64,000 nucleotides of DNA from Oscillospiraceae bacterium (GTDB taxonomy: Bacteria > Bacillota > Clostridia > Oscillospirales > Ruminococcaceae): positions 1 through 64,000 of the forward strand of contig JAFLUG010000003.1 in NCBI GenBank assembly GCA_022508885.1. Direction: 5' to 3'. Positions 1 to 64,000 of the stretch are shown piece by piece; position 1 is the first letter of the stretch, and every line of letters begins with the position of its first letter. The position numbers and the translations under genes are program-made. Below the pieces are notes generated by a model. The model was not told the origin of the DNA. It made no database searches and saw only the letters and a program-made list of their open reading frames with translations.

Positions 1-1
1 C

Positions 2-1129
2 AGCGACAGCAGGCTTTCCAAAATGAATATGCCCGCGCTTTCCGACGAGCAGAGCTTAATGGACAGCGCGCTTGCTTCGATTTACAACAAAAGCGAACAG
101 GGCGGCTTCGGAAACGGCAAAGGCGCGGGTCACGGTCCGTCAAGTCCGCAGATATCGCGTTGGCTGGGAGATGTGCGCACGCTGTTTGATAAGGAGCTTG
201 TGAAGATAATCCAGAATGACGCTATGGCGCGCTGCGGATTAAAACAGCTTATTTTCGAGCCTGAGCTTCTCGAAAACACCGAGCCGGACATTTCCCTCGC
301 GTCAGCTATCCTTACCTTAAAGGATATGATACCAAAGCGCTCGAAGGACAGCGTCCGCGCGTTCATAAGAAAAATAGTTGAGGATATAAACAAGCTTCTC
401 GAGCAGGACATAAGGCGCGCCGTGACCGCCGCGGTAAACAAGCGCGAGCATTCGCCCATCCCTTCGGCCTCCGCGCTCGACTATAAGATGACCATCCGCC
501 GTAATCTGAAACACTGGTCTCCCGAGCTTAAAACGATAGTCCCCGAGCATTTTTATTTCTTCGAGCGCGCCGCGACCTCAGCCGCAAATAAATGGACGAT
601 AATTCTTGACATCGACCAGAGCGGCTCTATGGGCGAATCGGTGATCTATTCGTCAGTGATAAGCTGTATTCTCGCGAGCATGTCGTCGCTTAAAACACGG
701 GTCGTCGCTTTTGATACGAATATCATCGACCTCACAGACAAATGCTCCGACCCCGTTGATCTGCTCTACGGATTTCAGCTTGGCGGCGGTACGGATATTG
801 ACAAATCGGTGGCTTATTGTCAGCAGTTTATTGAAAATCCCCGTAAAACGCTGTTTTTCCTTATTTCCGATCTTTACGAGGGAGGAAACCGCGCGGCGTT
901 TATCCGGCGCATGGAAGAGATAAAAGGCTCCGGCGCTACTGTCGTATGCCTGCTCGCGCTTGCCGACGGAGGCAAGCCGTATTATGACGAAAGCGTTGCG
1001 AACAAGCTTGCGGGGTTTGGAATACCTTGTTTCGCGTGCAGTCCGCAAAAGCTACCCGAGCTGTTGAATCTTGTGCTTAAAGGGCATGAGCTGTCAGAGT
1101 TTACAAAAAACGCGGAGAAAAACGGCTGA
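2..1129 (+). CDS. VWA (von Willebrand A) domain protein, CoxE-like; N-terminus truncated by window edge
   Basis: MIDAS-like motif DIDQSGSMGES; frame stays open upstream of the 23 ATG to the window edge and no RBS is visible there. Confidence 0.75.
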   Translation, partial: SDSRLSKMNMPALSDEQSLMDSALASIYNKSEQGGFGNGKGAGHGPSSPQISRWLGDVRTLFDKELVKIIQNDAMARCGLKQLIFEPELLENTEPDISLASAILTLKDMIPKRSKDSVRAFIRKIVEDINKLLEQDIRRAVTAAVNKREHSPIPSASALDYKMTIRRNLKHWSPELKTIVPEHFYFFERAATSAANKWTIILDIDQSGSMGESVIYSSVISCILASMSSLKTRVVAFDTNIIDLTDKCSDPVDLLYGFQLGGGTDIDKSVAYCQQFIENPRKTLFFLISDLYEGGNRAAFIRRMEEIKGSGATVVCLLALADGGKPYYDESVANKLAGFGIPCFACSPQKLPELLNLVLKGHELSEFTKNAEKNG

Positions 1130-1166
1130 CATCTGATAATCATTAATTTTAATCGTTTATGTGTTG

Positions 1167-1200
1167 AAAAACGCTCTCGGAATCGTTCCGGGAGCGTTTT
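1167..1200 (+). terminator. Intrinsic terminator downstream of VWA gene
   Basis: AAAACGCTC...GAGCGTTTT inverted repeat followed by AT/T-rich sequence. Confidence 0.7.
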
Positions 1201-1313
1201 ATATAAAAATTTTATCCGGAAGATTAATCAGGTTGGTTATTTTGAACACTTATAGTAATTCACAAATACTATTGTGCTTCTGCACAATTTTTTTGTATAA
1301 ATTTAATAATTTA

Positions 1314-1342
1314 TTGACAAGTTGCCAAAAAATGTGTATAAT
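1314..1342 (+). promoter_or_regulatory. Sigma-A-type promoter of MCP gene
   Basis: TTGACA (1314-1319), 17 nt, TATAAT (1337-1342). Confidence 0.75.
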
Positions 1343-1400
1343 GAAATATAGGATCATATCTGCTTTATGTCTGTATTTTCATACGGAGAAAGAGGTTTCT

Positions 1401-3326
1401 ATGTCAAGAATTGGATTAAAGCTGGTTGCGGTTTTTATGGCGGGTCTGATTGTCGCGGTGGCAACGGTAAATACGATAGCTATGTTCATGGCGGCGTCAA
1501 TGCTCAGAACTGTAGTCGAGACACAGAATATTTCCGGTCTCGCAACTGTTCAGTCTGAGCTGTCCGAGGAGATATTTGAATTGGAAGCGTTTATAGAAAT
1601 GATGGACGCTTTTGATTACACGCTTCCGGGCAACGGAGAAGACGCCGACACATTCTGGGATACTTCATACGGAAGCGACAGCGAGTACGGCGCGTTTTTT
1701 GATACTGACGGCAATATTTACTGGCAGTCGGAAAATTACAGCAGTGCGGATTTTGACCTCAGCAGAGCGCTTAACGGCGGCTGGAGGGGATTTGTTGACG
1801 ATTCCGCAATGGGATTGGCTCTTGAAGTCTGCATGCCTGTCGAGCGTGACGGTACGAAAATCGGCGCCGCGCTTTTAGGGCTGTACATAAGCAATGATTG
1901 GCTTGATGAGCGTAAAGAGGAAACGGGCTTGGAGCTCACCGTCTTCAAGGGTGATGTCCGTTTCAGCACTACGCTCAACGATGAAAACGGAAACCGCGTG
2001 ACAGGGACAAAGATGGCTGAAAATATCGCTAAAATAGTGCTTACTAACGGAGAAAGCTATCACGGAGAGGCAAGTATACTCGGGCAGAATTATTTTGTGG
2101 CATATGAGCCTTTGCCCGATATTGACGGTAATATCATAGGCGCGTATTTTGCGGGTACATCTTCCGCGGAGACTGACGCGATGAAAGCCCAACTTATCAT
2201 CAGCACAATAGTGGCGGCGCTGATAGTTGCGGCACTGTCGGTGGCAGCGATAACGATAGTAAACAAAAAGGTCCTTATCGATCCTATCAGGGAAGCAAAC
2301 AAGCTCGCCGAGGACATGAGTCTCGGACAGCTTCGCAAGCAAAGCACAGACTTCAAGTTCGGCAACGATGAGCTCGGAGACTTTGTGCGCCGTCTTGACT
2401 CCACCAAGAATCAGCTCAACAGCTATATCGGCGACATAAATTCCACCCTTTCGGATATGGCGACCGGAGACTTTACTGTTCAGCCGCAAGTAGAATATCT
2501 CGGTGATTTTACCGAGATAAGTGAGTCCTTTGATAAGATAGAGGAGTCTATCAGCGATATAGTAGGAAGCATCGTAAGTTCTTCACATGATGTCAAAAAC
2601 GGCGCCGAGCAGATCGCCGAGGGTTCTCAGACACTCGCTGACGGTACTGTTCAGCAGGCGGCGGCGGTAGAGGAGCTGTCCGCTTCGATAAACGATATTG
2701 CCGAAAAGGTTCAGCGCAGCGCGCAGAACGCTGCCGAGGCAAGTAAAATTTCCATGCAGACCTCCGATAAAATTACTTTCCAGAACAACGAGGTCAAGAG
2801 TATGCTGGGGGCAATGGACGAGATAAAGGAAAAATCAGACCGTATACAAAACATCATTCAGGCTATCGACGATATTGCTTTCCAGACCAATATCCTCGCG
2901 CTCAACGCCGCGATAGAGGCGGCTCGCGCGGGTGCCGCGGGCAAGGGCTTTGCAGTAGTAGCCGACGAGGTAAGAAACCTTGCCGCAAAAAGCGCGGAAT
3001 CGGCCAAACAGACCGGCGAGCTTATAAACGCTACCATTGACGCTGTAAACAAGGGGACTGTCATTGCGGAAAGCACTGCCGAAACAATGAAGCAGGTAAC
3101 AGAACTTGCGGTTCAGACCAATTCGTATATCAGCGACATAACCGCCGCGACCGAGGAACAGACACAAGCAATTTCGCAGGTAAAGGTAGGTATTGACAAG
3201 ATCTCGCAGGTGGTAAATCAGAACTCCGCGACAGCCGAAGAAACTGCCGCTTCCTGCCAGGAACTCAACGCTCAGTCGTCTACTCTGGAAAATAATATCA
3301 GGAGATTTACGGTAAAAGATATATGA
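1401..3326 (+). CDS. Methyl-accepting chemotaxis protein with extracytoplasmic Cache-like sensor and HAMP
   Basis: Two TM segments, HAMP, and MCP signature [35 protein letters not shown]; start set at [12 protein letters not shown] downstream of the promoter rather than the ORF-track start 1161. Confidence 0.93.
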
Positions 3327-3384
3327 TGCCGAGCAATTTCAACAATTGACAAATTGAGTTGTAAAGGTCAGACACTCAAAACAA

Positions 3385-3409
3385 AAAAGCCCTGCCATGC
3401 AGGGCTTTT
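3385..3409. terminator. Bidirectional terminator hairpin between convergent genes
   Basis: AAAAGCCCTGC-CAT-GCAGGGCTTTT with flanking A and T runs. Confidence 0.75.
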
Positions 3410-3453
3410 ATTTTACGTTCATCCGCTGTATGCTGTCGGATTGCTCAGCTTTA

Positions 3454-5301
3454 TCAGATGTTCCAGAACACATACATTTCGAAATAAACTATTGCAGTTA
3501 TCGGCAGCACACAACCCACTGTATTCAGAATATAACGAATATTGAATGCCTTTTCCTGTTTTTTTGAAACCATGAAGAAAACCGAACCTACCGCGGATAC
3601 TGCGCAAACAGCAACGCAAAGCATTTGTACAATGCCTAAGACGGCACCTGCCGCGAAAGGTATTCCCGCCTGATTGGTCTGAAATACAACATATGTCGAG
3701 ATCAACGCCAAAACCGAAACTATTCTTGCGATCTGTCCCGCTGTCATTATCGCGGCGCCATCGTAAGCAGTCTGTCTGTTATGCTTCTTCAGTTTGAGCC
3801 GGATAAGCAGAAGGTACACTGCCGCCGCCGCCATCAGCAGATACAGTGTGAATAAACAAAGCTCAATAAGATAAAAGCTGTCGTTTATCATATCCATAGA
3901 CGTCATTTGAACTCCGCTGTTGCCGTCAGGGTATATTTTCGAGCCCGCAAGCATTCTCTCTCCCGCATATTCTATCATATATACGCCGCTGCCTAAATCA
4001 TACGCTTCTCCTAAACTATTCGCCGACATTGCCGACAGATAGGGGATAAATTTAAGCATTCCGCGATAGGTAGAGCGTGCTGACAGAAAATAACCGCTCA
4101 GGTTAGCTTTCTGATACGTTCCCGAAGCGTATTTTTCAGGCGAGAGCGTTCCGAATGCAAGCGTTGGAGTATAATACAAAAAATCGTTTCCGCCCGGCTC
4201 GTTTACCATAACTACAAGTCCCGTTTTGGATTCGGGGTCGAACATCATATTCGCTTGTCCCGCATTTGTCGCGCCGTTGTGACCGTAAGTCCTGACGGCA
4301 TTTTCATTACACCAGAAGCCGTGGGCGCAAAGCGGAATATCCGATTCGCCGTAAAAATCCGTACCCGTAAACATGAAATCCTGCGTTTCTTTGCTTTTAA
4401 ACAGAGGCGCGTCGTCGCTTATCAAAGCCTGAGCGTAGGTTATAAGGTCGCCGAGAGTGCCTGTAGCCGCGCCCGCGGGGTATGCGGGGATATAGTCAAG
4501 ACGGTTTCCGAGGTCAATGCAATTTTCCATACTAAACTGATAGCTTTTCGTTTTCTTTCGCTGTTCATACACCCACGCGCTGTCGCTGTGCGTCGGATCA
4601 AGCGCGGTGCGCTCCATTCCGAGCGGCTCGAATATATTCTCGCGGACATATTCGCAGAAATCCTGCCCCGTGATGCATTCTATCACATAACCTGCCACTG
4701 CCGCGCCATAGTTTGAATAAGCGGCTACCTCTCCGGGACGGTGTATCTGTGCAGGCTCTATCGCCTGTAATTCCTCCCCGAGCGATAATACCGCGTTTTC
4801 GTCTGTTTTCCAGATGGGTCGGGCGGTCTCCTGCCAGCCCGCGTTGTGGTTCATAAGGTTCAGCATGGTGATCGGCTCGTCATAGGACAGATGACGGAAA
4901 AATCCGTCGGGGAGATACTCTCTCACATCACGCTCGAGGTCGAGTCTGCCTTGTTCCCAGAGTTGTATCGCGCTTACCCATACCAGCGTTTTTGTAATGC
5001 TGCCCCATTCGTATACGGCGTTTTCATCGGCTGAAATGTTGTTTTTTATGTCAATTTTGCCGAAATATCCCGTGTAAATTACCTCTTCGTCTGTAAATAC
5101 GCCGACAGCGGCAGACGCAAAGGCGGGTTCGCCTTCGTTAAGCTTACGGCTGAGGCTTTCAAGCTCGTTTTTAAATTCCTCCGCGGTAATTCCAGAGGGG
5201 AGTGTTACAGAGCTTAATTCTTCGGCTTGTGCGGGAATAGCGGTCGTCAGCATAAATACCGCGAAAAGGACAGCCGTTATTTTTTTGAATATCTTTTTCA
5301 T
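3454..5301 (-). CDS. Serine hydrolase, beta-lactamase (class C)/PBP4*-like, with C-terminal TM segments
   Basis: Signal peptide, SxxK motif in WGSITKTLVW, YSNYG motif, HGFWCNENAVRTYGHNGATNAG, C-terminal hydrophobic helices. Confidence 0.87.
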   Translation of the reverse strand: MKKIFKKITAVLFAVFMLTTAIPAQAEELSSVTLPSGITAEEFKNELESLSRKLNEGEPAFASAAVGVFTDEEVIYTGYFGKIDIKNNISADENAVYEWGSITKTLVWVSAIQLWEQGRLDLERDVREYLPDGFFRHLSYDEPITMLNLMNHNAGWQETARPIWKTDENAVLSLGEELQAIEPAQIHRPGEVAAYSNYGAAVAGYVIECITGQDFCEYVRENIFEPLGMERTALDPTHSDSAWVYEQRKKTKSYQFSMENCIDLGNRLDYIPAYPAGAATGTLGDLITYAQALISDDAPLFKSKETQDFMFTGTDFYGESDIPLCAHGFWCNENAVRTYGHNGATNAGQANMMFDPESKTGLVVMVNEPGGNDFLYYTPTLAFGTLSPEKYASGTYQKANLSGYFLSARSTYRGMLKFIPYLSAMSANSLGEAYDLGSGVYMIEYAGERMLAGSKIYPDGNSGVQMTSMDMINDSFYLIELCLFTLYLLMAAAAVYLLLIRLKLKKHNRQTAYDGAAIMTAGQIARIVSVLALISTYVVFQTNQAGIPFAAGAVLGIVQMLCVAVCAVSAVGSVFFMVSKKQEKAFNIRYILNTVGCVLPITAIVYFEMYVFWNI

Positions 5302-5307
5302 ATCCGC

Positions 5308-6120
5308 TCACAGCTCCTTTTCGTCATATTCAACCACCGTGCAGATATATTGGTAGATCGCCGTGAACAACGCTATCGCAATCATCACCGCGCTCAGCAT
5401 AAATCCGTCCGCCACCTGCGCAAGCTGAAGCAAGGTCGCGAGTATCGGCAGCAATATCGGAATTATTGGAAGAATACCCGCTATGGCAAGCACCGAGACG
5501 ATCAATACGCCAAGGACGATCATACCCGCGGTAAACTCCTGTCTGCGCACTTCCTTGCTTGTGCCGAAGGTGAGCGTTCCGCTGAAACCCTCGCTGCTCC
5601 TGAAGTATTTTCTGAACTCTACGGCGGTGATTATAAGACCATATGCATAGCCAAAAGAATACGTAAGATTAAACAACCCAAGTTCTGTAAACATTCCACC
5701 CGACAGCAAAGCGAAATACGCTATCCTATCAAAATTTAACGCTGCCTCTTCTCCGAATATGATGTTGTTGAGCTTGATTTTCATTGACAACAGCATAAGC
5801 AGATAGAACACCAGAAACAGCGCGGTAAAAAGTCCGACCGCCAGCGCAAACCGAGCGTTTACAAGGTCGCGCCTTTTTATCGGAATAACACTGTACATCT
5901 TCTCACTATGGTATTTCAGCTCGTTCTGAAACAGCATCGGTACGAAAAATGCTCCCATAAGCAGCGGAAATATAATTCCAAACATCGATGAAAACACAAA
6001 TCCCGTCGCAAAGCAAAAAATAAAGAAACCCACGAAAATCATTCTCATGTTGTTTTTGCCGCCGTTCATTGTGATCAGATCAACTTTTATGATGTCAAGT
6101 GTCTTTCTCATTTCTCCCAT
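5308..6120 (-). CDS. ABC-2 type transporter permease
   Basis: Six-helix hydrophobic pattern; adjacent to paralogous permease and ABC ATPase. Confidence 0.75.
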   Translation of the reverse strand: MGEMRKTLDIIKVDLITMNGGKNNMRMIFVGFFIFCFATGFVFSSMFGIIFPLLMGAFFVPMLFQNELKYHSEKMYSVIPIKRRDLVNARFALAVGLFTALFLVFYLLMLLSMKIKLNNIIFGEEAALNFDRIAYFALLSGGMFTELGLFNLTYSFGYAYGLIITAVEFRKYFRSSEGFSGTLTFGTSKEVRRQEFTAGMIVLGVLIVSVLAIAGILPIIPILLPILATLLQLAQVADGFMLSAVMIAIALFTAIYQYICTVVEYDEKEL

Positions 6121-6129
6121 TAAACCTCC

Positions 6130-6855
6130 TTACAGCTCGCGCTTTGCGAGCCTGCTTGCGGTTATCTCGCCGAACAGCAGACAAACGCCGAGCATAACGA
6201 TGTTTATCACCGCAGCCACTATCGCCCTTCCGCCTATGTCCTCGGGCAATTTCGGCACATTTATCGGGGGAAGCATATCGTAGCTGTTAAGCACGGACAG
6301 TAAGATCGCAATCGCGGTCATAACTCCGAGCGTAATAAGGATTATTTTCATTTCGTTTTCTCTGCCGAAGATCTGCGCCAGCATTTCCATATAGGAAAAC
6401 AAAAGGCAGAAAAAGGCGAATACGCCGATTATCATAACATATATGAGAGTGGTATCTTCAAAGCTCTTCTTGATAAGCTGTACCGCCTCGCCGTCTTGGT
6501 TCGGAAGTATCTTGTACATCTTAAGATTAAACGCTATCACGGCTAAAACTCCCTCAAGCAGCTCGGACAGAAAATGCGCGAGAAAAACATACAGAAATCT
6601 TGCTCTTGTAATATTTTTGCGCTTTACGGGAAGTATGCCGTACAGCTTGTTAAAGCCGCTTTTGTCAGCAACGCTTTGCAGAGGGATAACAAATATTAAC
6701 GCAACAAACGTAATGTACGAGCTGATGAGCGGCGAGAAAAACAAACTAAGCACAAAGCAAATAACGGTGACAATGATAAATACCCTTAACGCCAGCGGCT
6801 TTGCCGTGAGGAAATCGAAGCGCATTACTTTAAGAATGTCTTTCATTCTTTTCAT
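6130..6855 (-). CDS. ABC-2 type transporter permease
   Basis: Multi-TM protein with PLQSVADKSGFNKLYGILPVKRKNI motif resembling ABC-2 exporter permeases; overlaps ATPase gene end. Confidence 0.78.
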   Translation of the reverse strand: MKRMKDILKVMRFDFLTAKPLALRVFIIVTVICFVLSLFFSPLISSYITFVALIFVIPLQSVADKSGFNKLYGILPVKRKNITRARFLYVFLAHFLSELLEGVLAVIAFNLKMYKILPNQDGEAVQLIKKSFEDTTLIYVMIIGVFAFFCLLFSYMEMLAQIFGRENEMKIILITLGVMTAIAILLSVLNSYDMLPPINVPKLPEDIGGRAIVAAVINIVMLGVCLLFGEITASRLAKREL

Positions 6856-7708
6856 ACTTGTCCTCCTTTGCGATGTAGACCAATATCTCGTCTATGCTTG
6901 CCTTTTCGTATTCGAGGGTATCGGGTATTCCCGCGAGGTCGTCGGTTTTTATAAGCGCGTCAAAGCCGTTTCGATACGCGTGAAAGCCGATTAGCCTGCT
7001 TTTAAGCTCTGCCGGAATATCATTCTCCGCTCCCTTTATTACAGCGTAGCTTTCCGTCAGCTCATCCTTTGTCCCGGTATACCACACCTTGCCGTTATGC
7101 AGAATTGTGACATAATCCGCGATACGCTCAATATCGGCGGTGATATGCGTGGAGAACAATACTCCCCGGTTATCATTCTCAATGTATTCCGTGAGAATGT
7201 CGAGCAATTCGTCCCGAGCGACGGGGTCAAGACCGCTTGTCGGCTCGTCGAGAATGATAAGCTCCGCCTTGTGTGAAAGCGCGATCGCGATCATAAGCTT
7301 CATTTTCATTCCCTTTGAGAAATCTCCGACCTTTTTATTGTCCGGCAGGTCAAATTCCTTTAAACGGCGGAAAAACTCGCCGCTGTCCCAGTCCTTGTAG
7401 AAAGGCTTTAACTGCTGTTCGATCTGTTTTACATTCAGATGCTCGGCAAGGTACAGGCTGTCAAACACAACGCCCAGACGTTCTTTTATCTCAATGGTAT
7501 CGCTTACGCTGTCAAGTCCGAACACGGTTATTTTTCCGCTGTCGATTTTCGCCATATTAAGTATTGAACGGATAGTTGTAGTTTTTCCCGAGCCGTTTTC
7601 TCCGACAAATCCCATTATAAAGCCCTTCGGCAGCGAAAAGCTGACGTCATTCAGCGCAAAGCCGTCATACGCCTTGTTAAGACCGCTGATCTCAAGAATG
7701 TTTTCCAT
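6830..7708 (-). CDS. ABC transporter ATP-binding protein
   Basis: Walker A GENGSGKTT, Walker B LIILDEPTSGLDP, H-loop STH. Confidence 0.96.
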   Translation of the reverse strand: MENILEISGLNKAYDGFALNDVSFSLPKGFIMGFVGENGSGKTTTIRSILNMAKIDSGKITVFGLDSVSDTIEIKERLGVVFDSLYLAEHLNVKQIEQQLKPFYKDWDSGEFFRRLKEFDLPDNKKVGDFSKGMKMKLMIAIALSHKAELIILDEPTSGLDPVARDELLDILTEYIENDNRGVLFSTHITADIERIADYVTILHNGKVWYTGTKDELTESYAVIKGAENDIPAELKSRLIGFHAYRNGFDALIKTDDLAGIPDTLEYEKASIDEILVYIAKEDKYEKNERHS

Positions 7709-7709
7709 A

Positions 7710-8084
7710 TTAATCCTCCATAAATTTTTTTAGCGCCGCCATTATATCTTCATTGCTGAGTCCCGCGTTTCGCCCGTTTTTAACGGCCTTTTCAAGTCCG
7801 TCCTCCATTTCGTAGAGCATACGCTCTCGCAAGAGCTCGTTGTTTCGGGGAGCTACAAAATATCCTTTTCCGGCGACTGATACGATAAAGCCCTCGTCCG
7901 CTAAGTCGTTGTACACTCTTGTCGTGGTGATAACACTGATTTTCAGATCACGCGCAAGCTGACGGATAGAGGGAAGCTGTTCGTCCTCCGTGACGGTGCC
8001 GTCCAAGATCTGCGATTTCATCTGCTGTTCTATCTGTTCATAGATAGGCAGCTCCGATTTGTTTTTTATGATTATTTTCATCAT
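7710..8084 (-). CDS. GntR family (YtrA-like) transcriptional regulator
   Basis: MKIIIKNKSELPIYEQIEQQMKSQILDGTVTEDEQLPSIRQLARDLKISVITTTRVYNDLADEGFI wHTH; internal Met start preferred over the track start. Confidence 0.92.
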   Translation of the reverse strand: MMKIIIKNKSELPIYEQIEQQMKSQILDGTVTEDEQLPSIRQLARDLKISVITTTRVYNDLADEGFIVSVAGKGYFVAPRNNELLRERMLYEMEDGLEKAVKNGRNAGLSNEDIMAALKKFMED

Positions 8085-8098
8085 AACTCTCCGTTGGG

Positions 8099-8130
8099 TA
8101 TACTGTATATATTCTGATATATGCAGTATA
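8099..8130. promoter_or_regulatory. Palindromic operator upstream of GntR/ABC operon
   Basis: TATACTGTATATATTCTGATATATGCAGTATA, near-perfect inverted repeat. Confidence 0.7.
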
Positions 8131-8263
8131 TCACAAAAAATCGAGTTTGTCAAGATGTTTTTATATTTTATTTTGGATTTGCTTTAATTTCTGCCTGCTT
8201 TTCACTAAAAATTGTTTTACAACGTTTTGAGGTAAAAAAGTTGCGTTGAAGGAATAAAGTGTA

Positions 8264-8292
8264 TTGACAAATGTGTGAAAGTCTGTTATAAT
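8264..8292 (+). promoter_or_regulatory. Consensus sigma-A promoter of flavodoxin operon
   Basis: TTGACA (8264-8269), 17 nt, TATAAT (8287-8292). Confidence 0.85.
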
Positions 8293-8350
8293 ATGGATAT
8301 CGATTGCGCAATATTAAATTTTGCTCAAATGATCAATGGAGGTAATTAAA

Positions 8351-8758
8351 ATGAAAATTGCTGTAAGATACTACTCAAAGGGCGGTAACACGAAAAAGCT
8401 TGCGGAGGCTATCGCACAGGCTGTGGGGGTTGAAGCAAAGACGACCGAAGCTAAGCTTTCCGAGGATGTGGATATCCTTTTTCTGGGAAGCTCGGTTTAT
8501 GCGGCGGGTATTGACAAGTCGGTAAAAGAGTTTATCAAAGGGATAGACGTAAAGGTAGGTAAAGTCGTTAATTTCAGCACCGCCGCTATTTTAAAATCGA
8601 CCTATAAGCAAGTAGCTAAGCTGCTGGAGGAAAAGAAGATCCCGATGGATAAAGATGAGTTCGCTTGCAGAGGTTCTTTCGCGATGATGCACAAGGGAAA
8701 GCCCGACGCCGAGGACTGCAAGGCGGCGGCTGATTTCGCGAAGAAACTCATATCGTAA
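8351..8758 (+). CDS. Flavodoxin-like protein
   Basis: MKIAVRYYSKGGNTKKLAEAIAQAVG FMN phosphate-loop pattern; GGAGG RBS upstream. Confidence 0.88.
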   Translation: MKIAVRYYSKGGNTKKLAEAIAQAVGVEAKTTEAKLSEDVDILFLGSSVYAAGIDKSVKEFIKGIDVKVGKVVNFSTAAILKSTYKQVAKLLEEKKIPMDKDEFACRGSFAMMHKGKPDAEDCKAAADFAKKLIS

Positions 8759-8769
8759 GGAGAATAAAG

Positions 8770-9210
8770 GTGCAGAATAAATATGACGCGCTGAAGCTCG
8801 AAAATCAGCTGTGCTTTCCTCTTTACGCCTGCTCTAAGGAGATAGTAAAGGCATATAAGCCGTATCTTGACGAGCTTGATCTTACCTATACCCAATATAT
8901 CACAATGATGGTGATGTGGGAATATAAAGAGCTTCGCGTAAAAGAGGTCGGAAAATGTCTTTATCTGGACTCGGGCACGCTTACTCCGCTTTTAAAGCGC
9001 TTAGAGGAAAAGGGATACATTACAAGACACCGTTCGGAAAAGGACGAGCGCGATCTTATCGTAATGATAACAGAAAAAGGTGAGGAGCTTAAGGAAAGGG
9101 CGGCGGACATTCCGCAAAAGATAGGAAAATGCGTAGGTATAGAACCGCAAAAAGCGCAGACGCTGTACGCGCTGCTTTATGAGATACTCGGAAAACTCAC
9201 GGAAAGGTAA
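8770..9210 (+). CDS. MarR family transcriptional regulator
   Basis: wHTH LTPLLKRLEEKGYITRHRSEKDERDLIVMITEKG; GTG start. Confidence 0.93.
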   Translation: MQNKYDALKLENQLCFPLYACSKEIVKAYKPYLDELDLTYTQYITMMVMWEYKELRVKEVGKCLYLDSGTLTPLLKRLEEKGYITRHRSEKDERDLIVMITEKGEELKERAADIPQKIGKCVGIEPQKAQTLYALLYEILGKLTER

Positions 9211-9213
9211 ACT

Positions 9214-10335
9214 ATGGATAACACGGAATTCAGGCTCGGAGAATATCTTGCAAATAACATTGAAAGATTGGTAAAAACAGTTGTAAAATCAACTCTTTCA
9301 AACCCGCGTGAAAGCGCGTTTATGGCGAGGTTTGCACTGGCGAGCAAAGATGCTTCGCGCAGACGCGCGCAGTTGGAGACTGCCGGGCAGAATATCCCGC
9401 CGTTTCTTATCGCAAGTATCACGAGCAGTTGTAACCTACACTGCGCGGGGTGTTATTCGCGGCAGAACCATGCCTGCAGCGACGCCGCGCCCGTAAATCA
9501 GCTTTCCGCCGAGGATTGGGGAAAGATTTTTTCGGAAGCGCGCGAGCTTGGTATAAGCTTTATACTGCTCGCCGGAGGAGAACCGCTGCTGAGAAACGAT
9601 GTTATCGAAGTCGCGGGGGATTATCCCGAGATATTGTTTCCCGTGTTTACAAACGGAACTATGTTTAACGACGGTTATGTAAAGCTCTTTGATAAAAGGC
9701 GTAATCTCCTGCCTGTTCTGAGCATTGAGGGAAGGCTCGAAAAAACAGACGAACGCCGCGGCAAAGGCGTTTACGGCCGCGTAAGGCAGTCGATGGAACG
9801 CATACATAACGATCACCTTATTTTCGGAGCGTCAATAACGGTCACTACGGAAAATTTGCGTGAGATAACGGGTGATGAGTTCCTAAATGAGCTTAGCGAC
9901 AGCGGCTGTAAGGCGGTTATTTACGTTGAGTTTGTCCCCGTGACTGAGGATAGCAAGAGTCTTGCTCCCGGTGATGCGGAGCGGGAATATCTTAAAGAGC
10001 GACTTTTGGAGATACGCGAAAATTATCCGGATATGGTGTTTATCTCATTTCCGGGGGATGAAAAGGCATACGGCGGCTGTTTGGCAGCAGGACGGGGATT
10101 TTTTCATATCAACTCACACGGCGGCGCGGAGCCATGTCCGTTCTCGCCGTATTCGGATATAAACGTGAAAGAGCTCTCGCTGCGCGGGGCTCTGCACTCG
10201 CCGCTGTTTACCGCGCTTCGCGAGCAGAATGTACTTAATGAAGACCACAGCGGCGGCTGCGTTTTGTTTGAACGCAGAGAAACGGTAGAGGCTCTTTTGG
10301 CACAAAGCGCGGCAATTGCCGGAGTCAATGGCTGA
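9214..10335 (+). CDS. Radical SAM protein
   Basis: CxxxCxxC in SSCNLHCAGCYSRQ, GGEPLLR motif; C-terminal CLAAGRGFFHINSHGGAEPCPFSPYSD Cys-containing region. Confidence 0.9.
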   Translation: MDNTEFRLGEYLANNIERLVKTVVKSTLSNPRESAFMARFALASKDASRRRAQLETAGQNIPPFLIASITSSCNLHCAGCYSRQNHACSDAAPVNQLSAEDWGKIFSEARELGISFILLAGGEPLLRNDVIEVAGDYPEILFPVFTNGTMFNDGYVKLFDKRRNLLPVLSIEGRLEKTDERRGKGVYGRVRQSMERIHNDHLIFGASITVTTENLREITGDEFLNELSDSGCKAVIYVEFVPVTEDSKSLAPGDAEREYLKERLLEIRENYPDMVFISFPGDEKAYGGCLAAGRGFFHINSHGGAEPCPFSPYSDINVKELSLRGALHSPLFTALREQNVLNEDHSGGCVLFERRETVEALLAQSAAIAGVNG

Positions 10336-10349
10336 TTGGAGATACTATT

Positions 10350-11165
10350 ATGGAGAATATAGCAGAGCTTGTTAAGGCAAGAAGGAGCGTACGCACGTTT
10401 GACGCAAGAGAATTAAGCGAGGAGGATATAAAAAAGCTGTCCGATTTTTTCGGACAGGCGGAAAATCCATATAACATTCCTGTGGAATTCAGACTGCTTG
10501 ACGCGAAAAAACAGCAATTAAAATGCCCCGTGGTAAGCGGAGCAAGTCTTTATGTCGGCGTAAAGGCGCCGCGCGTTCCGAATGCCGAGGTTGCTGTAGG
10601 GTATTCGTTTGAAGTGTTGGTCTTATACGCGCAGTCTGTCGGTATAGGAACGGTATTGATCGGCGGAACGATGGACCGCGCCGCTTTTGAGCGCGCGATG
10701 GAGCTTGGTGAAAACGAAATGATGCCGTGTATAAGCCCGCTTGGTTATACGGCGAAAAAGATGTCCGTCAGGGAAAGCATGATGCGAAAGGCTGTCAAAG
10801 CTGACCGCAGGGAGCCGTTTGAAGCGCTGTTCTTTGACGGCTCGTTTGACATTCCGCTTACAAAAGAAAAGGCGGGAAAGCTCTTCGCTCCGCTTGAAGC
10901 GGTTCGTCTCGCGCCTTCCGCGGTGAACAAACAGCCGTGGCGCGTTGTTGCGGATAAAGACGCCGTTCATTTTTATCTTAACCACAGCAGGGGCTTTACA
11001 AGTGAAAGCGCGGGAGATATGCAGAAAATAGATATTGGCATAGCCATGTGTCACTTCGCTCTTTCGGCAAAAGAAAACGGTTTGAATGTCCGTTTTGTCA
11101 CCGAAAAGCCCGATATTTCAACAAAGCCCGATATCGAATATATAATGACGGTCGGGATAGATTAG
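10350..11165 (+). CDS. Nitroreductase family protein (apparent fused two-half architecture)
   Basis: N-terminal ARRSVRTFDARELS and later LAPSAVNKQPWRVV motif; IDIGIAMCHFALSA. Confidence 0.82.
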   Translation: MENIAELVKARRSVRTFDARELSEEDIKKLSDFFGQAENPYNIPVEFRLLDAKKQQLKCPVVSGASLYVGVKAPRVPNAEVAVGYSFEVLVLYAQSVGIGTVLIGGTMDRAAFERAMELGENEMMPCISPLGYTAKKMSVRESMMRKAVKADRREPFEALFFDGSFDIPLTKEKAGKLFAPLEAVRLAPSAVNKQPWRVVADKDAVHFYLNHSRGFTSESAGDMQKIDIGIAMCHFALSAKENGLNVRFVTEKPDISTKPDIEYIMTVGID

Positions 11166-11183
11166 TTTGCTGTAACAAAAAAC

Positions 11184-11210
11184 GCGCGCTCGGAAATCAT
11201 CCGGGCGCGC
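11184..11210. terminator. Hairpin terminator between convergent genes
   Basis: GCGCGCTCGG...CCGGGCGCGC with preceding A-run. Confidence 0.6.
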
Positions 11211-11248
11211 TGTAATATAGAATATCACTACTAAACGTTAGCTGAAAA

Positions 11249-12631
11249 CTACTGCTGCATACTGCGGACAATTTCGTCCATGCGCTTCGCGTCCTCTGCA
11301 ACCGTCTCCGCGATTTTTGCGCTTTCAACAGAGGTCTTCGAGTTGTCAGCTACAACTTGAGTTATTTGCTGCATTCTCTGCTCGACAGATGCGGTTGATT
11401 CCGCCTGACGCCTTGAATAGTCCGTGATAAGCTCCGCGTGGGCGGCGCTCTCCTCTGAAACGGCGATAACCGCGTTCATTGACTCAAGAACCTCGTCTGC
11501 AATACTTCCGCCGCGCTCCACTGCGTTTATCGACTTTTCAATAAGCTCGCGTGTGCTTTCGACAGCTTCGCTCGATTTTGACGCAAGATTTCTTACCTCG
11601 TCGGCTACTACCGCAAAGCCCTTGCCGGCGGCTCCCGCACGTGCCGCTTCAATTGAAGCGTTAAGCGCGAGAATGTTTGTCTGAAAGGCAATGTCCTCAA
11701 TAGTATCTACCACGCCCCTTATCTGCTCGGACGAGCTTCTTATATCGTCCATTGCCTGAGCCATTCCGTGCATGGTTTCGTTGCTTTGTCTCAGCATTTC
11801 GGCGCTCTTTTTAACACTGCTTGCCGCCTCCTGGGACTCTTTGAGGCTGTCCGCGGTCTGCTCGGATATATTGGCTATATCTTGCGTGATATCGTCGATG
11901 GTCGCCTGCTGTTCTTCAGCAGACGAGCTCATATTTGACGCGACGTCGCGCATTTTTTCCGACGATTCGTTAAGCGCGGCTGAGATCTCAGCGATCTTAT
12001 CGACCATCTGCTGTCTGGATTCCGTAAGAGCCTGTGTTTCGTCCATCTGTGCCTGTACCCTGTCGAGAAGCCCGGCTGTCTCATCCTGAGCCGCCTGTAC
12101 ATCGTCAACGATCTTCATGCTGACATTGACAAGATAGAACAGCAAAAACGCCCCGACGTTCATTCCGATTATTCCCTTTATCGCCAGCGGGATCGACGCT
12201 CCGCTGTAAAAGAAATCGGATAAAAACAGCCCCACGATGCTTACAACGTCCATGATGACCCAGTGGACTATGAGCGTTTTTTTGTTGTAATAAATTGCGG
12301 AAATAACCATCGACGCCAGCATGAGCGGGAACATTCCGTGAACCTCGTGCTGGGGTATCGACATTGACAGGATCAAAACAAGCTGCGCCAGCGACAGTAT
12401 CGTGCCGCGTGTTACAACAGCGGTCGCCTTTTTCAGCCCGAAAACAACTCCTCCGATCACCGCGCCTCCGACGATTATCGCGATACCCATGATAATCGAC
12501 GTAGTGAAGATGTTCATAGCGCCGAATGCCACACATGATACCAGTATAAAAACCGTATGTATCAGCACTATTTTTTCGGTAAGAAACCGTTCCATTTTGT
12601 TCTTGGTCTTCATATAGTATAATTCTCCCAA
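11249..12631 (-). CDS. Methyl-accepting chemotaxis protein with multi-TM N-terminus, no evident extracytoplasmic sensor
   Basis: About six N-terminal hydrophobic segments then [35 protein letters not shown]; start may be MKTKNKM at 12613. Confidence 0.92.
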
Positions 12632-12738
12632 TGATAAATTAGTTTTCCGATATCACCTCACATTCTAACATAAATGTTGTTTTTTGTCAATAAGACTTTT
12701 TCTAAAAACACTTCACACACTAAATTTTCATTTTCCAC

Positions 12739-12767
12739 TTGATTTTTCCCACAATATATGGTATAAT
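12739..12767 (+). promoter_or_regulatory. Sigma-A-type promoter for prmA
   Basis: TTGATT (12739-12744), 17 nt, TATAAT (12762-12767). Confidence 0.65.
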
Positions 12768-12799
12768 TAAAATGTATTATTGCACAGTGGGGTAGATTT

Positions 12800-13801
12800 A
12801 TGGACAGTTTCATTCAGATCGACATTTACACGTCGAGCGCGGCGGTTGACGGAATTTGTGCGAGGCTTACCGATTATGGAATTGACGGCTTTGCTGTCAG
12901 GGACAGCGCTGACTTCAGCGCCTTTTTGGAGGATAAAAACGCGAACTGGGATTATGTTGACGACAGCCTTATGGGGCTTGAGACGGTGGAGCCGTGCATT
13001 ACGGTTTACGTCCACGACAACGAGCAGGGCAGAGAACAGCTTACGCAGATAAAGCTGCTTGTTGACGAGCTTCGTTTGGAAAATACGGACGGCTTTTTCG
13101 GAAACCTTCGTGTTGAACTCAACAACGTCCGCGAGGAGGATTGGGCCAATAATTGGAAAAAGTATTACAAACCGTTTCGTATAGGAAAAAGCCTCGTCAT
13201 AAAGCCGTCTTGGGAGGATTACTCCGCGCTTGACGGTGACAGGATACTTGAAATTGACCCGGCTTCGACCTTCGGCACGGGACAGCATCATACAACAAAA
13301 ATGGTGATGGAGGTTCTCGAGGACGCTGTAAAGGGCGGAGCAAGAGTGCTCGATCTCGGCTGCGGAAGCGGTATTCTGTCAATTGCGGCGCTGCTTTTCG
13401 GGGCAAAAGAGGTTACCGTCTGCGATATATTCGAAAATGCGGTAAAGACCGCCTCTGAAAACATTGAGAAGAATCATTTCGATAAATCACACTACAACGC
13501 GTTTTGCGGAAATATTATCGAAAATGCCGGGCTTCGCGGAGAAATCGGAAGCGGATATGACATAGTCTGCGCGAATATCGTGGCGGATGTTATCATAGCC
13601 ATGAGCCCGCTGTTCGGCGGATTTTTGAAAAAGGACGGACGTCTCATCGTTTCGGGAATTATTGACGAGCGCTTTGACGAAGTTATTCGCGCTCTTGAGG
13701 AAAACGGCTTTGAGCCCGTTGTCAAAAAGAACGAAGAGGGCTGGAACTGCGCTGAATTGAAAATTCACTTAAAACAGGCAAAACGCATATACTGCCTTTA
13801 A
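12800..13801 (+). CDS. prmA: Ribosomal protein L11 methyltransferase
   Basis: DPASTFGTGQHHTT and DLGCGSGILSIAALLFGAKEVTVCDI motifs. Confidence 0.93.
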   Translation: MDSFIQIDIYTSSAAVDGICARLTDYGIDGFAVRDSADFSAFLEDKNANWDYVDDSLMGLETVEPCITVYVHDNEQGREQLTQIKLLVDELRLENTDGFFGNLRVELNNVREEDWANNWKKYYKPFRIGKSLVIKPSWEDYSALDGDRILEIDPASTFGTGQHHTTKMVMEVLEDAVKGGARVLDLGCGSGILSIAALLFGAKEVTVCDIFENAVKTASENIEKNHFDKSHYNAFCGNIIENAGLRGEIGSGYDIVCANIVADVIIAMSPLFGGFLKKDGRLIVSGIIDERFDEVIRALEENGFEPVVKKNEEGWNCAELKIHLKQAKRIYCL

Positions 13802-13813
13802 GGAGGCGGTTTT

Positions 13814-14095
13814 ATGGAGTTTTTGGGAGCGTTTGCGGTTATCTTTCTGCTTGTGTTTGCCGCGGCAATGCTGGCGTATCTGTTGTGGAACGCGCTGAGA
13901 AGCGGCTGTACCGAAAAGGTAGATGTTTATGTAAAGCCGTGTGAAAATCTTGAAAGCTTTATCATACACGCGAGCCGCGACGCTTTTATCGGCGAGATAT
14001 ACATAATATGCGGTGATGGTTGCGAGCAGGCAAAAAGACTTTCTGAAAAATACGCTAACGTAAAACTTACCGGAAAATCACGCAAAATGGAATGA
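13814..14095 (+). CDS. Small membrane-anchored hypothetical protein
   Basis: N-terminal TM; good RBS AAGGAGG; tightly packed between prmA and recD2-like gene. Confidence 0.65.
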   Translation: MEFLGAFAVIFLLVFAAAMLAYLLWNALRSGCTEKVDVYVKPCENLESFIIHASRDAFIGEIYIICGDGCEQAKRLSEKYANVKLTGKSRKME

Positions 14096-14101
14096 AGGAT
14101 A

Positions 14102-16327
14102 ATGGATATACACGAAAATCTGGTCTGCCTTTCGGGAAATGTCGAGGGCGTCGTTTATTATAACGAGGACAGCGGCTATATCGTGCTCGATCTGGACGTG
14201 GACGGCGAGCTCGTCGAGGCGGTCGGGATAATGGGCGACGTGCGCGAGGGCGAAAGCCTGACGATGTACGGCAAGTATGTAAATAACTCAAAATACGGAA
14301 GGCAGTTTTCCGTAGATATTTTTGAGCGCCGGCTTCCGACAGACCTTAAAATGCTGCAAAAATATCTCGCTTCCGGAATAATAAGCGGAGTAGGCGCGGT
14401 TTTAGCTAAGAAAATAGTCGACGCGTTCGGGGAAAAAACGGCTGATATTCTTGAAAACGACCCCGTTCAGCTTTCGTCGTTAAAGGGCGTTACACCCGAA
14501 AGGGCTCTGCTTATCGGAAAGGAATACCAGAGCATTTCGGGGATAAGAAAGGCCGTTACATATTTTTCAAAGTATTCGGTCTCATACGGTTTTATTTCAG
14601 CCGCGTGGAAAAAATACGGCGGCGACCTTATCCGCGCGGTAGAGGGAAATCCGTACTGTTTGTGCGGCTGGGGAATAGACCTGCCGTTTGCGGACGCGGA
14701 GAGGATCGCGGAAGACCTCGGCTTTCCGAAAAACAGCGAAGAGCGCGTATCCGCGGGTATTTTACAGGAGTTAAGAAAAGCGCTGAGCGACGGACACACC
14801 TGCGTTAAAGAAGCGCGGTTATGCGACAGAGTGACAACGTGGCTTCTGGTAAGCGGCGAACTGTACGCGTCGGCGCTTGAGTTTCTCTGCTCGGCTGAAG
14901 AGATCACACTGTATGATAACAACGGCGCAAAGTATGTTTTCCTTGCGGAGTATTTCCGCGCGGAAAATTTTATCTCGCGAAAGCTCTGCGAGATGATAAA
15001 ACGCTCTAAGGACAAAAACACCGACTTTTCGGAGGAGATAAGCGGCGTTTCATGGGAGTTCGGGATAGAGTACGACGAGGCTCAGCGCGCGGCGATAAAC
15101 GGCTGTATGAATAACCACGTTTTCATAATAACCGGCGGTCCGGGAACGGGAAAGACAACTACGCTTAATGCCGTAATAGAGCTTTGCAGGAAAAGAAAGC
15201 TGAATATAAAGCTCTGCGCACCTACGGGCAGGGCCGCAAAGAGGATTTCCGAGCTTACGGAGGCTCCAGCGCAGACGATACACAGACTGCTCGAGGCGGA
15301 CCTTTCCGCGGGAGAAAGCATGTTCCGCCGAAACGAGGACAACCCGCTTTCGTGCGATGTGCTTATTGTAGATGAAATGTCAATGGTCGATGTTTTGCTT
15401 TTCGCTTCGCTCTTAAGAGCGGTAAAAAGCTCTACAAGGCTTATTCTTGTCGGAGACAGCGACCAGCTTCCGTCCGTAAGCGCCGGAAATATCCTGAGAG
15501 ATCTGGTAAGCAGCGGCAGAGTTCCCAAAGCCGAGCTCGTCAAAATTTTCCGTCAGGCGGCGCAAAGCCTTATAGTTACAAACGCTCACGCGATAGTGAG
15601 AGGAGAGATGCCCGAGCTTAACGACCGAAAAAATGATTTCTTTTTTATGCCGAGCGAAAATGAGGAGCAGTCTGTGCGGCTGGTGTGCGACCTTTGCGCA
15701 GCGCGGCTTCCGAAAAGCTACAGTTATGACCCTATGGGAGATATACAGGTACTGTGCCTTTCGAGAATGGGTACGGTAGGGACGGCAAGGCTCAACTCCG
15801 AGCTTCAGAGAGCTCTTAATCCCGCTTCTTTGGAAAAAGGGGAAAAGGGGAACAAGCGTGAGATTAAGTTTATAAACACGCTGTTTCGCGAGGGCGACAA
15901 GATAATGCAGAACAGAAACGACTATGACGTCGAGTGGCGCAGAGGGAACGAAAAATCCCACGGCGTATATAACGGCGACATCGGCACGATAATCGAGGCG
16001 GACAGGCTTAACACAAGGCTTCTGATAGACTTTGACGGCAGAAGGGCGGTTTATGAGGGCGATATGCTCAAAAACATAGAGCACGCTTTTGCCATGACTG
16101 TTCACAAGAGTCAGGGCAGCGAATATCCCGCGGTGATAATCCCTCTCCCCAACGGCATGGAAAAGCTTTCGTACAGAAATCTTTTCTACACCGCCGTAAC
16201 GCGCGCGAAATCGACGCTTATCGTTATCGGAACGGAAAACAAGATACGCGCGATAGTTTCAAACGACCGCCGCGACGAAAGGACATCGTGCTTAAAGGCA
16301 ATGATCGAGGATAACATAGGAGAGTGA
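14102..16327 (+). CDS. recD2: ATP-dependent RecD2-like DNA helicase
   Basis: Walker A GGPGTGKTTTLNAV, DEMSMVD, VGDSDQLPSVSAGNIL, C-terminal HAFAMTVHKSQGSEYPAVI and YTAVTRAK. Confidence 0.93.
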   Translation: MDIHENLVCLSGNVEGVVYYNEDSGYIVLDLDVDGELVEAVGIMGDVREGESLTMYGKYVNNSKYGRQFSVDIFERRLPTDLKMLQKYLASGIISGVGAVLAKKIVDAFGEKTADILENDPVQLSSLKGVTPERALLIGKEYQSISGIRKAVTYFSKYSVSYGFISAAWKKYGGDLIRAVEGNPYCLCGWGIDLPFADAERIAEDLGFPKNSEERVSAGILQELRKALSDGHTCVKEARLCDRVTTWLLVSGELYASALEFLCSAEEITLYDNNGAKYVFLAEYFRAENFISRKLCEMIKRSKDKNTDFSEEISGVSWEFGIEYDEAQRAAINGCMNNHVFIITGGPGTGKTTTLNAVIELCRKRKLNIKLCAPTGRAAKRISELTEAPAQTIHRLLEADLSAGESMFRRNEDNPLSCDVLIVDEMSMVDVLLFASLLRAVKSSTRLILVGDSDQLPSVSAGNILRDLVSSGRVPKAELVKIFRQAAQSLIVTNAHAIVRGEMPELNDRKNDFFFMPSENEEQSVRLVCDLCAARLPKSYSYDPMGDIQVLCLSRMGTVGTARLNSELQRALNPASLEKGEKGNKREIKFINTLFREGDKIMQNRNDYDVEWRRGNEKSHGVYNGDIGTIIEADRLNTRLLIDFDGRRAVYEGDMLKNIEHAFAMTVHKSQGSEYPAVIIPLPNGMEKLSYRNLFYTAVTRAKSTLIVIGTENKIRAIVSNDRRDERTSCLKAMIEDNIGE

Positions 16328-16328
16328 A

Positions 16329-17042
16329 TTGAATAAACAAAAGACCTACGGGCTTTACCGAAAGATAGTTTCGGTCTTTTTTCCGAATATCTGTCCGTTT
16401 TGCGGCAGAGTTATCGGCGCGGATGAGTATTGGTGCAAAAGCTGCCCGGAGTTCCTCCCGTATATAAGAAAACCGCTTTTGCCGCCGGATAATATCGCAA
16501 GGTTTTACGCGTGCTGTTATTACACACAAAGGGCGAAATCGGCGGTTTATATGATGAAATTCGGCGGGTATGTCTATCCGTCCGACGCGTTCGCGAAGAT
16601 GATGAGCAAAATGCTTTCGGACGAGCTTAAAAACGCGGATATGCTCGTGCCTGTTCCGAGCAGTATTAAAAGTGTAACGGAGCGCGGCTTTGCTCCCGCG
16701 GAAATGATCGCGGGCAGAATATCGTGGCGGAGCCATATCCCGACGGTAAAGGCGCTCAAGGCATGCAGAGGAAAACTCGACCAGAAGGGATTAAGCGGAA
16801 AAATGCGCGTTGAAAACGCAAAGCACAGCTTTTATCCTGACGATAACATCGACATTTGCGGAAAAAGAGTCGTTCTTATTGACGACGTCTGCACTACGGG
16901 AAGCACCCTGTCCGCTTGTGCCGAGCTTTTGCTTGAAGCGGGAGCGAAAGAAGTGATAGGCGCGGTTTTCGCAAAGACGGTTGACTTTACGCACTTCAGG
17001 ATTATTCCGCGGGAAAAGTATTCTGTAAAAAAACGCGGTTGA
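16329..17042 (+). CDS. ComF family protein (phosphoribosyltransferase-like)
   Basis: N-terminal Cys pairs CPFCG/CKSC and PRPP motif RVVLIDDVCTTGSTL. Confidence 0.9.
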   Translation: MNKQKTYGLYRKIVSVFFPNICPFCGRVIGADEYWCKSCPEFLPYIRKPLLPPDNIARFYACCYYTQRAKSAVYMMKFGGYVYPSDAFAKMMSKMLSDELKNADMLVPVPSSIKSVTERGFAPAEMIAGRISWRSHIPTVKALKACRGKLDQKGLSGKMRVENAKHSFYPDDNIDICGKRVVLIDDVCTTGSTLSACAELLLEAGAKEVIGAVFAKTVDFTHFRIIPREKYSVKKRG

Positions 17043-17072
17043 TTTTTTCAGTAAATTGAGGTATAATATTTT

Positions 17073-18470
17073 ATGACGATAAGAATTTCTCCCGAGGAGA
17101 CCGCGCGTCAGCGGGCGTTTTCCGAAAGGGTGAGGGAAATATCCGAAAATCGCGAGTCCCTTCCGATAGCCCATGTACACACCTTCGGTTGTCAGCAGAA
17201 TGTAAGCGACGGCGAGAAGATAAAGGGTATGCTTCTGGAAATGGGCTACGGACTTTCGGAAAGCCCCGAGGGCGCGGACGTGGTTATTTTCAACACCTGC
17301 GCCGTGCGCGAAAACGCCGAGGACAGAGTTTTTGGAAATCTCGGAGCGCTAAAGCACAATAAGGCGAAAAATCCCGATATGATAATCGCGGTCTGCGGCT
17401 GTATGACCGAGCAGGAGCATATCGTAAGCAGAATAAAAAAGAGCTTTCCGCACGTCGATCTGGTTTTCGGAACAAACGCTCTGCATACCTTGCCCGAGTT
17501 GATTTTCGGTCAGCTTAGCGAAAAAAAGCGCGTGTTTTCCGTGCCGAAATCGGACGGAGTTATCGCTGAGGGACTTCCGATAAGACGCGAGAGCAAAATT
17601 TCCGCAAGCATTCCGATAATGTACGGCTGCAACAACTTTTGCAGCTATTGTATTGTGCCTTATGTCCGCGGAAGAGAGCGCTCGCGCGAAAAAGCGGATA
17701 TAATCGCCGAGGTGAAAAAGGCGGTCGAAGAAGGCGCGAAGGACTTGTGGCTGCTCGGACAGAACGTAAATTCATACGGAAAAGAACTCGGAACAAGCTT
17801 TTCGGAGCTGCTGCGGGAAATAAATGCCATAGACGGAGAATTCCGCATAAGCTATATGTCGAGTCACCCCAAGGACGCGACAAAGGAACTTATTGATACT
17901 ATCGCCGGGTGCGAAAAGGTGTCAAGGCATTTCCACCTGCCGGTTCAGAGCGGAAGCTCGCGTATACTGGAGCTTATGAACAGGCATTATACCAGAGAGC
18001 ATTATCTCGGTATCGTCGAATATATCCGCGAAAAGATACCCGACGCGGCGCTTACCTCGGATATCATTGTCGGCTTTCCCGGGGAGACCTATGAGGATTT
18101 CCGCGAAACGCTGTCGCTTTTGCGCGAAGTAAGATTCGACTCTCTTTATACGTTTATTTTCAGTCTCAGAAAAGGCACGAAAGCGGAGAAAATGCCCGAC
18201 CCTGTTTCCGAGGAGGAAAAGGGAAAATGGTTTCGCGAGCTGCTTTGCGTTCAGGCGGAAATAGGCAGGGATATGTACCAAAAATACGTCGGCAAGACCC
18301 TGCGCGTGTTATGCGAGGGACGTGGCAGAAGCAATCCCGAAATGCTGACGGGTAAAACTCCGCAGGGCGTTATTGTTGATTTTTACGGCGGAGATGAGCT
18401 ATTGGGGCAGTTCGTTGATATTCGGATAGAACAGGCGTTCGAGTGGATGCTTGTGGGAAAAATAGTTTAA
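17073..18470 (+). CDS. miaB: tRNA-2-methylthio-N6-dimethylallyladenosine synthase
   Basis: TFGCQQNVSDGEKIKG, radical SAM CNNFCSYCIVPYVRGRERSR, C-terminal TRAM region. Confidence 0.95.
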   Translation: MTIRISPEETARQRAFSERVREISENRESLPIAHVHTFGCQQNVSDGEKIKGMLLEMGYGLSESPEGADVVIFNTCAVRENAEDRVFGNLGALKHNKAKNPDMIIAVCGCMTEQEHIVSRIKKSFPHVDLVFGTNALHTLPELIFGQLSEKKRVFSVPKSDGVIAEGLPIRRESKISASIPIMYGCNNFCSYCIVPYVRGRERSREKADIIAEVKKAVEEGAKDLWLLGQNVNSYGKELGTSFSELLREINAIDGEFRISYMSSHPKDATKELIDTIAGCEKVSRHFHLPVQSGSSRILELMNRHYTREHYLGIVEYIREKIPDAALTSDIIVGFPGETYEDFRETLSLLREVRFDSLYTFIFSLRKGTKAEKMPDPVSEEEKGKWFRELLCVQAEIGRDMYQKYVGKTLRVLCEGRGRSNPEMLTGKTPQGVIVDFYGGDELLGQFVDIRIEQAFEWMLVGKIV

Positions 18471-18489
18471 AAAGAAAAGGAGAAGCATT

Positions 18490-18903
18490 ATGACAGTTAT
18501 CGAAGCGGCAAGAGCACTCGGAAAGGTAGTTCAGGCGGACGAGCGCTATATCGCCTACGCAAAGGCGAAAGAGGCTAACGACAAGGACGAGGAACTTCAG
18601 AACCTCATCGGCGAGTTTAACCTTATCCGTCAGAATGTCGCGCTTGAAAGCGAAAAGGAAGAAGCCGACGCGGAAAAGGTAAAGGAGCTCACCGTAAAAA
18701 TGCAGTCGGCGTACGAAAAGGTAATGACCAACGAAAACATGGCGCTGTTTACGGTAGCCAAGCAGGGCATGGACAAGCTTATGAGCGAGATAAACACTAT
18801 CCTCACTTATTCCGTCGAGGGAATGGACCCCGAGACCTGTCCTTCCGCTCCGCCTTCTGCCGAATGCTCGGGAAGCTGCTCGGGCTGTAAGGGCTGCGGC
18901 TGA
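18490..18903 (+). CDS. YlbF family regulator
   Basis: AARALGKVVQADERYIAYAKAKEANDKDEELQNLIGEFN typical YlbF/YmcA helix pattern; C-terminal Cys-rich tail CSGSCSGCKGCG. Confidence 0.83.
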   Translation: MTVIEAARALGKVVQADERYIAYAKAKEANDKDEELQNLIGEFNLIRQNVALESEKEEADAEKVKELTVKMQSAYEKVMTNENMALFTVAKQGMDKLMSEINTILTYSVEGMDPETCPSAPPSAECSGSCSGCKGCG

Positions 18904-18918
18904 TTTAAGAATACTTTT

Positions 18919-18958
18919 TCGGGAATTATCGGGTTTCCGTGGGTTCGATAATTCCCGA
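18919..18958 (+). terminator. Terminator hairpin after ylbF-like gene
   Basis: TCGGGAATTATCG...CGATAATTCCCGA. Confidence 0.6.
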
Positions 18959-18981
18959 GTCTGTTTAAACAAGTAAACGGA

Positions 18982-19632
18982 GTGAAAGTTATGGACAAGC
19001 TGTTAAGTGCGTCGGAATACGGGATATGCCTGTTTTCTTTTGAGGTATTGCAGGACTTTCTTAAAACCAACAAAAAAAGGTCAAAAAAGCTTCTTCACCT
19101 CTTTCAGAAGGACAAAAAGCTGTACTTGAAATCGCAGGAGGAAGGAATCTGGTTTCCGATGGCGGGGATAAACTTTTTTGAGTATGTCATAAAGGTTGAC
19201 GGGTTTGACGAGCCTTTCGGTGATGAGTGGGAGCAGAAATTAGAGTATTCGGGCTTTAACCTTGAGATAAAAAACGGACTGTGGATATCGGGTTTTGGCT
19301 CGCTGTTTGAGTTCAAGTCCGAGCAATACGGTGGCGAGGAAGGCTCCTACGCGGTGAAAACGCCTTTTGGTGATATAATGTATTACTACAACAAAAACGA
19401 GGTGTACCGCAAGTCTCTTAAAGGAAAAATAAGCCATACCGATTACAGATACGACATTCCCGACGGAAAATATCTGCTTTCGGTAAAGGGCTATGTGCGC
19501 GGGGAAAAGAAGAATTATACATACGGAAACTGCGGTTTTTTCTTTTCGCTCACAAAAGTCGACGCCTTTGACGGTTTTAAAAATCCGCGGGAAGACGAAG
19601 AGTTTGATTTCAATGTGGGAAGTATAGAATAA
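18982..19632 (+). CDS. Hypothetical protein
   Basis: 216-aa ORF between ylbF-like gene and mutS; no family recognised. Confidence 0.65.
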   Translation: MKVMDKLLSASEYGICLFSFEVLQDFLKTNKKRSKKLLHLFQKDKKLYLKSQEEGIWFPMAGINFFEYVIKVDGFDEPFGDEWEQKLEYSGFNLEIKNGLWISGFGSLFEFKSEQYGGEEGSYAVKTPFGDIMYYYNKNEVYRKSLKGKISHTDYRYDIPDGKYLLSVKGYVRGEKKNYTYGNCGFFFSLTKVDAFDGFKNPREDEEFDFNVGSIE

Positions 19633-19747
19633 CAAAATCACGGTTTGGCGGCAAACGAAGCGTAGCGGAGTTATGAGCGTTTTGCCCGAAGGGCATAATG
19701 CGGTCAAGTCATGAATTGTGAAATTCTATTTTAAGAGGTCAGTAAGA

Positions 19748-22339
19748 ATGGAAAAGGAAACTGAAAAAATATCCCCGATGTTAAAGCAATATCTCGAAAT
19801 AAAATCAAACTATTCGGGATATATTTTGTTTTTCCGCTTGGGCGATTTTTACGAGATGTTCTTCGAGGACGCCGTGCTGGTGTCGCGCGAGCTTGAGCTT
19901 GTGCTTACGTCGAGGGCGGGCTCGCCCATGTGCGGAGTGCCGTATCACAGCAGCGAGGTGTACATAAAAAGGCTGATAGAAAAGGGCTTTAAGATAGCTA
20001 TCTGCGAGCAGCTCACCGATCCTAAGACGACAAAGGGGCTCGTAGAGCGCGGCGTTATCCGCCTTGTAACGGCGGGTACGGTCGTAGAAGCATCGATGCT
20101 TAACGAGGACAAAAACAACTTTATCGCAAGTATTTTCGTTGAAAGTGATGGAGTGGGAATGGTCTTTGCCGATATCTCCACGGGAGAGATAAACGTTTTT
20201 GAAAAGCACGGCAAAAACCGCGAAGCCGAGATAATTTCCGAGCTTGCGGGATTTTCCCCTGTTGAGATACTGATAAATCAGGATTTTCTTGACCTTAAAG
20301 AGGTCTCCTCGTTTATTTCCCGGAACCTTAAAAACAGCTCGTGCGAGCTTTGCGACTCAGAAAAGTTTGACAGCTCGGACATCTCGGTCCTCACAGCCCA
20401 GTTTGAAAGCACGGGAGGTTTGGATGATCTCGGCATTGCTTCGATGCCGCTTGTGCAAAAGGCGATGTGCGCGCTTTTCAGATATGTAGGCGAAACCTAT
20501 AAGCAAACGGTAAAGCGTTTTACGTCCGTATCCGTGCATACCGAAAATGAATATATGGATCTCGGCTTTACGGCTCGGCGAAATCTCGAGCTTAATGAAA
20601 CCATGCGCACGGGCGACAAGCGCGGAACGCTTTTGTGGGTATTAAACAAGACCGTTACGTCAATGGGAAGAAGGCGGCTGAGTTCGTGGATAGAGCGTCC
20701 GCTTTGCTCTCACGCGAAAATTCTCGAAAGACTTGACGCGGTAGAGGAGCTTACCAAAAACTCGGCTGCGCTCGCGGATTTAAGAGAAGCGCTGAAGGGT
20801 GTTTACGATTTAGAGCGTCTGTTGTCGAGAATAGCGTACAAAACCGTAAATCCCCGCGAGATCTACGCAATGGGTAAGACTCTCGCGGCTATCCCGGCGG
20901 TAAAAACGGAATTAAATGCGCTTAATTCACGTTTATTGAAAAAGCTGAACAGTGAGATAAGCGAGATATCAGACGCGCAGCGGCTTATTGAAAACTCGAT
21001 AGCCGACGACCCGCCCGCAAACATAAAGGACGGCGGCGCGATAAAAGACGGCTTTAACGAGGAGATAGACAGGCTTCGTTCTGTCGCGGGCGGCGCTGAG
21101 GGGATCCTTCGGGAAATAGAAGCCCGCGAGAGGGACAAAACGGGAATACGCACTCTCAAAGTCGGCTACACGCGCGTTTTCGGCTATTATATCGAGGTCT
21201 CAAACAGCTTTAAGGATAAAGTTCCCGCGCATTATGTAAGAAAACAGACTCTCACAAACGGCGAGCGTTTTATAACCGACGAGCTTAAGAAGATCGAGGG
21301 CGAGATACTCGGGGCAAATGAAAGGCTTTTAGCTCTCGAACAGTCGGTTTTCGCCGAGATACGCGAGTTTATTGCTGCAAAGCTTGTTGAGATACAGCAG
21401 ACGGCAACGGCTTTGTCGCAGACGGACGCGCTTTGTTCTTTCGCGCAGGTATCGCTTGAAAACGGCTATACAAAGCCCGAGATAACGCTTGAAAGCGTGA
21501 TAGACATAAAGGACGGGCGTCATCCGGTCATTGAAAACATTCTTGTTGATAACCAATTTACGCCAAACGACGTTTATCTCGACAATTCGGACAGCAGTCT
21601 TCTTATAATCACGGGTCCGAACATGGCAGGAAAGTCTACCTTTATGCGCCAGACGGCGTTAATTGTGCTTATGGCGCAGATCGGTTGTTTTGTTCCCGCG
21701 GGATACGCGAAGATAGGCGTTGTGGACAAGATATTTACACGCGTCGGCGCTTCCGACGACCTCACCGCGGGTCAGTCTACCTTTATGGTGGAAATGAACG
21801 AGGTGTCGGATATCCTCAAAAACGCGACCAAAAACAGTCTTGTCATTCTTGACGAGATAGGACGCGGGACCTCGACCTTCGACGGAATTTCAATAGCGAA
21901 ATCCGTAGCGGAGTATATCGTTGAAAAAATTGGCGCAAAAACTCTCTTTGCCACTCACTATCATGAGCTTATATCAATGGAAAAGGAATATAAGGGCGTA
22001 AAGAATTTCAGCGTTGCTGTTATAAAGCGCGGCGACGAGATAAAATTCCTGCATAAGATAATTCCGGGAGGCACCGACGACAGCTACGGAATAGAGGTGG
22101 CAAAGCTCGCGGGACTCCCGAATAAGGTCGTACAGCGGGCTAAAGAGGAGCTTAAGGAGCTTGAGATAAGCGGAAAGGTAAAGCTTGCCGAGGCAATTGA
22201 AAACGGGCGCGAAAACCAGATAAATCTTGTCGCGGTAGAAGAACAGAACGCTCTCGCACGTCTGCGCTCGGTGGATATAAATACTCTTTCGCCAATGGAC
22301 GCGCTTATGTTTATAAAGGAATTAAAGGAGACATTGTAA
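19748..22339 (+). CDS. mutS: DNA mismatch repair protein MutS
   Basis: SPMLKQYLEIKSNYSGYILFFRLGDFYEMFFEDA; TGPNMAGKSTFMRQTALIVLMAQIG; DEIGRGTSTFDG; start at MEKETEK. Confidence 0.98.
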   Translation: MEKETEKISPMLKQYLEIKSNYSGYILFFRLGDFYEMFFEDAVLVSRELELVLTSRAGSPMCGVPYHSSEVYIKRLIEKGFKIAICEQLTDPKTTKGLVERGVIRLVTAGTVVEASMLNEDKNNFIASIFVESDGVGMVFADISTGEINVFEKHGKNREAEIISELAGFSPVEILINQDFLDLKEVSSFISRNLKNSSCELCDSEKFDSSDISVLTAQFESTGGLDDLGIASMPLVQKAMCALFRYVGETYKQTVKRFTSVSVHTENEYMDLGFTARRNLELNETMRTGDKRGTLLWVLNKTVTSMGRRRLSSWIERPLCSHAKILERLDAVEELTKNSAALADLREALKGVYDLERLLSRIAYKTVNPREIYAMGKTLAAIPAVKTELNALNSRLLKKLNSEISEISDAQRLIENSIADDPPANIKDGGAIKDGFNEEIDRLRSVAGGAEGILREIEARERDKTGIRTLKVGYTRVFGYYIEVSNSFKDKVPAHYVRKQTLTNGERFITDELKKIEGEILGANERLLALEQSVFAEIREFIAAKLVEIQQTATALSQTDALCSFAQVSLENGYTKPEITLESVIDIKDGRHPVIENILVDNQFTPNDVYLDNSDSSLLIITGPNMAGKSTFMRQTALIVLMAQIGCFVPAGYAKIGVVDKIFTRVGASDDLTAGQSTFMVEMNEVSDILKNATKNSLVILDEIGRGTSTFDGISIAKSVAEYIVEKIGAKTLFATHYHELISMEKEYKGVKNFSVAVIKRGDEIKFLHKIIPGGTDDSYGIEVAKLAGLPNKVVQRAKEELKELEISGKVKLAEAIENGRENQINLVAVEEQNALARLRSVDINTLSPMDALMFIKELKETL

Positions 22340-22386
22340 CGTCAAATTCAGTTCGATCCGCCAAGACAACGTTATACCGAAGAACG

Positions 22387-22481
22387 AATTTCAAAAAGCG
22401 TAAATTTTTTCTCAAGAAAAAATTTACGCGGTTCTCACTTAGCGTCAGCTCAGCTGACGCTAAGTGATGAATTTTGAAATT
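22387..22481. repeat. Palindromic MITE-like element in mutS-mutL intergenic region
   Basis: Terminal inverted repeats AATTTCAAAA/TTTTGAAATT enclosing two perfect 15-bp-arm palindromes (22398-22429 and 22436-22466). Confidence 0.65.
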
Positions 22482-22500
22482 ATTTAAATAAGGAGCCAAG

Positions 22501-24435
22501 ATGCCGAAAATAAATCAGCTTGACAAAAGCGTTTACGAGCTTATCGCGGCGGGCGAGGTTATAGAGCGCCCGTCGTCCGTGATAAAGGAGCTTTGCGAAA
22601 ACTCAATAGACGCGGGCGCGGCGGCGATAAGCGTTGAGATAAAACGCGGCGGAATTTCATATATGCGCGTGACCGACGACGGCTGCGGTATTTCCTACGA
22701 GGATATGCCGCTTGCCTTTATGCGCCATGCCACAAGCAAGGTGCTCACAGCAGACGACTTGGAGAATATAAACACGCTCGGATTCCGCGGGGAAGCTTTA
22801 GCGTCCGTAAGCGCCGTGTCAAGGGTAGAAGCGATAAGCCGCAGAGCAGTGGACAAGCTTGGAGTTTCGTACAAATTGGAGGGAGTGACCCCCACCGAAT
22901 ACGATAAGATCGGCTGTGCAGAGGGCACGACAATAATAATCCGCGATCTGTTCTACAATACTCCCGCAAGGCTTAAATTCTTAAAAAAAGACGTTACCGA
23001 GGGCAACTACGTCTCAAATGTTGTTGAAAAGCTCGCGCTTTCTCATCCCGACATTTCGTTTCGCTTTATACGCGACGGAAAACAGACGTTGTTCACATCG
23101 GGCGACGGGAGCTTTTACAGCGCTATCCGCGCAGTCTTCGGAAAACAGTTTGCGGCGTCGGTCATTCCCGTAGAAAATATCTACCGCGAGATCGGTGTGA
23201 CCGGCTATGTAAGCTCGCCGCTTTTTACAAAATCAAACCGCACAATGCAGAATTTTTTTATAAACGGCAGAAGCGTAAAAAATCCCATTTGCTGCGCCGC
23301 TCTTGAAGAAGCATTCAGAAACGGCATTATGGTCGGAAAATTCCCCGCCTGTGTTTTGTGCGTAAATTTAGACCCTGCGCTGCTTGACGCAAATATTTCC
23401 CCCGCAAAGACCGAGGTGCGCTTTTCAAACGAAAAGGCGGTTTTCGACGCGATATATGTTGCTGTAAAAAACGCGCTGACGGGTTATGATGAAAGCCGGG
23501 AAATAAAGCTGTCAAATGAGAAAAGCGACGAAGACAAGACCCTGACCGTTCCTATCCCAACCGCCCGTGTTTCATCGGGAAACGAGCTTTATTCCGTTCC
23601 GAAACCGGAGCCTGCTCCAGAAAGCTTTTACAAAAAGCCATACGAGGAAACAAAAGCCGTACAGCCCACTCTTTCGGGAAATGAAATTAAATACGATGAT
23701 GATAATACAGAGCCAAAACCCGAGCCGCGGATAGTACACGATATCCAGCCGAATTTAAGCGGATTTTCTTTTCTTTCGGAAAAGTCTTTTGAAAAGCGTG
23801 AGCAAAAATCCAAAGGTTTTTCCGAGACCGACGCCGCGGTAAATCAGCCTGAAGATGCTGAAACATACGCGGATATCCGGGTCATAGGCGAGCTTTTCAA
23901 AACATATATCCTCTGTGAAAGCGAGGAAACGCTTATCCTTATTGACAAACACGCGGCGCACGAGAGGATAAATTTCGAGAGGTTCAAACGCGGAACAGAT
24001 ATTCACGGTCAGCTTCTGATAGAGCCGTGCGAGGTGTTTTTGAGCGCGGAGGAGTTTGAGGCGGTAAAGTGCTTCAGGCAAGAGCTTGAAAACGTCGGCA
24101 TAATCGTAAGGCTCGATGATGACGGAAAGGCGTATGTCGAGGGTGTGCCTCAGTCGCTTGAGGGGTGCGACCCCGAGGATCTGCTTCAGAGCGTGGCGGA
24201 AACTCTCGTTTCCGGTAATAATAACGCTGAGGGCGCGCTGTTTGACGATGTGCTGCATACAATGGCTTGTAAAGCGAGCATACGCGCGAATGAAACGCAG
24301 AGTATAGCAGAGCTTACATACCTTGCGAAAATGGTCTTGCGAGATAAAAATATCCGCTATTGTCCTCACGGAAGGCCTGTGATAACGCAGATATCCAAAC
24401 GTCAGATAGAGAAATATTTCGGGAGAATACAGTAA
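22501..24435 (+). CDS. mutL: DNA mismatch repair protein MutL
   Basis: IAAGEVIERPSSVIKELCENSIDAGA, TLGFRGEALASVSAVS, C-terminal ACKASIRANE...CPHGRPV. Confidence 0.98.
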   Translation: MPKINQLDKSVYELIAAGEVIERPSSVIKELCENSIDAGAAAISVEIKRGGISYMRVTDDGCGISYEDMPLAFMRHATSKVLTADDLENINTLGFRGEALASVSAVSRVEAISRRAVDKLGVSYKLEGVTPTEYDKIGCAEGTTIIIRDLFYNTPARLKFLKKDVTEGNYVSNVVEKLALSHPDISFRFIRDGKQTLFTSGDGSFYSAIRAVFGKQFAASVIPVENIYREIGVTGYVSSPLFTKSNRTMQNFFINGRSVKNPICCAALEEAFRNGIMVGKFPACVLCVNLDPALLDANISPAKTEVRFSNEKAVFDAIYVAVKNALTGYDESREIKLSNEKSDEDKTLTVPIPTARVSSGNELYSVPKPEPAPESFYKKPYEETKAVQPTLSGNEIKYDDDNTEPKPEPRIVHDIQPNLSGFSFLSEKSFEKREQKSKGFSETDAAVNQPEDAETYADIRVIGELFKTYILCESEETLILIDKHAAHERINFERFKRGTDIHGQLLIEPCEVFLSAEEFEAVKCFRQELENVGIIVRLDDDGKAYVEGVPQSLEGCDPEDLLQSVAETLVSGNNNAEGALFDDVLHTMACKASIRANETQSIAELTYLAKMVLRDKNIRYCPHGRPVITQISKRQIEKYFGRIQ

Positions 24436-24452
24436 CGCAGAAAGGTTGTTTT

Positions 24453-25409
24453 GTGAATAAGATAATCGTTGTTTGCGGACCTACCGCGTCGGGCAAGACC
24501 GCGCTGTCCGTTGAGCTTGCGAAAATATACGGCGGCGAGGTCATCTCCGCCGACAGCATGCAGATATACACCGATATGGATATCGCCTCGGCAAAGGCGA
24601 CCGCCGAAGAACAGCAGGGGATACCGCATCATCTCATGGACTTCCTTGACCCGTCCGAAAGCTTTTCCGTAGCGGATTATGTCAAGCTATGCAAAGAGAA
24701 GGCGGACGAGATACTCGGCAGGGGGAAAATCCCGATAATATGCGGCGGAACGGGGCTGTATATCAGCTCGTTTGTCGATAATCTGACGTTTGACGAAAGC
24801 GGGCAGGATCATGAATTTCGCGAGGAAATGCGCAGATTTGCCGAAGAAAACGGCGCGGCGGCGCTTCTTGAAAAGCTGAGGGAGGTCGACCCCGAAACCG
24901 CCGGAACGCTTCATGAAAACAATCTCGGAAGAGTGATCCGAGCGCTTGAAGTATACAAAACCACGGGACATACGATATCCGAGGCGAAAATAAACTCAAG
25001 GAAAAATCCGTCACCGTATGAATTTATTATGATAACGCTTGATTTCGCTGACCGCGAACAGCTTAAAACCCGTATAAACAGACGAGTAGATGAGATGATG
25101 GAGCGCGGACTTGTAGAGGAAGCGCGTATCTGCTTTTTGCAGGAAAACCGCCCTACCGCCGCTCAGGCAATAGGCATAAAGGAGCTTTATCCATTCTTCC
25201 GCGGCGAAAAACCGCTTGAAGAATGTTTGGAAGAGCTTAAGCTTCGTACACGGCAGTACGCTAAAAGACAACTGACATGGTTTCGGCGGGATGACAGAAT
25301 TCACAAACTTATCATTGAAAGCGGTGATGGGATTTGTGAAATTGTTACAAAAGCAAGGCTGATAATTGACGACAATTTACAGAAATTGGAAAATCCCGCG
25401 TCAAAATAG
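24453..25409 (+). CDS. miaA: tRNA dimethylallyltransferase
   Basis: VVCGPTASGKTALSVELAK, ISADSMQIYTDMDIASAK; GTG start at 24453 preferred over the upstream track start. Confidence 0.96.
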   Translation: MNKIIVVCGPTASGKTALSVELAKIYGGEVISADSMQIYTDMDIASAKATAEEQQGIPHHLMDFLDPSESFSVADYVKLCKEKADEILGRGKIPIICGGTGLYISSFVDNLTFDESGQDHEFREEMRRFAEENGAAALLEKLREVDPETAGTLHENNLGRVIRALEVYKTTGHTISEAKINSRKNPSPYEFIMITLDFADREQLKTRINRRVDEMMERGLVEEARICFLQENRPTAAQAIGIKELYPFFRGEKPLEECLEELKLRTRQYAKRQLTWFRRDDRIHKLIIESGDGICEIVTKARLIIDDNLQKLENPASK

Positions 25410-25609
25410 GAAAAAATTTTAAAATTTGTTGCATTTTTATGAAAAAAACTCTAAAAATTATAAAAAAAGTATAGAATTTTTTGAAAGAATATGTTATACT
25501 GTATCTATATAGTTGGGGAGTGTCTGCTTTTTTACAGACGCAATGACGATGAAACGCGGTTTTCCTTTGGAACTTCCGCTTTCAATACAGAGAGAAAAGG
25601 TGATATAAT

Positions 25610-25855
25610 ATGGCAAAAGACATCAATTTACAGGACGTTTTCCTTAACCAGGCGCGTAAGGATAAGATCCCCGTTACTATCTACATCACAAACGGGTTTC
25701 AGTTTAAGGGGATCGTAAAGGGGTTTGACAACTATACTGTCATTCTTGATACCGACGGAAAGCAGAACTTGATCTACAAGCACGCTATTTCCACTATCAC
25801 GCCGTTTAAACCTGTTTCGATACTTGACGCTTATGATAAGGGCGACGAGGTGTAA
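25610..25855 (+). CDS. hfq: RNA chaperone Hfq
   Basis: [42 protein letters not shown]...[10 protein letters not shown]. Confidence 0.97.
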
Positions 25856-25887
25856 GCTCTCTTTCTGACGCGGAGGTGAGCTTTTAG

Positions 25888-27099
25888 GTGAATTCAGCTT
25901 GGACAAGGGCTGTACTGTTTATTGTTTCGGCTTTTGTTATTCTTGTCGCGGTAGGACAGATCTTCTTTGTCGGCGGCAGCTCGGTCAAAACCGAAACTGC
26001 GCTCAGCTATAATTTCGATGAGGAGATCCCGTTCGAAGCGGTGTTTTTGCGCGATGAGGCCGTTGTGTATGACAACAGTACAGGTATCCTGTGCTACGAA
26101 TACGCGGACGGTATAAAGGTCGGGAAAAGCACGGTTATCGCGAGACGTTATAAGAACAGCTCGGATATCGCGTATAAGCGCGAGGTCGAACAGCTCGAGA
26201 CCCAGATAGAAATGCTTGAAGACGCGGAAAAGCTTTTGGGAACCGATAATTCTCAGCTTGAGGCTATTTCCGCCCAGATAAATGAAAGTCACTCGTCTAT
26301 AATAGACAGTATAGCCGGCGGCGATTTCGCGGGCGCGTCTCAGTACAGAAATAATTTACTGTGCGCGATGTGCAAGCGTGAGATCACCCTCAAGGAAAGT
26401 GACGGATATGATGAAAAAAAAGCGTCGTTAAGGCGCAGGATATCCGAGCTTAACGCGCGTATTTCCGGCGGACTTTACGATGTATACGCGGGCGGCGCCG
26501 GGTATTTTGTCAGCAGCGCCGACGGCTATGAGGGCGAGTTTGGCTATTCCGACATTGATCTTCTGACCGAAACTATGATCAACGGAATTGTTGAAAATCC
26601 GTCAAAATCCACAAACCCATATATAATCGGAAAGCTTGTTTCGGATTATCACTGGAGAGCGGCGGCGGTTATTGAAAAGGAAAAGATGTTTGGGATAGGC
26701 TCGGGTTCGGAGGTTGTGGTCCGCATAGGCTCAAGCTCGAGACTTATAAATGTCGATGTTATTTCAATAAGAGACTGTTCGGACGGAAAGGCCATTTACG
26801 TTTTTGAGTGCGATAATCTTGTTTCGGAAACTATGTCCTCGCGTACCGCAAGCTTTAAGCTGGTGCTGAAAAGCTACGGAGGACTTCGCGTTTCAAGAAG
26901 CGCGCTTCGTGAAAATGAAAGCGGCGAGCTTGGGGTTTATGTAAAACGTGACAATACGCTGTTGTTTAAGAAAGTCAGCGTTGAATACTGGGGCGAGGAT
27001 TACGTTATCTGCAGACAGGAGACGGGTGACGATTATCTTAAGCTTTATGACAGCATTGTTGTCGAGGGCAAGGAACTGTACGATGGAAAGATTGTGTGA
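25888..27099 (+). CDS. HlyD-like periplasmic adaptor/membrane-anchored protein
   Basis: N-terminal TM, lipoyl-like/coiled-coil/beta-barrel arrangement; located before yggS-sepF. Confidence 0.65.
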   Translation: MNSAWTRAVLFIVSAFVILVAVGQIFFVGGSSVKTETALSYNFDEEIPFEAVFLRDEAVVYDNSTGILCYEYADGIKVGKSTVIARRYKNSSDIAYKREVEQLETQIEMLEDAEKLLGTDNSQLEAISAQINESHSSIIDSIAGGDFAGASQYRNNLLCAMCKREITLKESDGYDEKKASLRRRISELNARISGGLYDVYAGGAGYFVSSADGYEGEFGYSDIDLLTETMINGIVENPSKSTNPYIIGKLVSDYHWRAAAVIEKEKMFGIGSGSEVVVRIGSSSRLINVDVISIRDCSDGKAIYVFECDNLVSETMSSRTASFKLVLKSYGGLRVSRSALRENESGELGVYVKRDNTLLFKKVSVEYWGEDYVICRQETGDDYLKLYDSIVVEGKELYDGKIV

Positions 27100-27787
27100 G
27101 GCGGACTTTCCCGATATCCGTGAGAACTACGGGATTATCCGCGAGAATATAGACAAGGCCATGGCTTTGGCAAACCGCCGCGACGAGGTCAGGATAATGG
27201 CGGTTACAAAGACGGTGCCGCCCGAAAGGGTGAATTATGCGGTGGAGCTGGGCGTTAAGCTGCTTGGCGAGAACCGTGTTCAGGAATACCTTGAAAAGCG
27301 CGATAGCTACGCGAAAGCTGAGGTCCATTTCATAGGCGGGCTTCAGACAAACAAGGTAAAGTACATTATAGATAAGGTTTCAATGATCCACTCCGTTGAC
27401 AGCGTGCGTCTGGCGGAAGAGATAGACCGCCGCGCCGCGCAGCACGGAAGGATCATGGATATACTCGCCGAGATAAATATAGGCGAAGAAGAAACAAAAG
27501 GCGGAATTTCGGCGGAGAAGGCAAAAGACTTCTGCGGGGAAATTTCGCGGTTTGAAAACGTTAGGCTGAGAGGCCTGATGACAATTCCGCCCGCGGGCTG
27601 CGGGGAGGAAGTTTTCGCGCGCATGCAGGAGCTTTTTGAAACCATAAAGGCTTCGCAAAACGGGGGGCTGTTTGACATGCTTTCGATGGGAATGTCGGGA
27701 GATTATCAGGCGGCGGTTAAGTACGGGGCAACCATTGTCCGGATAGGGTCAGCGCTTTTCGGGCAAAGGAAATATGCAATACATTAA
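27083..27787 (+). CDS. YggS family PLP homeostasis protein
   Basis: ENRVQEYLEKR, HFIGGLQTNKVKYI, LSMGMSGDYQAAVKYGATIVRIGSALFG; start at 27083 overlapping upstream gene. Confidence 0.95.
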   Translation: MERLCEADFPDIRENYGIIRENIDKAMALANRRDEVRIMAVTKTVPPERVNYAVELGVKLLGENRVQEYLEKRDSYAKAEVHFIGGLQTNKVKYIIDKVSMIHSVDSVRLAEEIDRRAAQHGRIMDILAEINIGEEETKGGISAEKAKDFCGEISRFENVRLRGLMTIPPAGCGEEVFARMQELFETIKASQNGGLFDMLSMGMSGDYQAAVKYGATIVRIGSALFGQRKYAIH

Positions 27788-27810
27788 AAATAATTGGGAG
27801 GAAATTAAAA

Positions 27811-28251
27811 ATGGCAGGATTTTTTAAGAATTTGTTTGGGGTGGCTGAAGAAGGAGAGGGATTTGTAGATTACGAAAGCGAGTCCTATGACACCTCTTCG
27901 AGCGCTGTAACAAACGAAGAGGCATACTCTTCATACAGCGAGCCCAAGCCTTACACAAGCACTTCAGGCTCCAAGTTTGTAAATATCGGCACGGGAAGCG
28001 CTTCGCCGGCTAAGATCAAAATTCTCAAGCCCAAGAGCTATGAGGAGGTAATTGAGGTAGCCGTTGACCTTATCCGTGAGGGAACCGTTATTTTCATCAA
28101 TCTTAACGGACTTTCCAACGATATCTGCATAAGGATCGTAGACTTTATGACAGGCGTTACGGCGGCTTTCCAGGGCGACATCAAAAAGGTTGACGCGTAC
28201 TGCTATGCGGCGGCTCCGAAGAATGTCGATCTCATTGACACCATTGATTAA
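27811..28251 (+). CDS. sepF: Cell division protein SepF
   Basis: Acidic N-terminus; SYEEVIEVAVDLIREGTVIFINLNGL...RIVDFMTGVTAAFQGDIKKVD. Confidence 0.94.
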   Translation: MAGFFKNLFGVAEEGEGFVDYESESYDTSSSAVTNEEAYSSYSEPKPYTSTSGSKFVNIGTGSASPAKIKILKPKSYEEVIEVAVDLIREGTVIFINLNGLSNDICIRIVDFMTGVTAAFQGDIKKVDAYCYAAAPKNVDLIDTID

Positions 28252-28256
28252 GCTCT

Positions 28257-29027
28257 ATGCCGTTTGAATTAACAGAAGATGAGCGTTATCTGTCCGCGCA
28301 TATATCCGATTTGATATCTCTTAGCCTCAGGTCGGGAGTTCCGCGCTTTTCGGCTTTTCTCAATGAGAGAGAGGCGGCGATAGCGGCGGAAACGGCGCGG
28401 GCGGAGGGCGCAATTCCTGTGTTTTTCGGAGGGTATGAAGGAGCTTCAAGGACGGTGTGCGGTTTTTTCGAGAGCACTTACGGCGAGGATTTTGCCGGTG
28501 ACGCGAAAAACGGACTGTTTCCCATACGCGTTGTTTCGTTTGCTTTTCGTGAGCGCGATAACCTTTCCCACCGCGATTTTCTCGGGGCGATCATGTCCTT
28601 GGGGATAAAGCGCGAGACCGTGGGGGATATTGTTGTTAACAAAGGCGGCGGGGCGGTGTTCTGTTTGGAAGCCGAGGCTGATCTGATACTTGGAATAACA
28701 AAAATCGGAAATGTCGGGGTCTGCGCTGAGGACAAGCTGACTGTACCGATCGAAAAGCCCGAGCCGGTCAGATTTACGGCGAGCGTGCCGTCTATGAGGC
28801 TGGACTGTATTGTAGGCGCTTGTACAAATGCATCAAGGGATAAATCCGCTTCGCTCGTTAAAAGCGGGCTCGTCAGTGCGGATTTTTCGGTGTGTCTTGA
28901 AGTAAGTAAAACCGTGGCCGAAGATTCTGTGCTCTCGATAAGAGGGTACGGAAAATTTAAGGTGTCGAAAATTGTCGGAGTGTCAAAAAAAGGACGCATT
29001 CGTGTAGAAATCGAAAAATACGTTTGA
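28257..29027 (+). CDS. YlmH-like RNA-binding S4 domain protein
   Basis: HRDFLGAIMSLGIKRETVGDI and C-terminal S4 domain; position after sepF. Confidence 0.9.
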   Translation: MPFELTEDERYLSAHISDLISLSLRSGVPRFSAFLNEREAAIAAETARAEGAIPVFFGGYEGASRTVCGFFESTYGEDFAGDAKNGLFPIRVVSFAFRERDNLSHRDFLGAIMSLGIKRETVGDIVVNKGGGAVFCLEAEADLILGITKIGNVGVCAEDKLTVPIEKPEPVRFTASVPSMRLDCIVGACTNASRDKSASLVKSGLVSADFSVCLEVSKTVAEDSVLSIRGYGKFKVSKIVGVSKKGRIRVEIEKYV

Positions 29028-29085
29028 TGATTTCTCTTCATTAGGTTTGCGCTTTATTGACGGAGAGTAAGTAAAAGCTGTTTTT

Positions 29086-29121
29086 ATAGGAATTGCAGGC
29101 AGATATGACTGCAATTCCTAT
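29086..29121 (+). promoter_or_regulatory. Perfect inverted repeat in leader upstream of divIVA
   Basis: ATAGGAATTGCAG...CTGCAATTCCTAT. Confidence 0.55.
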
Positions 29122-29129
29122 GAGAACGG

Positions 29130-29158
29130 ACCGGGCTCTGCCCGGTGTGTTTTTTTGT
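29130..29158 (+). terminator. Intrinsic terminator/attenuator upstream of divIVA
   Basis: ACCGGGC-TCT-GCCCGGT followed by GTGTTTTTTTG. Confidence 0.75.
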
Positions 29159-29210
29159 TATAAAAGCATAATGGCGCGTTTCGCGTGAATAATTTGGAAG
29201 GAAGTTTTAA

Positions 29211-30149
29211 ATGAACGCAAAGGAAATTATAGGAAAGCATTTTGAAAAGGCGCCCTTTAACGGTTATAAAACCGAAGAGGTCGACTTGTTTTTGACAGAG
29301 GTTTCGGAAGAGTTTGCAAAGCTTCAGAAGGAAAACGGCGAGCTTGAGCGCAAGCTTGAGGTTCTTGCCGATAAGATACGCGAGTATCGTGACGACGAGG
29401 AAGCTCTCAAGGACGCCCTGCTCATCGCGCAGAAACAGGGTAACGCCATTGTTGCCGAGTCAAAAGCTTCCGCTGAAAAACTTACAAAGGAAACAAACGA
29501 AAGCATCGCCAAGAAGCTTGCGGAAACAAAGGCTCAGAGCGAAAAAACCATAAACGACGCAAACGAGTATGCTGAAAAAACCCGTAAGGATGCTGAGGAA
29601 ACCGCCGAAAGAATAGTGTCTGCCGCGCAGAATAAGGCCGATGAGATCAAAGCCATTATGGAGAAGCAGCAGGAGATCCAGGAAAATATCCTTCAGGAAA
29701 CCAGAAGAGAAACAAATGAATACAGACAAAGGATCCTCGACAGCTATGAGGAGCATATACGTCTTATCCAGTCGCTTCCCGAAAAGTGTGAGAACGACTA
29801 TGTAGAGAGAGTATCCGCACAGGTCGAAAAGCGCGAAGAGGAGCGCAGAAAGAAAGAAGCCGAGCAAAAGGCAGCCGCTGAAAGAGCGGCGGCCGAGCGC
29901 ACAGCCGCGGAAAAGGCGGCTGCGGCGAAAAATGCCGCGGCACAGCAGAGAAATGAAAACAACAAGAAAAAACAGGATAAGTCTCAGCACAGCGCGCCTG
30001 AAAACGCAGAAAGTAAAAAGACGGCTGAAAAGACCGTGCCTGAAAAGACAGCAGAAAACAATCTTCCGTTCTTTAATTCAAATACGGCCGAAGCAAAGCC
30101 CATTCGCCGCGGCGAGTTGAAGTTTGGTAAAAATAACGATAATAAATAA
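29211..30149 (+). CDS. divIVA: DivIVA domain protein
   Basis: MNAKEIIGKHFEKAPFNGYKTEEVDLFLTEVSEEFAKL then long coiled coil and Ala/Lys/Glu-rich tail. Confidence 0.92.
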   Translation: MNAKEIIGKHFEKAPFNGYKTEEVDLFLTEVSEEFAKLQKENGELERKLEVLADKIREYRDDEEALKDALLIAQKQGNAIVAESKASAEKLTKETNESIAKKLAETKAQSEKTINDANEYAEKTRKDAEETAERIVSAAQNKADEIKAIMEKQQEIQENILQETRRETNEYRQRILDSYEEHIRLIQSLPEKCENDYVERVSAQVEKREEERRKKEAEQKAAAERAAAERTAAEKAAAAKNAAAQQRNENNKKKQDKSQHSAPENAESKKTAEKTVPEKTAENNLPFFNSNTAEAKPIRRGELKFGKNNDNK

Positions 30150-30174
30150 AAGAATAACCTGAGGAGTCAGCTAT

Positions 30175-32976
30175 ATGCAAGTCGATATCAACAGCACTGT
30201 AAATCTGCCGCAGACGGAATTTCCCATGCGCGCAAATCTCCCCAAGAGAGAGCCGGAGATGCTTGAAAAATGGGAGCAGGAGCGGCTTTATTACGCGCTT
30301 TCGGAAAAGAATAAGGGAAAGCCTTCTTATACTTTGCACGACGGTCCCCCTTACGCCAACGGAAATATCCACCTCGGAACGGCGCTTAATAAGGTTTTAA
30401 AGGACATTATCGTAAAATACAAGTCTATGACGGGATTTAACGCGAATTATGTTCCCGGTTGGGACTGTCACGGACTTCCTATCGAGCTTAAGGCAATAAA
30501 GCAGCTTGGAGTTGACAGCGGACAGGTCTCTCCCGTAGAGCTTCGCAAGAGCTGCCGTCAGTTTGCTTTGTCCTGCCTTGACGAGCAGAAGGCTCAGTTT
30601 AAAAGACTTGGCGTGTGGGGCGATTTCGACGACCCTTATCTCACGATAAAGCCCGAGTTTGAGGCAAAGCAGGTCGAGGTCTTCGGCGAGATGATGAAAA
30701 AGGGCTATATCTACAAAGGTCTTAAGCCCGTTTATTGGTGCGCCGACTGCAACACCGCGCTCGCGGAGGCGGAGATAGAGTATCAGGACGACCCCTGCTA
30801 TTCCATTTATGTAAAGTTTCCGCTGTTTGACGACAAGGGAAAGTTCGGTGACCTCGGAGTTGACCTCAAAAAGGTATCTGTCGTAATATGGACGACTACC
30901 ACATGGACGCTCCCCGGAAACCTTGCTATCTGTCTCGGTCCCAATTACGACTATACGCTTGTACATGTAGAGGACGAGCAGAGCAAGTCAAACGGCGAGT
31001 ATCTGCTTATGGCGCAGGAGCTTGTTGACGCGGTAATGAGCGCTGTGGGTATCTCAAAGTACAGCACCGTCGGCAGCTTTAAGGGCGCCGACCTCGAATA
31101 TATCGAGACAAACCATCCGTTTATGCCGAGAAAATCTCCGATAATTGTCGGAAACCACGTTACGCTCGACAGCGGTACGGGCTGCGTTCATACCGCGCCC
31201 GGTTTTGGCGTGGAGGACTATGAGGTATGCTCTAAGTATAAGGGAATGTTTAATATCATCGTTCCCGTAAACGAAAAGGGCATTATGACCGAAGAGGCGG
31301 GCGAATTTGCGGGACTTAAGACAAGCGACGCCAACAAGGTCATAGCGCAGCGTCTCGAGGACGATAATACGCTCCTCGCGGTTCAGAACATCGTCCACCC
31401 GTATCCTCACTGCTGGCGCTGTCACGAGCCGATAATCTATCGCGCGACCGACCAGTGGTTCTGCAATGTAGACGCGTTCAAGCCTGAGACGATAAAGGCA
31501 ATTGAAGGCGTAAAGTGGATACCCGAGTGGGGAGAAGAGCGCATCAAGAACATGGTGAATATGCGCTCCGACTGGTGCATCTCAAGACAGAGAAGATGGG
31601 GAGTTCCCATTCCCATTCTTTACTGCGAGGACTGCGGAAAGACAGTCGTAAACGACACCACGATAAAGGCTATTTCCGATATGTTCCGAAAGGAAAGCTC
31701 GGACGCATGGTATGCGAAGGATGCAAGCGAGTTCATTCCCTCCGATGTAAAATGCGAGTGTGGGGGTAAAAAGTTCCGAAAGGAAATGGATATTTTCGAC
31801 GTTTGGTTTGACAGCGGCTGTACACACGCGGCTGTACTCAAAGAACGCCCCGAGCTTTCGTGGCCGGCGGATATGTATCTTGAGGGCTGCGACCAGTACA
31901 GAGGCTGGTTCCAGTCGAGCCTGCTTACTTCCGTTGCTACAACGGGACAGGCTCCGTATAAGGCTGTCTGCACTCACGGCTGGGTAGTTGACGGAAACGG
32001 TCAGCAGATGCATAAATCAAAGGGAAACCAGATATTCCCCGAGGAGGTTATAAAGGACTTCGGCGCGGACGTTCTGCGCCTGTGGGTGGCGTCGCTCGAT
32101 TATCACGCGGATATACGCGTTTCAAAGGATATGTTAAAGCAGCTTTCGGAGAGCTACCGCAAGATACGCAACACCGCGCGCTATATTCTCGGAAACCTCA
32201 GCGATGGAAAGGATTTTGACCCCAACACGCAGATGGTTGCTTTCAGCGAGCTTCGCGAGCTTGACAAATGGGCGCTCGCGCGTCTTGATGAAGTAATTGA
32301 AAAGGTCATGGCGGCGTATGAGGCGATGGATTATTATCTTGCTTATCACGCTTTGATAAGCTTCTGCGTTGTGGATATGTCGAATTTCTACCTTGACATT
32401 GTTAAAGATGTTTTGTACTGCGACGCTAAGGATTCTCCCGCGAGAAGGTCCGTTCAGACGGCTATGTACGTTATCCTTGACGCGATAGTAAGGCTTGTTG
32501 CGCCTATCCTTTCGTTCACGGCTGACGAGATATGGAGCTTTATGCCGCATAGAAAAGATGACGACCTGCGCGGAGTTCCGTTTAACAGCATGCCCGAAAA
32601 AACCGGCGTGAAAGCCGACGAGGAGAAATGGGCGAAGATAAAAGCAGTGCGCGACGACGTTCTTAACGCGCTTGAGCAAAAGCGCGCGGATAAGGTAATA
32701 GGAAAGTCGCTTGAGGCAGAGGTTTCGATCTACACTTCCGATGAAGGTCTCAAATCAATGGAAGCCGATCTTGCCGAGGCGTGCATCGTATCAAAGGTAA
32801 ACGTGCTGACAAGCGGAGAGGGCGAATATAAGGGCGGTTCTTGCTCTGTTACGGCGATAAAGAAAGCCGGGACCGCGTGCGCGAGATGCTGGAAGGCAGA
32901 TGACACGGTTGGCTCCGACAGCGAGTTCCCCACGCTTTGCAAGCGTTGCGCGGACGTTATCCGTTTGAATTTCTGA
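30175..32976 (+). CDS. ileS: Isoleucyl-tRNA synthetase
   Basis: DGPPYANGNIHLGTALNKVLKDI, GWDCHGLPIE, KMSKG-type HKSKGNQ, C-terminal Zn-binding CARCWK...CKRC. Confidence 0.98.
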   Translation: MQVDINSTVNLPQTEFPMRANLPKREPEMLEKWEQERLYYALSEKNKGKPSYTLHDGPPYANGNIHLGTALNKVLKDIIVKYKSMTGFNANYVPGWDCHGLPIELKAIKQLGVDSGQVSPVELRKSCRQFALSCLDEQKAQFKRLGVWGDFDDPYLTIKPEFEAKQVEVFGEMMKKGYIYKGLKPVYWCADCNTALAEAEIEYQDDPCYSIYVKFPLFDDKGKFGDLGVDLKKVSVVIWTTTTWTLPGNLAICLGPNYDYTLVHVEDEQSKSNGEYLLMAQELVDAVMSAVGISKYSTVGSFKGADLEYIETNHPFMPRKSPIIVGNHVTLDSGTGCVHTAPGFGVEDYEVCSKYKGMFNIIVPVNEKGIMTEEAGEFAGLKTSDANKVIAQRLEDDNTLLAVQNIVHPYPHCWRCHEPIIYRATDQWFCNVDAFKPETIKAIEGVKWIPEWGEERIKNMVNMRSDWCISRQRRWGVPIPILYCEDCGKTVVNDTTIKAISDMFRKESSDAWYAKDASEFIPSDVKCECGGKKFRKEMDIFDVWFDSGCTHAAVLKERPELSWPADMYLEGCDQYRGWFQSSLLTSVATTGQAPYKAVCTHGWVVDGNGQQMHKSKGNQIFPEEVIKDFGADVLRLWVASLDYHADIRVSKDMLKQLSESYRKIRNTARYILGNLSDGKDFDPNTQMVAFSELRELDKWALARLDEVIEKVMAAYEAMDYYLAYHALISFCVVDMSNFYLDIVKDVLYCDAKDSPARRSVQTAMYVILDAIVRLVAPILSFTADEIWSFMPHRKDDDLRGVPFNSMPEKTGVKADEEKWAKIKAVRDDVLNALEQKRADKVIGKSLEAEVSIYTSDEGLKSMEADLAEACIVSKVNVLTSGEGEYKGGSCSVTAIKKAGTACARCWKADDTVGSDSEFPTLCKRCADVIRLNF

Positions 32977-33044
32977 TGTGATCAAAGAATAAGGAAGGGG
33001 TCTGTCTCTTCCTTATTTCGCTGAAATAACGCAGTAAATGTAGA

Positions 33045-33578
33045 ATGAAAAGAATTGAAATGAGGAGCAAATTGCAGTACATCTGGCTTTCGGTCGCCGC
33101 GGCTCTAGTGGGACTTGACAGGCTCACTAAGTGGCTTGTCGAGTCAAAAATGGAGCTCAGACAGACTATAAATCTGATTAAGATCGGCGACACCGAGGTG
33201 TTGAATTTATATTACTGTCTGAACGACGGCGCGGCGTTCAGCCGATTCAGCGGACAGCGCGCGCTGTTGATCATAGTAACATCTGTGGTTATTGTGGGAT
33301 TTTTATATGCCGTGATCGTAAAGCGCATAAAACAGCCTGTTCAGGTCGCTGCCTCATCGCTTATCATAGGCGGCGGGATAGGAAATCTTATAGACAGGAT
33401 ATTCAACGGCGGGCTGGTAGTTGACTTTATTGATCTCCGCATCATAAACTTCGCTGTTTTCAATGTTGCGGACATTTGCGCGGTAGTGGGCGCGGGAATT
33501 CTCGCTGTATCCGTGGTTGTAGGAGAGATACGCGATATAAGGGCGAAAAAAGCAAACCGGAAAAATGGAGAGAGTTAG
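33045..33578 (+). CDS. lspA: Lipoprotein signal peptidase
   Basis: GLDRLTKWLV, NDGAAFSRFSG, GGIGNLIDRIFNGGLVVDFID, FNVADICAVVG. Confidence 0.95.
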   Translation: MKRIEMRSKLQYIWLSVAAALVGLDRLTKWLVESKMELRQTINLIKIGDTEVLNLYYCLNDGAAFSRFSGQRALLIIVTSVVIVGFLYAVIVKRIKQPVQVAASSLIIGGGIGNLIDRIFNGGLVVDFIDLRIINFAVFNVADICAVVGAGILAVSVVVGEIRDIRAKKANRKNGES

Positions 33579-34464
33579 CTTTTTTATTTCGTCCTCTGAC
33601 AGGCTTGATAAACTTGTCGCGGAAAACGCCGGGCTTTCAAGAAGTCTTGCATCAAAGCTTATCGAGGGCGGATTTGTTACTGTGGACAAAAAGACCGCGG
33701 ATAAGAAATCCGCGGTAAAGCTCGGCGCTGAGGTCGTTGTGGAAATTCCCGATGCTGAGGAAACCGAGATACTTCCCGAAAATATCCCGCTTGATATTGT
33801 TTACGAGGACGATGATCTGCTTATCGTAAACAAGCCTAAGGGAATGGTAGTGCATCCCGCCGCGGGGCATTATTCCGGTACGCTTGTAAACGCGCTTATG
33901 TATCATTGTAAGGACAGCCTTTCCGGAATAAACGGCGAGTTAAGACCGGGGATCGTCCACAGAATAGACAAGGATACCAGCGGACTGCTTATGGTCGCGA
34001 AAAACGATTTCGCGCATATAGGGCTGTCCGAGCAGATAAAAGAGCACAGCTTCACGCGGGAATATCAGGCGGTGGCGTGCGGCTGTATAAAAGAAAACGG
34101 AACGGTAAACGCGCCGATAGGACGTCATAAGACAGACCGTAAGAAAATGTGCGTGACAGCGGAAAACTCACGAGAGGCGGTCACACACTACTCCGTAATC
34201 CGAAATTACGCGGGCTATACTCATCTTTTAGTAAGGCTTGAAACAGGCAGGACGCATCAGATACGCGTTCACCTTTCTTATATCGGACATCCTGTCGCGG
34301 GCGACGAGGTTTACGGAAGCGGAAAGCCCAAGTGGCTGGGCGGTCAGTGCCTTCATGCGCGGAAGGTAGGCTTTGTTCACCCGAGAACAGGGGAGTATAT
34401 GGAATTTTCGAGCGAACTGCCCGATTATTTTACGAGATTTCTCAAAGAAATTGAAAAACAGTAA
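33565..34464 (+). CDS. RluD-family pseudouridine synthase
   Basis: N-terminal S4 domain; RPGIVHRIDKDTSGLLMVAKND; LETGRTHQIRVH. Confidence 0.96.
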   Translation: MERVSFFISSSDRLDKLVAENAGLSRSLASKLIEGGFVTVDKKTADKKSAVKLGAEVVVEIPDAEETEILPENIPLDIVYEDDDLLIVNKPKGMVVHPAAGHYSGTLVNALMYHCKDSLSGINGELRPGIVHRIDKDTSGLLMVAKNDFAHIGLSEQIKEHSFTREYQAVACGCIKENGTVNAPIGRHKTDRKKMCVTAENSREAVTHYSVIRNYAGYTHLLVRLETGRTHQIRVHLSYIGHPVAGDEVYGSGKPKWLGGQCLHARKVGFVHPRTGEYMEFSSELPDYFTRFLKEIEKQ

Positions 34465-34477
34465 TTGAAAAGCAATA

Positions 34478-35290
34478 ATGAATTTTAACAACATTATTTT
34501 TGTGACCGACCTCGACGGAACGCTGCTTACCGACGATAAGCGTCTGCTTGATTGCGACCTTAAGGCTATCGAGCGGTTTCGCTCCGGAGGCGGTATATTT
34601 GCCGCGGCAACCGGGCGCGGATACGCGATGGCAAAGCGCGTAGTCGAGATGATAACCGACTCTCCGTCCGTTATTTTCAACGGCGCGGCAGTGTATGATT
34701 TCAAAAAGGATGAGTTCTTGTGGCGCTGTGAAATAGACAGGCGCGCGTATGATTATGTTGATATTATCGGACAGGCTTTTCCGGATATCGGCGCGGAGGT
34801 ATTGTGCGAGCAGACGGTATATGTGCCGTATCTCAATGATACCGAGCAGATGCACCTTGACTGGGAGCAGGTAAACGCGGATTTTCGCAAAGTTTCGGAA
34901 ATTCCGAAAAGCGGCTGGCTGAAATTTCTCTTTTCGGGAGAGCCCGAGCTTATTGACAAGGTCGAGAGCTTTGTACAGGCGCGAGATTTCGGAGGAGTAC
35001 ATTGGATGCGCTCGGGACCGCTTTTTTACGAGTGTCTGCCAGAGGGCGTGGATAAGTGGTCGGGTTTTCAGCGGCTTATAAAGCTGCTTAATGCCGAAAA
35101 CCGCTTTACCGTAGCGGCGGGTGATTATAAAAACGATATTGCCATGATAAAACACGCAGACCTCGGCTGCGCCCCGATAAATTCTCACGAAAGCGTTAAA
35201 CAAGCTGCGGATCTGATAGTCTGCGACAACAACAGCGGAGCTATCGCCGAGATAATCGGCTATATCGGGAATTTACAGGATCGTACATAA
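34478..35290 (+). CDS. Cof-type HAD family hydrolase
   Basis: VTDLDGTLLTDDKR, VAAGDYKNDIAMIKHADLGCAP. Confidence 0.93.
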   Translation: MNFNNIIFVTDLDGTLLTDDKRLLDCDLKAIERFRSGGGIFAAATGRGYAMAKRVVEMITDSPSVIFNGAAVYDFKKDEFLWRCEIDRRAYDYVDIIGQAFPDIGAEVLCEQTVYVPYLNDTEQMHLDWEQVNADFRKVSEIPKSGWLKFLFSGEPELIDKVESFVQARDFGGVHWMRSGPLFYECLPEGVDKWSGFQRLIKLLNAENRFTVAAGDYKNDIAMIKHADLGCAPINSHESVKQAADLIVCDNNSGAIAEIIGYIGNLQDRT

Positions 35291-35347
35291 GGAGTTTTGC
35301 TCCTAATTATATAAAAAACAGAACTATGTGGAGGGAGAAACGGACAA

Positions 35348-36199
35348 ATGGATGAGAAACTTGTTCGAGAGCTTGAAATTGACGCCGCAAAGGTAAGGAT
35401 AGGCATCATAGATGGCGTTTACAACGCAAAGTGCGGACATCCCGGCGGAGCGCTGTCAATTGCAGACGCGCTGACCTATATGTATAAGCACCGTCTTAAT
35501 GTAGACCCCAACGACCCCGAGAATCCTTCGCGCGACAGGGTGGTTTTGTCAAAGGGACATTCTGCGCCCGCGCTGTACGCTGTTCTGGCGCTGAGAGGTT
35601 TTTTCCCGTTTGATGAGCTTAAAACATTGAGACAAAGCGGTTCAATGCTTGAGGGACACCCCGACAGGAAAAAAACTCCCGGTGTTGACGCAAGCACAGG
35701 CTCGCTCGGACAGGGCATCTCGCAGGCCTGCGGAATGGCACTCGCGGGAAAGCTGTCGTGCGAGAGCTATAAGGTGTATACAATTATGGGCGACGGAGAG
35801 CTTCAGGAGGGCATGGTATGGGAGGCGGCGATGTTCGCTTCTCACTACAAGCTCGATAATCTTGTCGCGATCGTAGATAACAACGGTCTTCAGATAGACG
35901 GCAAGATAAGCGAGGTCATGTCTCCGTATCCTATTGAAGAAAAATTTGAGGCGTTCGGCTGGAATGCGATTACAATAAACGGTCACGATTTCTCCCAGAT
36001 GGAAAAGGCTTTTGACGCGGCTGAGAGAGTTTTTGAAAAGCCGACGGTTATTATCCTTAAAACCACCAAGGGCAAGGGCGTTGATTATATGGAAAACGCT
36101 GTGGAGTGGCACGGAAAAGCCCCCGGCGATGAGGATTATCAGCGCGCGGCAAAACAGCTTCGCGAGCATCTCGCAGAGCTTGAAGGGAGCGTGAAATAA
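35348..36199 (+). CDS. Transketolase, N-terminal subunit
   Basis: KCGHPGGALSIADALTYMY, SKGHSAPALYAVLA, TPP motif MGDGELQEGMVWEAAMFASHYKLDNLVAIVDNN. Confidence 0.97.
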   Translation: MDEKLVRELEIDAAKVRIGIIDGVYNAKCGHPGGALSIADALTYMYKHRLNVDPNDPENPSRDRVVLSKGHSAPALYAVLALRGFFPFDELKTLRQSGSMLEGHPDRKKTPGVDASTGSLGQGISQACGMALAGKLSCESYKVYTIMGDGELQEGMVWEAAMFASHYKLDNLVAIVDNNGLQIDGKISEVMSPYPIEEKFEAFGWNAITINGHDFSQMEKAFDAAERVFEKPTVIILKTTKGKGVDYMENAVEWHGKAPGDEDYQRAAKQLREHLAELEGSVK

Positions 36200-37140
36200 T
36201 GGCTGAATTAACAAAACGCGCTACACGCGAGGGATATGGCGACGGACTTTGCGAGCTCGGCGAGCTTCGTCCCGATATGGTGGTGCTCGACGCTGATTTG
36301 TCGGCGGCCACAAAGACATCTGTTTTTCAGAAGGCTTATCCCGAAAGGTTTTTCAACTGCGGGATCTCCGAGCAGAATATGATGGGCGTGGCTTCGGGAC
36401 TCGCATCGGCGGGCAGGCTTGTTTTTGCAAGCTCGTTTGCGATGTTTGCCGCAGGAAGAGCATTTGAGGTTATCCGAAACTCCATTGCTTATCCGCAGCT
36501 TAACGTAAAAATCGGCGCGACACACGGCGGAATTTCCGTCGGAGAGGACGGCGCAACGCATCAGTGCTGCGAGGATGTCGGCATTATGAGGGCGCTTCCG
36601 AATATGACCGTAATAGTTCCCGCGGATTATGTCGAGGCAAAGGCGGCGGTTCTTGCCATGGCAAAGCACGACGGTCCGACCTATCTGCGCTTCGGACGCT
36701 TGGCGGTGCCGATATTCAACGGTCCGGACTATAAGTTCGAGCTTGGCAAGGGCATTACCATGAAGGACGGAAAAGATATTACCGTTATCGCGAGCGGACT
36801 TATGGTAGCAGAGGCGGTCGAGGCGGCTCAGGCTCTGCACGAGCAGGGCATAGAGGCTCGTGTGATAAATATCCATACAATAAAGCCCATAGACCGCGAT
36901 ATTATCGTTAAAGCGGCAAAGGAAACGGGTAAGATCGTAACCGTTGAAGAACACAGCATCATCGGAGGCTTAGGCTCGGCGGTAGGCGACGTTGTGCTTG
37001 ATGAATATCCCGTCCCCGTGATCAAGATCGGCGTAAACGATGTTTACGGACACAGCGGTCCCGCAAAGGTTTTGCTCAAGGAGTTCGGTCTCAGTGCTGA
37101 AAATATCGTAAATGTAGTAAAGGCTGCCGTGAAAGCGTAA
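36199..37140 (+). CDS. Transketolase, C-terminal subunit
   Basis: Pyrimidine-binding and C-terminal transketolase domains; GISEQNMMGVASGLA, VGEDGATHQCCEDVGIMRALPNM. Confidence 0.97.
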   Translation: MAELTKRATREGYGDGLCELGELRPDMVVLDADLSAATKTSVFQKAYPERFFNCGISEQNMMGVASGLASAGRLVFASSFAMFAAGRAFEVIRNSIAYPQLNVKIGATHGGISVGEDGATHQCCEDVGIMRALPNMTVIVPADYVEAKAAVLAMAKHDGPTYLRFGRLAVPIFNGPDYKFELGKGITMKDGKDITVIASGLMVAEAVEAAQALHEQGIEARVINIHTIKPIDRDIIVKAAKETGKIVTVEEHSIIGGLGSAVGDVVLDEYPVPVIKIGVNDVYGHSGPAKVLLKEFGLSAENIVNVVKAAVKA

Positions 37141-37150
37141 AAGGCGTCGT

Positions 37151-37206
37151 ACAAAAAGTCTTTGGAAAAGGGTGTGGGGAAAACCTTTCTTCAGAAAGGT
37201 TTTCCC
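37151..37206 (+). terminator. Terminator/dispersed repeat copy 1
   Basis: GGGAAAACCTTTC-TTCA-GAAAGGTTTTCCC preceded by ACAAAAAGTCTTTGGAAAAGGG; near-identical copy at 52017-52076. Confidence 0.7.
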
Positions 37207-37320
37207 TACATTTAGTTTTGTATATTTTTGAGAGTTTTTATACAGTTTGACGCGTGTTGAAAAACACGCGTTTTTTATTGATTGCATTATCTGCAAATTG
37301 TACAAAATTGATAAAATCTA

Positions 37321-37349
37321 TTGACATACGCAAACTTATATTGTATAAT
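37321..37349 (+). promoter_or_regulatory. Consensus sigma-A promoter
   Basis: TTGACA (37321-37326), 17 nt, TATAAT (37344-37349). Confidence 0.85.
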
Positions 37350-37399
37350 AAATATAAGTTGTGGTGTATCTACAAATACAAAACAAGGAGAATTGAGTT

Positions 37400-40300
37400 A
37401 TGGCTGATCTGGTTAATGAAATGCTTAGTAAATTTACGGAATTGGCTCAAGAGGAAAAAAATATCAACGCTGATATAGACAAGGCGTTGAAAGAATATAA
37501 CGATTATTGCAAATCATCCGATAATGACCTGAACAGAAAACTCGAGGAGATCAGAGGAAAGATAAGAAAAGTTTCCGAGCTTATGCAGTATGCCCGTGAG
37601 CACGCAAGCGATCTTGAAGAAGCGCAGATGCCGTTTGAAACATCCGAGGGCGCGCTTGAAAGCATTCGCCAGACGATAAAGCTCGATTCAAAAAATGACC
37701 CTAACGCCGAGTCGCTTTATACAAAGGCTTCCGGACAAAAGCTGTTTTACGAGGCGGAAATGGAACGAACCAGAAAGCTTATCGAGGGCAGCAAGGTCCA
37801 GGCTAAGCGTCAGTACGACGGAGATGTGGCGCTGCTTGAAAGCAGAAAGGAAAAGCACGAGCAGGAGCTGCGCGCTTATGTATTGTCCGAGGATTTCAAG
37901 CGTTATTTACAGCTGCTGTCCTTCGATAAATCCGCGTTTAATTCTCACAGCACTGTAAATCTCATAGATAAGAGCAAAATTTCGATAGGTCAGCGCAGGA
38001 TACGCTTTTCAGTTCCGATGGAGGTAGAGCAGGAGCTTTCCGCCATATCCAACGGAGAATATAACCCCGCTTCGAGGACAATTGGCGCGCCTTTCAGCGT
38101 TCCTACCCAGACAGGCAGCGTACTGATGCTCGAATATGATGAGAGAAATCAGACCTATCTTATGGGCGGCGTGGAAAGATTGCTCCTGAATCTTATCAAG
38201 TACTGCGGCTCGGATATAACAGATATGGTCTATCTTGACCCTTCAGTAAACAGCATTGAATCTTTGGGTATAATGTCCGCGTTCGCGAAAGGGATAAACC
38301 CGTTTATCATTGCGCCTCAGTCGCCTATTGAAATAAACAGCAAAATGACGGAGATTTACTCGGCGATAAGGTCAAATCCAACGCCCAACTATGTTTCGAG
38401 AGTTGTGGTTATTCACGGTTTTCCCGAGGATTTCGGACCTGAGTTCAGCGACCAGGTAATGGAGCTGGCGAGAAATATCGAGCAGAGCGGCGCTATGCTT
38501 GTAATAGTACATAACGGCGCGGAAAGCGATAACGATATCATAACCGAGCTTCGCAGCATAGCTATTACCATTAGAAGCAGAAATGGCGGATTTTACATAG
38601 ACAAGACCCGTGAAAGCCTTTTCTGGTATTCAAAACCGTCGGATATTCCCGACGCTGTTCGCAGAGCCTTTATTGAGCAGCGCAGAGTTGCGGGAACGCA
38701 AAATGCTGCTTCGGCTCAGCCTGTATATACGGCGCCCGCGCCTGCTCCCGCTGCTCAGCCTGTTGTGGAGACGGTGCCTGTTGCAGCGCCGACGGCTGTT
38801 GAGCCCGAGCCGCCTGTTGAAGAGGATGTTGAAGTACAGCCTGAGTTTATTGAACAGCCCGAAGAGTTTGAGGAGACGGCTGAGGTATTTGAGCCGGAGC
38901 CTGCGGAAGAAATATCTCCGGAAAAAGGCTCGAGAAAGCTTCCGAAAATTGTTGTCGGCGCTCGCGGCGAGTATCTTGACATAAGCAAAAACGCGGCTCT
39001 TATCTGCGGTAAGAACGGCGATGACAGAACAAAGATAGTAAAGGCGGTTTTAGACACCGTAAGAGCCTGCACGCATCCCGACAGCGCCGAGCTGTGGCTT
39101 TTCGACAACGACCAAAGCCTTGTCAATTTGGTAAATCCCAGCAGTACACATCTTAAATATGCCGTGTCGGACGAGTCTGACGAGACCGCGGTTGATTTTG
39201 CGGAGCTTCTTATCAGTGAGAAAAGCTCGCGCGCGGAGCTGTTTAAGGAAAAGCATTTTGCAAATTATGACGAAGTTTCGGGTGATGTTTATCTCCCGAG
39301 GATAATAGCGGTGATAAGTGATTTTGCCGAGTTTATGAAATCGATCGAGCGTGCTCCGAAGTATTTCGGAAGGAACATAAAGAGCTCGCTTGGAAAATTG
39401 TTAAAAAACTGTTCTAAATATGGAATAAACCTTGTTCTTGTTGGAGCGGCATTCACTGAAAACAAAAATGCTTGTGATGCTTTTGTCAATTCAGCCGAAA
39501 GTATCGCAGCCGTTTCGGGCAGGGAGAGAGATCTTAGCGAATTGTTCGGAGGAGATGTTCCGAGCAGGATCCCGGACGGTCACGTTGTTGTTTCGTGCGC
39601 AAACGGCGTGGCGCTTACGAAAATCGATATCCCCGAGCATGGCGCTATAAAGAGCTATACTCAGTCTTATGAGTATGACTCAAACGAAGAAAATTATCTT
39701 GAAAAAAATCCGCTTGTCGCAGACAGAAGCGCGGCTGTTTCATACAGCGAAAGAGAGAGCTCGCGCACGGAGCTTATTGCGGTTCGGGAAAACACTGAGA
39801 TAATGTTGTTTTTGGGAGAGCCCAGCAGAATTTCCGCAAACGTTCCGGTTATCCTGCGCGAGGATTATTCCGAAAACCTGATCATGGTTGCGCCGAAAAG
39901 CTCGGAAAAATCGGCGGCGGCTGTTGTAGCGGCGGCCATAAAGTCGCTTGAAGAGCAGGGAATACAGGCTGAAATAATCGCGGTAAAGGACAATTCTGTT
40001 TATACCGAGCTTTCTATGAACGGAATTCTCAGCGGAACGAGCGTTGTCGAAAGCGACGGAGCGGCGGCGCGTATAAAGGATATCGCTTCTCATCTCGGCA
40101 CGGGAATGATGAACGAGCTTCTGATAATTCTCGGCGGAGATATGCTTATGACTTCTCTTCACGCTGAAGACCAGAATGCCTCAGCAGAGCTTAAGAAGTT
40201 GTTCTTAAAGGGCGCAAAGTGCGGCTGCCGTGTAATGTTCGTGTGCTCAAGCGTAAGTCAGATGGCTTCCGGTTTCCTGTCGCTGTTCAGGCATAAGGTC

Positions 40301-40426
40301 GTTTTCCCGTGTCCGGCGGCGGAGGCTGAAAAGCTTTTGCAGATCAGCGACTGCGAGCTTCTTTACGGAGGGTTCAGAGTTAGCGACGATAGCGAGGAAT
40401 TCTCGGCCGTTCCATACAAGATCTGA
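37400..40426 (+). CDS. Large cytosolic protein with tandem degenerate FtsK/SpoIIIE-like modules
   Basis: N-terminal coiled coil; Pro/Glu-rich linker; FtsK-like patterns AALICGKNGDDRTKIV, LPRIIAVISDFAEFM, NCSKYGINLVLVGA; no TM segment. Confidence 0.6.
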   Translation: MADLVNEMLSKFTELAQEEKNINADIDKALKEYNDYCKSSDNDLNRKLEEIRGKIRKVSELMQYAREHASDLEEAQMPFETSEGALESIRQTIKLDSKNDPNAESLYTKASGQKLFYEAEMERTRKLIEGSKVQAKRQYDGDVALLESRKEKHEQELRAYVLSEDFKRYLQLLSFDKSAFNSHSTVNLIDKSKISIGQRRIRFSVPMEVEQELSAISNGEYNPASRTIGAPFSVPTQTGSVLMLEYDERNQTYLMGGVERLLLNLIKYCGSDITDMVYLDPSVNSIESLGIMSAFAKGINPFIIAPQSPIEINSKMTEIYSAIRSNPTPNYVSRVVVIHGFPEDFGPEFSDQVMELARNIEQSGAMLVIVHNGAESDNDIITELRSIAITIRSRNGGFYIDKTRESLFWYSKPSDIPDAVRRAFIEQRRVAGTQNAASAQPVYTAPAPAPAAQPVVETVPVAAPTAVEPEPPVEEDVEVQPEFIEQPEEFEETAEVFEPEPAEEISPEKGSRKLPKIVVGARGEYLDISKNAALICGKNGDDRTKIVKAVLDTVRACTHPDSAELWLFDNDQSLVNLVNPSSTHLKYAVSDESDETAVDFAELLISEKSSRAELFKEKHFANYDEVSGDVYLPRIIAVISDFAEFMKSIERAPKYFGRNIKSSLGKLLKNCSKYGINLVLVGAAFTENKNACDAFVNSAESIAAVSGRERDLSELFGGDVPSRIPDGHVVVSCANGVALTKIDIPEHGAIKSYTQSYEYDSNEENYLEKNPLVADRSAAVSYSERESSRTELIAVRENTEIMLFLGEPSRISANVPVILREDYSENLIMVAPKSSEKSAAAVVAAAIKSLEEQGIQAEIIAVKDNSVYTELSMNGILSGTSVVESDGAAARIKDIASHLGTGMMNELLIILGGDMLMTSLHAEDQNASAELKKLFLKGAKCGCRVMFVCSSVSQMASGFLSLFRHKVVFPCPAAEAEKLLQISDCELLYGGFRVSDDSEEFSAVPYKI

Positions 40427-40445
40427 TTTTACGGTTGCATAATAA

Positions 40446-40473
40446 CAGGGCGTTTTCATTTGAAAACGCCCTG
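40446..40473. terminator. Bidirectional terminator
   Basis: CAGGGCGTTTTC-ATTT-GAAAACGCCCTG between convergent genes. Confidence 0.75.
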
Positions 40474-40480
40474 CTATGTT

Positions 40481-41356
40481 TTAATACCCTTCGATACCGA
40501 GAAATTCCTCGAGACAAAGTCCGCTGTCGTAAATAAGCTTCGCGGTGCTCTTTCCGACATATCTCAGATGCCACGGCTCATAAATAAAGCCTGTTATGTC
40601 GGTCTTGCCCTCGGGATATCTTACAATAAGACCGTATTTATAACAGTTCGCGCCTATCCACTTTGCCTCGTCAGTAAACGCGTAGTCGTTTTCGACAGAG
40701 GTTATATCTGCCGCAAGCCCCGTCTGATGCTCGCTGTGACCGGGCCTTGCGGAGTAGGTGCTTGCTTCTTCAACTCCGTCTAATTCACACCACGCCTCAA
40801 AAACACTTTTCTGAGTTTCATAGCTTCGATAGCCGGTTCTGATTTTCATAGAAAAGCCCGAGTCCTTGCGCATTTTAACTATCGCCTCGCGAAAATCGTC
40901 GCTCAGTCCGTCGCCATAGTCTTCGGGAACAGAATACTTTTTGTTTACAACAATTATCCCGCCGACATATGTTGCGCCGTTTACTACAACCGGCTCGGGA
41001 GCTTTTATTTTGGCGGTGACCGTGCCGAGACAGACTATATCGTCAAAGGAATTTATAACGTGAACTGTTCCTGTTCCGTAGATCTTAGCTTTTTCCGTTA
41101 TCTGAAGCGTACCCTCAACATACATATCTCCGTTAAGCTCGATCTCTCCGTTAAGCACAACGGTTGCTCCGCTTTCAATTCTAATCGCGCCGCCCTTATC
41201 GCAAACTACCTTGTCGTTTATAAACTGTATTTTTCCGTCCGAAATACAAACCTCTCTGTTTTCGGAGATAGTGCCGTTCAGTGTGCCTGATTCCGTACAC
41301 GAGCACAGCATTATACCGATGCTGAAAATTAACAAAAAAATAATCAGTTTTTTCAT
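40481..41356 (-). CDS. D-alanyl-D-alanine carboxypeptidase, VanY family, with beta-rich N-terminal domain
   Basis: GYRSYETQKSVFEAW...SARPGHSEHQTGLAADIT...EPWHLRYVG; signal/lipobox-like MLCSC; start at MKKLIIFLL. Confidence 0.9.
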   Translation of the reverse strand: MKKLIIFLLIFSIGIMLCSCTESGTLNGTISENREVCISDGKIQFINDKVVCDKGGAIRIESGATVVLNGEIELNGDMYVEGTLQITEKAKIYGTGTVHVINSFDDIVCLGTVTAKIKAPEPVVVNGATYVGGIIVVNKKYSVPEDYGDGLSDDFREAIVKMRKDSGFSMKIRTGYRSYETQKSVFEAWCELDGVEEASTYSARPGHSEHQTGLAADITSVENDYAFTDEAKWIGANCYKYGLIVRYPEGKTDITGFIYEPWHLRYVGKSTAKLIYDSGLCLEEFLGIEGY

Positions 41357-41426
41357 TTTATCCCCGCTTAGTGAAGGTGCATTATAGAAGTATCGCGCGA
41401 TTCGAGCACCTACCTTTGGCAATACG

Positions 41427-42827
41427 TTATGTTAAAAGCCGTTCTATTACCTTAGCGAACAAAACCGCGTCCTTTAACAGCTCGTCTGCCGTGATAAATT
41501 CGTTGTCGCCGTGCATATGATAGTCAGCGTCGCCGCGCTCCGCGCCAAAAGCAACGCCACCTTCGATGTCATGAACGTATGTTCCTCCGCCTATTGCTAC
41601 GCAATATCCCTTTTCGCCCTCGTTTTCCTCATAAACCTCAAGAAGCCTGCGGACAAGGTCGCTGTCCTCCGAAACAACATGAGGCTCGTCGCCAAGGATC
41701 ATCTCAAAGCTGAAGTTGTTTTCCGAAAAGACCTCGCGGCACTTGTCCTCAACCTCAGAAAGCGTTGTGCAGGTAGGGAAACGAATATCAAAATGCCCTA
41801 CCGCCGAATCCCGCGTCATGGTAAACTTGCTGAAAACGCAGGTAAGGCCGCCGCTTTTGTCCGAGCATTTCAGCCCGAGCGAAGCGCCGTCCGTTTCGCC
41901 GAACGGAAACAGCTTTTCAATTGCTTTTAAAATATCACGCTGTCTGCAATCCGAAACAGGCAGCCTTTTGCTGTCAAACATTCTGTTGATAAGCGAGATC
42001 AGCGCGGTCAGCGCGTTTATCCCTCCCTCGGGAGTTGACGCGTGAGCGGCCTTTCCGACTGCCGAAATTTCAATAAATCTGTCGTCATCGAACTCGGAAT
42101 TTACCGTAAATTCAACTCCGGAGTTATCCTCGGAAATTGCCTCAGTAAGTGCTTCGCGGCTTACAGATTGCAAAACCGCCGAAGCGCTGTCGGGAACGGC
42201 GTTTATCACCGTTCCTCCGCCCATCGACATAATATTCCCACGCCCCGAAAGCTTTCCGATAAAGCAGCCCCTCATCATTCCCTTTTCGATGTTGATAACG
42301 GGAAAGCTTCCGTCGGGAGTAAAGACCTTCGGCGGGAATCTGTCGTGCTTTTTGTATATCTCGAGATCCTCCGAGCCGTTTTCCTCGTTTGTTCCGAAAA
42401 TCAGCCTTACGCCCTTTTTGAGAGGAATGTTCAGCTCCTTTACACATTTAAGCGCGTACAGCGCCGCGACAGCCGGTCCCTTGTCGTCGATTGCCCCTCT
42501 TCCATAAAGCACGCCGTCTTTTTCGACAAGCTCAAAGGGGTCTGTATCCCAGCCGCTTTTGTTTGCGGGAACAACATCGAGGTGACACAATATCCCAAGC
42601 TCTATGCCCTTTTCGGGGTAGAGGTCCGCGCAGATGACCGCGTTTTCGTAGTTGGTAACGGTAAACCCGCTTTTCTCGCAAAGCTCAGCCATTTTCAAAA
42701 GCGCTCTTTTCGGTTCTTCTCCGAACGGCGCGTCCTCGCTCGGTTGTCCCATAACGCTCGGAATAGCGATAAGCTGAGCCAAATCGCCGATTATTTCGTC
42801 CTTTTTGGAGTTGATATAGTTGTTCAT
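41427..42827 (-). CDS. Sapep/PepV-type M20 dipeptidase
   Basis: LCHLDVVPANKSGWDTDPFELVEKDGVLYGRGAIDDKGPAVAALYALK; GTNEENGSEDL; GGGTYVHDI. Confidence 0.94.
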   Translation of the reverse strand: MNNYINSKKDEIIGDLAQLIAIPSVMGQPSEDAPFGEEPKRALLKMAELCEKSGFTVTNYENAVICADLYPEKGIELGILCHLDVVPANKSGWDTDPFELVEKDGVLYGRGAIDDKGPAVAALYALKCVKELNIPLKKGVRLIFGTNEENGSEDLEIYKKHDRFPPKVFTPDGSFPVINIEKGMMRGCFIGKLSGRGNIMSMGGGTVINAVPDSASAVLQSVSREALTEAISEDNSGVEFTVNSEFDDDRFIEISAVGKAAHASTPEGGINALTALISLINRMFDSKRLPVSDCRQRDILKAIEKLFPFGETDGASLGLKCSDKSGGLTCVFSKFTMTRDSAVGHFDIRFPTCTTLSEVEDKCREVFSENNFSFEMILGDEPHVVSEDSDLVRRLLEVYEENEGEKGYCVAIGGGTYVHDIEGGVAFGAERGDADYHMHGDNEFITADELLKDAVLFAKVIERLLT

Positions 42828-42874
42828 AATTGCTTTCCCCAATAAGAGTATTATTTTCATTCGACCGACTACAT

Positions 42875-43687
42875 TTATACCCCATTCGGAAATAAAATAA
42901 TAATACGATTATATCCGTTATACTCGGTTACATCTGCGTTAATGGAATAATAGGGCAGAATTATATAGTAGTCTAAGTATTGACTTCTGTCGTGCTCATT
43001 GTATGTTGGCTCAAACGGTAATATATCCGGGTTGCTGTATGGCAAGTCCTCATACTGCACTTGTACGGGCGTTTCGGACGAGCAATCAAGGAAAATACAG
43101 TTTACATTTTCGTTGTCAATAATTTCCCGCTGAATGTTTACCCCTGCAAGAAATTCGTAATGCGCAGGCTCACCGACGGAATATTCTTGTATAACTTTTT
43201 CAAAATCAAAGCCGTCTGCCCACTCTATGAAAGCAGGGAATTTATCAAATGCAAAGATATCTTCAAAAGAGGATTTTAAAAAAGGTTTGTCTTTTTCGCT
43301 CAACTGAATATCAAAGCCTGTCATATCCGTATCGTTCTTGATTTTATACTGGCTGATAATAAATTCATTATCATTCTCGCCGGTTAATGTTCTTAATGCC
43401 ATGTCAAAGCTAATTATCTCACCGCTTGGCATAAAGAAAATATCAACAGCGGGCAAATCATACATAAACGGCATGGATATTCTATTATCTTTTGCATCAA
43501 TAATTTCTTCTAACTGCTCTTTCAACCCGGCAAAATTCATTTCATACAGGTTTTTACTGCCTATTCGAATAAAATTTTCCTCGCGGGAAAATTGAGATTG
43601 TATCTCGGATATACCGCCGTCCTGACTGCTGCATCCGACAAAAGAAACAGTTAGCAGAACAGCAAATGACAACGCCAATTTACGCAT
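42875..43687 (-). CDS. Hypothetical lipoprotein
   Basis: MRKLALSFAVLLTVSFVGCSS lipobox; no family recognised. Confidence 0.65.
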   Translation of the reverse strand: MRKLALSFAVLLTVSFVGCSSQDGGISEIQSQFSREENFIRIGSKNLYEMNFAGLKEQLEEIIDAKDNRISMPFMYDLPAVDIFFMPSGEIISFDMALRTLTGENDNEFIISQYKIKNDTDMTGFDIQLSEKDKPFLKSSFEDIFAFDKFPAFIEWADGFDFEKVIQEYSVGEPAHYEFLAGVNIQREIIDNENVNCIFLDCSSETPVQVQYEDLPYSNPDILPFEPTYNEHDRSQYLDYYIILPYYSINADVTEYNGYNRIIILFPNGV

Positions 43688-43701
43688 AATAATTACACTT
43701 C

Positions 43702-45090
43702 TTAATTTTTCATCATTTCTATCATCATATCCGCCACCTTGTTTACATCACCGCAGCCCGTCGTTATTACCAGGTCGCCGAACTCAACGTTGTCAACGAC
43801 ATATTTCGCAACTTCCTCAAATGTGGGGAACCAAACGCAGCCGTCTATTTTCTCGGCAAGATCCTTTGCGTAGATGTTATAGGTGTTTTTCTCACGGCTG
43901 CCCATAATTTCGGTCAATACAACTTTGTCAGCGATAGACAGCGCCTCCGCGAATTCGTCAAGCAGCATCGCCGTGCGCGAGTAGGTAAAGGGCTGATGAA
44001 CGACCCACACTCTCGGAAAGCTCATTTCCTTCGCGGTCTTGAGCGTTGCGGCAATTTCCGCGGGGTGATGACCGTAGTCGTCCACAAACGTTACTCCTCT
44101 AATATTCGCCAGCTTTTCAAAGCGCCTCTGCGTTCCCGAAAATTCCGCAAGTCCCTGCTTTATCGCGGGTATCGAGATACCCGCGGTAAACGCCGCCGCC
44201 GCGGCAGCCACCGCGTTGTAGATATTGTGCACTCCCGGAACGTTTATCACTATCTGACAAAGCTCCTCAAGCTTGCTCATAAGCGTAAATTCCCATGAAA
44301 AATCCGAAAGCTGTCTTATGTTATTCGGGTAAAAATTGCTTTCGCGGTCTGTTCCGTAGGTAATAATGTTTACCTTAGTGTTTGAATTTTTTATCGCTTC
44401 GATCGTATTTTCGTCCTCGCCATTTGCGATTATCGCGTCGGTCGTAAGCTCGCAGAATTTAGAAAAGCTCTGCTTCAGGTTATCCATTGTCTTAAAGTAG
44501 TCGAGGTGGTCGCGGTCTATATTGAGAATTACCGAGATGTTCGGCGAAAGGTGCAAAAACGTATCCTTAAATTCGCACGCCTCGCACACCATATATTCCG
44601 AATCACCCGCGCGCCCGCTTCCTCCGATAGCGTGAAGCTTTCCGCCGATAACAGCCGACGGGTCCACCTTTTCAGCAAGCAGAATCATCATGATCATCGA
44701 GCTTACGGTCGTTTTTCCGTGAGTTCCCGCTACGCATATCGCCTTGCTGAACTGCTGTGTGACAAGCCCCAAAAGCTCACTTCTTTCCATAAGTGTAACT
44801 CCGCGCTTTTCGGCTTCGCGAGCCGCGATAAGCTCAGGGTTGTCGTCCATTATCGCCGCCGAATATACTATACAGTCTGCGTCGCCGATATTCTCCGCCG
44901 CCTGTCCCATATACACGGTTATACCCATTTCTCTTACGGCTTGCAGGGTAGAGGTCTCGTTGTTGTCGGAGCCCGTCAGATAATATCCTTTTGAATGCAG
45001 TATCTGCGCCAAAGGATACATTCCGCTTCCGCCTATTCCGATAAAGTGAATGTGCTTTTTGTCTTTAAGAATACTTTCCAAATAAAACAA
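43702..45090 (-). CDS. murC: UDP-N-acetylmuramate--L-alanine ligase
   Basis: HFIGIGGSGMYPLAQILHSKGY, GTHGKTTVSSM, DDYGHHPAEI. Confidence 0.98.
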   Translation of the reverse strand: MFYLESILKDKKHIHFIGIGGSGMYPLAQILHSKGYYLTGSDNNETSTLQAVREMGITVYMGQAAENIGDADCIVYSAAIMDDNPELIAAREAEKRGVTLMERSELLGLVTQQFSKAICVAGTHGKTTVSSMIMMILLAEKVDPSAVIGGKLHAIGGSGRAGDSEYMVCEACEFKDTFLHLSPNISVILNIDRDHLDYFKTMDNLKQSFSKFCELTTDAIIANGEDENTIEAIKNSNTKVNIITYGTDRESNFYPNNIRQLSDFSWEFTLMSKLEELCQIVINVPGVHNIYNAVAAAAAAFTAGISIPAIKQGLAEFSGTQRRFEKLANIRGVTFVDDYGHHPAEIAATLKTAKEMSFPRVWVVHQPFTYSRTAMLLDEFAEALSIADKVVLTEIMGSREKNTYNIYAKDLAEKIDGCVWFPTFEEVAKYVVDNVEFGDLVITTGCGDVNKVADMMIEMMKN

Positions 45091-45244
45091 CTCCTTTTCA
45101 TTCGGGAATTGCGGATAATGAATTCTCCCGATTTAATTTATGTATATTTACCCGTTTTTATCCCACAATAATTTCCTGAGAGCCTGTTTTATACCGTAGA
45201 TTTAAAGAACATGCTCAGAACCTAAACCAACAACGGAGGCTTTT

Positions 45245-45502
45245 ATGGAAATAAGCGACATCAAAATCAGAAAAACAATGCATGAGGGCAGGCTTCGCGC
45301 CGTGGTTTCGATCACGATAGACAACGCCATCGCCATACACGACATAAAGCTCGTTCAGGGTGACGACCGCCTGTTTGTAGCCATGCCCTCGCGGCGTGAG
45401 GACAGCGGCATTTTCCGAGATATTATCCACCCTATATCCTCAAACGTCCGCGACGAGCTTGAGGAAAAAATCGTCAAGGCATACGAGGATTATATTCAAT
45501 AG
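45245..45502 (+). CDS. spoVG: Septation regulator SpoVG
   Basis: MEISDIKIRKTMHEGRLRAVVSITIDNAIAIHDIKLVQG...FVAMPSRRED. Confidence 0.96.
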   Translation: MEISDIKIRKTMHEGRLRAVVSITIDNAIAIHDIKLVQGDDRLFVAMPSRREDSGIFRDIIHPISSNVRDELEEKIVKAYEDYIQ

Positions 45503-46050
45503 TTCCTTTTAAGAAATATTACTGTTTTCAAAATAGCAAGCTGTGTTTTCGCGTCCTCTATCTCATTGTTCATAACCATTTCCGCCGCTTTTTCAAGCGG
45601 TATTTTTTCTGTGTCGAGAAACTCGTCCTCGTCCAGCTTTTTTTCTCCCTCATGAAGTCCGCGCGCAAGGTACATATGGATTATCTCGCTGTCATACGCG
45701 GGTGTAGGCAACAGCAGTCCCAGATAATCATATTTATCGCAGGTACAGCCGGTTTCCTCTTTCAATTCCCTGAGTCCGCAGTCATAGTGCTTTTCTCCGA
45801 ACTCAAGCTTCCCCGCGGGGATTTCAAGCAGAGCCCTCGCGTGAGGATAGCGAAACTGCCTTACGAAAATCACGTTTTCATCTTCGTCCAGCGGCACCAC
45901 GCAAACTCCTCCCGGATGCTTTATGACTTCTCGGGAAACTATGTCGCCGTTTTCAAGCTCTGCTTTATCCACAAACAGCTTTACAACTTTTCCGTCGAAG
46001 ATCTGCTCGCTCGAAACCGTTTTCTCTTCAAGATGAGTACTATTTGTCAT
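45496..46050 (-). CDS. NUDIX hydrolase, ADP-ribose pyrophosphatase-like
   Basis: Nudix box-like GEKHYDCGLRELKEETG; LEIPAGKLE. Confidence 0.93.
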   Translation of the reverse strand: MTNSTHLEEKTVSSEQIFDGKVVKLFVDKAELENGDIVSREVIKHPGGVCVVPLDEDENVIFVRQFRYPHARALLEIPAGKLEFGEKHYDCGLRELKEETGCTCDKYDYLGLLLPTPAYDSEIIHMYLARGLHEGEKKLDEDEFLDTEKIPLEKAAEMVMNNEIEDAKTQLAILKTVIFLKRNY

Positions 46051-48520
46051 TATTATCATCGTCCTTTTTATCTGCTTTAACAACACTGTCTATATATGCC
46101 CTGTGAGCGGAAATTCCCTCCGTCTGCTCCTGCTCATAAAGATGTGAGTATCTTGCTGGCTTTTCCTTTATAACAAAACGTATAACCGCAAGGTATACAA
46201 GTAACAGTACAATTCCCGTAACTGTCGCAATAACCCCGTATTTCAGCATCGGAGTCTCATACGTAAACTCAATATCGCACTCGCCCGCGGGAACGCGTAT
46301 TCCTATAAACCCTCCGTTTATCTTGTCTACTTCGGTTTTTTCGCCGTTTATCTTACAGCTCCAGCCTGTGCAGTAAGGAACCGTAAAGCACACCAGCTTT
46401 TCGCTGTCATAGCTTGTTTTCGAGGTAAATCCGCTTTTGGTCACTTCAAAGCTGAGAACGCCGCTTGCTATTTTATTCAATGCGTCGACTTTGAACTGAA
46501 CATAAGATATATTGTATTCACTGTCGTCCTCTGTAAGGATATCACCGTACTTTTCGAGCTGTTCATCTGTAAGAAATACAGACCTCACCATGAGATTATC
46601 CGCTTTGCCGTCTCCCTTTACTCTGTCAATACGGAAATAGCTGTCATAAGCAAAGCCCATCGGAAGCGCGAGGTCTGTATAATAGATATCAAATTCTCCC
46701 TGAGTATCCAGATAATCGTATATCTGATATTGGCTCAGCCACTCTTTACGGGTCTCCTCATTTGTGTTGGTGCGTATCATGATATATTTTACCCTCGTAA
46801 GCGCTCTTATGCCATATTGCGTATACTTGGGCGCGGAGTTTACGTCGCGCGTTATTCCGAGAGTTTCATAAAGCTCGAAGGTCGAGCCGGGGATTATACT
46901 TGTAAAGCTTTTCAGCGAGCTGCTTTCGCTGAACATATTGAAGTTATTCGTTTCGTCTACGCCCTCTATCCGGTAAAACTCGTCATCATCGATCTCAAAT
47001 CTCGCGTTGAGCGCGCTGTCATAAGCCTCAAAGCTATTTCCGAGATAACGCCCGAGACCGAGAAAATACCAGCTTAAGATCATCGAGGATACGATTGTCG
47101 CTGCCGTAAGTCCTTTAAAATATGTTTCAAATTTAAGTCTTTTTCTGAGTTTCAGAAGTATAAACAGCGCAATAAGGAACAAAAGCGCAATGACTATCTG
47201 GATATATATACGTCCGTCAACTCCCGCTTTCTTGAAAAGGTCGAGGTTTTCGCGGCTTATGAGAAAACGCGGAACAAGACGGTTTGTTTTTACTCCGTCA
47301 ACAGTTTCGGTTTCTACAAACGGCGTCAGAAGCACAAGCAGCGAGGTAATAAATACTGTCCAGAAGCACGCCTTTTGTCCGAATTTAATATCCAACTCCT
47401 CATGCTCAAGCGCATATGCCGTTGCGAGACAGCAGACAAGCTCGGGCATATAAAACCAACGCGTATAGTAATTGGTGTTAAGCATGGTAAACATCGCGTT
47501 AAATCCGGGTATAAACGCCATAACCAGACATACGAATAAAACTGCTCTCGCCCAGTGTCCCTTTGCGCCCTTTAAAAACGCAATTACTCCCGCCATTGAA
47601 AACAACGGCAAATATAGCGCAACGCTCGACCATTTCGCGTTAGCTTCTATAAACATATTGTTTCTCGCGGAAATTTCGGGAGGGAAAAACATACTTTCTA
47701 TAAGCAACCCATATCGCTGTTTGTTGGAAAAGAAGATAAAATCCCAACCCGACAGCGTGCTTGTAGAGCGCGGCACATCAAGCACCTGATAGATCGACGG
47801 AAAAAACAGCACTCCCGCTATCATAACTCCCATAACGCATTCAACAGCGAGAAGGAAAAAGTCCTTTATACCTACGCGGAAGTGTTTGTCCATTAAAACG
47901 CGCGCGCAGAAATAGATCACGAGGAAAATACATTCACCGATAAAGAAGAAATAATTTGCAAGACAGTTTAGCGCCATCGCCAGCGCGAAAATTCCCCGGC
48001 GCTTATTGATCACAGCCTCTTCGAGTCCTATCAGAAGCAGCGGAAACCAGATAATAGCGTCCTGAAACTGAAAGAAAATATTATAGATATTAAAGCTTGA
48101 AAACGCGTAAAGAAGTCCGCCGATAAGCGCCGTCTGCGGTTTGGTCACAAACCGCCTTATGTAAATAAAGCCAAACAGGGAAAACAGCGCTATCTTCACA
48201 CACAAAAGCGGCGCCATAAGATACTGTGAAACAGACGCGGGAAACAGGCACATAAACCAGAAAAACGGACTTCCAAGGGTGTAATAGGTATAGCTTCCGA
48301 CAAAATTCGCGCCTAAATCGGTGCTCCAGTCCCAGCCCATTGTGCCGTTATGGACCATTTCTATACAGTGCTTGAAAAAAGGTATCTGCTGAGAATTATA
48401 GTCGCCGTAAAATATGAAATATCCATGGTCTATTATCAGAAACGGAAGAAACATTACTGCCGCCATAATAAGCGCGACAAAAAAAGATTTTTTATAGTAG
48501 CTTTTTTCTATGCGGTACAT
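46040..48520 (-). CDS. YfhO family integral membrane protein
   Basis: About 12+ TM segments, YGDYNSQQIPFFKHCIEMVHNG N-terminal pattern and YfhO-type C-terminal beta domain. Confidence 0.9.
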   Translation of the reverse strand: MYRIEKSYYKKSFFVALIMAAVMFLPFLIIDHGYFIFYGDYNSQQIPFFKHCIEMVHNGTMGWDWSTDLGANFVGSYTYYTLGSPFFWFMCLFPASVSQYLMAPLLCVKIALFSLFGFIYIRRFVTKPQTALIGGLLYAFSSFNIYNIFFQFQDAIIWFPLLLIGLEEAVINKRRGIFALAMALNCLANYFFFIGECIFLVIYFCARVLMDKHFRVGIKDFFLLAVECVMGVMIAGVLFFPSIYQVLDVPRSTSTLSGWDFIFFSNKQRYGLLIESMFFPPEISARNNMFIEANAKWSSVALYLPLFSMAGVIAFLKGAKGHWARAVLFVCLVMAFIPGFNAMFTMLNTNYYTRWFYMPELVCCLATAYALEHEELDIKFGQKACFWTVFITSLLVLLTPFVETETVDGVKTNRLVPRFLISRENLDLFKKAGVDGRIYIQIVIALLFLIALFILLKLRKRLKFETYFKGLTAATIVSSMILSWYFLGLGRYLGNSFEAYDSALNARFEIDDDEFYRIEGVDETNNFNMFSESSSLKSFTSIIPGSTFELYETLGITRDVNSAPKYTQYGIRALTRVKYIMIRTNTNEETRKEWLSQYQIYDYLDTQGEFDIYYTDLALPMGFAYDSYFRIDRVKGDGKADNLMVRSVFLTDEQLEKYGDILTEDDSEYNISYVQFKVDALNKIASGVLSFEVTKSGFTSKTSYDSEKLVCFTVPYCTGWSCKINGEKTEVDKINGGFIGIRVPAGECDIEFTYETPMLKYGVIATVTGIVLLLVYLAVIRFVIKEKPARYSHLYEQEQTEGISAHRAYIDSVVKADKKDDDNNDK

Positions 48521-48544
48521 TAGTTATATTCCTTTGATTTTTAG

Positions 48545-50344
48545 TTACATCTTTTCAGGAGCGTCGATCTTAAGCAGTGAAAGAATGTTTTTGATAACGG
48601 TTTTAGAGGCCTCGCAAAGAGCTAATCTCGACAGTTTTACATTTTGCTCCGCGGCTTTTATATCGCAGCTGTCGTAAAACTTGTGGAATATCTGCGCCAG
48701 CTCATATACATATTTTGTGAGCTTAAACGGGGAATATTCGCGCGCGGCCTCGTTTATAAGCTCGGGATATTCCGCTATTTTGCGGATAAGCGTTTTTTCC
48801 TCCTCGGTTTCGTATTTCACGGACTCTCCGGCGTATTTCGCGCCGTCCTCCGCCATTTTTCCGAGCAGACGGCAAATTCTAGCGTGGGCATACTGAACAT
48901 AGAACACGGGATTTTTCGAGCTTTCCTCTACGGCTAAGTCAAGGTCGAAATCAAGGTGAGTATCCGCGGCGCGAAGATTAAAGAAAAACCTTGCGTTGTC
49001 TATCGGCACCTCGTCCAAAAGCGTCGCGAGCGTGATTGCCTTTCCCGAGCGCTTTGAGAGCTTTGTGGGCTTTCCGTCGCGCACAAGCATTACCATCTGG
49101 CAGATAACAACGTCCAGTCTGCGTTCGTCAATGCCCATTGCCTTAAGACAAATGCGCATTCTTTTTACATAGCCGTGATGGTCGGCTCCAAGCACGTCGA
49201 TCGCCGTATCATATCCTCTTGTTATCAGCTTATTGTAGTGATAAGCTATATCGGGGACGATATATGTCGGAAAGCCGTTCGAGCGGACAAGCACAAAGTC
49301 CTGCTCTCCTCCCAGCGCCTCGGCATTCAGCCACAGCGCGCCGTCCTTTTCGTAGGTATGACCGCCAGCTTTAAGGTGTTCTATGACCTCGGAAACCGCC
49401 CCGCTGTTGTGCAGAGTGCTTTCCTTAAACCAGTTGTCGTATTTTATGCGGTATTTCAGCAAGTCCTCTTCAAGCCGCTTTTCATTAAGCGGGAGCGCGT
49501 AGTCTACAAGCGCTTTTCTGCGCTCCTCCTCGGACTTGTTTGTGTATGAATTACCGTTTATATCATAAAAGTTCTTGGCGTGTTCGATTATGTCCTTTCC
49601 GAGATAAACATCCTCGGGCATATAAAACGGGTCGTTTTTGTCCGCCGGGTTTTCCTCACTGTCCGCTGCGGTCTTGTCATAAACAGCGTCACAGAGCTTT
49701 TCCATATCAGAGCCGCATTCGTTTATAATTTTCTGTCCCTCGTCCCTGCAAAGCTGGAGATAGCGCAGATCGAGGGATTTTCCGAACTTCGCCACCTGAT
49801 TTCCCGCGTCATTTATGTAAAACTCACGGTCCGCTTTATATCCTGCTGTTTGCAAAAGCGAGGCGAGACAGTCGCCGATAGCGCCGCCGCGCGCGTTTCC
49901 GATATGCATGGGTCCCGTGGGATTTGCCGAAACAAACTCCACCAAAACGCGCTTTCCCTCTCCTAAGTCTGTTTTTCCGTAGTCATCGCGAAGCTCGAGA
50001 ACGCTTTCTACCACCGACGAAAAGAACTGATATCCTAAAAAGAAATTAAGAAATCCTGCTCCCGCAAGCTCTACCTTATCGAAAAGAGTTCCCGAAAGAT
50101 CAATCGCGCCGCGTATTTTTTCGCCGAGCGCGCGCGGATTTGTTTTAAGAGTCTTTGCTCCGACAAGCGCCACATTTGCCGAAAAATCTCCGTGTGCGCT
50201 GTCTGTAGGTATAGTGACCGAAAACGCCGGCAGCGGCTCCTCGGGAATCTCTCCCGAAGTCACAAGCTTTCCGAGCGCTTTCATAATTATTTCCTTTATT
50301 TCGTTCTTCGCTTCATTTACCGCGTTGTAATACATTTTTAACAA
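48545..50344 (-). CDS. argS: Arginyl-tRNA synthetase
   Basis: VEFVSANPTGPMHIGNARGGAIGD, KLSKRSGKAITL, C-terminal DALR domain. Confidence 0.97.
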   Translation of the reverse strand: MLKMYYNAVNEAKNEIKEIIMKALGKLVTSGEIPEEPLPAFSVTIPTDSAHGDFSANVALVGAKTLKTNPRALGEKIRGAIDLSGTLFDKVELAGAGFLNFFLGYQFFSSVVESVLELRDDYGKTDLGEGKRVLVEFVSANPTGPMHIGNARGGAIGDCLASLLQTAGYKADREFYINDAGNQVAKFGKSLDLRYLQLCRDEGQKIINECGSDMEKLCDAVYDKTAADSEENPADKNDPFYMPEDVYLGKDIIEHAKNFYDINGNSYTNKSEEERRKALVDYALPLNEKRLEEDLLKYRIKYDNWFKESTLHNSGAVSEVIEHLKAGGHTYEKDGALWLNAEALGGEQDFVLVRSNGFPTYIVPDIAYHYNKLITRGYDTAIDVLGADHHGYVKRMRICLKAMGIDERRLDVVICQMVMLVRDGKPTKLSKRSGKAITLATLLDEVPIDNARFFFNLRAADTHLDFDLDLAVEESSKNPVFYVQYAHARICRLLGKMAEDGAKYAGESVKYETEEEKTLIRKIAEYPELINEAAREYSPFKLTKYVYELAQIFHKFYDSCDIKAAEQNVKLSRLALCEASKTVIKNILSLLKIDAPEKM

Positions 50345-50348
50345 TTCC

Positions 50349-50762
50349 TCACATTTTTACTTTTATAGTAATTTCATTTTCGGACATAAGCCCGCCGTTG
50401 ATATCGATAGAGTACTTAAGGTGCAGCTTCCCGCCGTTTTCATTGAGATTTCTGTGGATAAACTTTGTGGTTATCCCGACCATACAGTCGCCGAATTCCG
50501 TTCCGTAGTGGCAGAAATGCCGCGTGTTATCCTGAAAGACAAGGTTTGAAAACGACGTTCCGGTTCTTGTCATAGTCACAAGATCTTTCTCCACCATAAG
50601 CTGAACATGGCTTCCGTCATAGCCCGTAGCCTCGCTCTCGTCATAATCGATGAAAAACGCGCCCTTATGCTCTCTGAATTCGCCGCGAGTATAAAGCTCA
50701 GACTCGTCCGTAAACCCGTCCGAGGTCTGCTTTATGTTAAATGTGATCGAACAGTTGTCCAA
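50349..50762 (-). CDS. DUF1934 domain protein (YwiB-like)
   Basis: Small beta-barrel-like protein with YDESEATGYDGSHVQLMVEKDLVTMTRTG; next to argS. Confidence 0.8.
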   Translation of the reverse strand: MDNCSITFNIKQTSDGFTDESELYTRGEFREHKGAFFIDYDESEATGYDGSHVQLMVEKDLVTMTRTGTSFSNLVFQDNTRHFCHYGTEFGDCMVGITTKFIHRNLNENGGKLHLKYSIDINGGLMSENEITIKVKM

Positions 50763-50785
50763 AATTTCACTTCCTTAATTTTCAA

Positions 50786-51853
50786 TCAATTGTATTCATT
50801 GTTCACCGCAAGCTGAATAAGCCTGTCGATAAGCTCCCCTACGGGAATGCCCATATTTTCCATAAGCTTCGGATACATACTTATAGACGTAAATCCGGGT
50901 ATTGTGTTTATCTCGTTAAGAATTATCTCATTTTCGCAGACGAAAAAATCTACTCTTGAAAATCCCGAGCACCCGCAGGCTATGTATGCTTTCTTAGCGG
51001 TTTCCCTGAGCTCCTCGGTCTGTTCTTCGGTTATTTTCGCGGGAATATCCAGCACGGACGTTCCGAGCTTGTATTTCGCGTCGTAATCGTAAAATTTCTC
51101 AGCGGGAGTTATCTGTCCGGGAATCGACGCGATAACCTCGCAGCCGTTTCCCAACACCGCGCACTCGACCTCTTTGCCGATCATTTCTTTTTCGACAAGC
51201 ACCTTTTCTCCGTGCGCAAACGCGATCTTCAGCGCCGCTTTAAGCTCTGCGGCGTTTTCCGCGCGCGAAACACCAACCGAAGAGCCCGCGCACGCCGGCT
51301 TTACATAAACGGGAAAACCGAGTTTTTCCGTAATTTTTTCGATCACCTCGTCGGTCTTTTTAAGTGCGAATCGGCGCAGTTCAATAAACGGCGCGGTTTT
51401 AATTCCCGCGTACTCGAGTATTTTGTGAGTGATCGTTTTGTCCATACAAACCGCCGAAGCCGTCATATCACAGCCTACACACGGCATTCCCGCAAGCCTG
51501 CACAGTCCCTGGACCGTTCCGTCCTCGCCGTTCATTCCGTGAAGCACCGGAAACACAACGTCCGCCTTTCGCAAAAAAGCTCCGTCGCTTCCCATAACGA
51601 TAAAGCCCTTGTGAATAGAATCGGGACTTAACACCGCCGTACAGCAGTCGGGATTTTGCTCCCATTTTCCCGTCTTAATATCCTCATATTCTCCCGGATA
51701 ATACATCCAGTGTCCCTTTTTTGTTATTCCAACACAAAATACATCGTACTTATCCCTCGGGATATTTGTAAGGACGGTGTATGCCGAAACAAGCGACACC
51801 TCGTGTTCGCTCGAAGCTCCGCCGAAAAGCACGGCGATCTTAAGTTTAGCCAT
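50786..51853 (-). CDS. ddl: D-alanine--D-alanine ligase
   Basis: VLFGGASSEHEVSLVSA, LHGMNGEDGTVQGL, VKPACAGSSVGVS, EINTIPGFTSISMYPKL. Confidence 0.97.
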   Translation of the reverse strand: MAKLKIAVLFGGASSEHEVSLVSAYTVLTNIPRDKYDVFCVGITKKGHWMYYPGEYEDIKTGKWEQNPDCCTAVLSPDSIHKGFIVMGSDGAFLRKADVVFPVLHGMNGEDGTVQGLCRLAGMPCVGCDMTASAVCMDKTITHKILEYAGIKTAPFIELRRFALKKTDEVIEKITEKLGFPVYVKPACAGSSVGVSRAENAAELKAALKIAFAHGEKVLVEKEMIGKEVECAVLGNGCEVIASIPGQITPAEKFYDYDAKYKLGTSVLDIPAKITEEQTEELRETAKKAYIACGCSGFSRVDFFVCENEIILNEINTIPGFTSISMYPKLMENMGIPVGELIDRLIQLAVNNEYN

Positions 51854-52016
51854 AATTTCTGCCTTTCTCTGTCAATTGAAATCACATACTAACCCAACTT
51901 ATATTTTAACATAAATTAACAATAATTTCAATAGGATTTGGCGAGGTTTGCAAAAATAATGCCTTTTAATGCCGAAAAAAGCAACACTTTGTTGAAAAAT
52001 GTTATGGGAGAGCAGA

Positions 52017-52078
52017 ACAAAAAGTCTTTGGAAAAGGGGTTTGGGGAAAAACCTTTCTTCAGAAAGGTTTTTCCCCAA
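52017..52078. terminator. Terminator/dispersed repeat copy 2
   Basis: Perfect 17-bp-arm hairpin TTGGGGAAAAACCTTTC-TTCA-GAAAGGTTTTTCCCCAA; preceded by ACAAAAAGTCTTTGGAAAAGGGG, as at 37151. Confidence 0.7.
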
Positions 52079-52084
52079 AGAATC

Positions 52085-54322
52085 TCATTTTATCAAACCG
52101 TCAAGAAAGCTGACCGGCTTTACCGGTTTATCGCCGCCTGTTTTCTTCCCGTCGCCCGAAGCTTTGCTCTGCTCTGACGGTTTTGCCGTTTCAACTATCT
52201 CAAAATCCACAAATCCTCCGCTTACGCTCGCCGAAATACATCTTACACGCAGCTTGTCACCTACGGTAAACACCTGCCCGTTTGCCGCTCCCGTGAGAAT
52301 TACATTATGCTGGACCTCGTATTCTCCCGCGGGGAGCTTTGACGCGGAAACCATTCCCTCTACCGTATTCGGAAGCTCCACAAATATCCCGCTTGGCGAA
52401 ACTCCCGAAATAAACCCGTCAAATTCCTCGCCGATGTGTTCTTTCATAAATTCCGCCATGTAAAAGTTTTCGCATTCGCGCTCGCAGCTTACCGCCGAAA
52501 GCTCGGTCTGACTCGCCCTGAATGCCGCTTCATTCGCGAATTTGGCGTATTTCTTCACCAGCTTTTCGTTATTCGGAGAGTATACATAATCCGAAAGTAT
52601 CCTGTGTATCGAAAGGTCGGCGTATCTTCTTATCGGAGAGGTAAAGTGCGCGTATTCGGGCATTACCAGACCGTAGTGTCCGAGGGGCTCGTCCGAGTAT
52701 TTAGCCTTCATCATCGTCCTCAGAACGATGCGGTTTATCACGGTATATTTGTCCGTATCGCGGCTTTTGCGGATAATTTCAGCCAAATCTGCCGCCGTTG
52801 AGTTTTCATTTATTCTCTCCGGATTTACCCCCAGCGCGTTAAGAGTTTCGTTCAGTGAGATCAGTTTTTCCGATGTAGGCGCTTCGTGCACGCGGTAAAC
52901 AAACGGTATCTTCTCCCTCATAGCAAGCGAAGCCGCCGCTTTGTTCGCCATAAGCATGAATTCCTCGATGATCTTCTCAGCCGTTCCGCGCTCGCGAGAT
53001 TTAACGTCGGTGCATATCCCGTTTTCATTGGTAATTATCTTCGTTTCGGGAGTGTCAATTTCGGGAGAACCGCGGTTTACCCGGTTTTTGTACAGGATCT
53101 CCGCAAGCTCGCGCATTATCGGGATACGGTCAATAACGCTCCTGTATTTCTCTTTCAGCTCATCATCAGCCGTACCATCGAGTATCTTGTTTACCTCTGT
53201 GTATACGCCTTTGACGCGGCTTCTGATAACGGTTTTCTCGAATTTGTATGACAACAGCTCGCCCTGTGCCGAAACCTCCATCAGACAGGAAAACGCCAGT
53301 CTGTCAACGTTGGGGTTAAGCGAGCAGATGCCGTTTGAAAGCTCCTTGGGAAGCATCGGCACGACCCTGTCCGCGTAGTATATTGACGTTCCCCGCAAAA
53401 ACGCCTCTTTGTCAAGCTCCGAGCCTTTTTTTACATAGTATGAAACATCCGCTATATGTACCCCGAGCCTGTAAACGGAATTTGTCTTTTCTATCGATAC
53501 TGCGTCGTCGATATCCTTTGTGTCCGCTCCGTCAATAGTGAATATCTCCTCGCCGCGCAGATCAAGCCTGCGCGCGGCTTCGTCAGGGTCGGGCGTGTCA
53601 ATGTCAAGCTTACTCGCTTCAAAAAGCGTTTCCTCAGGAAACTCAACATGCAGGCCGTTTACAAGCATATACGCCTCGGCGCTTGTTTTCGCGTCGTTTG
53701 CTGAGCCGAAGCATTCCTTTATTTCGACTGTGTGCTCAAAGTGGCTTTCTCCGCGCTTTTTAACGGAAAAAGCTACCTTGTCGCCGTTTTTAACATTATC
53801 GCAGCTTATCTTCGATATTTCAAGCGGAGCGTCGCAGAGCCTGTCGGGATAAACCATAAGCTTTTTACCGTTTGCTATGATCGTTCCGGTAAGCAGACGG
53901 TCGCTCTTTTCCACAACCTCCAGCACCACCGCCTCTGCGCTCTTGTCTCCGACAGCGTCTGCAATTCGTTTCGCGAGGACGATATCCCCGGGAATCGCGC
54001 CGTGCAGATTCTTTCCGCGCACGAAATATTCGTTGTTCCGTTCCGTTTCAGGAAAGCCGGGCCCGTCCTCCGAAACCGCCGATATAAAGCCCGATTTCGT
54101 GTTTACGCCCGATACGGCCGCTTTGAAATAATCCTCGGGATCTTTTACACGCCACACTCCCTTTTTATTTATCAGATCGCCGTATTTTTTCATTTCGGAG
54201 AGAGCCTGCGAAAGCTTTTTCGAGGACTTCTTGGAAAGTCCGAGTTTTTTCATGAGTTCCTTGTCGGTTGCTCCGCCTTTGTTGATGACTGCACACAAGA
54301 TCTCAGTTTTTAGCTTGTTCAT
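52085..54322 (-). CDS. rnr: Ribonuclease R
   Basis: IDGADTKDIDDAVSIEK, HIADVSYYV, GHYGLVMPEYAHFTSPIRRYADLSIHR, C-terminal S1 domain. Confidence 0.96.
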   Translation of the reverse strand: MNKLKTEILCAVINKGGATDKELMKKLGLSKKSSKKLSQALSEMKKYGDLINKKGVWRVKDPEDYFKAAVSGVNTKSGFISAVSEDGPGFPETERNNEYFVRGKNLHGAIPGDIVLAKRIADAVGDKSAEAVVLEVVEKSDRLLTGTIIANGKKLMVYPDRLCDAPLEISKISCDNVKNGDKVAFSVKKRGESHFEHTVEIKECFGSANDAKTSAEAYMLVNGLHVEFPEETLFEASKLDIDTPDPDEAARRLDLRGEEIFTIDGADTKDIDDAVSIEKTNSVYRLGVHIADVSYYVKKGSELDKEAFLRGTSIYYADRVVPMLPKELSNGICSLNPNVDRLAFSCLMEVSAQGELLSYKFEKTVIRSRVKGVYTEVNKILDGTADDELKEKYRSVIDRIPIMRELAEILYKNRVNRGSPEIDTPETKIITNENGICTDVKSRERGTAEKIIEEFMLMANKAAASLAMREKIPFVYRVHEAPTSEKLISLNETLNALGVNPERINENSTAADLAEIIRKSRDTDKYTVINRIVLRTMMKAKYSDEPLGHYGLVMPEYAHFTSPIRRYADLSIHRILSDYVYSPNNEKLVKKYAKFANEAAFRASQTELSAVSCERECENFYMAEFMKEHIGEEFDGFISGVSPSGIFVELPNTVEGMVSASKLPAGEYEVQHNVILTGAANGQVFTVGDKLRVRCISASVSGGFVDFEIVETAKPSEQSKASGDGKKTGGDKPVKPVSFLDGLIK

Positions 54323-54400
54323 AAAGTTTTATTCACTCCTGACTGCAGATATATGCAAAATACGGACAGACTACCAGAGCCTGTCCGTTTAGATCCCGAA

Positions 54401-54877
54401 TTATCCCGCGTCGCTTTGAGCCGAGCTGTCGGAAGAGCCGCTCTCCCCGCTGTCTGAAGACTCGCTGTTATCTGAACTGCTTTCCGTGTCGGAGCTGCTC
54501 TCTGTGTCAGAGCTGCTTTCTTCAGAACTGCTCTCGCCGGAGCTGTTTTCCGTATCGGAATTGGAAGAACCCGACGAATTCGAGTTGTCGATATAGCTTC
54601 CGGTATTAGAACTGCCCGAATTATCGCCGCCCCAGTATACATTTATTATGTTTACCGCTATCGCCATAACGAAAAAGATGATAACAGCGGCGATCGTCGC
54701 CTTGTTAAGCATGGCTTCTTTTGTTCTGCCCTTATTTTGCTGGAAAAAGCTGTCGCCCGCCGTTCCCGAGATAGTCTGCGACATTTGTGTTTTTGTGTCC
54801 TTTAAGAGTACGACCACTACTATAAAAACACACGCGATAATAAGCACTATCGCGCTTATAATTTCAAAAATACTCAT
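54401..54877 (-). CDS. secG: SecG family preprotein translocase subunit with long Ser/Asp/Glu-rich C-terminal tail
   Basis: Two TM helices, AGDSFFQQNKGRTKEAMLNKAT motif, location next to rnr. Confidence 0.85.
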   Translation of the reverse strand: MSIFEIISAIVLIIACVFIVVVVLLKDTKTQMSQTISGTAGDSFFQQNKGRTKEAMLNKATIAAVIIFFVMAIAVNIINVYWGGDNSGSSNTGSYIDNSNSSGSSNSDTENSSGESSSEESSSDTESSSDTESSSDNSESSDSGESGSSDSSAQSDAG

Positions 54878-55015
54878 TTTTAAGAATTTCCTCCGTAAAA
54901 CTTTAACAATTTCCTTCCGAATATGAAATACTTAGATATTATACCATACCCTGACAAAAATTTCAAGTATTTTTCCGAAATTTTTTGAACATCAAAAATA
55001 AAATTTATTGATTTG

Positions 55016-55044
55016 TTGACATTTCAAGGTGATAGTGATATAAT
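55016..55044 (+). promoter_or_regulatory. Consensus sigma-A promoter
   Basis: TTGACA (55016-55021), 17 nt, TATAAT (55039-55044). Confidence 0.82.
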
Positions 55045-55053
55045 AAAATTACC

Positions 55054-55298
55054 GTAAAACCGCTGCGCGGTTTTACAGCGCCGTTCGACGCTGTCGGCTA
55101 CCGCCGAACGGCAATTTTATTGAATCATCAAATTATTTTGCTTCGCAAAATAACAACGCTTCGCGTTGCCGCGCCTGCGGCGCTTGAATTTGTGTTACTG
55201 ATTAAAAATTGCCCTCGCGCATACGCAAATTTTTTTAAAATTTGCTCCGCGCGTATCGGGCAATTATACAATAAATCCTGCGAATTTATTGTATAATT
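55054..55298. repeat. Cluster of perfect short palindromes, most with 3-nt loops
   Basis: GTAAAACCGC-TGC-GCGGTTTTAC (55054-55076); TTATTTTGC-TTC-GCAAAATAA (55133-55153); CAACGC-TTC-GCGTTG (55154-55168); GCGCC-TGC-GGCGC (55171-55183); GCAAATTTT-TTT-AAAATTTGC (55225-55245) nested in AATTGCCC...GGGCAATT; AATTATACAATAAAT...ATTTATTGTATAATT (55262-55298). Confidence 0.8.
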
Positions 55299-55336
55299 AA
55301 AGTGGGCATATATTTGTTTTCGGGAGTTTGACCATT

Positions 55337-55987
55337 ATGATAAAAGCGGTTGTATTTGATCTGGACGGGCTTTTGCTGGATACGGAAAAACTGCTGATAA
55401 AATTCTGGATCCAGTCGGCAAACGAGGCAGGTTTTCCCATGACGAGGGAAAACGCGCTTATGCTGAGGTCTATGCACAAAAGCTTCGCTGTTCCGTATCT
55501 GAAAGAAATGTTCGGAGAAGATTTCGATTACATAAAAATACGCTCGCGAAGAATGGAGCTTATGAAAAACTATCTTGCGGATAACCCGCTTGAGCTGAAA
55601 AGGGGAGTTGTTGAGCTGCTGGAATTTCTGAAAAAAGAAAAGATCCCCGCGGCTGTATGTACTGCCACCGATTATGACCGCGCGGCTGAATATCTGAAGA
55701 AAACAGGGATCTTCGGATATTTTGACAGAATTATCAGCGCGACAATGGTAGAAAAAGGAAAACCGATGCCCGACGTATATCTTTATGCCGCTAAAGAGCT
55801 TGGCTTAAAGCCGCAGGAGTGTATCGCCCTTGAGGATTCGCCCAACGGAGTAAAATCTGCGGCTTCGGCGGGATTTATTACGGTTATGGTTCCCGATCTT
55901 ACAGAGCCGGACGGGGAATTGAACGGAATGATTTTTAAAAAAGCAAACAGCCTCATTGACGTTATCGACATTATCGGGAGCATTTAA
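55337..55987 (+). CDS. HAD family hydrolase (beta-phosphoglucomutase/phosphatase-like)
   Basis: MIKAVVFDLDGLLLDTEKL; KGKPMPDVYLYAAKELGLKPQECIALEDSPNGVKSAASAG. Confidence 0.94.
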   Translation: MIKAVVFDLDGLLLDTEKLLIKFWIQSANEAGFPMTRENALMLRSMHKSFAVPYLKEMFGEDFDYIKIRSRRMELMKNYLADNPLELKRGVVELLEFLKKEKIPAAVCTATDYDRAAEYLKKTGIFGYFDRIISATMVEKGKPMPDVYLYAAKELGLKPQECIALEDSPNGVKSAASAGFITVMVPDLTEPDGELNGMIFKKANSLIDVIDIIGSI

Positions 55988-56024
55988 ACCAAGCATTGCA
56001 TATTGAAAGATTCCGAGGAAAAAT

Positions 56025-56726
56025 ATGAGTAATAAAAACAGTACCAAAAATCCCAAGAATACCAAAAATAATATTCTGATAATCGCTTCGGTTATTTTTG
56101 TAACGGTCGCGGCTATCGTCTTCGTAATATCTCTCAGTCTTTTCAACGGAGGAGGAAACAACGGCAACAGCAGTGAAAATACCAGCTCATTGCCTCCGGA
56201 TTGGTTGGATGAATACAGCTATTCGACTGAAGAAAGTTCGTATACGGCGCCGGAAAGCTCATCAAAGCCCGAAGAAAGCTCAGCAAACAGTTCATCGTCA
56301 ACATCATTTGCTGACAGTACGTCTTTGGGAGTGGAAATTGACATAACTCAGGCTGAGAAGATAGTTGAAAACGCCAGGCTGCTTATGGGAACGCCTTTTT
56401 TGGACGGCGGGTCGGATACGGACGGTTTTGACAGCTCCGGATTTGTTTATTATGTAATGCGCGAAAGCGGGTATATTTCCTGTCCGAGAGATATCGTCGA
56501 GCAGTCGAAGATGGGAGTTATGCGCGGGTTTGACGAAATAAAAAAAGGCGACGTTTTGTTCTTTTCAAATGAAATAGGCGGCGAAGCGAATTTCGCGGGT
56601 TTTTACTCGGGAAACGGGAAAATGATAGGAAGTCTGATAACCTTGGCTTTCGAGGGAGTTGTCGAGGTAGATATAGATAATGACTATTACCGGGAGCATT
56701 TTGTTTCGGGTGTGGGAATAAGTTGA
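56025..56726 (+). CDS. Membrane-anchored NlpC/P60-like protein with substituted catalytic residues
   Basis: TM plus Ser-rich linker, then GTPFLDGGSDTDGFDSSGFVYYVMRESG...IKKGDVLFFS...FAGFYSGNGKMIGS. Confidence 0.72.
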   Translation: MSNKNSTKNPKNTKNNILIIASVIFVTVAAIVFVISLSLFNGGGNNGNSSENTSSLPPDWLDEYSYSTEESSYTAPESSSKPEESSANSSSSTSFADSTSLGVEIDITQAEKIVENARLLMGTPFLDGGSDTDGFDSSGFVYYVMRESGYISCPRDIVEQSKMGVMRGFDEIKKGDVLFFSNEIGGEANFAGFYSGNGKMIGSLITLAFEGVVEVDIDNDYYREHFVSGVGIS

Positions 56727-56752
56727 ACTTCGGAGGATATTCAGGACAGCAT

Positions 56753-57718
56753 ATGAAAACGGTTCTTATTGATAACAGCCTTTGCGTAAGCGCGCTTCGC
56801 GATGGAGCAAGCGCGGAGGATATATGCGGATATATAAAAGCTCTCGCGTCAGCGGGAATAAAATATGTCGAGCTTGATTTCCGCGTGCTCATGAAGCTCA
56901 GGGAGCTTCCGAAGGGCATAGGGTACATATTTCGGGTGGTTGATCCGATGTTTATTCAGATCTCTGACGCGTTTAAATTTGACTATGTCGTTATGACGTT
57001 TGCGGATCTTAAGAAAAACATAAGCTCAAAAACACCCGTTATGCTTGAGCTTCCGTATGTTGAAAACACATACAGGGGAGTTCTGAGATACGCTCAGGCA
57101 CAGACGAGCGGAATGGTTACGGCGATAAGATTCTGCGACGATTTCGGGTACAGGGATCTTGAAGAAACAAAGCGGTTTGTTTCGCGGATAAAAAACAACG
57201 TTCCGCTGCCCGTGGATTTCTGTCCGAGAAATACGCGCAGGACCGCGCTCGACTGCGCGTTAAAGTTCACGTTTTCGGGAGCGGACAGCCTTACGCTTTC
57301 CGTGCCGAGGACAAATCTTTTCGCGTCTCTCGAAGAATACGCGGTTTCGTTTTTGTCCGTGTACGACACGCTACCGAAAGGTTTTGACATCTATGAGTTT
57401 TTCGGCGCGGTATACTACTACAGGCGTATTTTCAAAAACTCCGAAAACGCGGATATCATGAAGCTCTTTGAAACTCTCGACTGGGACATCCGTATGATGC
57501 GAAACGCCGACACGGGAGAAAAGACCAAGTTCAATATCGCGCTCAAAAGTTCTAATATGCTCAGAAAGAATTTCGTTTCATCGCTTGAAAAAATGCTTGC
57601 AAGGGAAAATCTTGAAAGCGACGAGTTTGAGACCCTTGTTGACGCGGTAAAATATTTTGACGCGAGTGTTTGCAGCGACGATGTGATCTATGATGAACAC
57701 AGGGGATTGCTTAATTGA
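56753..57718 (+). CDS. DRE-TIM (homocitrate/isopropylmalate synthase)-like protein lacking canonical metal site
   Basis: IRFCDDFGYRDLEETKRFVSRIKNNVPLPVDFCPRNTRRTALDCALKFTFSGADSLTLSV aligns by eye with the NifV/LeuA barrel; ATG at 56753 chosen over upstream TTG. Confidence 0.62.
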   Translation: MKTVLIDNSLCVSALRDGASAEDICGYIKALASAGIKYVELDFRVLMKLRELPKGIGYIFRVVDPMFIQISDAFKFDYVVMTFADLKKNISSKTPVMLELPYVENTYRGVLRYAQAQTSGMVTAIRFCDDFGYRDLEETKRFVSRIKNNVPLPVDFCPRNTRRTALDCALKFTFSGADSLTLSVPRTNLFASLEEYAVSFLSVYDTLPKGFDIYEFFGAVYYYRRIFKNSENADIMKLFETLDWDIRMMRNADTGEKTKFNIALKSSNMLRKNFVSSLEKMLARENLESDEFETLVDAVKYFDASVCSDDVIYDEHRGLLN

Positions 57719-57729
57719 AAGGAAATAAC

Positions 57730-58545
57730 GTGATAAAGCTTATTGCTTCGGATCTTGACGGAACGCTGCTTGACGATGAAAAACGACTTCCTGGTGACTT
57801 TTTTGAGGTGTTGGACGAGCTATGGGCGCACAGGATAATATTTGTTGTCGCCAGCGGCAGGACGTATTCGGCGGTAGAGCATCTGTTTCCCGAGGAATAT
57901 CGGGATAAGATATCGTATATCTGTGATAACGGAGCCTGTACTTATACAAATGGCTCGGGCAGGGCAGACGGTATCTTTCCGCTTGACAGGGGACTTTACG
58001 AGGAGCTTCTCGAAAAATGCGGGCAGATAGGCGGCTTTGATCTGGTGGTCTGCGCTTCAAGCGGAGTTTTTCATGAAAATGACGATGAAGAGTTTTCGAG
58101 GGATGTTGGTCTATACTATAAACAACACGAAGTAATAGATGATTTTCGTAAGATAGAGGGAGATATCTATAAGCTTGCTATCGGAGATAAGCTTGGAACG
58201 GTAACTCACGGAAAGCCGATAATCGACAGTATCTTCGGCGAGCGGCTCAATGTTCAGGCGTCCGGAGAAGAATGGATGGATGTTATGGCGGGCGGGGTGA
58301 GTAAGGGGCGCGCGCTGAGGGCGCTCCAGGAAAAGCTTGGGATATCACGGGAGGAAACAATGGCCTTCGGGGATTATTTCAATGACGTGGATATGCTCGC
58401 CGCGGCGGAATACAGCTTTTGTATGGAAAACGGAAGCGAAGAGGTAAAAAAGCTGTGCCGTTTTATAGCTCCCGAGGGCGGGGTGACAAAATGTATAAGA
58501 GAGCTTGCTCTTCAAGGTGATACTGATTATTCGAGGAATTTATGA
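57730..58545 (+). CDS. Cof-type HAD family hydrolase
   Basis: LIASDLDGTLLDDEKRLP; GVSKGRALRALQEKLGISREETMAFGDYFNDVDML; GTG start. Confidence 0.94.
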   Translation: MIKLIASDLDGTLLDDEKRLPGDFFEVLDELWAHRIIFVVASGRTYSAVEHLFPEEYRDKISYICDNGACTYTNGSGRADGIFPLDRGLYEELLEKCGQIGGFDLVVCASSGVFHENDDEEFSRDVGLYYKQHEVIDDFRKIEGDIYKLAIGDKLGTVTHGKPIIDSIFGERLNVQASGEEWMDVMAGGVSKGRALRALQEKLGISREETMAFGDYFNDVDMLAAAEYSFCMENGSEEVKKLCRFIAPEGGVTKCIRELALQGDTDYSRNL

Positions 58546-59810
58546 GTATAACTAATATAATCATTATAGTTTCGATGATAGCGTTTTCGGCGTTTTTTTC
58601 CGCGTCCGAGACGGCTATCTCAAGCGTAAACCGCATTCGTCTCAAGAACATGGCGGAAAACGGGAACCGAGGGGCTAAAAGAGCGCTGTCTATCCTTAAC
58701 AAATACGATAAGGCGCTTACGACTATCCTTATCGGAAACAATATCGTTAATATCGCCTGCTCGGCTACGGCAACTATCGTATGCATCGCGCTGGTCGGTG
58801 AGAAGTACGGTTCGCTTGTGTCAACTATCGCGACAACTGTAGTCGTATTGATTTTCGGCGAGGTCATGCCCAAGAGCATTGCCAAGGATCACGCCGAAAC
58901 GGTTGCGATAGGGATATCGGCGGTCATTAAGTTTCTGATGATAATTCTCACTCCGTTTTCGGCGCTGTTTATTTTGCTGAAAAAGGGCGTTTCAAAGCTT
59001 TTTAAGAGCAAGGACTCCGTCAGCGTAACGGAAGAAGAGCTTATGGCGATAATCGACGAGATAGAGGACGAGGGCGTGCTCGAACAGCAGGAAAGCAACC
59101 TTGTGCGCTCGGCGCTTGAGTTTGACGAGATTACAGTAGATGAGATAATAACCCCCCGTGTAAGGATCGTTGCGGTTGAATGTACTGACAGCGCAGAGGA
59201 GGTCCGCGAGAAATTCCTGAGCGAGCAGTATTCGCGAATGCCGGTATATGATAAGACTTTAGACAACATAATAGGTATAATAAACGAAAAGGATTTTATA
59301 AGAGCGTATGAGGAAAGCGGAAGCGACCTTACAGTACGCTCGCTTATACAGGAAACCATCTACTTTCCGCATCTGCTGAAGATATCGGAGGTAATGCGGA
59401 AAATGCAGAAGAAAAAATGCCATATGAGCGTCGTGCTTGACCAGCACGGCGGAACGCTCGGCATTGTGACTATGGAGGACCTGCTTGAAGAGCTTGTTGG
59501 AGAAATTTATGACGAGAGCGACGAGGTCACAAGTCCTATCACGGCTCTTTCCGAAACGGAGTTTGAGGCATACGGAGATGTTTCGCTCAACAGCCTGAGA
59601 AGGTATTTCAGCGGTCTGGGCGTTGAGCTTGACATCAACTGCGAGGCACATACGGTCGCGGGTTGGGTCCTGGAGCTTTTCGGAAGCATACCGAAAAACG
59701 GAGATGTATACGGCGGCGAAGGCTTTGAGATAACCGTTACGGACGCGGCCGACCTGAGGATCAACAAAGTCAGGATAAGGCTTGCCGAGGAAAATGGAAA
59801 CGGGGAGTAG
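58542..59810 (+). CDS. CNNM/HlyC-CorC family transporter-associated protein (DUF21, CBS pair, CorC_HlyC)
   Basis: AFFSASETAISSVNRIRLK; FGEVMPKSIAKDHAE; CBS region TPRVRIVAVEC...MPVYDKTLDNIIGIINEKDF; VLDQHGGTLGIVTMEDLLEELVGEI. Confidence 0.95.
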   Translation: MSITNIIIIVSMIAFSAFFSASETAISSVNRIRLKNMAENGNRGAKRALSILNKYDKALTTILIGNNIVNIACSATATIVCIALVGEKYGSLVSTIATTVVVLIFGEVMPKSIAKDHAETVAIGISAVIKFLMIILTPFSALFILLKKGVSKLFKSKDSVSVTEEELMAIIDEIEDEGVLEQQESNLVRSALEFDEITVDEIITPRVRIVAVECTDSAEEVREKFLSEQYSRMPVYDKTLDNIIGIINEKDFIRAYEESGSDLTVRSLIQETIYFPHLLKISEVMRKMQKKKCHMSVVLDQHGGTLGIVTMEDLLEELVGEIYDESDEVTSPITALSETEFEAYGDVSLNSLRRYFSGLGVELDINCEAHTVAGWVLELFGSIPKNGDVYGGEGFEITVTDAADLRINKVRIRLAEENGNGE

Positions 59811-59858
59811 GCACCTCTAAAACCGGTTTTTCCTCAAATAAGGGTTTTGGAGGTGCCT
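59809..59858 (+). promoter_or_regulatory. Long hairpin overlapping the stop codon of the CNNM gene and the Shine-Dalgarno of the next gene
   Basis: AGGCACCTCTAAAACC ... GGTTTTGGAGGTGCCT; GGAGG at 59849-59853, GTG start at 59863. Confidence 0.65.
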
Positions 59859-59862
59859 TTAA

Positions 59863-60465
59863 GTGAATACCTTTTATATAGTGCTTATCGCGCTTTCGGG
59901 AGGCTATCTCACCGCCCAGCTCTTTGCGTGGATCTTCCGGGGCAAGATCTTTTTCCCCGACGCGGGCGAGCTGTTTACCCAGAAGCAGGACAGCGACCTG
60001 TGGCAGACGGTTTTCCCGAAGAATATGCTGAGGCTTATCATCTGTATTTTTACCGGCTCTGTCAGCGGTCTGCTTATGACAGCGGCGGGGCTTGCGGGCT
60101 GGATGACGATGCTTTTCGGAGCCGCGGCAGGCGTTGTATTTAACTTTCTGATAAGCGTTATCTTTCTTCCGATCTATCTCAAGTTTCACAAAAGCGGCCT
60201 TCCGGACAATTCCGAGCTTGAGGGACTTTCGGGAAAGGTCATTGAGGAGATACTTCCCGACAGCTTCGGAGTAATTGAAGTTAAACACGGACAGCGGTTT
60301 TATCTTTTCCGAGCGGTTTCGGCAAACGAGCGTATCATTGAAAAGGGAAAGGGAGTTACGGTGATCTACGCACAGGAGGATTGCTGCTTTGTAGAAAGCG
60401 ACGAGCATTTGTGCGACGTTCTGTTTCCGCTTGACAGCTATCCCGAAGAGTATTTTAAGAAGTAA
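59863..60465 (+). CDS. Membrane protein with NfeD-like C-terminal OB-type domain
   Basis: Three or so TM segments then LEGLSGKVIEEILPDSFGVIEVKHGQRFYLFRAVSANERIIEKGKGVTVI. Confidence 0.65.
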   Translation: MNTFYIVLIALSGGYLTAQLFAWIFRGKIFFPDAGELFTQKQDSDLWQTVFPKNMLRLIICIFTGSVSGLLMTAAGLAGWMTMLFGAAAGVVFNFLISVIFLPIYLKFHKSGLPDNSELEGLSGKVIEEILPDSFGVIEVKHGQRFYLFRAVSANERIIEKGKGVTVIYAQEDCCFVESDEHLCDVLFPLDSYPEEYFKK

Positions 60466-60472
60466 TGGTTCA

Positions 60473-60506
60473 CAAGGGAAAACTCTTTTGAAAGGGTTTT
60501 CCCTTG
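60473..60506 (+). terminator. Intrinsic terminator
   Basis: CAAGGGAAAAC...GTTTTCCCTTG followed by ATTATTTTT. Confidence 0.75.
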
Positions 60507-60635
60507 ATTATTTTTCAGAATTTTTTGTAAACGAATGTTGTTTAAAGCCGATTATTGTCGGCTTTTCTTTGCACGTTAGGTAAAATTCTACAAAAACTCT
60601 TTGAAAAATAGTACAATATTCGTCGTTTTAGTATA

Positions 60636-60664
60636 TTGCATTATATGATACCTTGTGGTATAAT
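60636..60664 (+). promoter_or_regulatory. Promoter with overlapping PadR-type inverted repeat
   Basis: TTGCAT (60636-60641), 17 nt, TATAAT (60659-60664); ATACC-TTGT-GGTAT (60648-60661) overlaps the -10. Confidence 0.7.
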
Positions 60665-60695
60665 CAGATTAACGAATAAACTCGGAGGTGAAGAA

Positions 60696-61025
60696 ATGAA
60701 TTCCCAGATGAAACGAGGAACCCTTGAAATGTGTGCGCTTTCAGTCATAAGCAAAGATGATTGCTACGGCTATGAAATTGTAAACAGAATTTCCGGATGT
60801 ATGGAGATGACCGAGGGTACAATATATCCGTTAATGAAGCGGTTAAGAGAAGCGGGGCTTATAGACAGCTATATCGTCGAGTCGCCCGAGGGCCCTCCGA
60901 GAAAGTACTATAAACTCACCGAAAAAGGCAGGACCGAGCTTGAAAGGCTTATTGCCGAGTGGAAGGAATTTGAAACAAGCATCGATAAACTTCTGAAAGG
61001 GGATTACAGTAATGATAACGAATAG
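60696..61025 (+). CDS. PadR family transcriptional regulator
   Basis: MKRGTLEMCALSVISKDDCYGYEIVNRISGCMEMTEGTIYPLMKRLREAGLI...GPPRKYYKLTEKG. Confidence 0.96.
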   Translation: MNSQMKRGTLEMCALSVISKDDCYGYEIVNRISGCMEMTEGTIYPLMKRLREAGLIDSYIVESPEGPPRKYYKLTEKGRTELERLIAEWKEFETSIDKLLKGDYSNDNE

Positions 61026-62172
61026 CAAAACGGATTTTTTCGGACAGCTCAAATACGAGCTTGAAAGAATCGGAATGCAGCTTTCGGACGATATCAGGAT
61101 CGATTTTGAGGAGCATTTTTCCGAATGCGAGGACGAGGGCGTTTCCGAAGCCGAAGCCGCAAAGCGTCTGGGTGACGTAAAAGAGATCGCCAGAAATTAT
61201 CTTAACCTCGAAAGCACGAGAATAAACAGCATGGTCGCGCGCGATATCGAGCGCAGAGTAAGCCTGACAAAGCCCGGAAGGGACGTACCCGCCGACCTGT
61301 CGCTTTTAAAGGACAAGCAGGAGGAAAACTACGAGCATATCATCGAGTACACTCCCGAGCATTTTTCCGAGGAGATATATCCTCAGGCGGAAAATTCACA
61401 GCGGCAGAACAGCTTCACTTATACTTCGTCCGCGGCCGCGGGTGATAATTCGACAGACAACAGCTCAGAAAATCCGGATAATTCGCAGAAGTCCGCCGGC
61501 TCGGAAAAAAATGTAGCCGACGCGTTTTCAGACGCAGGAAAGGCGGTAGCCGACGCCGCAAAGGTTACGGGCAACGCGATAGCGGACGCGTTTGGACAAA
61601 GCGGCGTTAAAAATGCGGTCGTCAATGCCGGAAAAACGACTGCCGAGGCTGTAAAAACCGCGGGGCATTCAGCGAAAGAGGCCGTTAAAAACGCTTCGAA
61701 TAATGTTAAAAGCAAATTCGGCGGCGTTCCGCATCCAAGCGACGATATCCGCGAGCATACAAACGACAGCCGCACCGGGACTATCCCCAACAACCCTAAC
61801 AATTACAGCACGAAGAAAGGTTCGTATTTTGTTGATGTAAAGGGACTCAAGCCTGATGTAAACGCGGGAAAGCTTATCGGGGCGATATTGCTGGACGTAT
61901 TTGTGTGGAGCTGGCTTCTTATCACATTGGTGGGTATAATCATAGGGATGTTTTTCGGAGGATTTGAATATATAAACAGTATGGGTCTTCCCGCCTTTGC
62001 GCACAGCCGTCAGTTTTCAAATTACCATGTGATAGTTTCGTTCTTTTTCGCGATAGGACACTGTTCGCTCGGACTTATAATTTCTCTTATAGGTGTATGC
62101 CTTGTAAGTCCCGTTTTAAAGCTTGTAAGGTTTATAGTTAATATGCACCTTAAGGCAATTTACGATTTATAA
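61012..62172 (+). CDS. HAAS/DUF1700 domain membrane protein with Ala-rich repetitive linker
   Basis: FFGQLKYELERIGMQLSDDIRIDFEEHFSECEDEGVSEAEAAKRLGDVKEIARNYL; C-terminal TMs; overlaps padR gene. Confidence 0.85.
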   Translation: MITNSKTDFFGQLKYELERIGMQLSDDIRIDFEEHFSECEDEGVSEAEAAKRLGDVKEIARNYLNLESTRINSMVARDIERRVSLTKPGRDVPADLSLLKDKQEENYEHIIEYTPEHFSEEIYPQAENSQRQNSFTYTSSAAAGDNSTDNSSENPDNSQKSAGSEKNVADAFSDAGKAVADAAKVTGNAIADAFGQSGVKNAVVNAGKTTAEAVKTAGHSAKEAVKNASNNVKSKFGGVPHPSDDIREHTNDSRTGTIPNNPNNYSTKKGSYFVDVKGLKPDVNAGKLIGAILLDVFVWSWLLITLVGIIIGMFFGGFEYINSMGLPAFAHSRQFSNYHVIVSFFFAIGHCSLGLIISLIGVCLVSPVLKLVRFIVNMHLKAIYDL

Positions 62173-62192
62173 GGATCCGGAGGTGAAAAAAG

Positions 62193-63392
62193 ATGTTTAA
62201 AAAATTTTTTGTCGCGTCATTTATTGTTTTGGTACCCGCGTGTGTTTTAAGCTTTATAACTGGTGGAGTATTAAACATTTTCCTGGGTCAGAGGCAGAAC
62301 AGCTATTACAACCAGGAATATGTAGACTCGTCATACTACGATGACGAAACCAAAAGATGGACCGTTTCGGACACGACCAGAGCCTACGATTTCAGTATAG
62401 GAGCGAGAGAAAACCTTACGTTCCAGCTTTCGGGAGTAAACGCCATAATCATGTCGTCCTACGGCGATGAGATATATGTAAGCGTAAAGAACGAAAACGC
62501 GGACCGCGACGCGGAGATAGTGCTTACGACAGAGGGCAACACAAGCACTATTGAGGTACACCCGACCAATATTACATTTAATCCCATGAGCGGCGGCGGA
62601 CTTGTAAGCTGGCTTGAGGATATGTTCGGAAGTAATCCGAAATGCAGCGTATGGGTCGTCGTTCCACAGCGGCTTTATCAGAATCTCACTGTTCAGCAGG
62701 GCTCGGGAAACGTCACTATAAGCAATGTAAACGCGAAATACAATCAGATCGATATCGGCTCGGGAAGCTTCGATATGATAACCGACCCGCGCAATACCGT
62801 ACAAAAGCTGAATGTAAATCTCGGCTCAGGCAAAGCGGTTCTTAAAAACGCGAACACATACGAGCACAACTTTAATATCGGCTCGGGAGAATTTGAGGCA
62901 AGAGGTCTTTCGGGCATAGGCGAGGTAAATATCGGAAGCGGAAGCGTAACACTGTCTTATTCAAATTTCCGCGGCATATTCCTTGAAAAGGGTAGCGGAA
63001 CGCTTAATATGCTTATTCCGCCGCTTACCTCCTCAAGAGTGATTGCCGAGCTTGGTTCGGGAAAGATCGATGTCGCGACAGACACCGCAAACCTGACCTA
63101 TACCGAAAGCGGAGAGTATATTTTCGGCGAAGAGTCGACTGTAAACTTTATAAGAGTAACGAACGGAAGCGGCAATATATATATCAAAAACAACTCGGGC
63201 AATGATTTTGTTGATGTTCCGCTTATTCCCAGCGGCTTAAAGGATAGCGAAGAAAGCTCGGCAACCGAATATAGCTCATCCTTTTCCATAAACAGTTCAA
63301 GCAGTTTAGACTCAACAATACAGGACGTGGGAATACAGTCTGTTCCGGTTGAAAGTTCAGTCGGCTACGTCAATTCTTCCGATATAGCCTGA
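62193..63392 (+). CDS. DUF4097-like beta-strand-repeat protein
   Basis: N-terminal TM and repeating GSGNVTISNV / GSGSFDMI / GSGKAVLKNA / GSGEFEARG / GSGSVTLS pattern; Ser-rich tail. Confidence 0.85.
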   Translation: MFKKFFVASFIVLVPACVLSFITGGVLNIFLGQRQNSYYNQEYVDSSYYDDETKRWTVSDTTRAYDFSIGARENLTFQLSGVNAIIMSSYGDEIYVSVKNENADRDAEIVLTTEGNTSTIEVHPTNITFNPMSGGGLVSWLEDMFGSNPKCSVWVVVPQRLYQNLTVQQGSGNVTISNVNAKYNQIDIGSGSFDMITDPRNTVQKLNVNLGSGKAVLKNANTYEHNFNIGSGEFEARGLSGIGEVNIGSGSVTLSYSNFRGIFLEKGSGTLNMLIPPLTSSRVIAELGSGKIDVATDTANLTYTESGEYIFGEESTVNFIRVTNGSGNIYIKNNSGNDFVDVPLIPSGLKDSEESSATEYSSSFSINSSSSLDSTIQDVGIQSVPVESSVGYVNSSDIA

Positions 63393-63448
63393 ATAAAGTA
63401 ATCATAACCGCAGGAAAATCACATTAAGTTAAGAAAGGATATGTTATC

Positions 63449-64000
63449 ATGGCTGAAAAACAGATCTACAAGTTCACAAACGAAATTACCGAGGTAGAGG
63501 TAAAATCCATCGGCGCGAAGATCATTCTTGTTCCCGCGGACGACGGGGCTATCACCGCCGAGTATGAAAATCCAAAAGACAACCCCAAGTTCTGCGCGGT
63601 CCTGCTTGAAAACAAGCTCAGCTTCAAGGAAACTCCGTTTATAAATATCTTCGGCAACAAAGCGGAAGAGGACTATAAGATCACGGTTTACCTTCCGAAA
63701 AAGGACTTTGCCAAGATCACGGTAACTACCACCCACGGCGGTGTAGACGTCCGCGGCGTAAAGGCGGATAAGTTCGACCTCAACACCGCCTCCGGAGATA
63801 TATTCGTAAATGCAGAGTTCAGCGAGATACGCGTTAAGACTGCCTCGGGCAAAATTACGGTCAAAAACTCTCCCGAAATAACCGCGCGTCTCGTAAAGGT
63901 AAATTCAGCCTCGGGCAATATAGAGATCGACGCCAGGACCGAAAAGTTCTCGATTTGCTCCGCTTCGGGAAATACCGTTTACAACAACGCCTGCGGAGAG
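63449..64000 (+). CDS. DUF4097-like protein (C-terminally truncated by window end)
   Basis: ATG after AAGGAT RBS; MAEKQIYKFTNEITEVEVKSIGAKIILVPADDG...TASGDIFVNAEFSEIRVKTASGKITVKNS...SASGNIEIDA; open to window end. Confidence 0.85.
   Translation, partial: MAEKQIYKFTNEITEVEVKSIGAKIILVPADDGAITAEYENPKDNPKFCAVLLENKLSFKETPFINIFGNKAEEDYKITVYLPKKDFAKITVTTTHGGVDVRGVKADKFDLNTASGDIFVNAEFSEIRVKTASGKITVKNSPEITARLVKVNSASGNIEIDARTEKFSICSASGNTVYNNACGE

Follow-up and report, generated by a model that had tools for sequence, protein, structure and literature searches.

The closest described relatives of the protein studied here are the EssC/EccC (TsxC) ATPases of type VII secretion, in which degenerate ATPase modules are already known. 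In EccC, D1 is the module with intact motifs, while the shortened Walker A of the DUF/D0 domain forms a helix and not a P-loop, and this domain is proposed not to bind ATP (PMC11154593). In Staphylococcus aureus EssC, module D2 carries an arginine in Walker A, and assembly of the complex depends on the D2 Walker motifs (PMC9436818). Predicted inactive FtsK domains also occur among the effectors of bacterial conflict systems (PMC7159879).

Here, we analyzed a gene, pFtsK (for pseudo-FtsK), located in a 64,000-nucleotide stretch of DNA from an Oscillospiraceae bacterium, referred to in the following as the window. Its product shares with EssC/EccC the RecA/FtsK fold and the succession of modules, degenerate ones included. 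It differs from these proteins by a coiled-coil N-terminus, by the lack of a transmembrane segment in the structural model and of a detectable FHA domain, and by the fact that no module has intact Walker motifs and no type VII secretion component was found in the assembly. A second group for comparison are cytosolic coiled-coil ATPases with FtsK/SpoIIIE domains encoded next to WXG100-like genes (locus L125 and, more distantly, L126, L127 and L153). The L125 protein is collinear with pFtsK. In these ATPases, however, Walker A and B of module 2 are intact and the genes adjoin papain-fold toxin or peptidase-like genes, in L126 and L153 also kinase and vWA genes. The FtsK domains of conflict systems are likewise predicted to be inactive and reused in a non-pumping role, but they are effector domains there (PMC7159879). 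No description of the pFtsK family was found in the open-access literature searched.

With moderate confidence, we consider pFtsK a non-hydrolyzing, soluble pseudo-ATPase scaffold with the modular fold of EssC/EccC (FtsK-HerA superfamily). What sets it apart from known EssC/EccC proteins is that all its modules are degenerate and that it looks like a soluble protein. Despite this degeneracy, it is under strong purifying selection and has its own conserved promoter. Should it indeed be a pseudo-motor that stands on its own, it would illustrate how a secretion-type motor can be repurposed as a scaffold, and the non-pumping role of inactive type VII ATPase modules could be asked about directly.

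Gene organization and promoter

The open reading frame starts with ATG, is preceded by a good ribosome binding site and encodes 1008 amino acids, just as the initial annotation had it. The features of the locus are as follows:

37249-37272 (+): terminator-like hairpin upstream of the gene (sequence)
37298-37320 (+): conserved element TTGTACAAA-n4-ATAAAA-n4, directly 5' of the -35 box (alignment of loci)
37321-37349 (+): sigma-A promoter TTGACA-17-TATAAT (12/12 consensus match, 17-bp spacer)
37385-37390 (+): ribosome binding site AAGGAG (sequence)
37400-40426 (+): pseudo-FtsK/EssC gene pFtsK, 1008 aa (sequence, alignment, AlphaFold, Foldseek, motif table)
37400-37954 (+): N-terminal coiled coil, residues 1-185 (alignment, AlphaFold, dN/dS 0.01-0.08)
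37955-38695 (+): module 1, residues 186-432, predicted RecA-like fold (AlphaFold, Foldseek)
38696-38920 (+): disordered Pro/Glu-rich linker, residues 433-507 (pLDDT, alignment)
38921-39634 (+): module 2, residues 508-745, FtsK/EssC module (hhalign, 21-sequence motif table)
39677-40423 (+): module 3, residues 760-1008, degenerate FtsK/EssC-like (Foldseek, hhalign, motif table)
40446-40473 (+): terminator-like hairpin downstream of the gene (sequence)

The perfect sigma-A promoter claimed earlier is present and proved to be conserved, as 20 of 22 orthologous loci have 11-12 of the 12 consensus positions together with the 17-bp spacer. Upstream of it, the TTGTACAAA..ATAAAA block is largely kept, with its spacing unchanged, in the 20 loci that were aligned by their promoter and is weaker in L047, L049, L051 and L150. 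A 26-mer that includes the -35 box occurs only once in the assembly of the window when up to three mismatches are allowed, and a gene-specific regulator or an UP element is possible for the block at 37298-37349. A search for RNA elements gave no Rfam match near the gene.

Predicted fold

A full-length AlphaFold model built with 21 orthologues has a mean pLDDT of 77, and residues 1-432 modeled alone reach 91.4. The N-terminal coiled coil noted earlier appears as two helices (residues 2-68 and 101-161, pLDDT about 90). No transmembrane segment is evident in the predicted secondary structure, and the protein looks soluble by this measure. The linker at residues ~433-507 is rich in proline and glutamate as originally described, has pLDDT values below 50 (about 30) and varies strongly in length among the aligned orthologues. 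It is greatly expanded in L151:2-2641, L152:1-2928 and L150:6260-10231; DPDMTYRITD is among the linker repeats of L151, and such repeats are possible short binding motifs.

When the whole model was compared with the PDB by Foldseek, EccC (4nh0, E 8e-20) and EssC (4lya, E 1.7e-17) were the best matches, as would be expected for a modular ATPase of the EssC/EccC type. EccC 4nh0 was also the best match when a profile of the family was run against the PDB (E 5e-7). With the N-terminal half, EssC, ESX-3 EccC and FtsK were among the first hits, with E 3e-6 to EssC and ESX-3 EccC. A viral structure library returned mostly generic packaging, FtsK-type and other P-loop ATPases. The initial annotation had made its reading depend on the presence of a RecA/FtsK fold, and this is the fold that was predicted.

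Among the domain models, PF01580 did not match the window protein even when E-values of up to 1 were allowed, and EccCb (NCBIfam) scored 17.4 bits, below its cut-off of 346.55. Such sub-threshold NCBIfam matches recur in the family, to EccCb in 14 and to EssCb in 12 of 21 members. By hhalign, module 2 matches EssC D1, D2 and D3 with 97-98% probability (98% for D1 and D2), and module 3 has a weak match to D2 (70%). Module 1 has no significant sequence match, and its assignment therefore rests on the fold and on homology with L125. A sequence-based pairing of modules 1-3 with EssC D0-D3 was considered and abandoned because the fits of module 2 to D1, D2 and D3 are nearly the same and no significant one is obtained for module 1. 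Two other readings were rejected: the window protein has no PADLOC match that would mark it as a defense gene, and phage records contain no match that would indicate a phage origin.

Degeneration of the Walker motifs

In all 21 aligned sequences, Walker A (GxxGxGK[ST]) and Walker B (hhhhDE) are degenerate, and the Walker residues are lost in all three modules, such that no D1-type module with intact motifs remains. Orthologues with intact motifs in register, which the initial annotation named as evidence against its reading, were not encountered. In module 1, a helix (residues 248-272, GGVERLLLNLI) sits where the P-loop would be, in line with the earlier remark that this module lacks one. EccC DUF/D0 likewise has a helix in this place (PMC11154593), but DUF/D0 is one domain of a membrane ATPase, and by sequence module 1 is not significantly similar to EssC D0. 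From the original description as three eroded motor modules, the modular fold and the Walker loss stand, whereas module 1 resembles EccC DUF/D0 and not an eroded motor. Module 2 of the window protein contains the degraded Walker A GKNGDDRT (39008-39031) and the Walker B-like stretch LPRIIAVISDFAEFM (residues 632-646), in which the motif is degraded to ISDF, and module 3 contains APKSSEKSA; all three had been read correctly. A working FtsK was rejected on the basis of this motif loss.

According to the scaffold reading, ATP hydrolysis would have been lost in the ancestor of the genus, and the protein would have taken on a non-catalytic role as an abundant oligomeric scaffold or ring, with oligomerization suggested by analogy with the superfamily. 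As interaction platform, this reading proposes the highly conserved coiled coil together with module 1; the variable linker would act as a flexible tether, and module 2 would at most be a nucleotide- or anion-binding assembly switch.

The main rival gives this last element the leading part: module 2 would bind ATP or another anionic ligand via R/K543 without hydrolysis and thereby control assembly. The lysine position of module 2 is occupied by arginine in 17 and by lysine in four of the 21 sequences, i.e., it is basic in every one, and the first P-loop glycine is kept in 20. Three of the four members with lysine also have the threonine (GKNGEDKT). ATP binding is conceivable since lysine is kept in these four members and EssC D2 works with an arginine at the same position (PMC9436818), and it is this precedent that makes the switch the main rival. 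However, nearly all members have another residue in place of the G3 glycine of the P-loop, and in 20 of 21 the Walker B aspartate is serine or asparagine, and we assign this alternative a low probability.

Origin of the family

The nearest full-length homologue, L125, stems from another family of the order and is collinear over the coiled coil (E 1e-6), module 1 (2e-8), module 2 (1e-38) and module 3 (3e-17). Its module 2 is intact (GASRSGKS and VILDEF), and its neighbors include small helical ORFs, an ORF that matches WXG100 weakly (E 0.025) and another that has a papain-fold toxin domain. The stretch downstream of this homologue (L125:10697-15129) holds small helical ORFs, a papain-fold toxin-like ORF and one ORF that matches Castor/Pollux weakly and below threshold. 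More distant intact homologues in L126 and L153 adjoin weak WXG100-like, kinase and vWA genes, and a PP2C gene is confirmed in L153; the WXG100 matches near L125, L126 and L153 all fall below the Pfam cut-off. At L153:5178-15028, vWA, PP2C and kinase genes accompany an intact coiled-coil FtsK gene and a pair of weak WXG100-like genes, and this locus is a possible type VII-like system whose ATPase is cytosolic.

As judged from these sequence comparisons, a cytosolic EssC-like ATPase is the probable ancestor of the pFtsK family, because L125 is collinear, has an intact module 2 and lies beside WXG100-like and papain-fold toxin genes. This ancestor would then probably have been a coiled-coil protein of the FtsK/EssC-like type, encoded in a WXG100-associated locus. 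For pFtsK of the window, neither an active module 2 nor WXG100-like neighbors were found. The absence of ess/WXG100 genes noted earlier extends to the whole assembly, in which neither EssC, WXG100 (PF06013) nor another type VII component was detected; at 90.6% completeness this absence is not final. The only genome of the genus in which EssC and small WXG100 proteins were seen in one locus is G007 (EssC gene at L057:6919-11520, minus strand; contig C55 carries both this gene and the small WXG100 matches), and G007 has no pFtsK gene.

The idea that pFtsK is the partner of an active FtsK-like motor encoded elsewhere found no positive evidence, as PF01580 has one match in the assembly (90.6% complete), a FtsK/SpoIIIE-type ORF. 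A more specific form, in which pFtsK would assemble with the chromosomal FtsK/SpoIIIE motor as its regulatory subunit during division or sporulation, could draw on this sole match, on FtsK/SpoIIIE-type matches in every genus genome searched and on a neighborhood that often has a putative murC and a VanY-family gene. In many relatives, the adjoining genes are what we take to be murC and an M20-type peptidase gene, and a VanY gene (Pfam) adjoins pFtsK in many as well. Nevertheless, the pFtsK modules are closer to EssC/EccC than to FtsK, and ten of 43 genomes, some of them incomplete, have PF01580 matches but no pFtsK gene. We regard such a subunit as unlikely. In the window, the VanY D-Ala-D-Ala carboxypeptidase gene lies at 40481-41422 on the minus strand, and a weak, sub-threshold bactofilin-like match (E 7e-4) was seen near the N-terminus of its product.

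Distribution and selection

The pFtsK gene is present in 33 of 43 genomes of the genus (23 of 27 among the better genomes) and was not seen in the searched genomes from other genera of the family; these same-family genomes also yielded no closer relative whose motifs are intact. When the whole class was considered, no more than two other genomes passed 1e-20. The relatives with intact motifs belong to other families within the order or class.

The reading frame is open in all 21 aligned members. In six pairwise comparisons, dN/dS was 0.01-0.08 for the coiled coil, the most conserved segment, 0.05-0.16 for module 1, 0.06-0.20 for module 2 and 0.06-0.23 for module 3. Values of 0.01-0.23 in the folded parts argue for a maintained and not a decaying protein and, together with the conserved promoter, rule out a pseudogene.

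A working ATPase with non-canonical motifs could be imagined from GKNGEDKT in module 2 of the Lapin-clade members, but it is very unlikely with the Walker B aspartate lost, G3 missing and a helix in place of the module 1 P-loop. Finally, decay after the loss of a type VII-like secretion locus would fit the intact homologues in WXG100-like loci and the failure to find WXG100 or EssC in the assembly of the window, yet such a remnant is largely refuted and hardly credible given dN/dS far below 1, an open frame in 21/21 and a promoter conserved across ~35-90% identity.

Gene neighborhood and a candidate partner

The gene had been called solitary and insulated by terminators. This holds in the clade of the window, with terminator-like stems on both sides of the gene in the window itself (37249-37272 and 40446-40473), but only locally, since an HPt gene lies just downstream in 16 genus genomes. 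By coordinate count, the HPt ORF starts within ~250 bp of pFtsK on the same strand in these genomes; its start codon follows the end of the pFtsK coding region by 17 nt in L046 and by 14 nt in L044. A REC-HD-GYP ORF stands behind the HPt gene wherever the locus was inspected. Pfam confirms the REC and HD domains in L042, where HPt is just below the cut-off. The pair is found directly downstream of pFtsK at L042:5999-7414, L034:6446-7879, L150:10230-11675 and others.

A close HPt orthologue occurs in 25 of 33 carriers of pFtsK and in one of ten non-carriers (Fisher p 3e-4, uncorrected for phylogeny), and is missing from eight of the 33 carriers. This co-occurrence is a lead, since the E-value line that separates the orthologue from other HPt proteins was chosen after the table was seen and relatedness is uncorrected.

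Within the scaffold explanation, genomic context makes the HPt/REC-HD-GYP phosphorelay, of the c-di-GMP phosphodiesterase type, the most specific candidate partner, a minority guess that we put forward tentatively. The full proposal, in which a dead EssC/FtsK-like assembly was recruited as the scaffold of this phosphorelay and a secretion-type architecture would be coupled to cyclic-di-GMP turnover and not to transport, appears doubtful to us at present.

In the clade of the window, HPt is not adjacent to pFtsK; the assembly has an HPt orthologue on another contig (C57). Behind it lies one ORF (L155:6389-8527, plus strand) that combines two REC domains with two HD domains.
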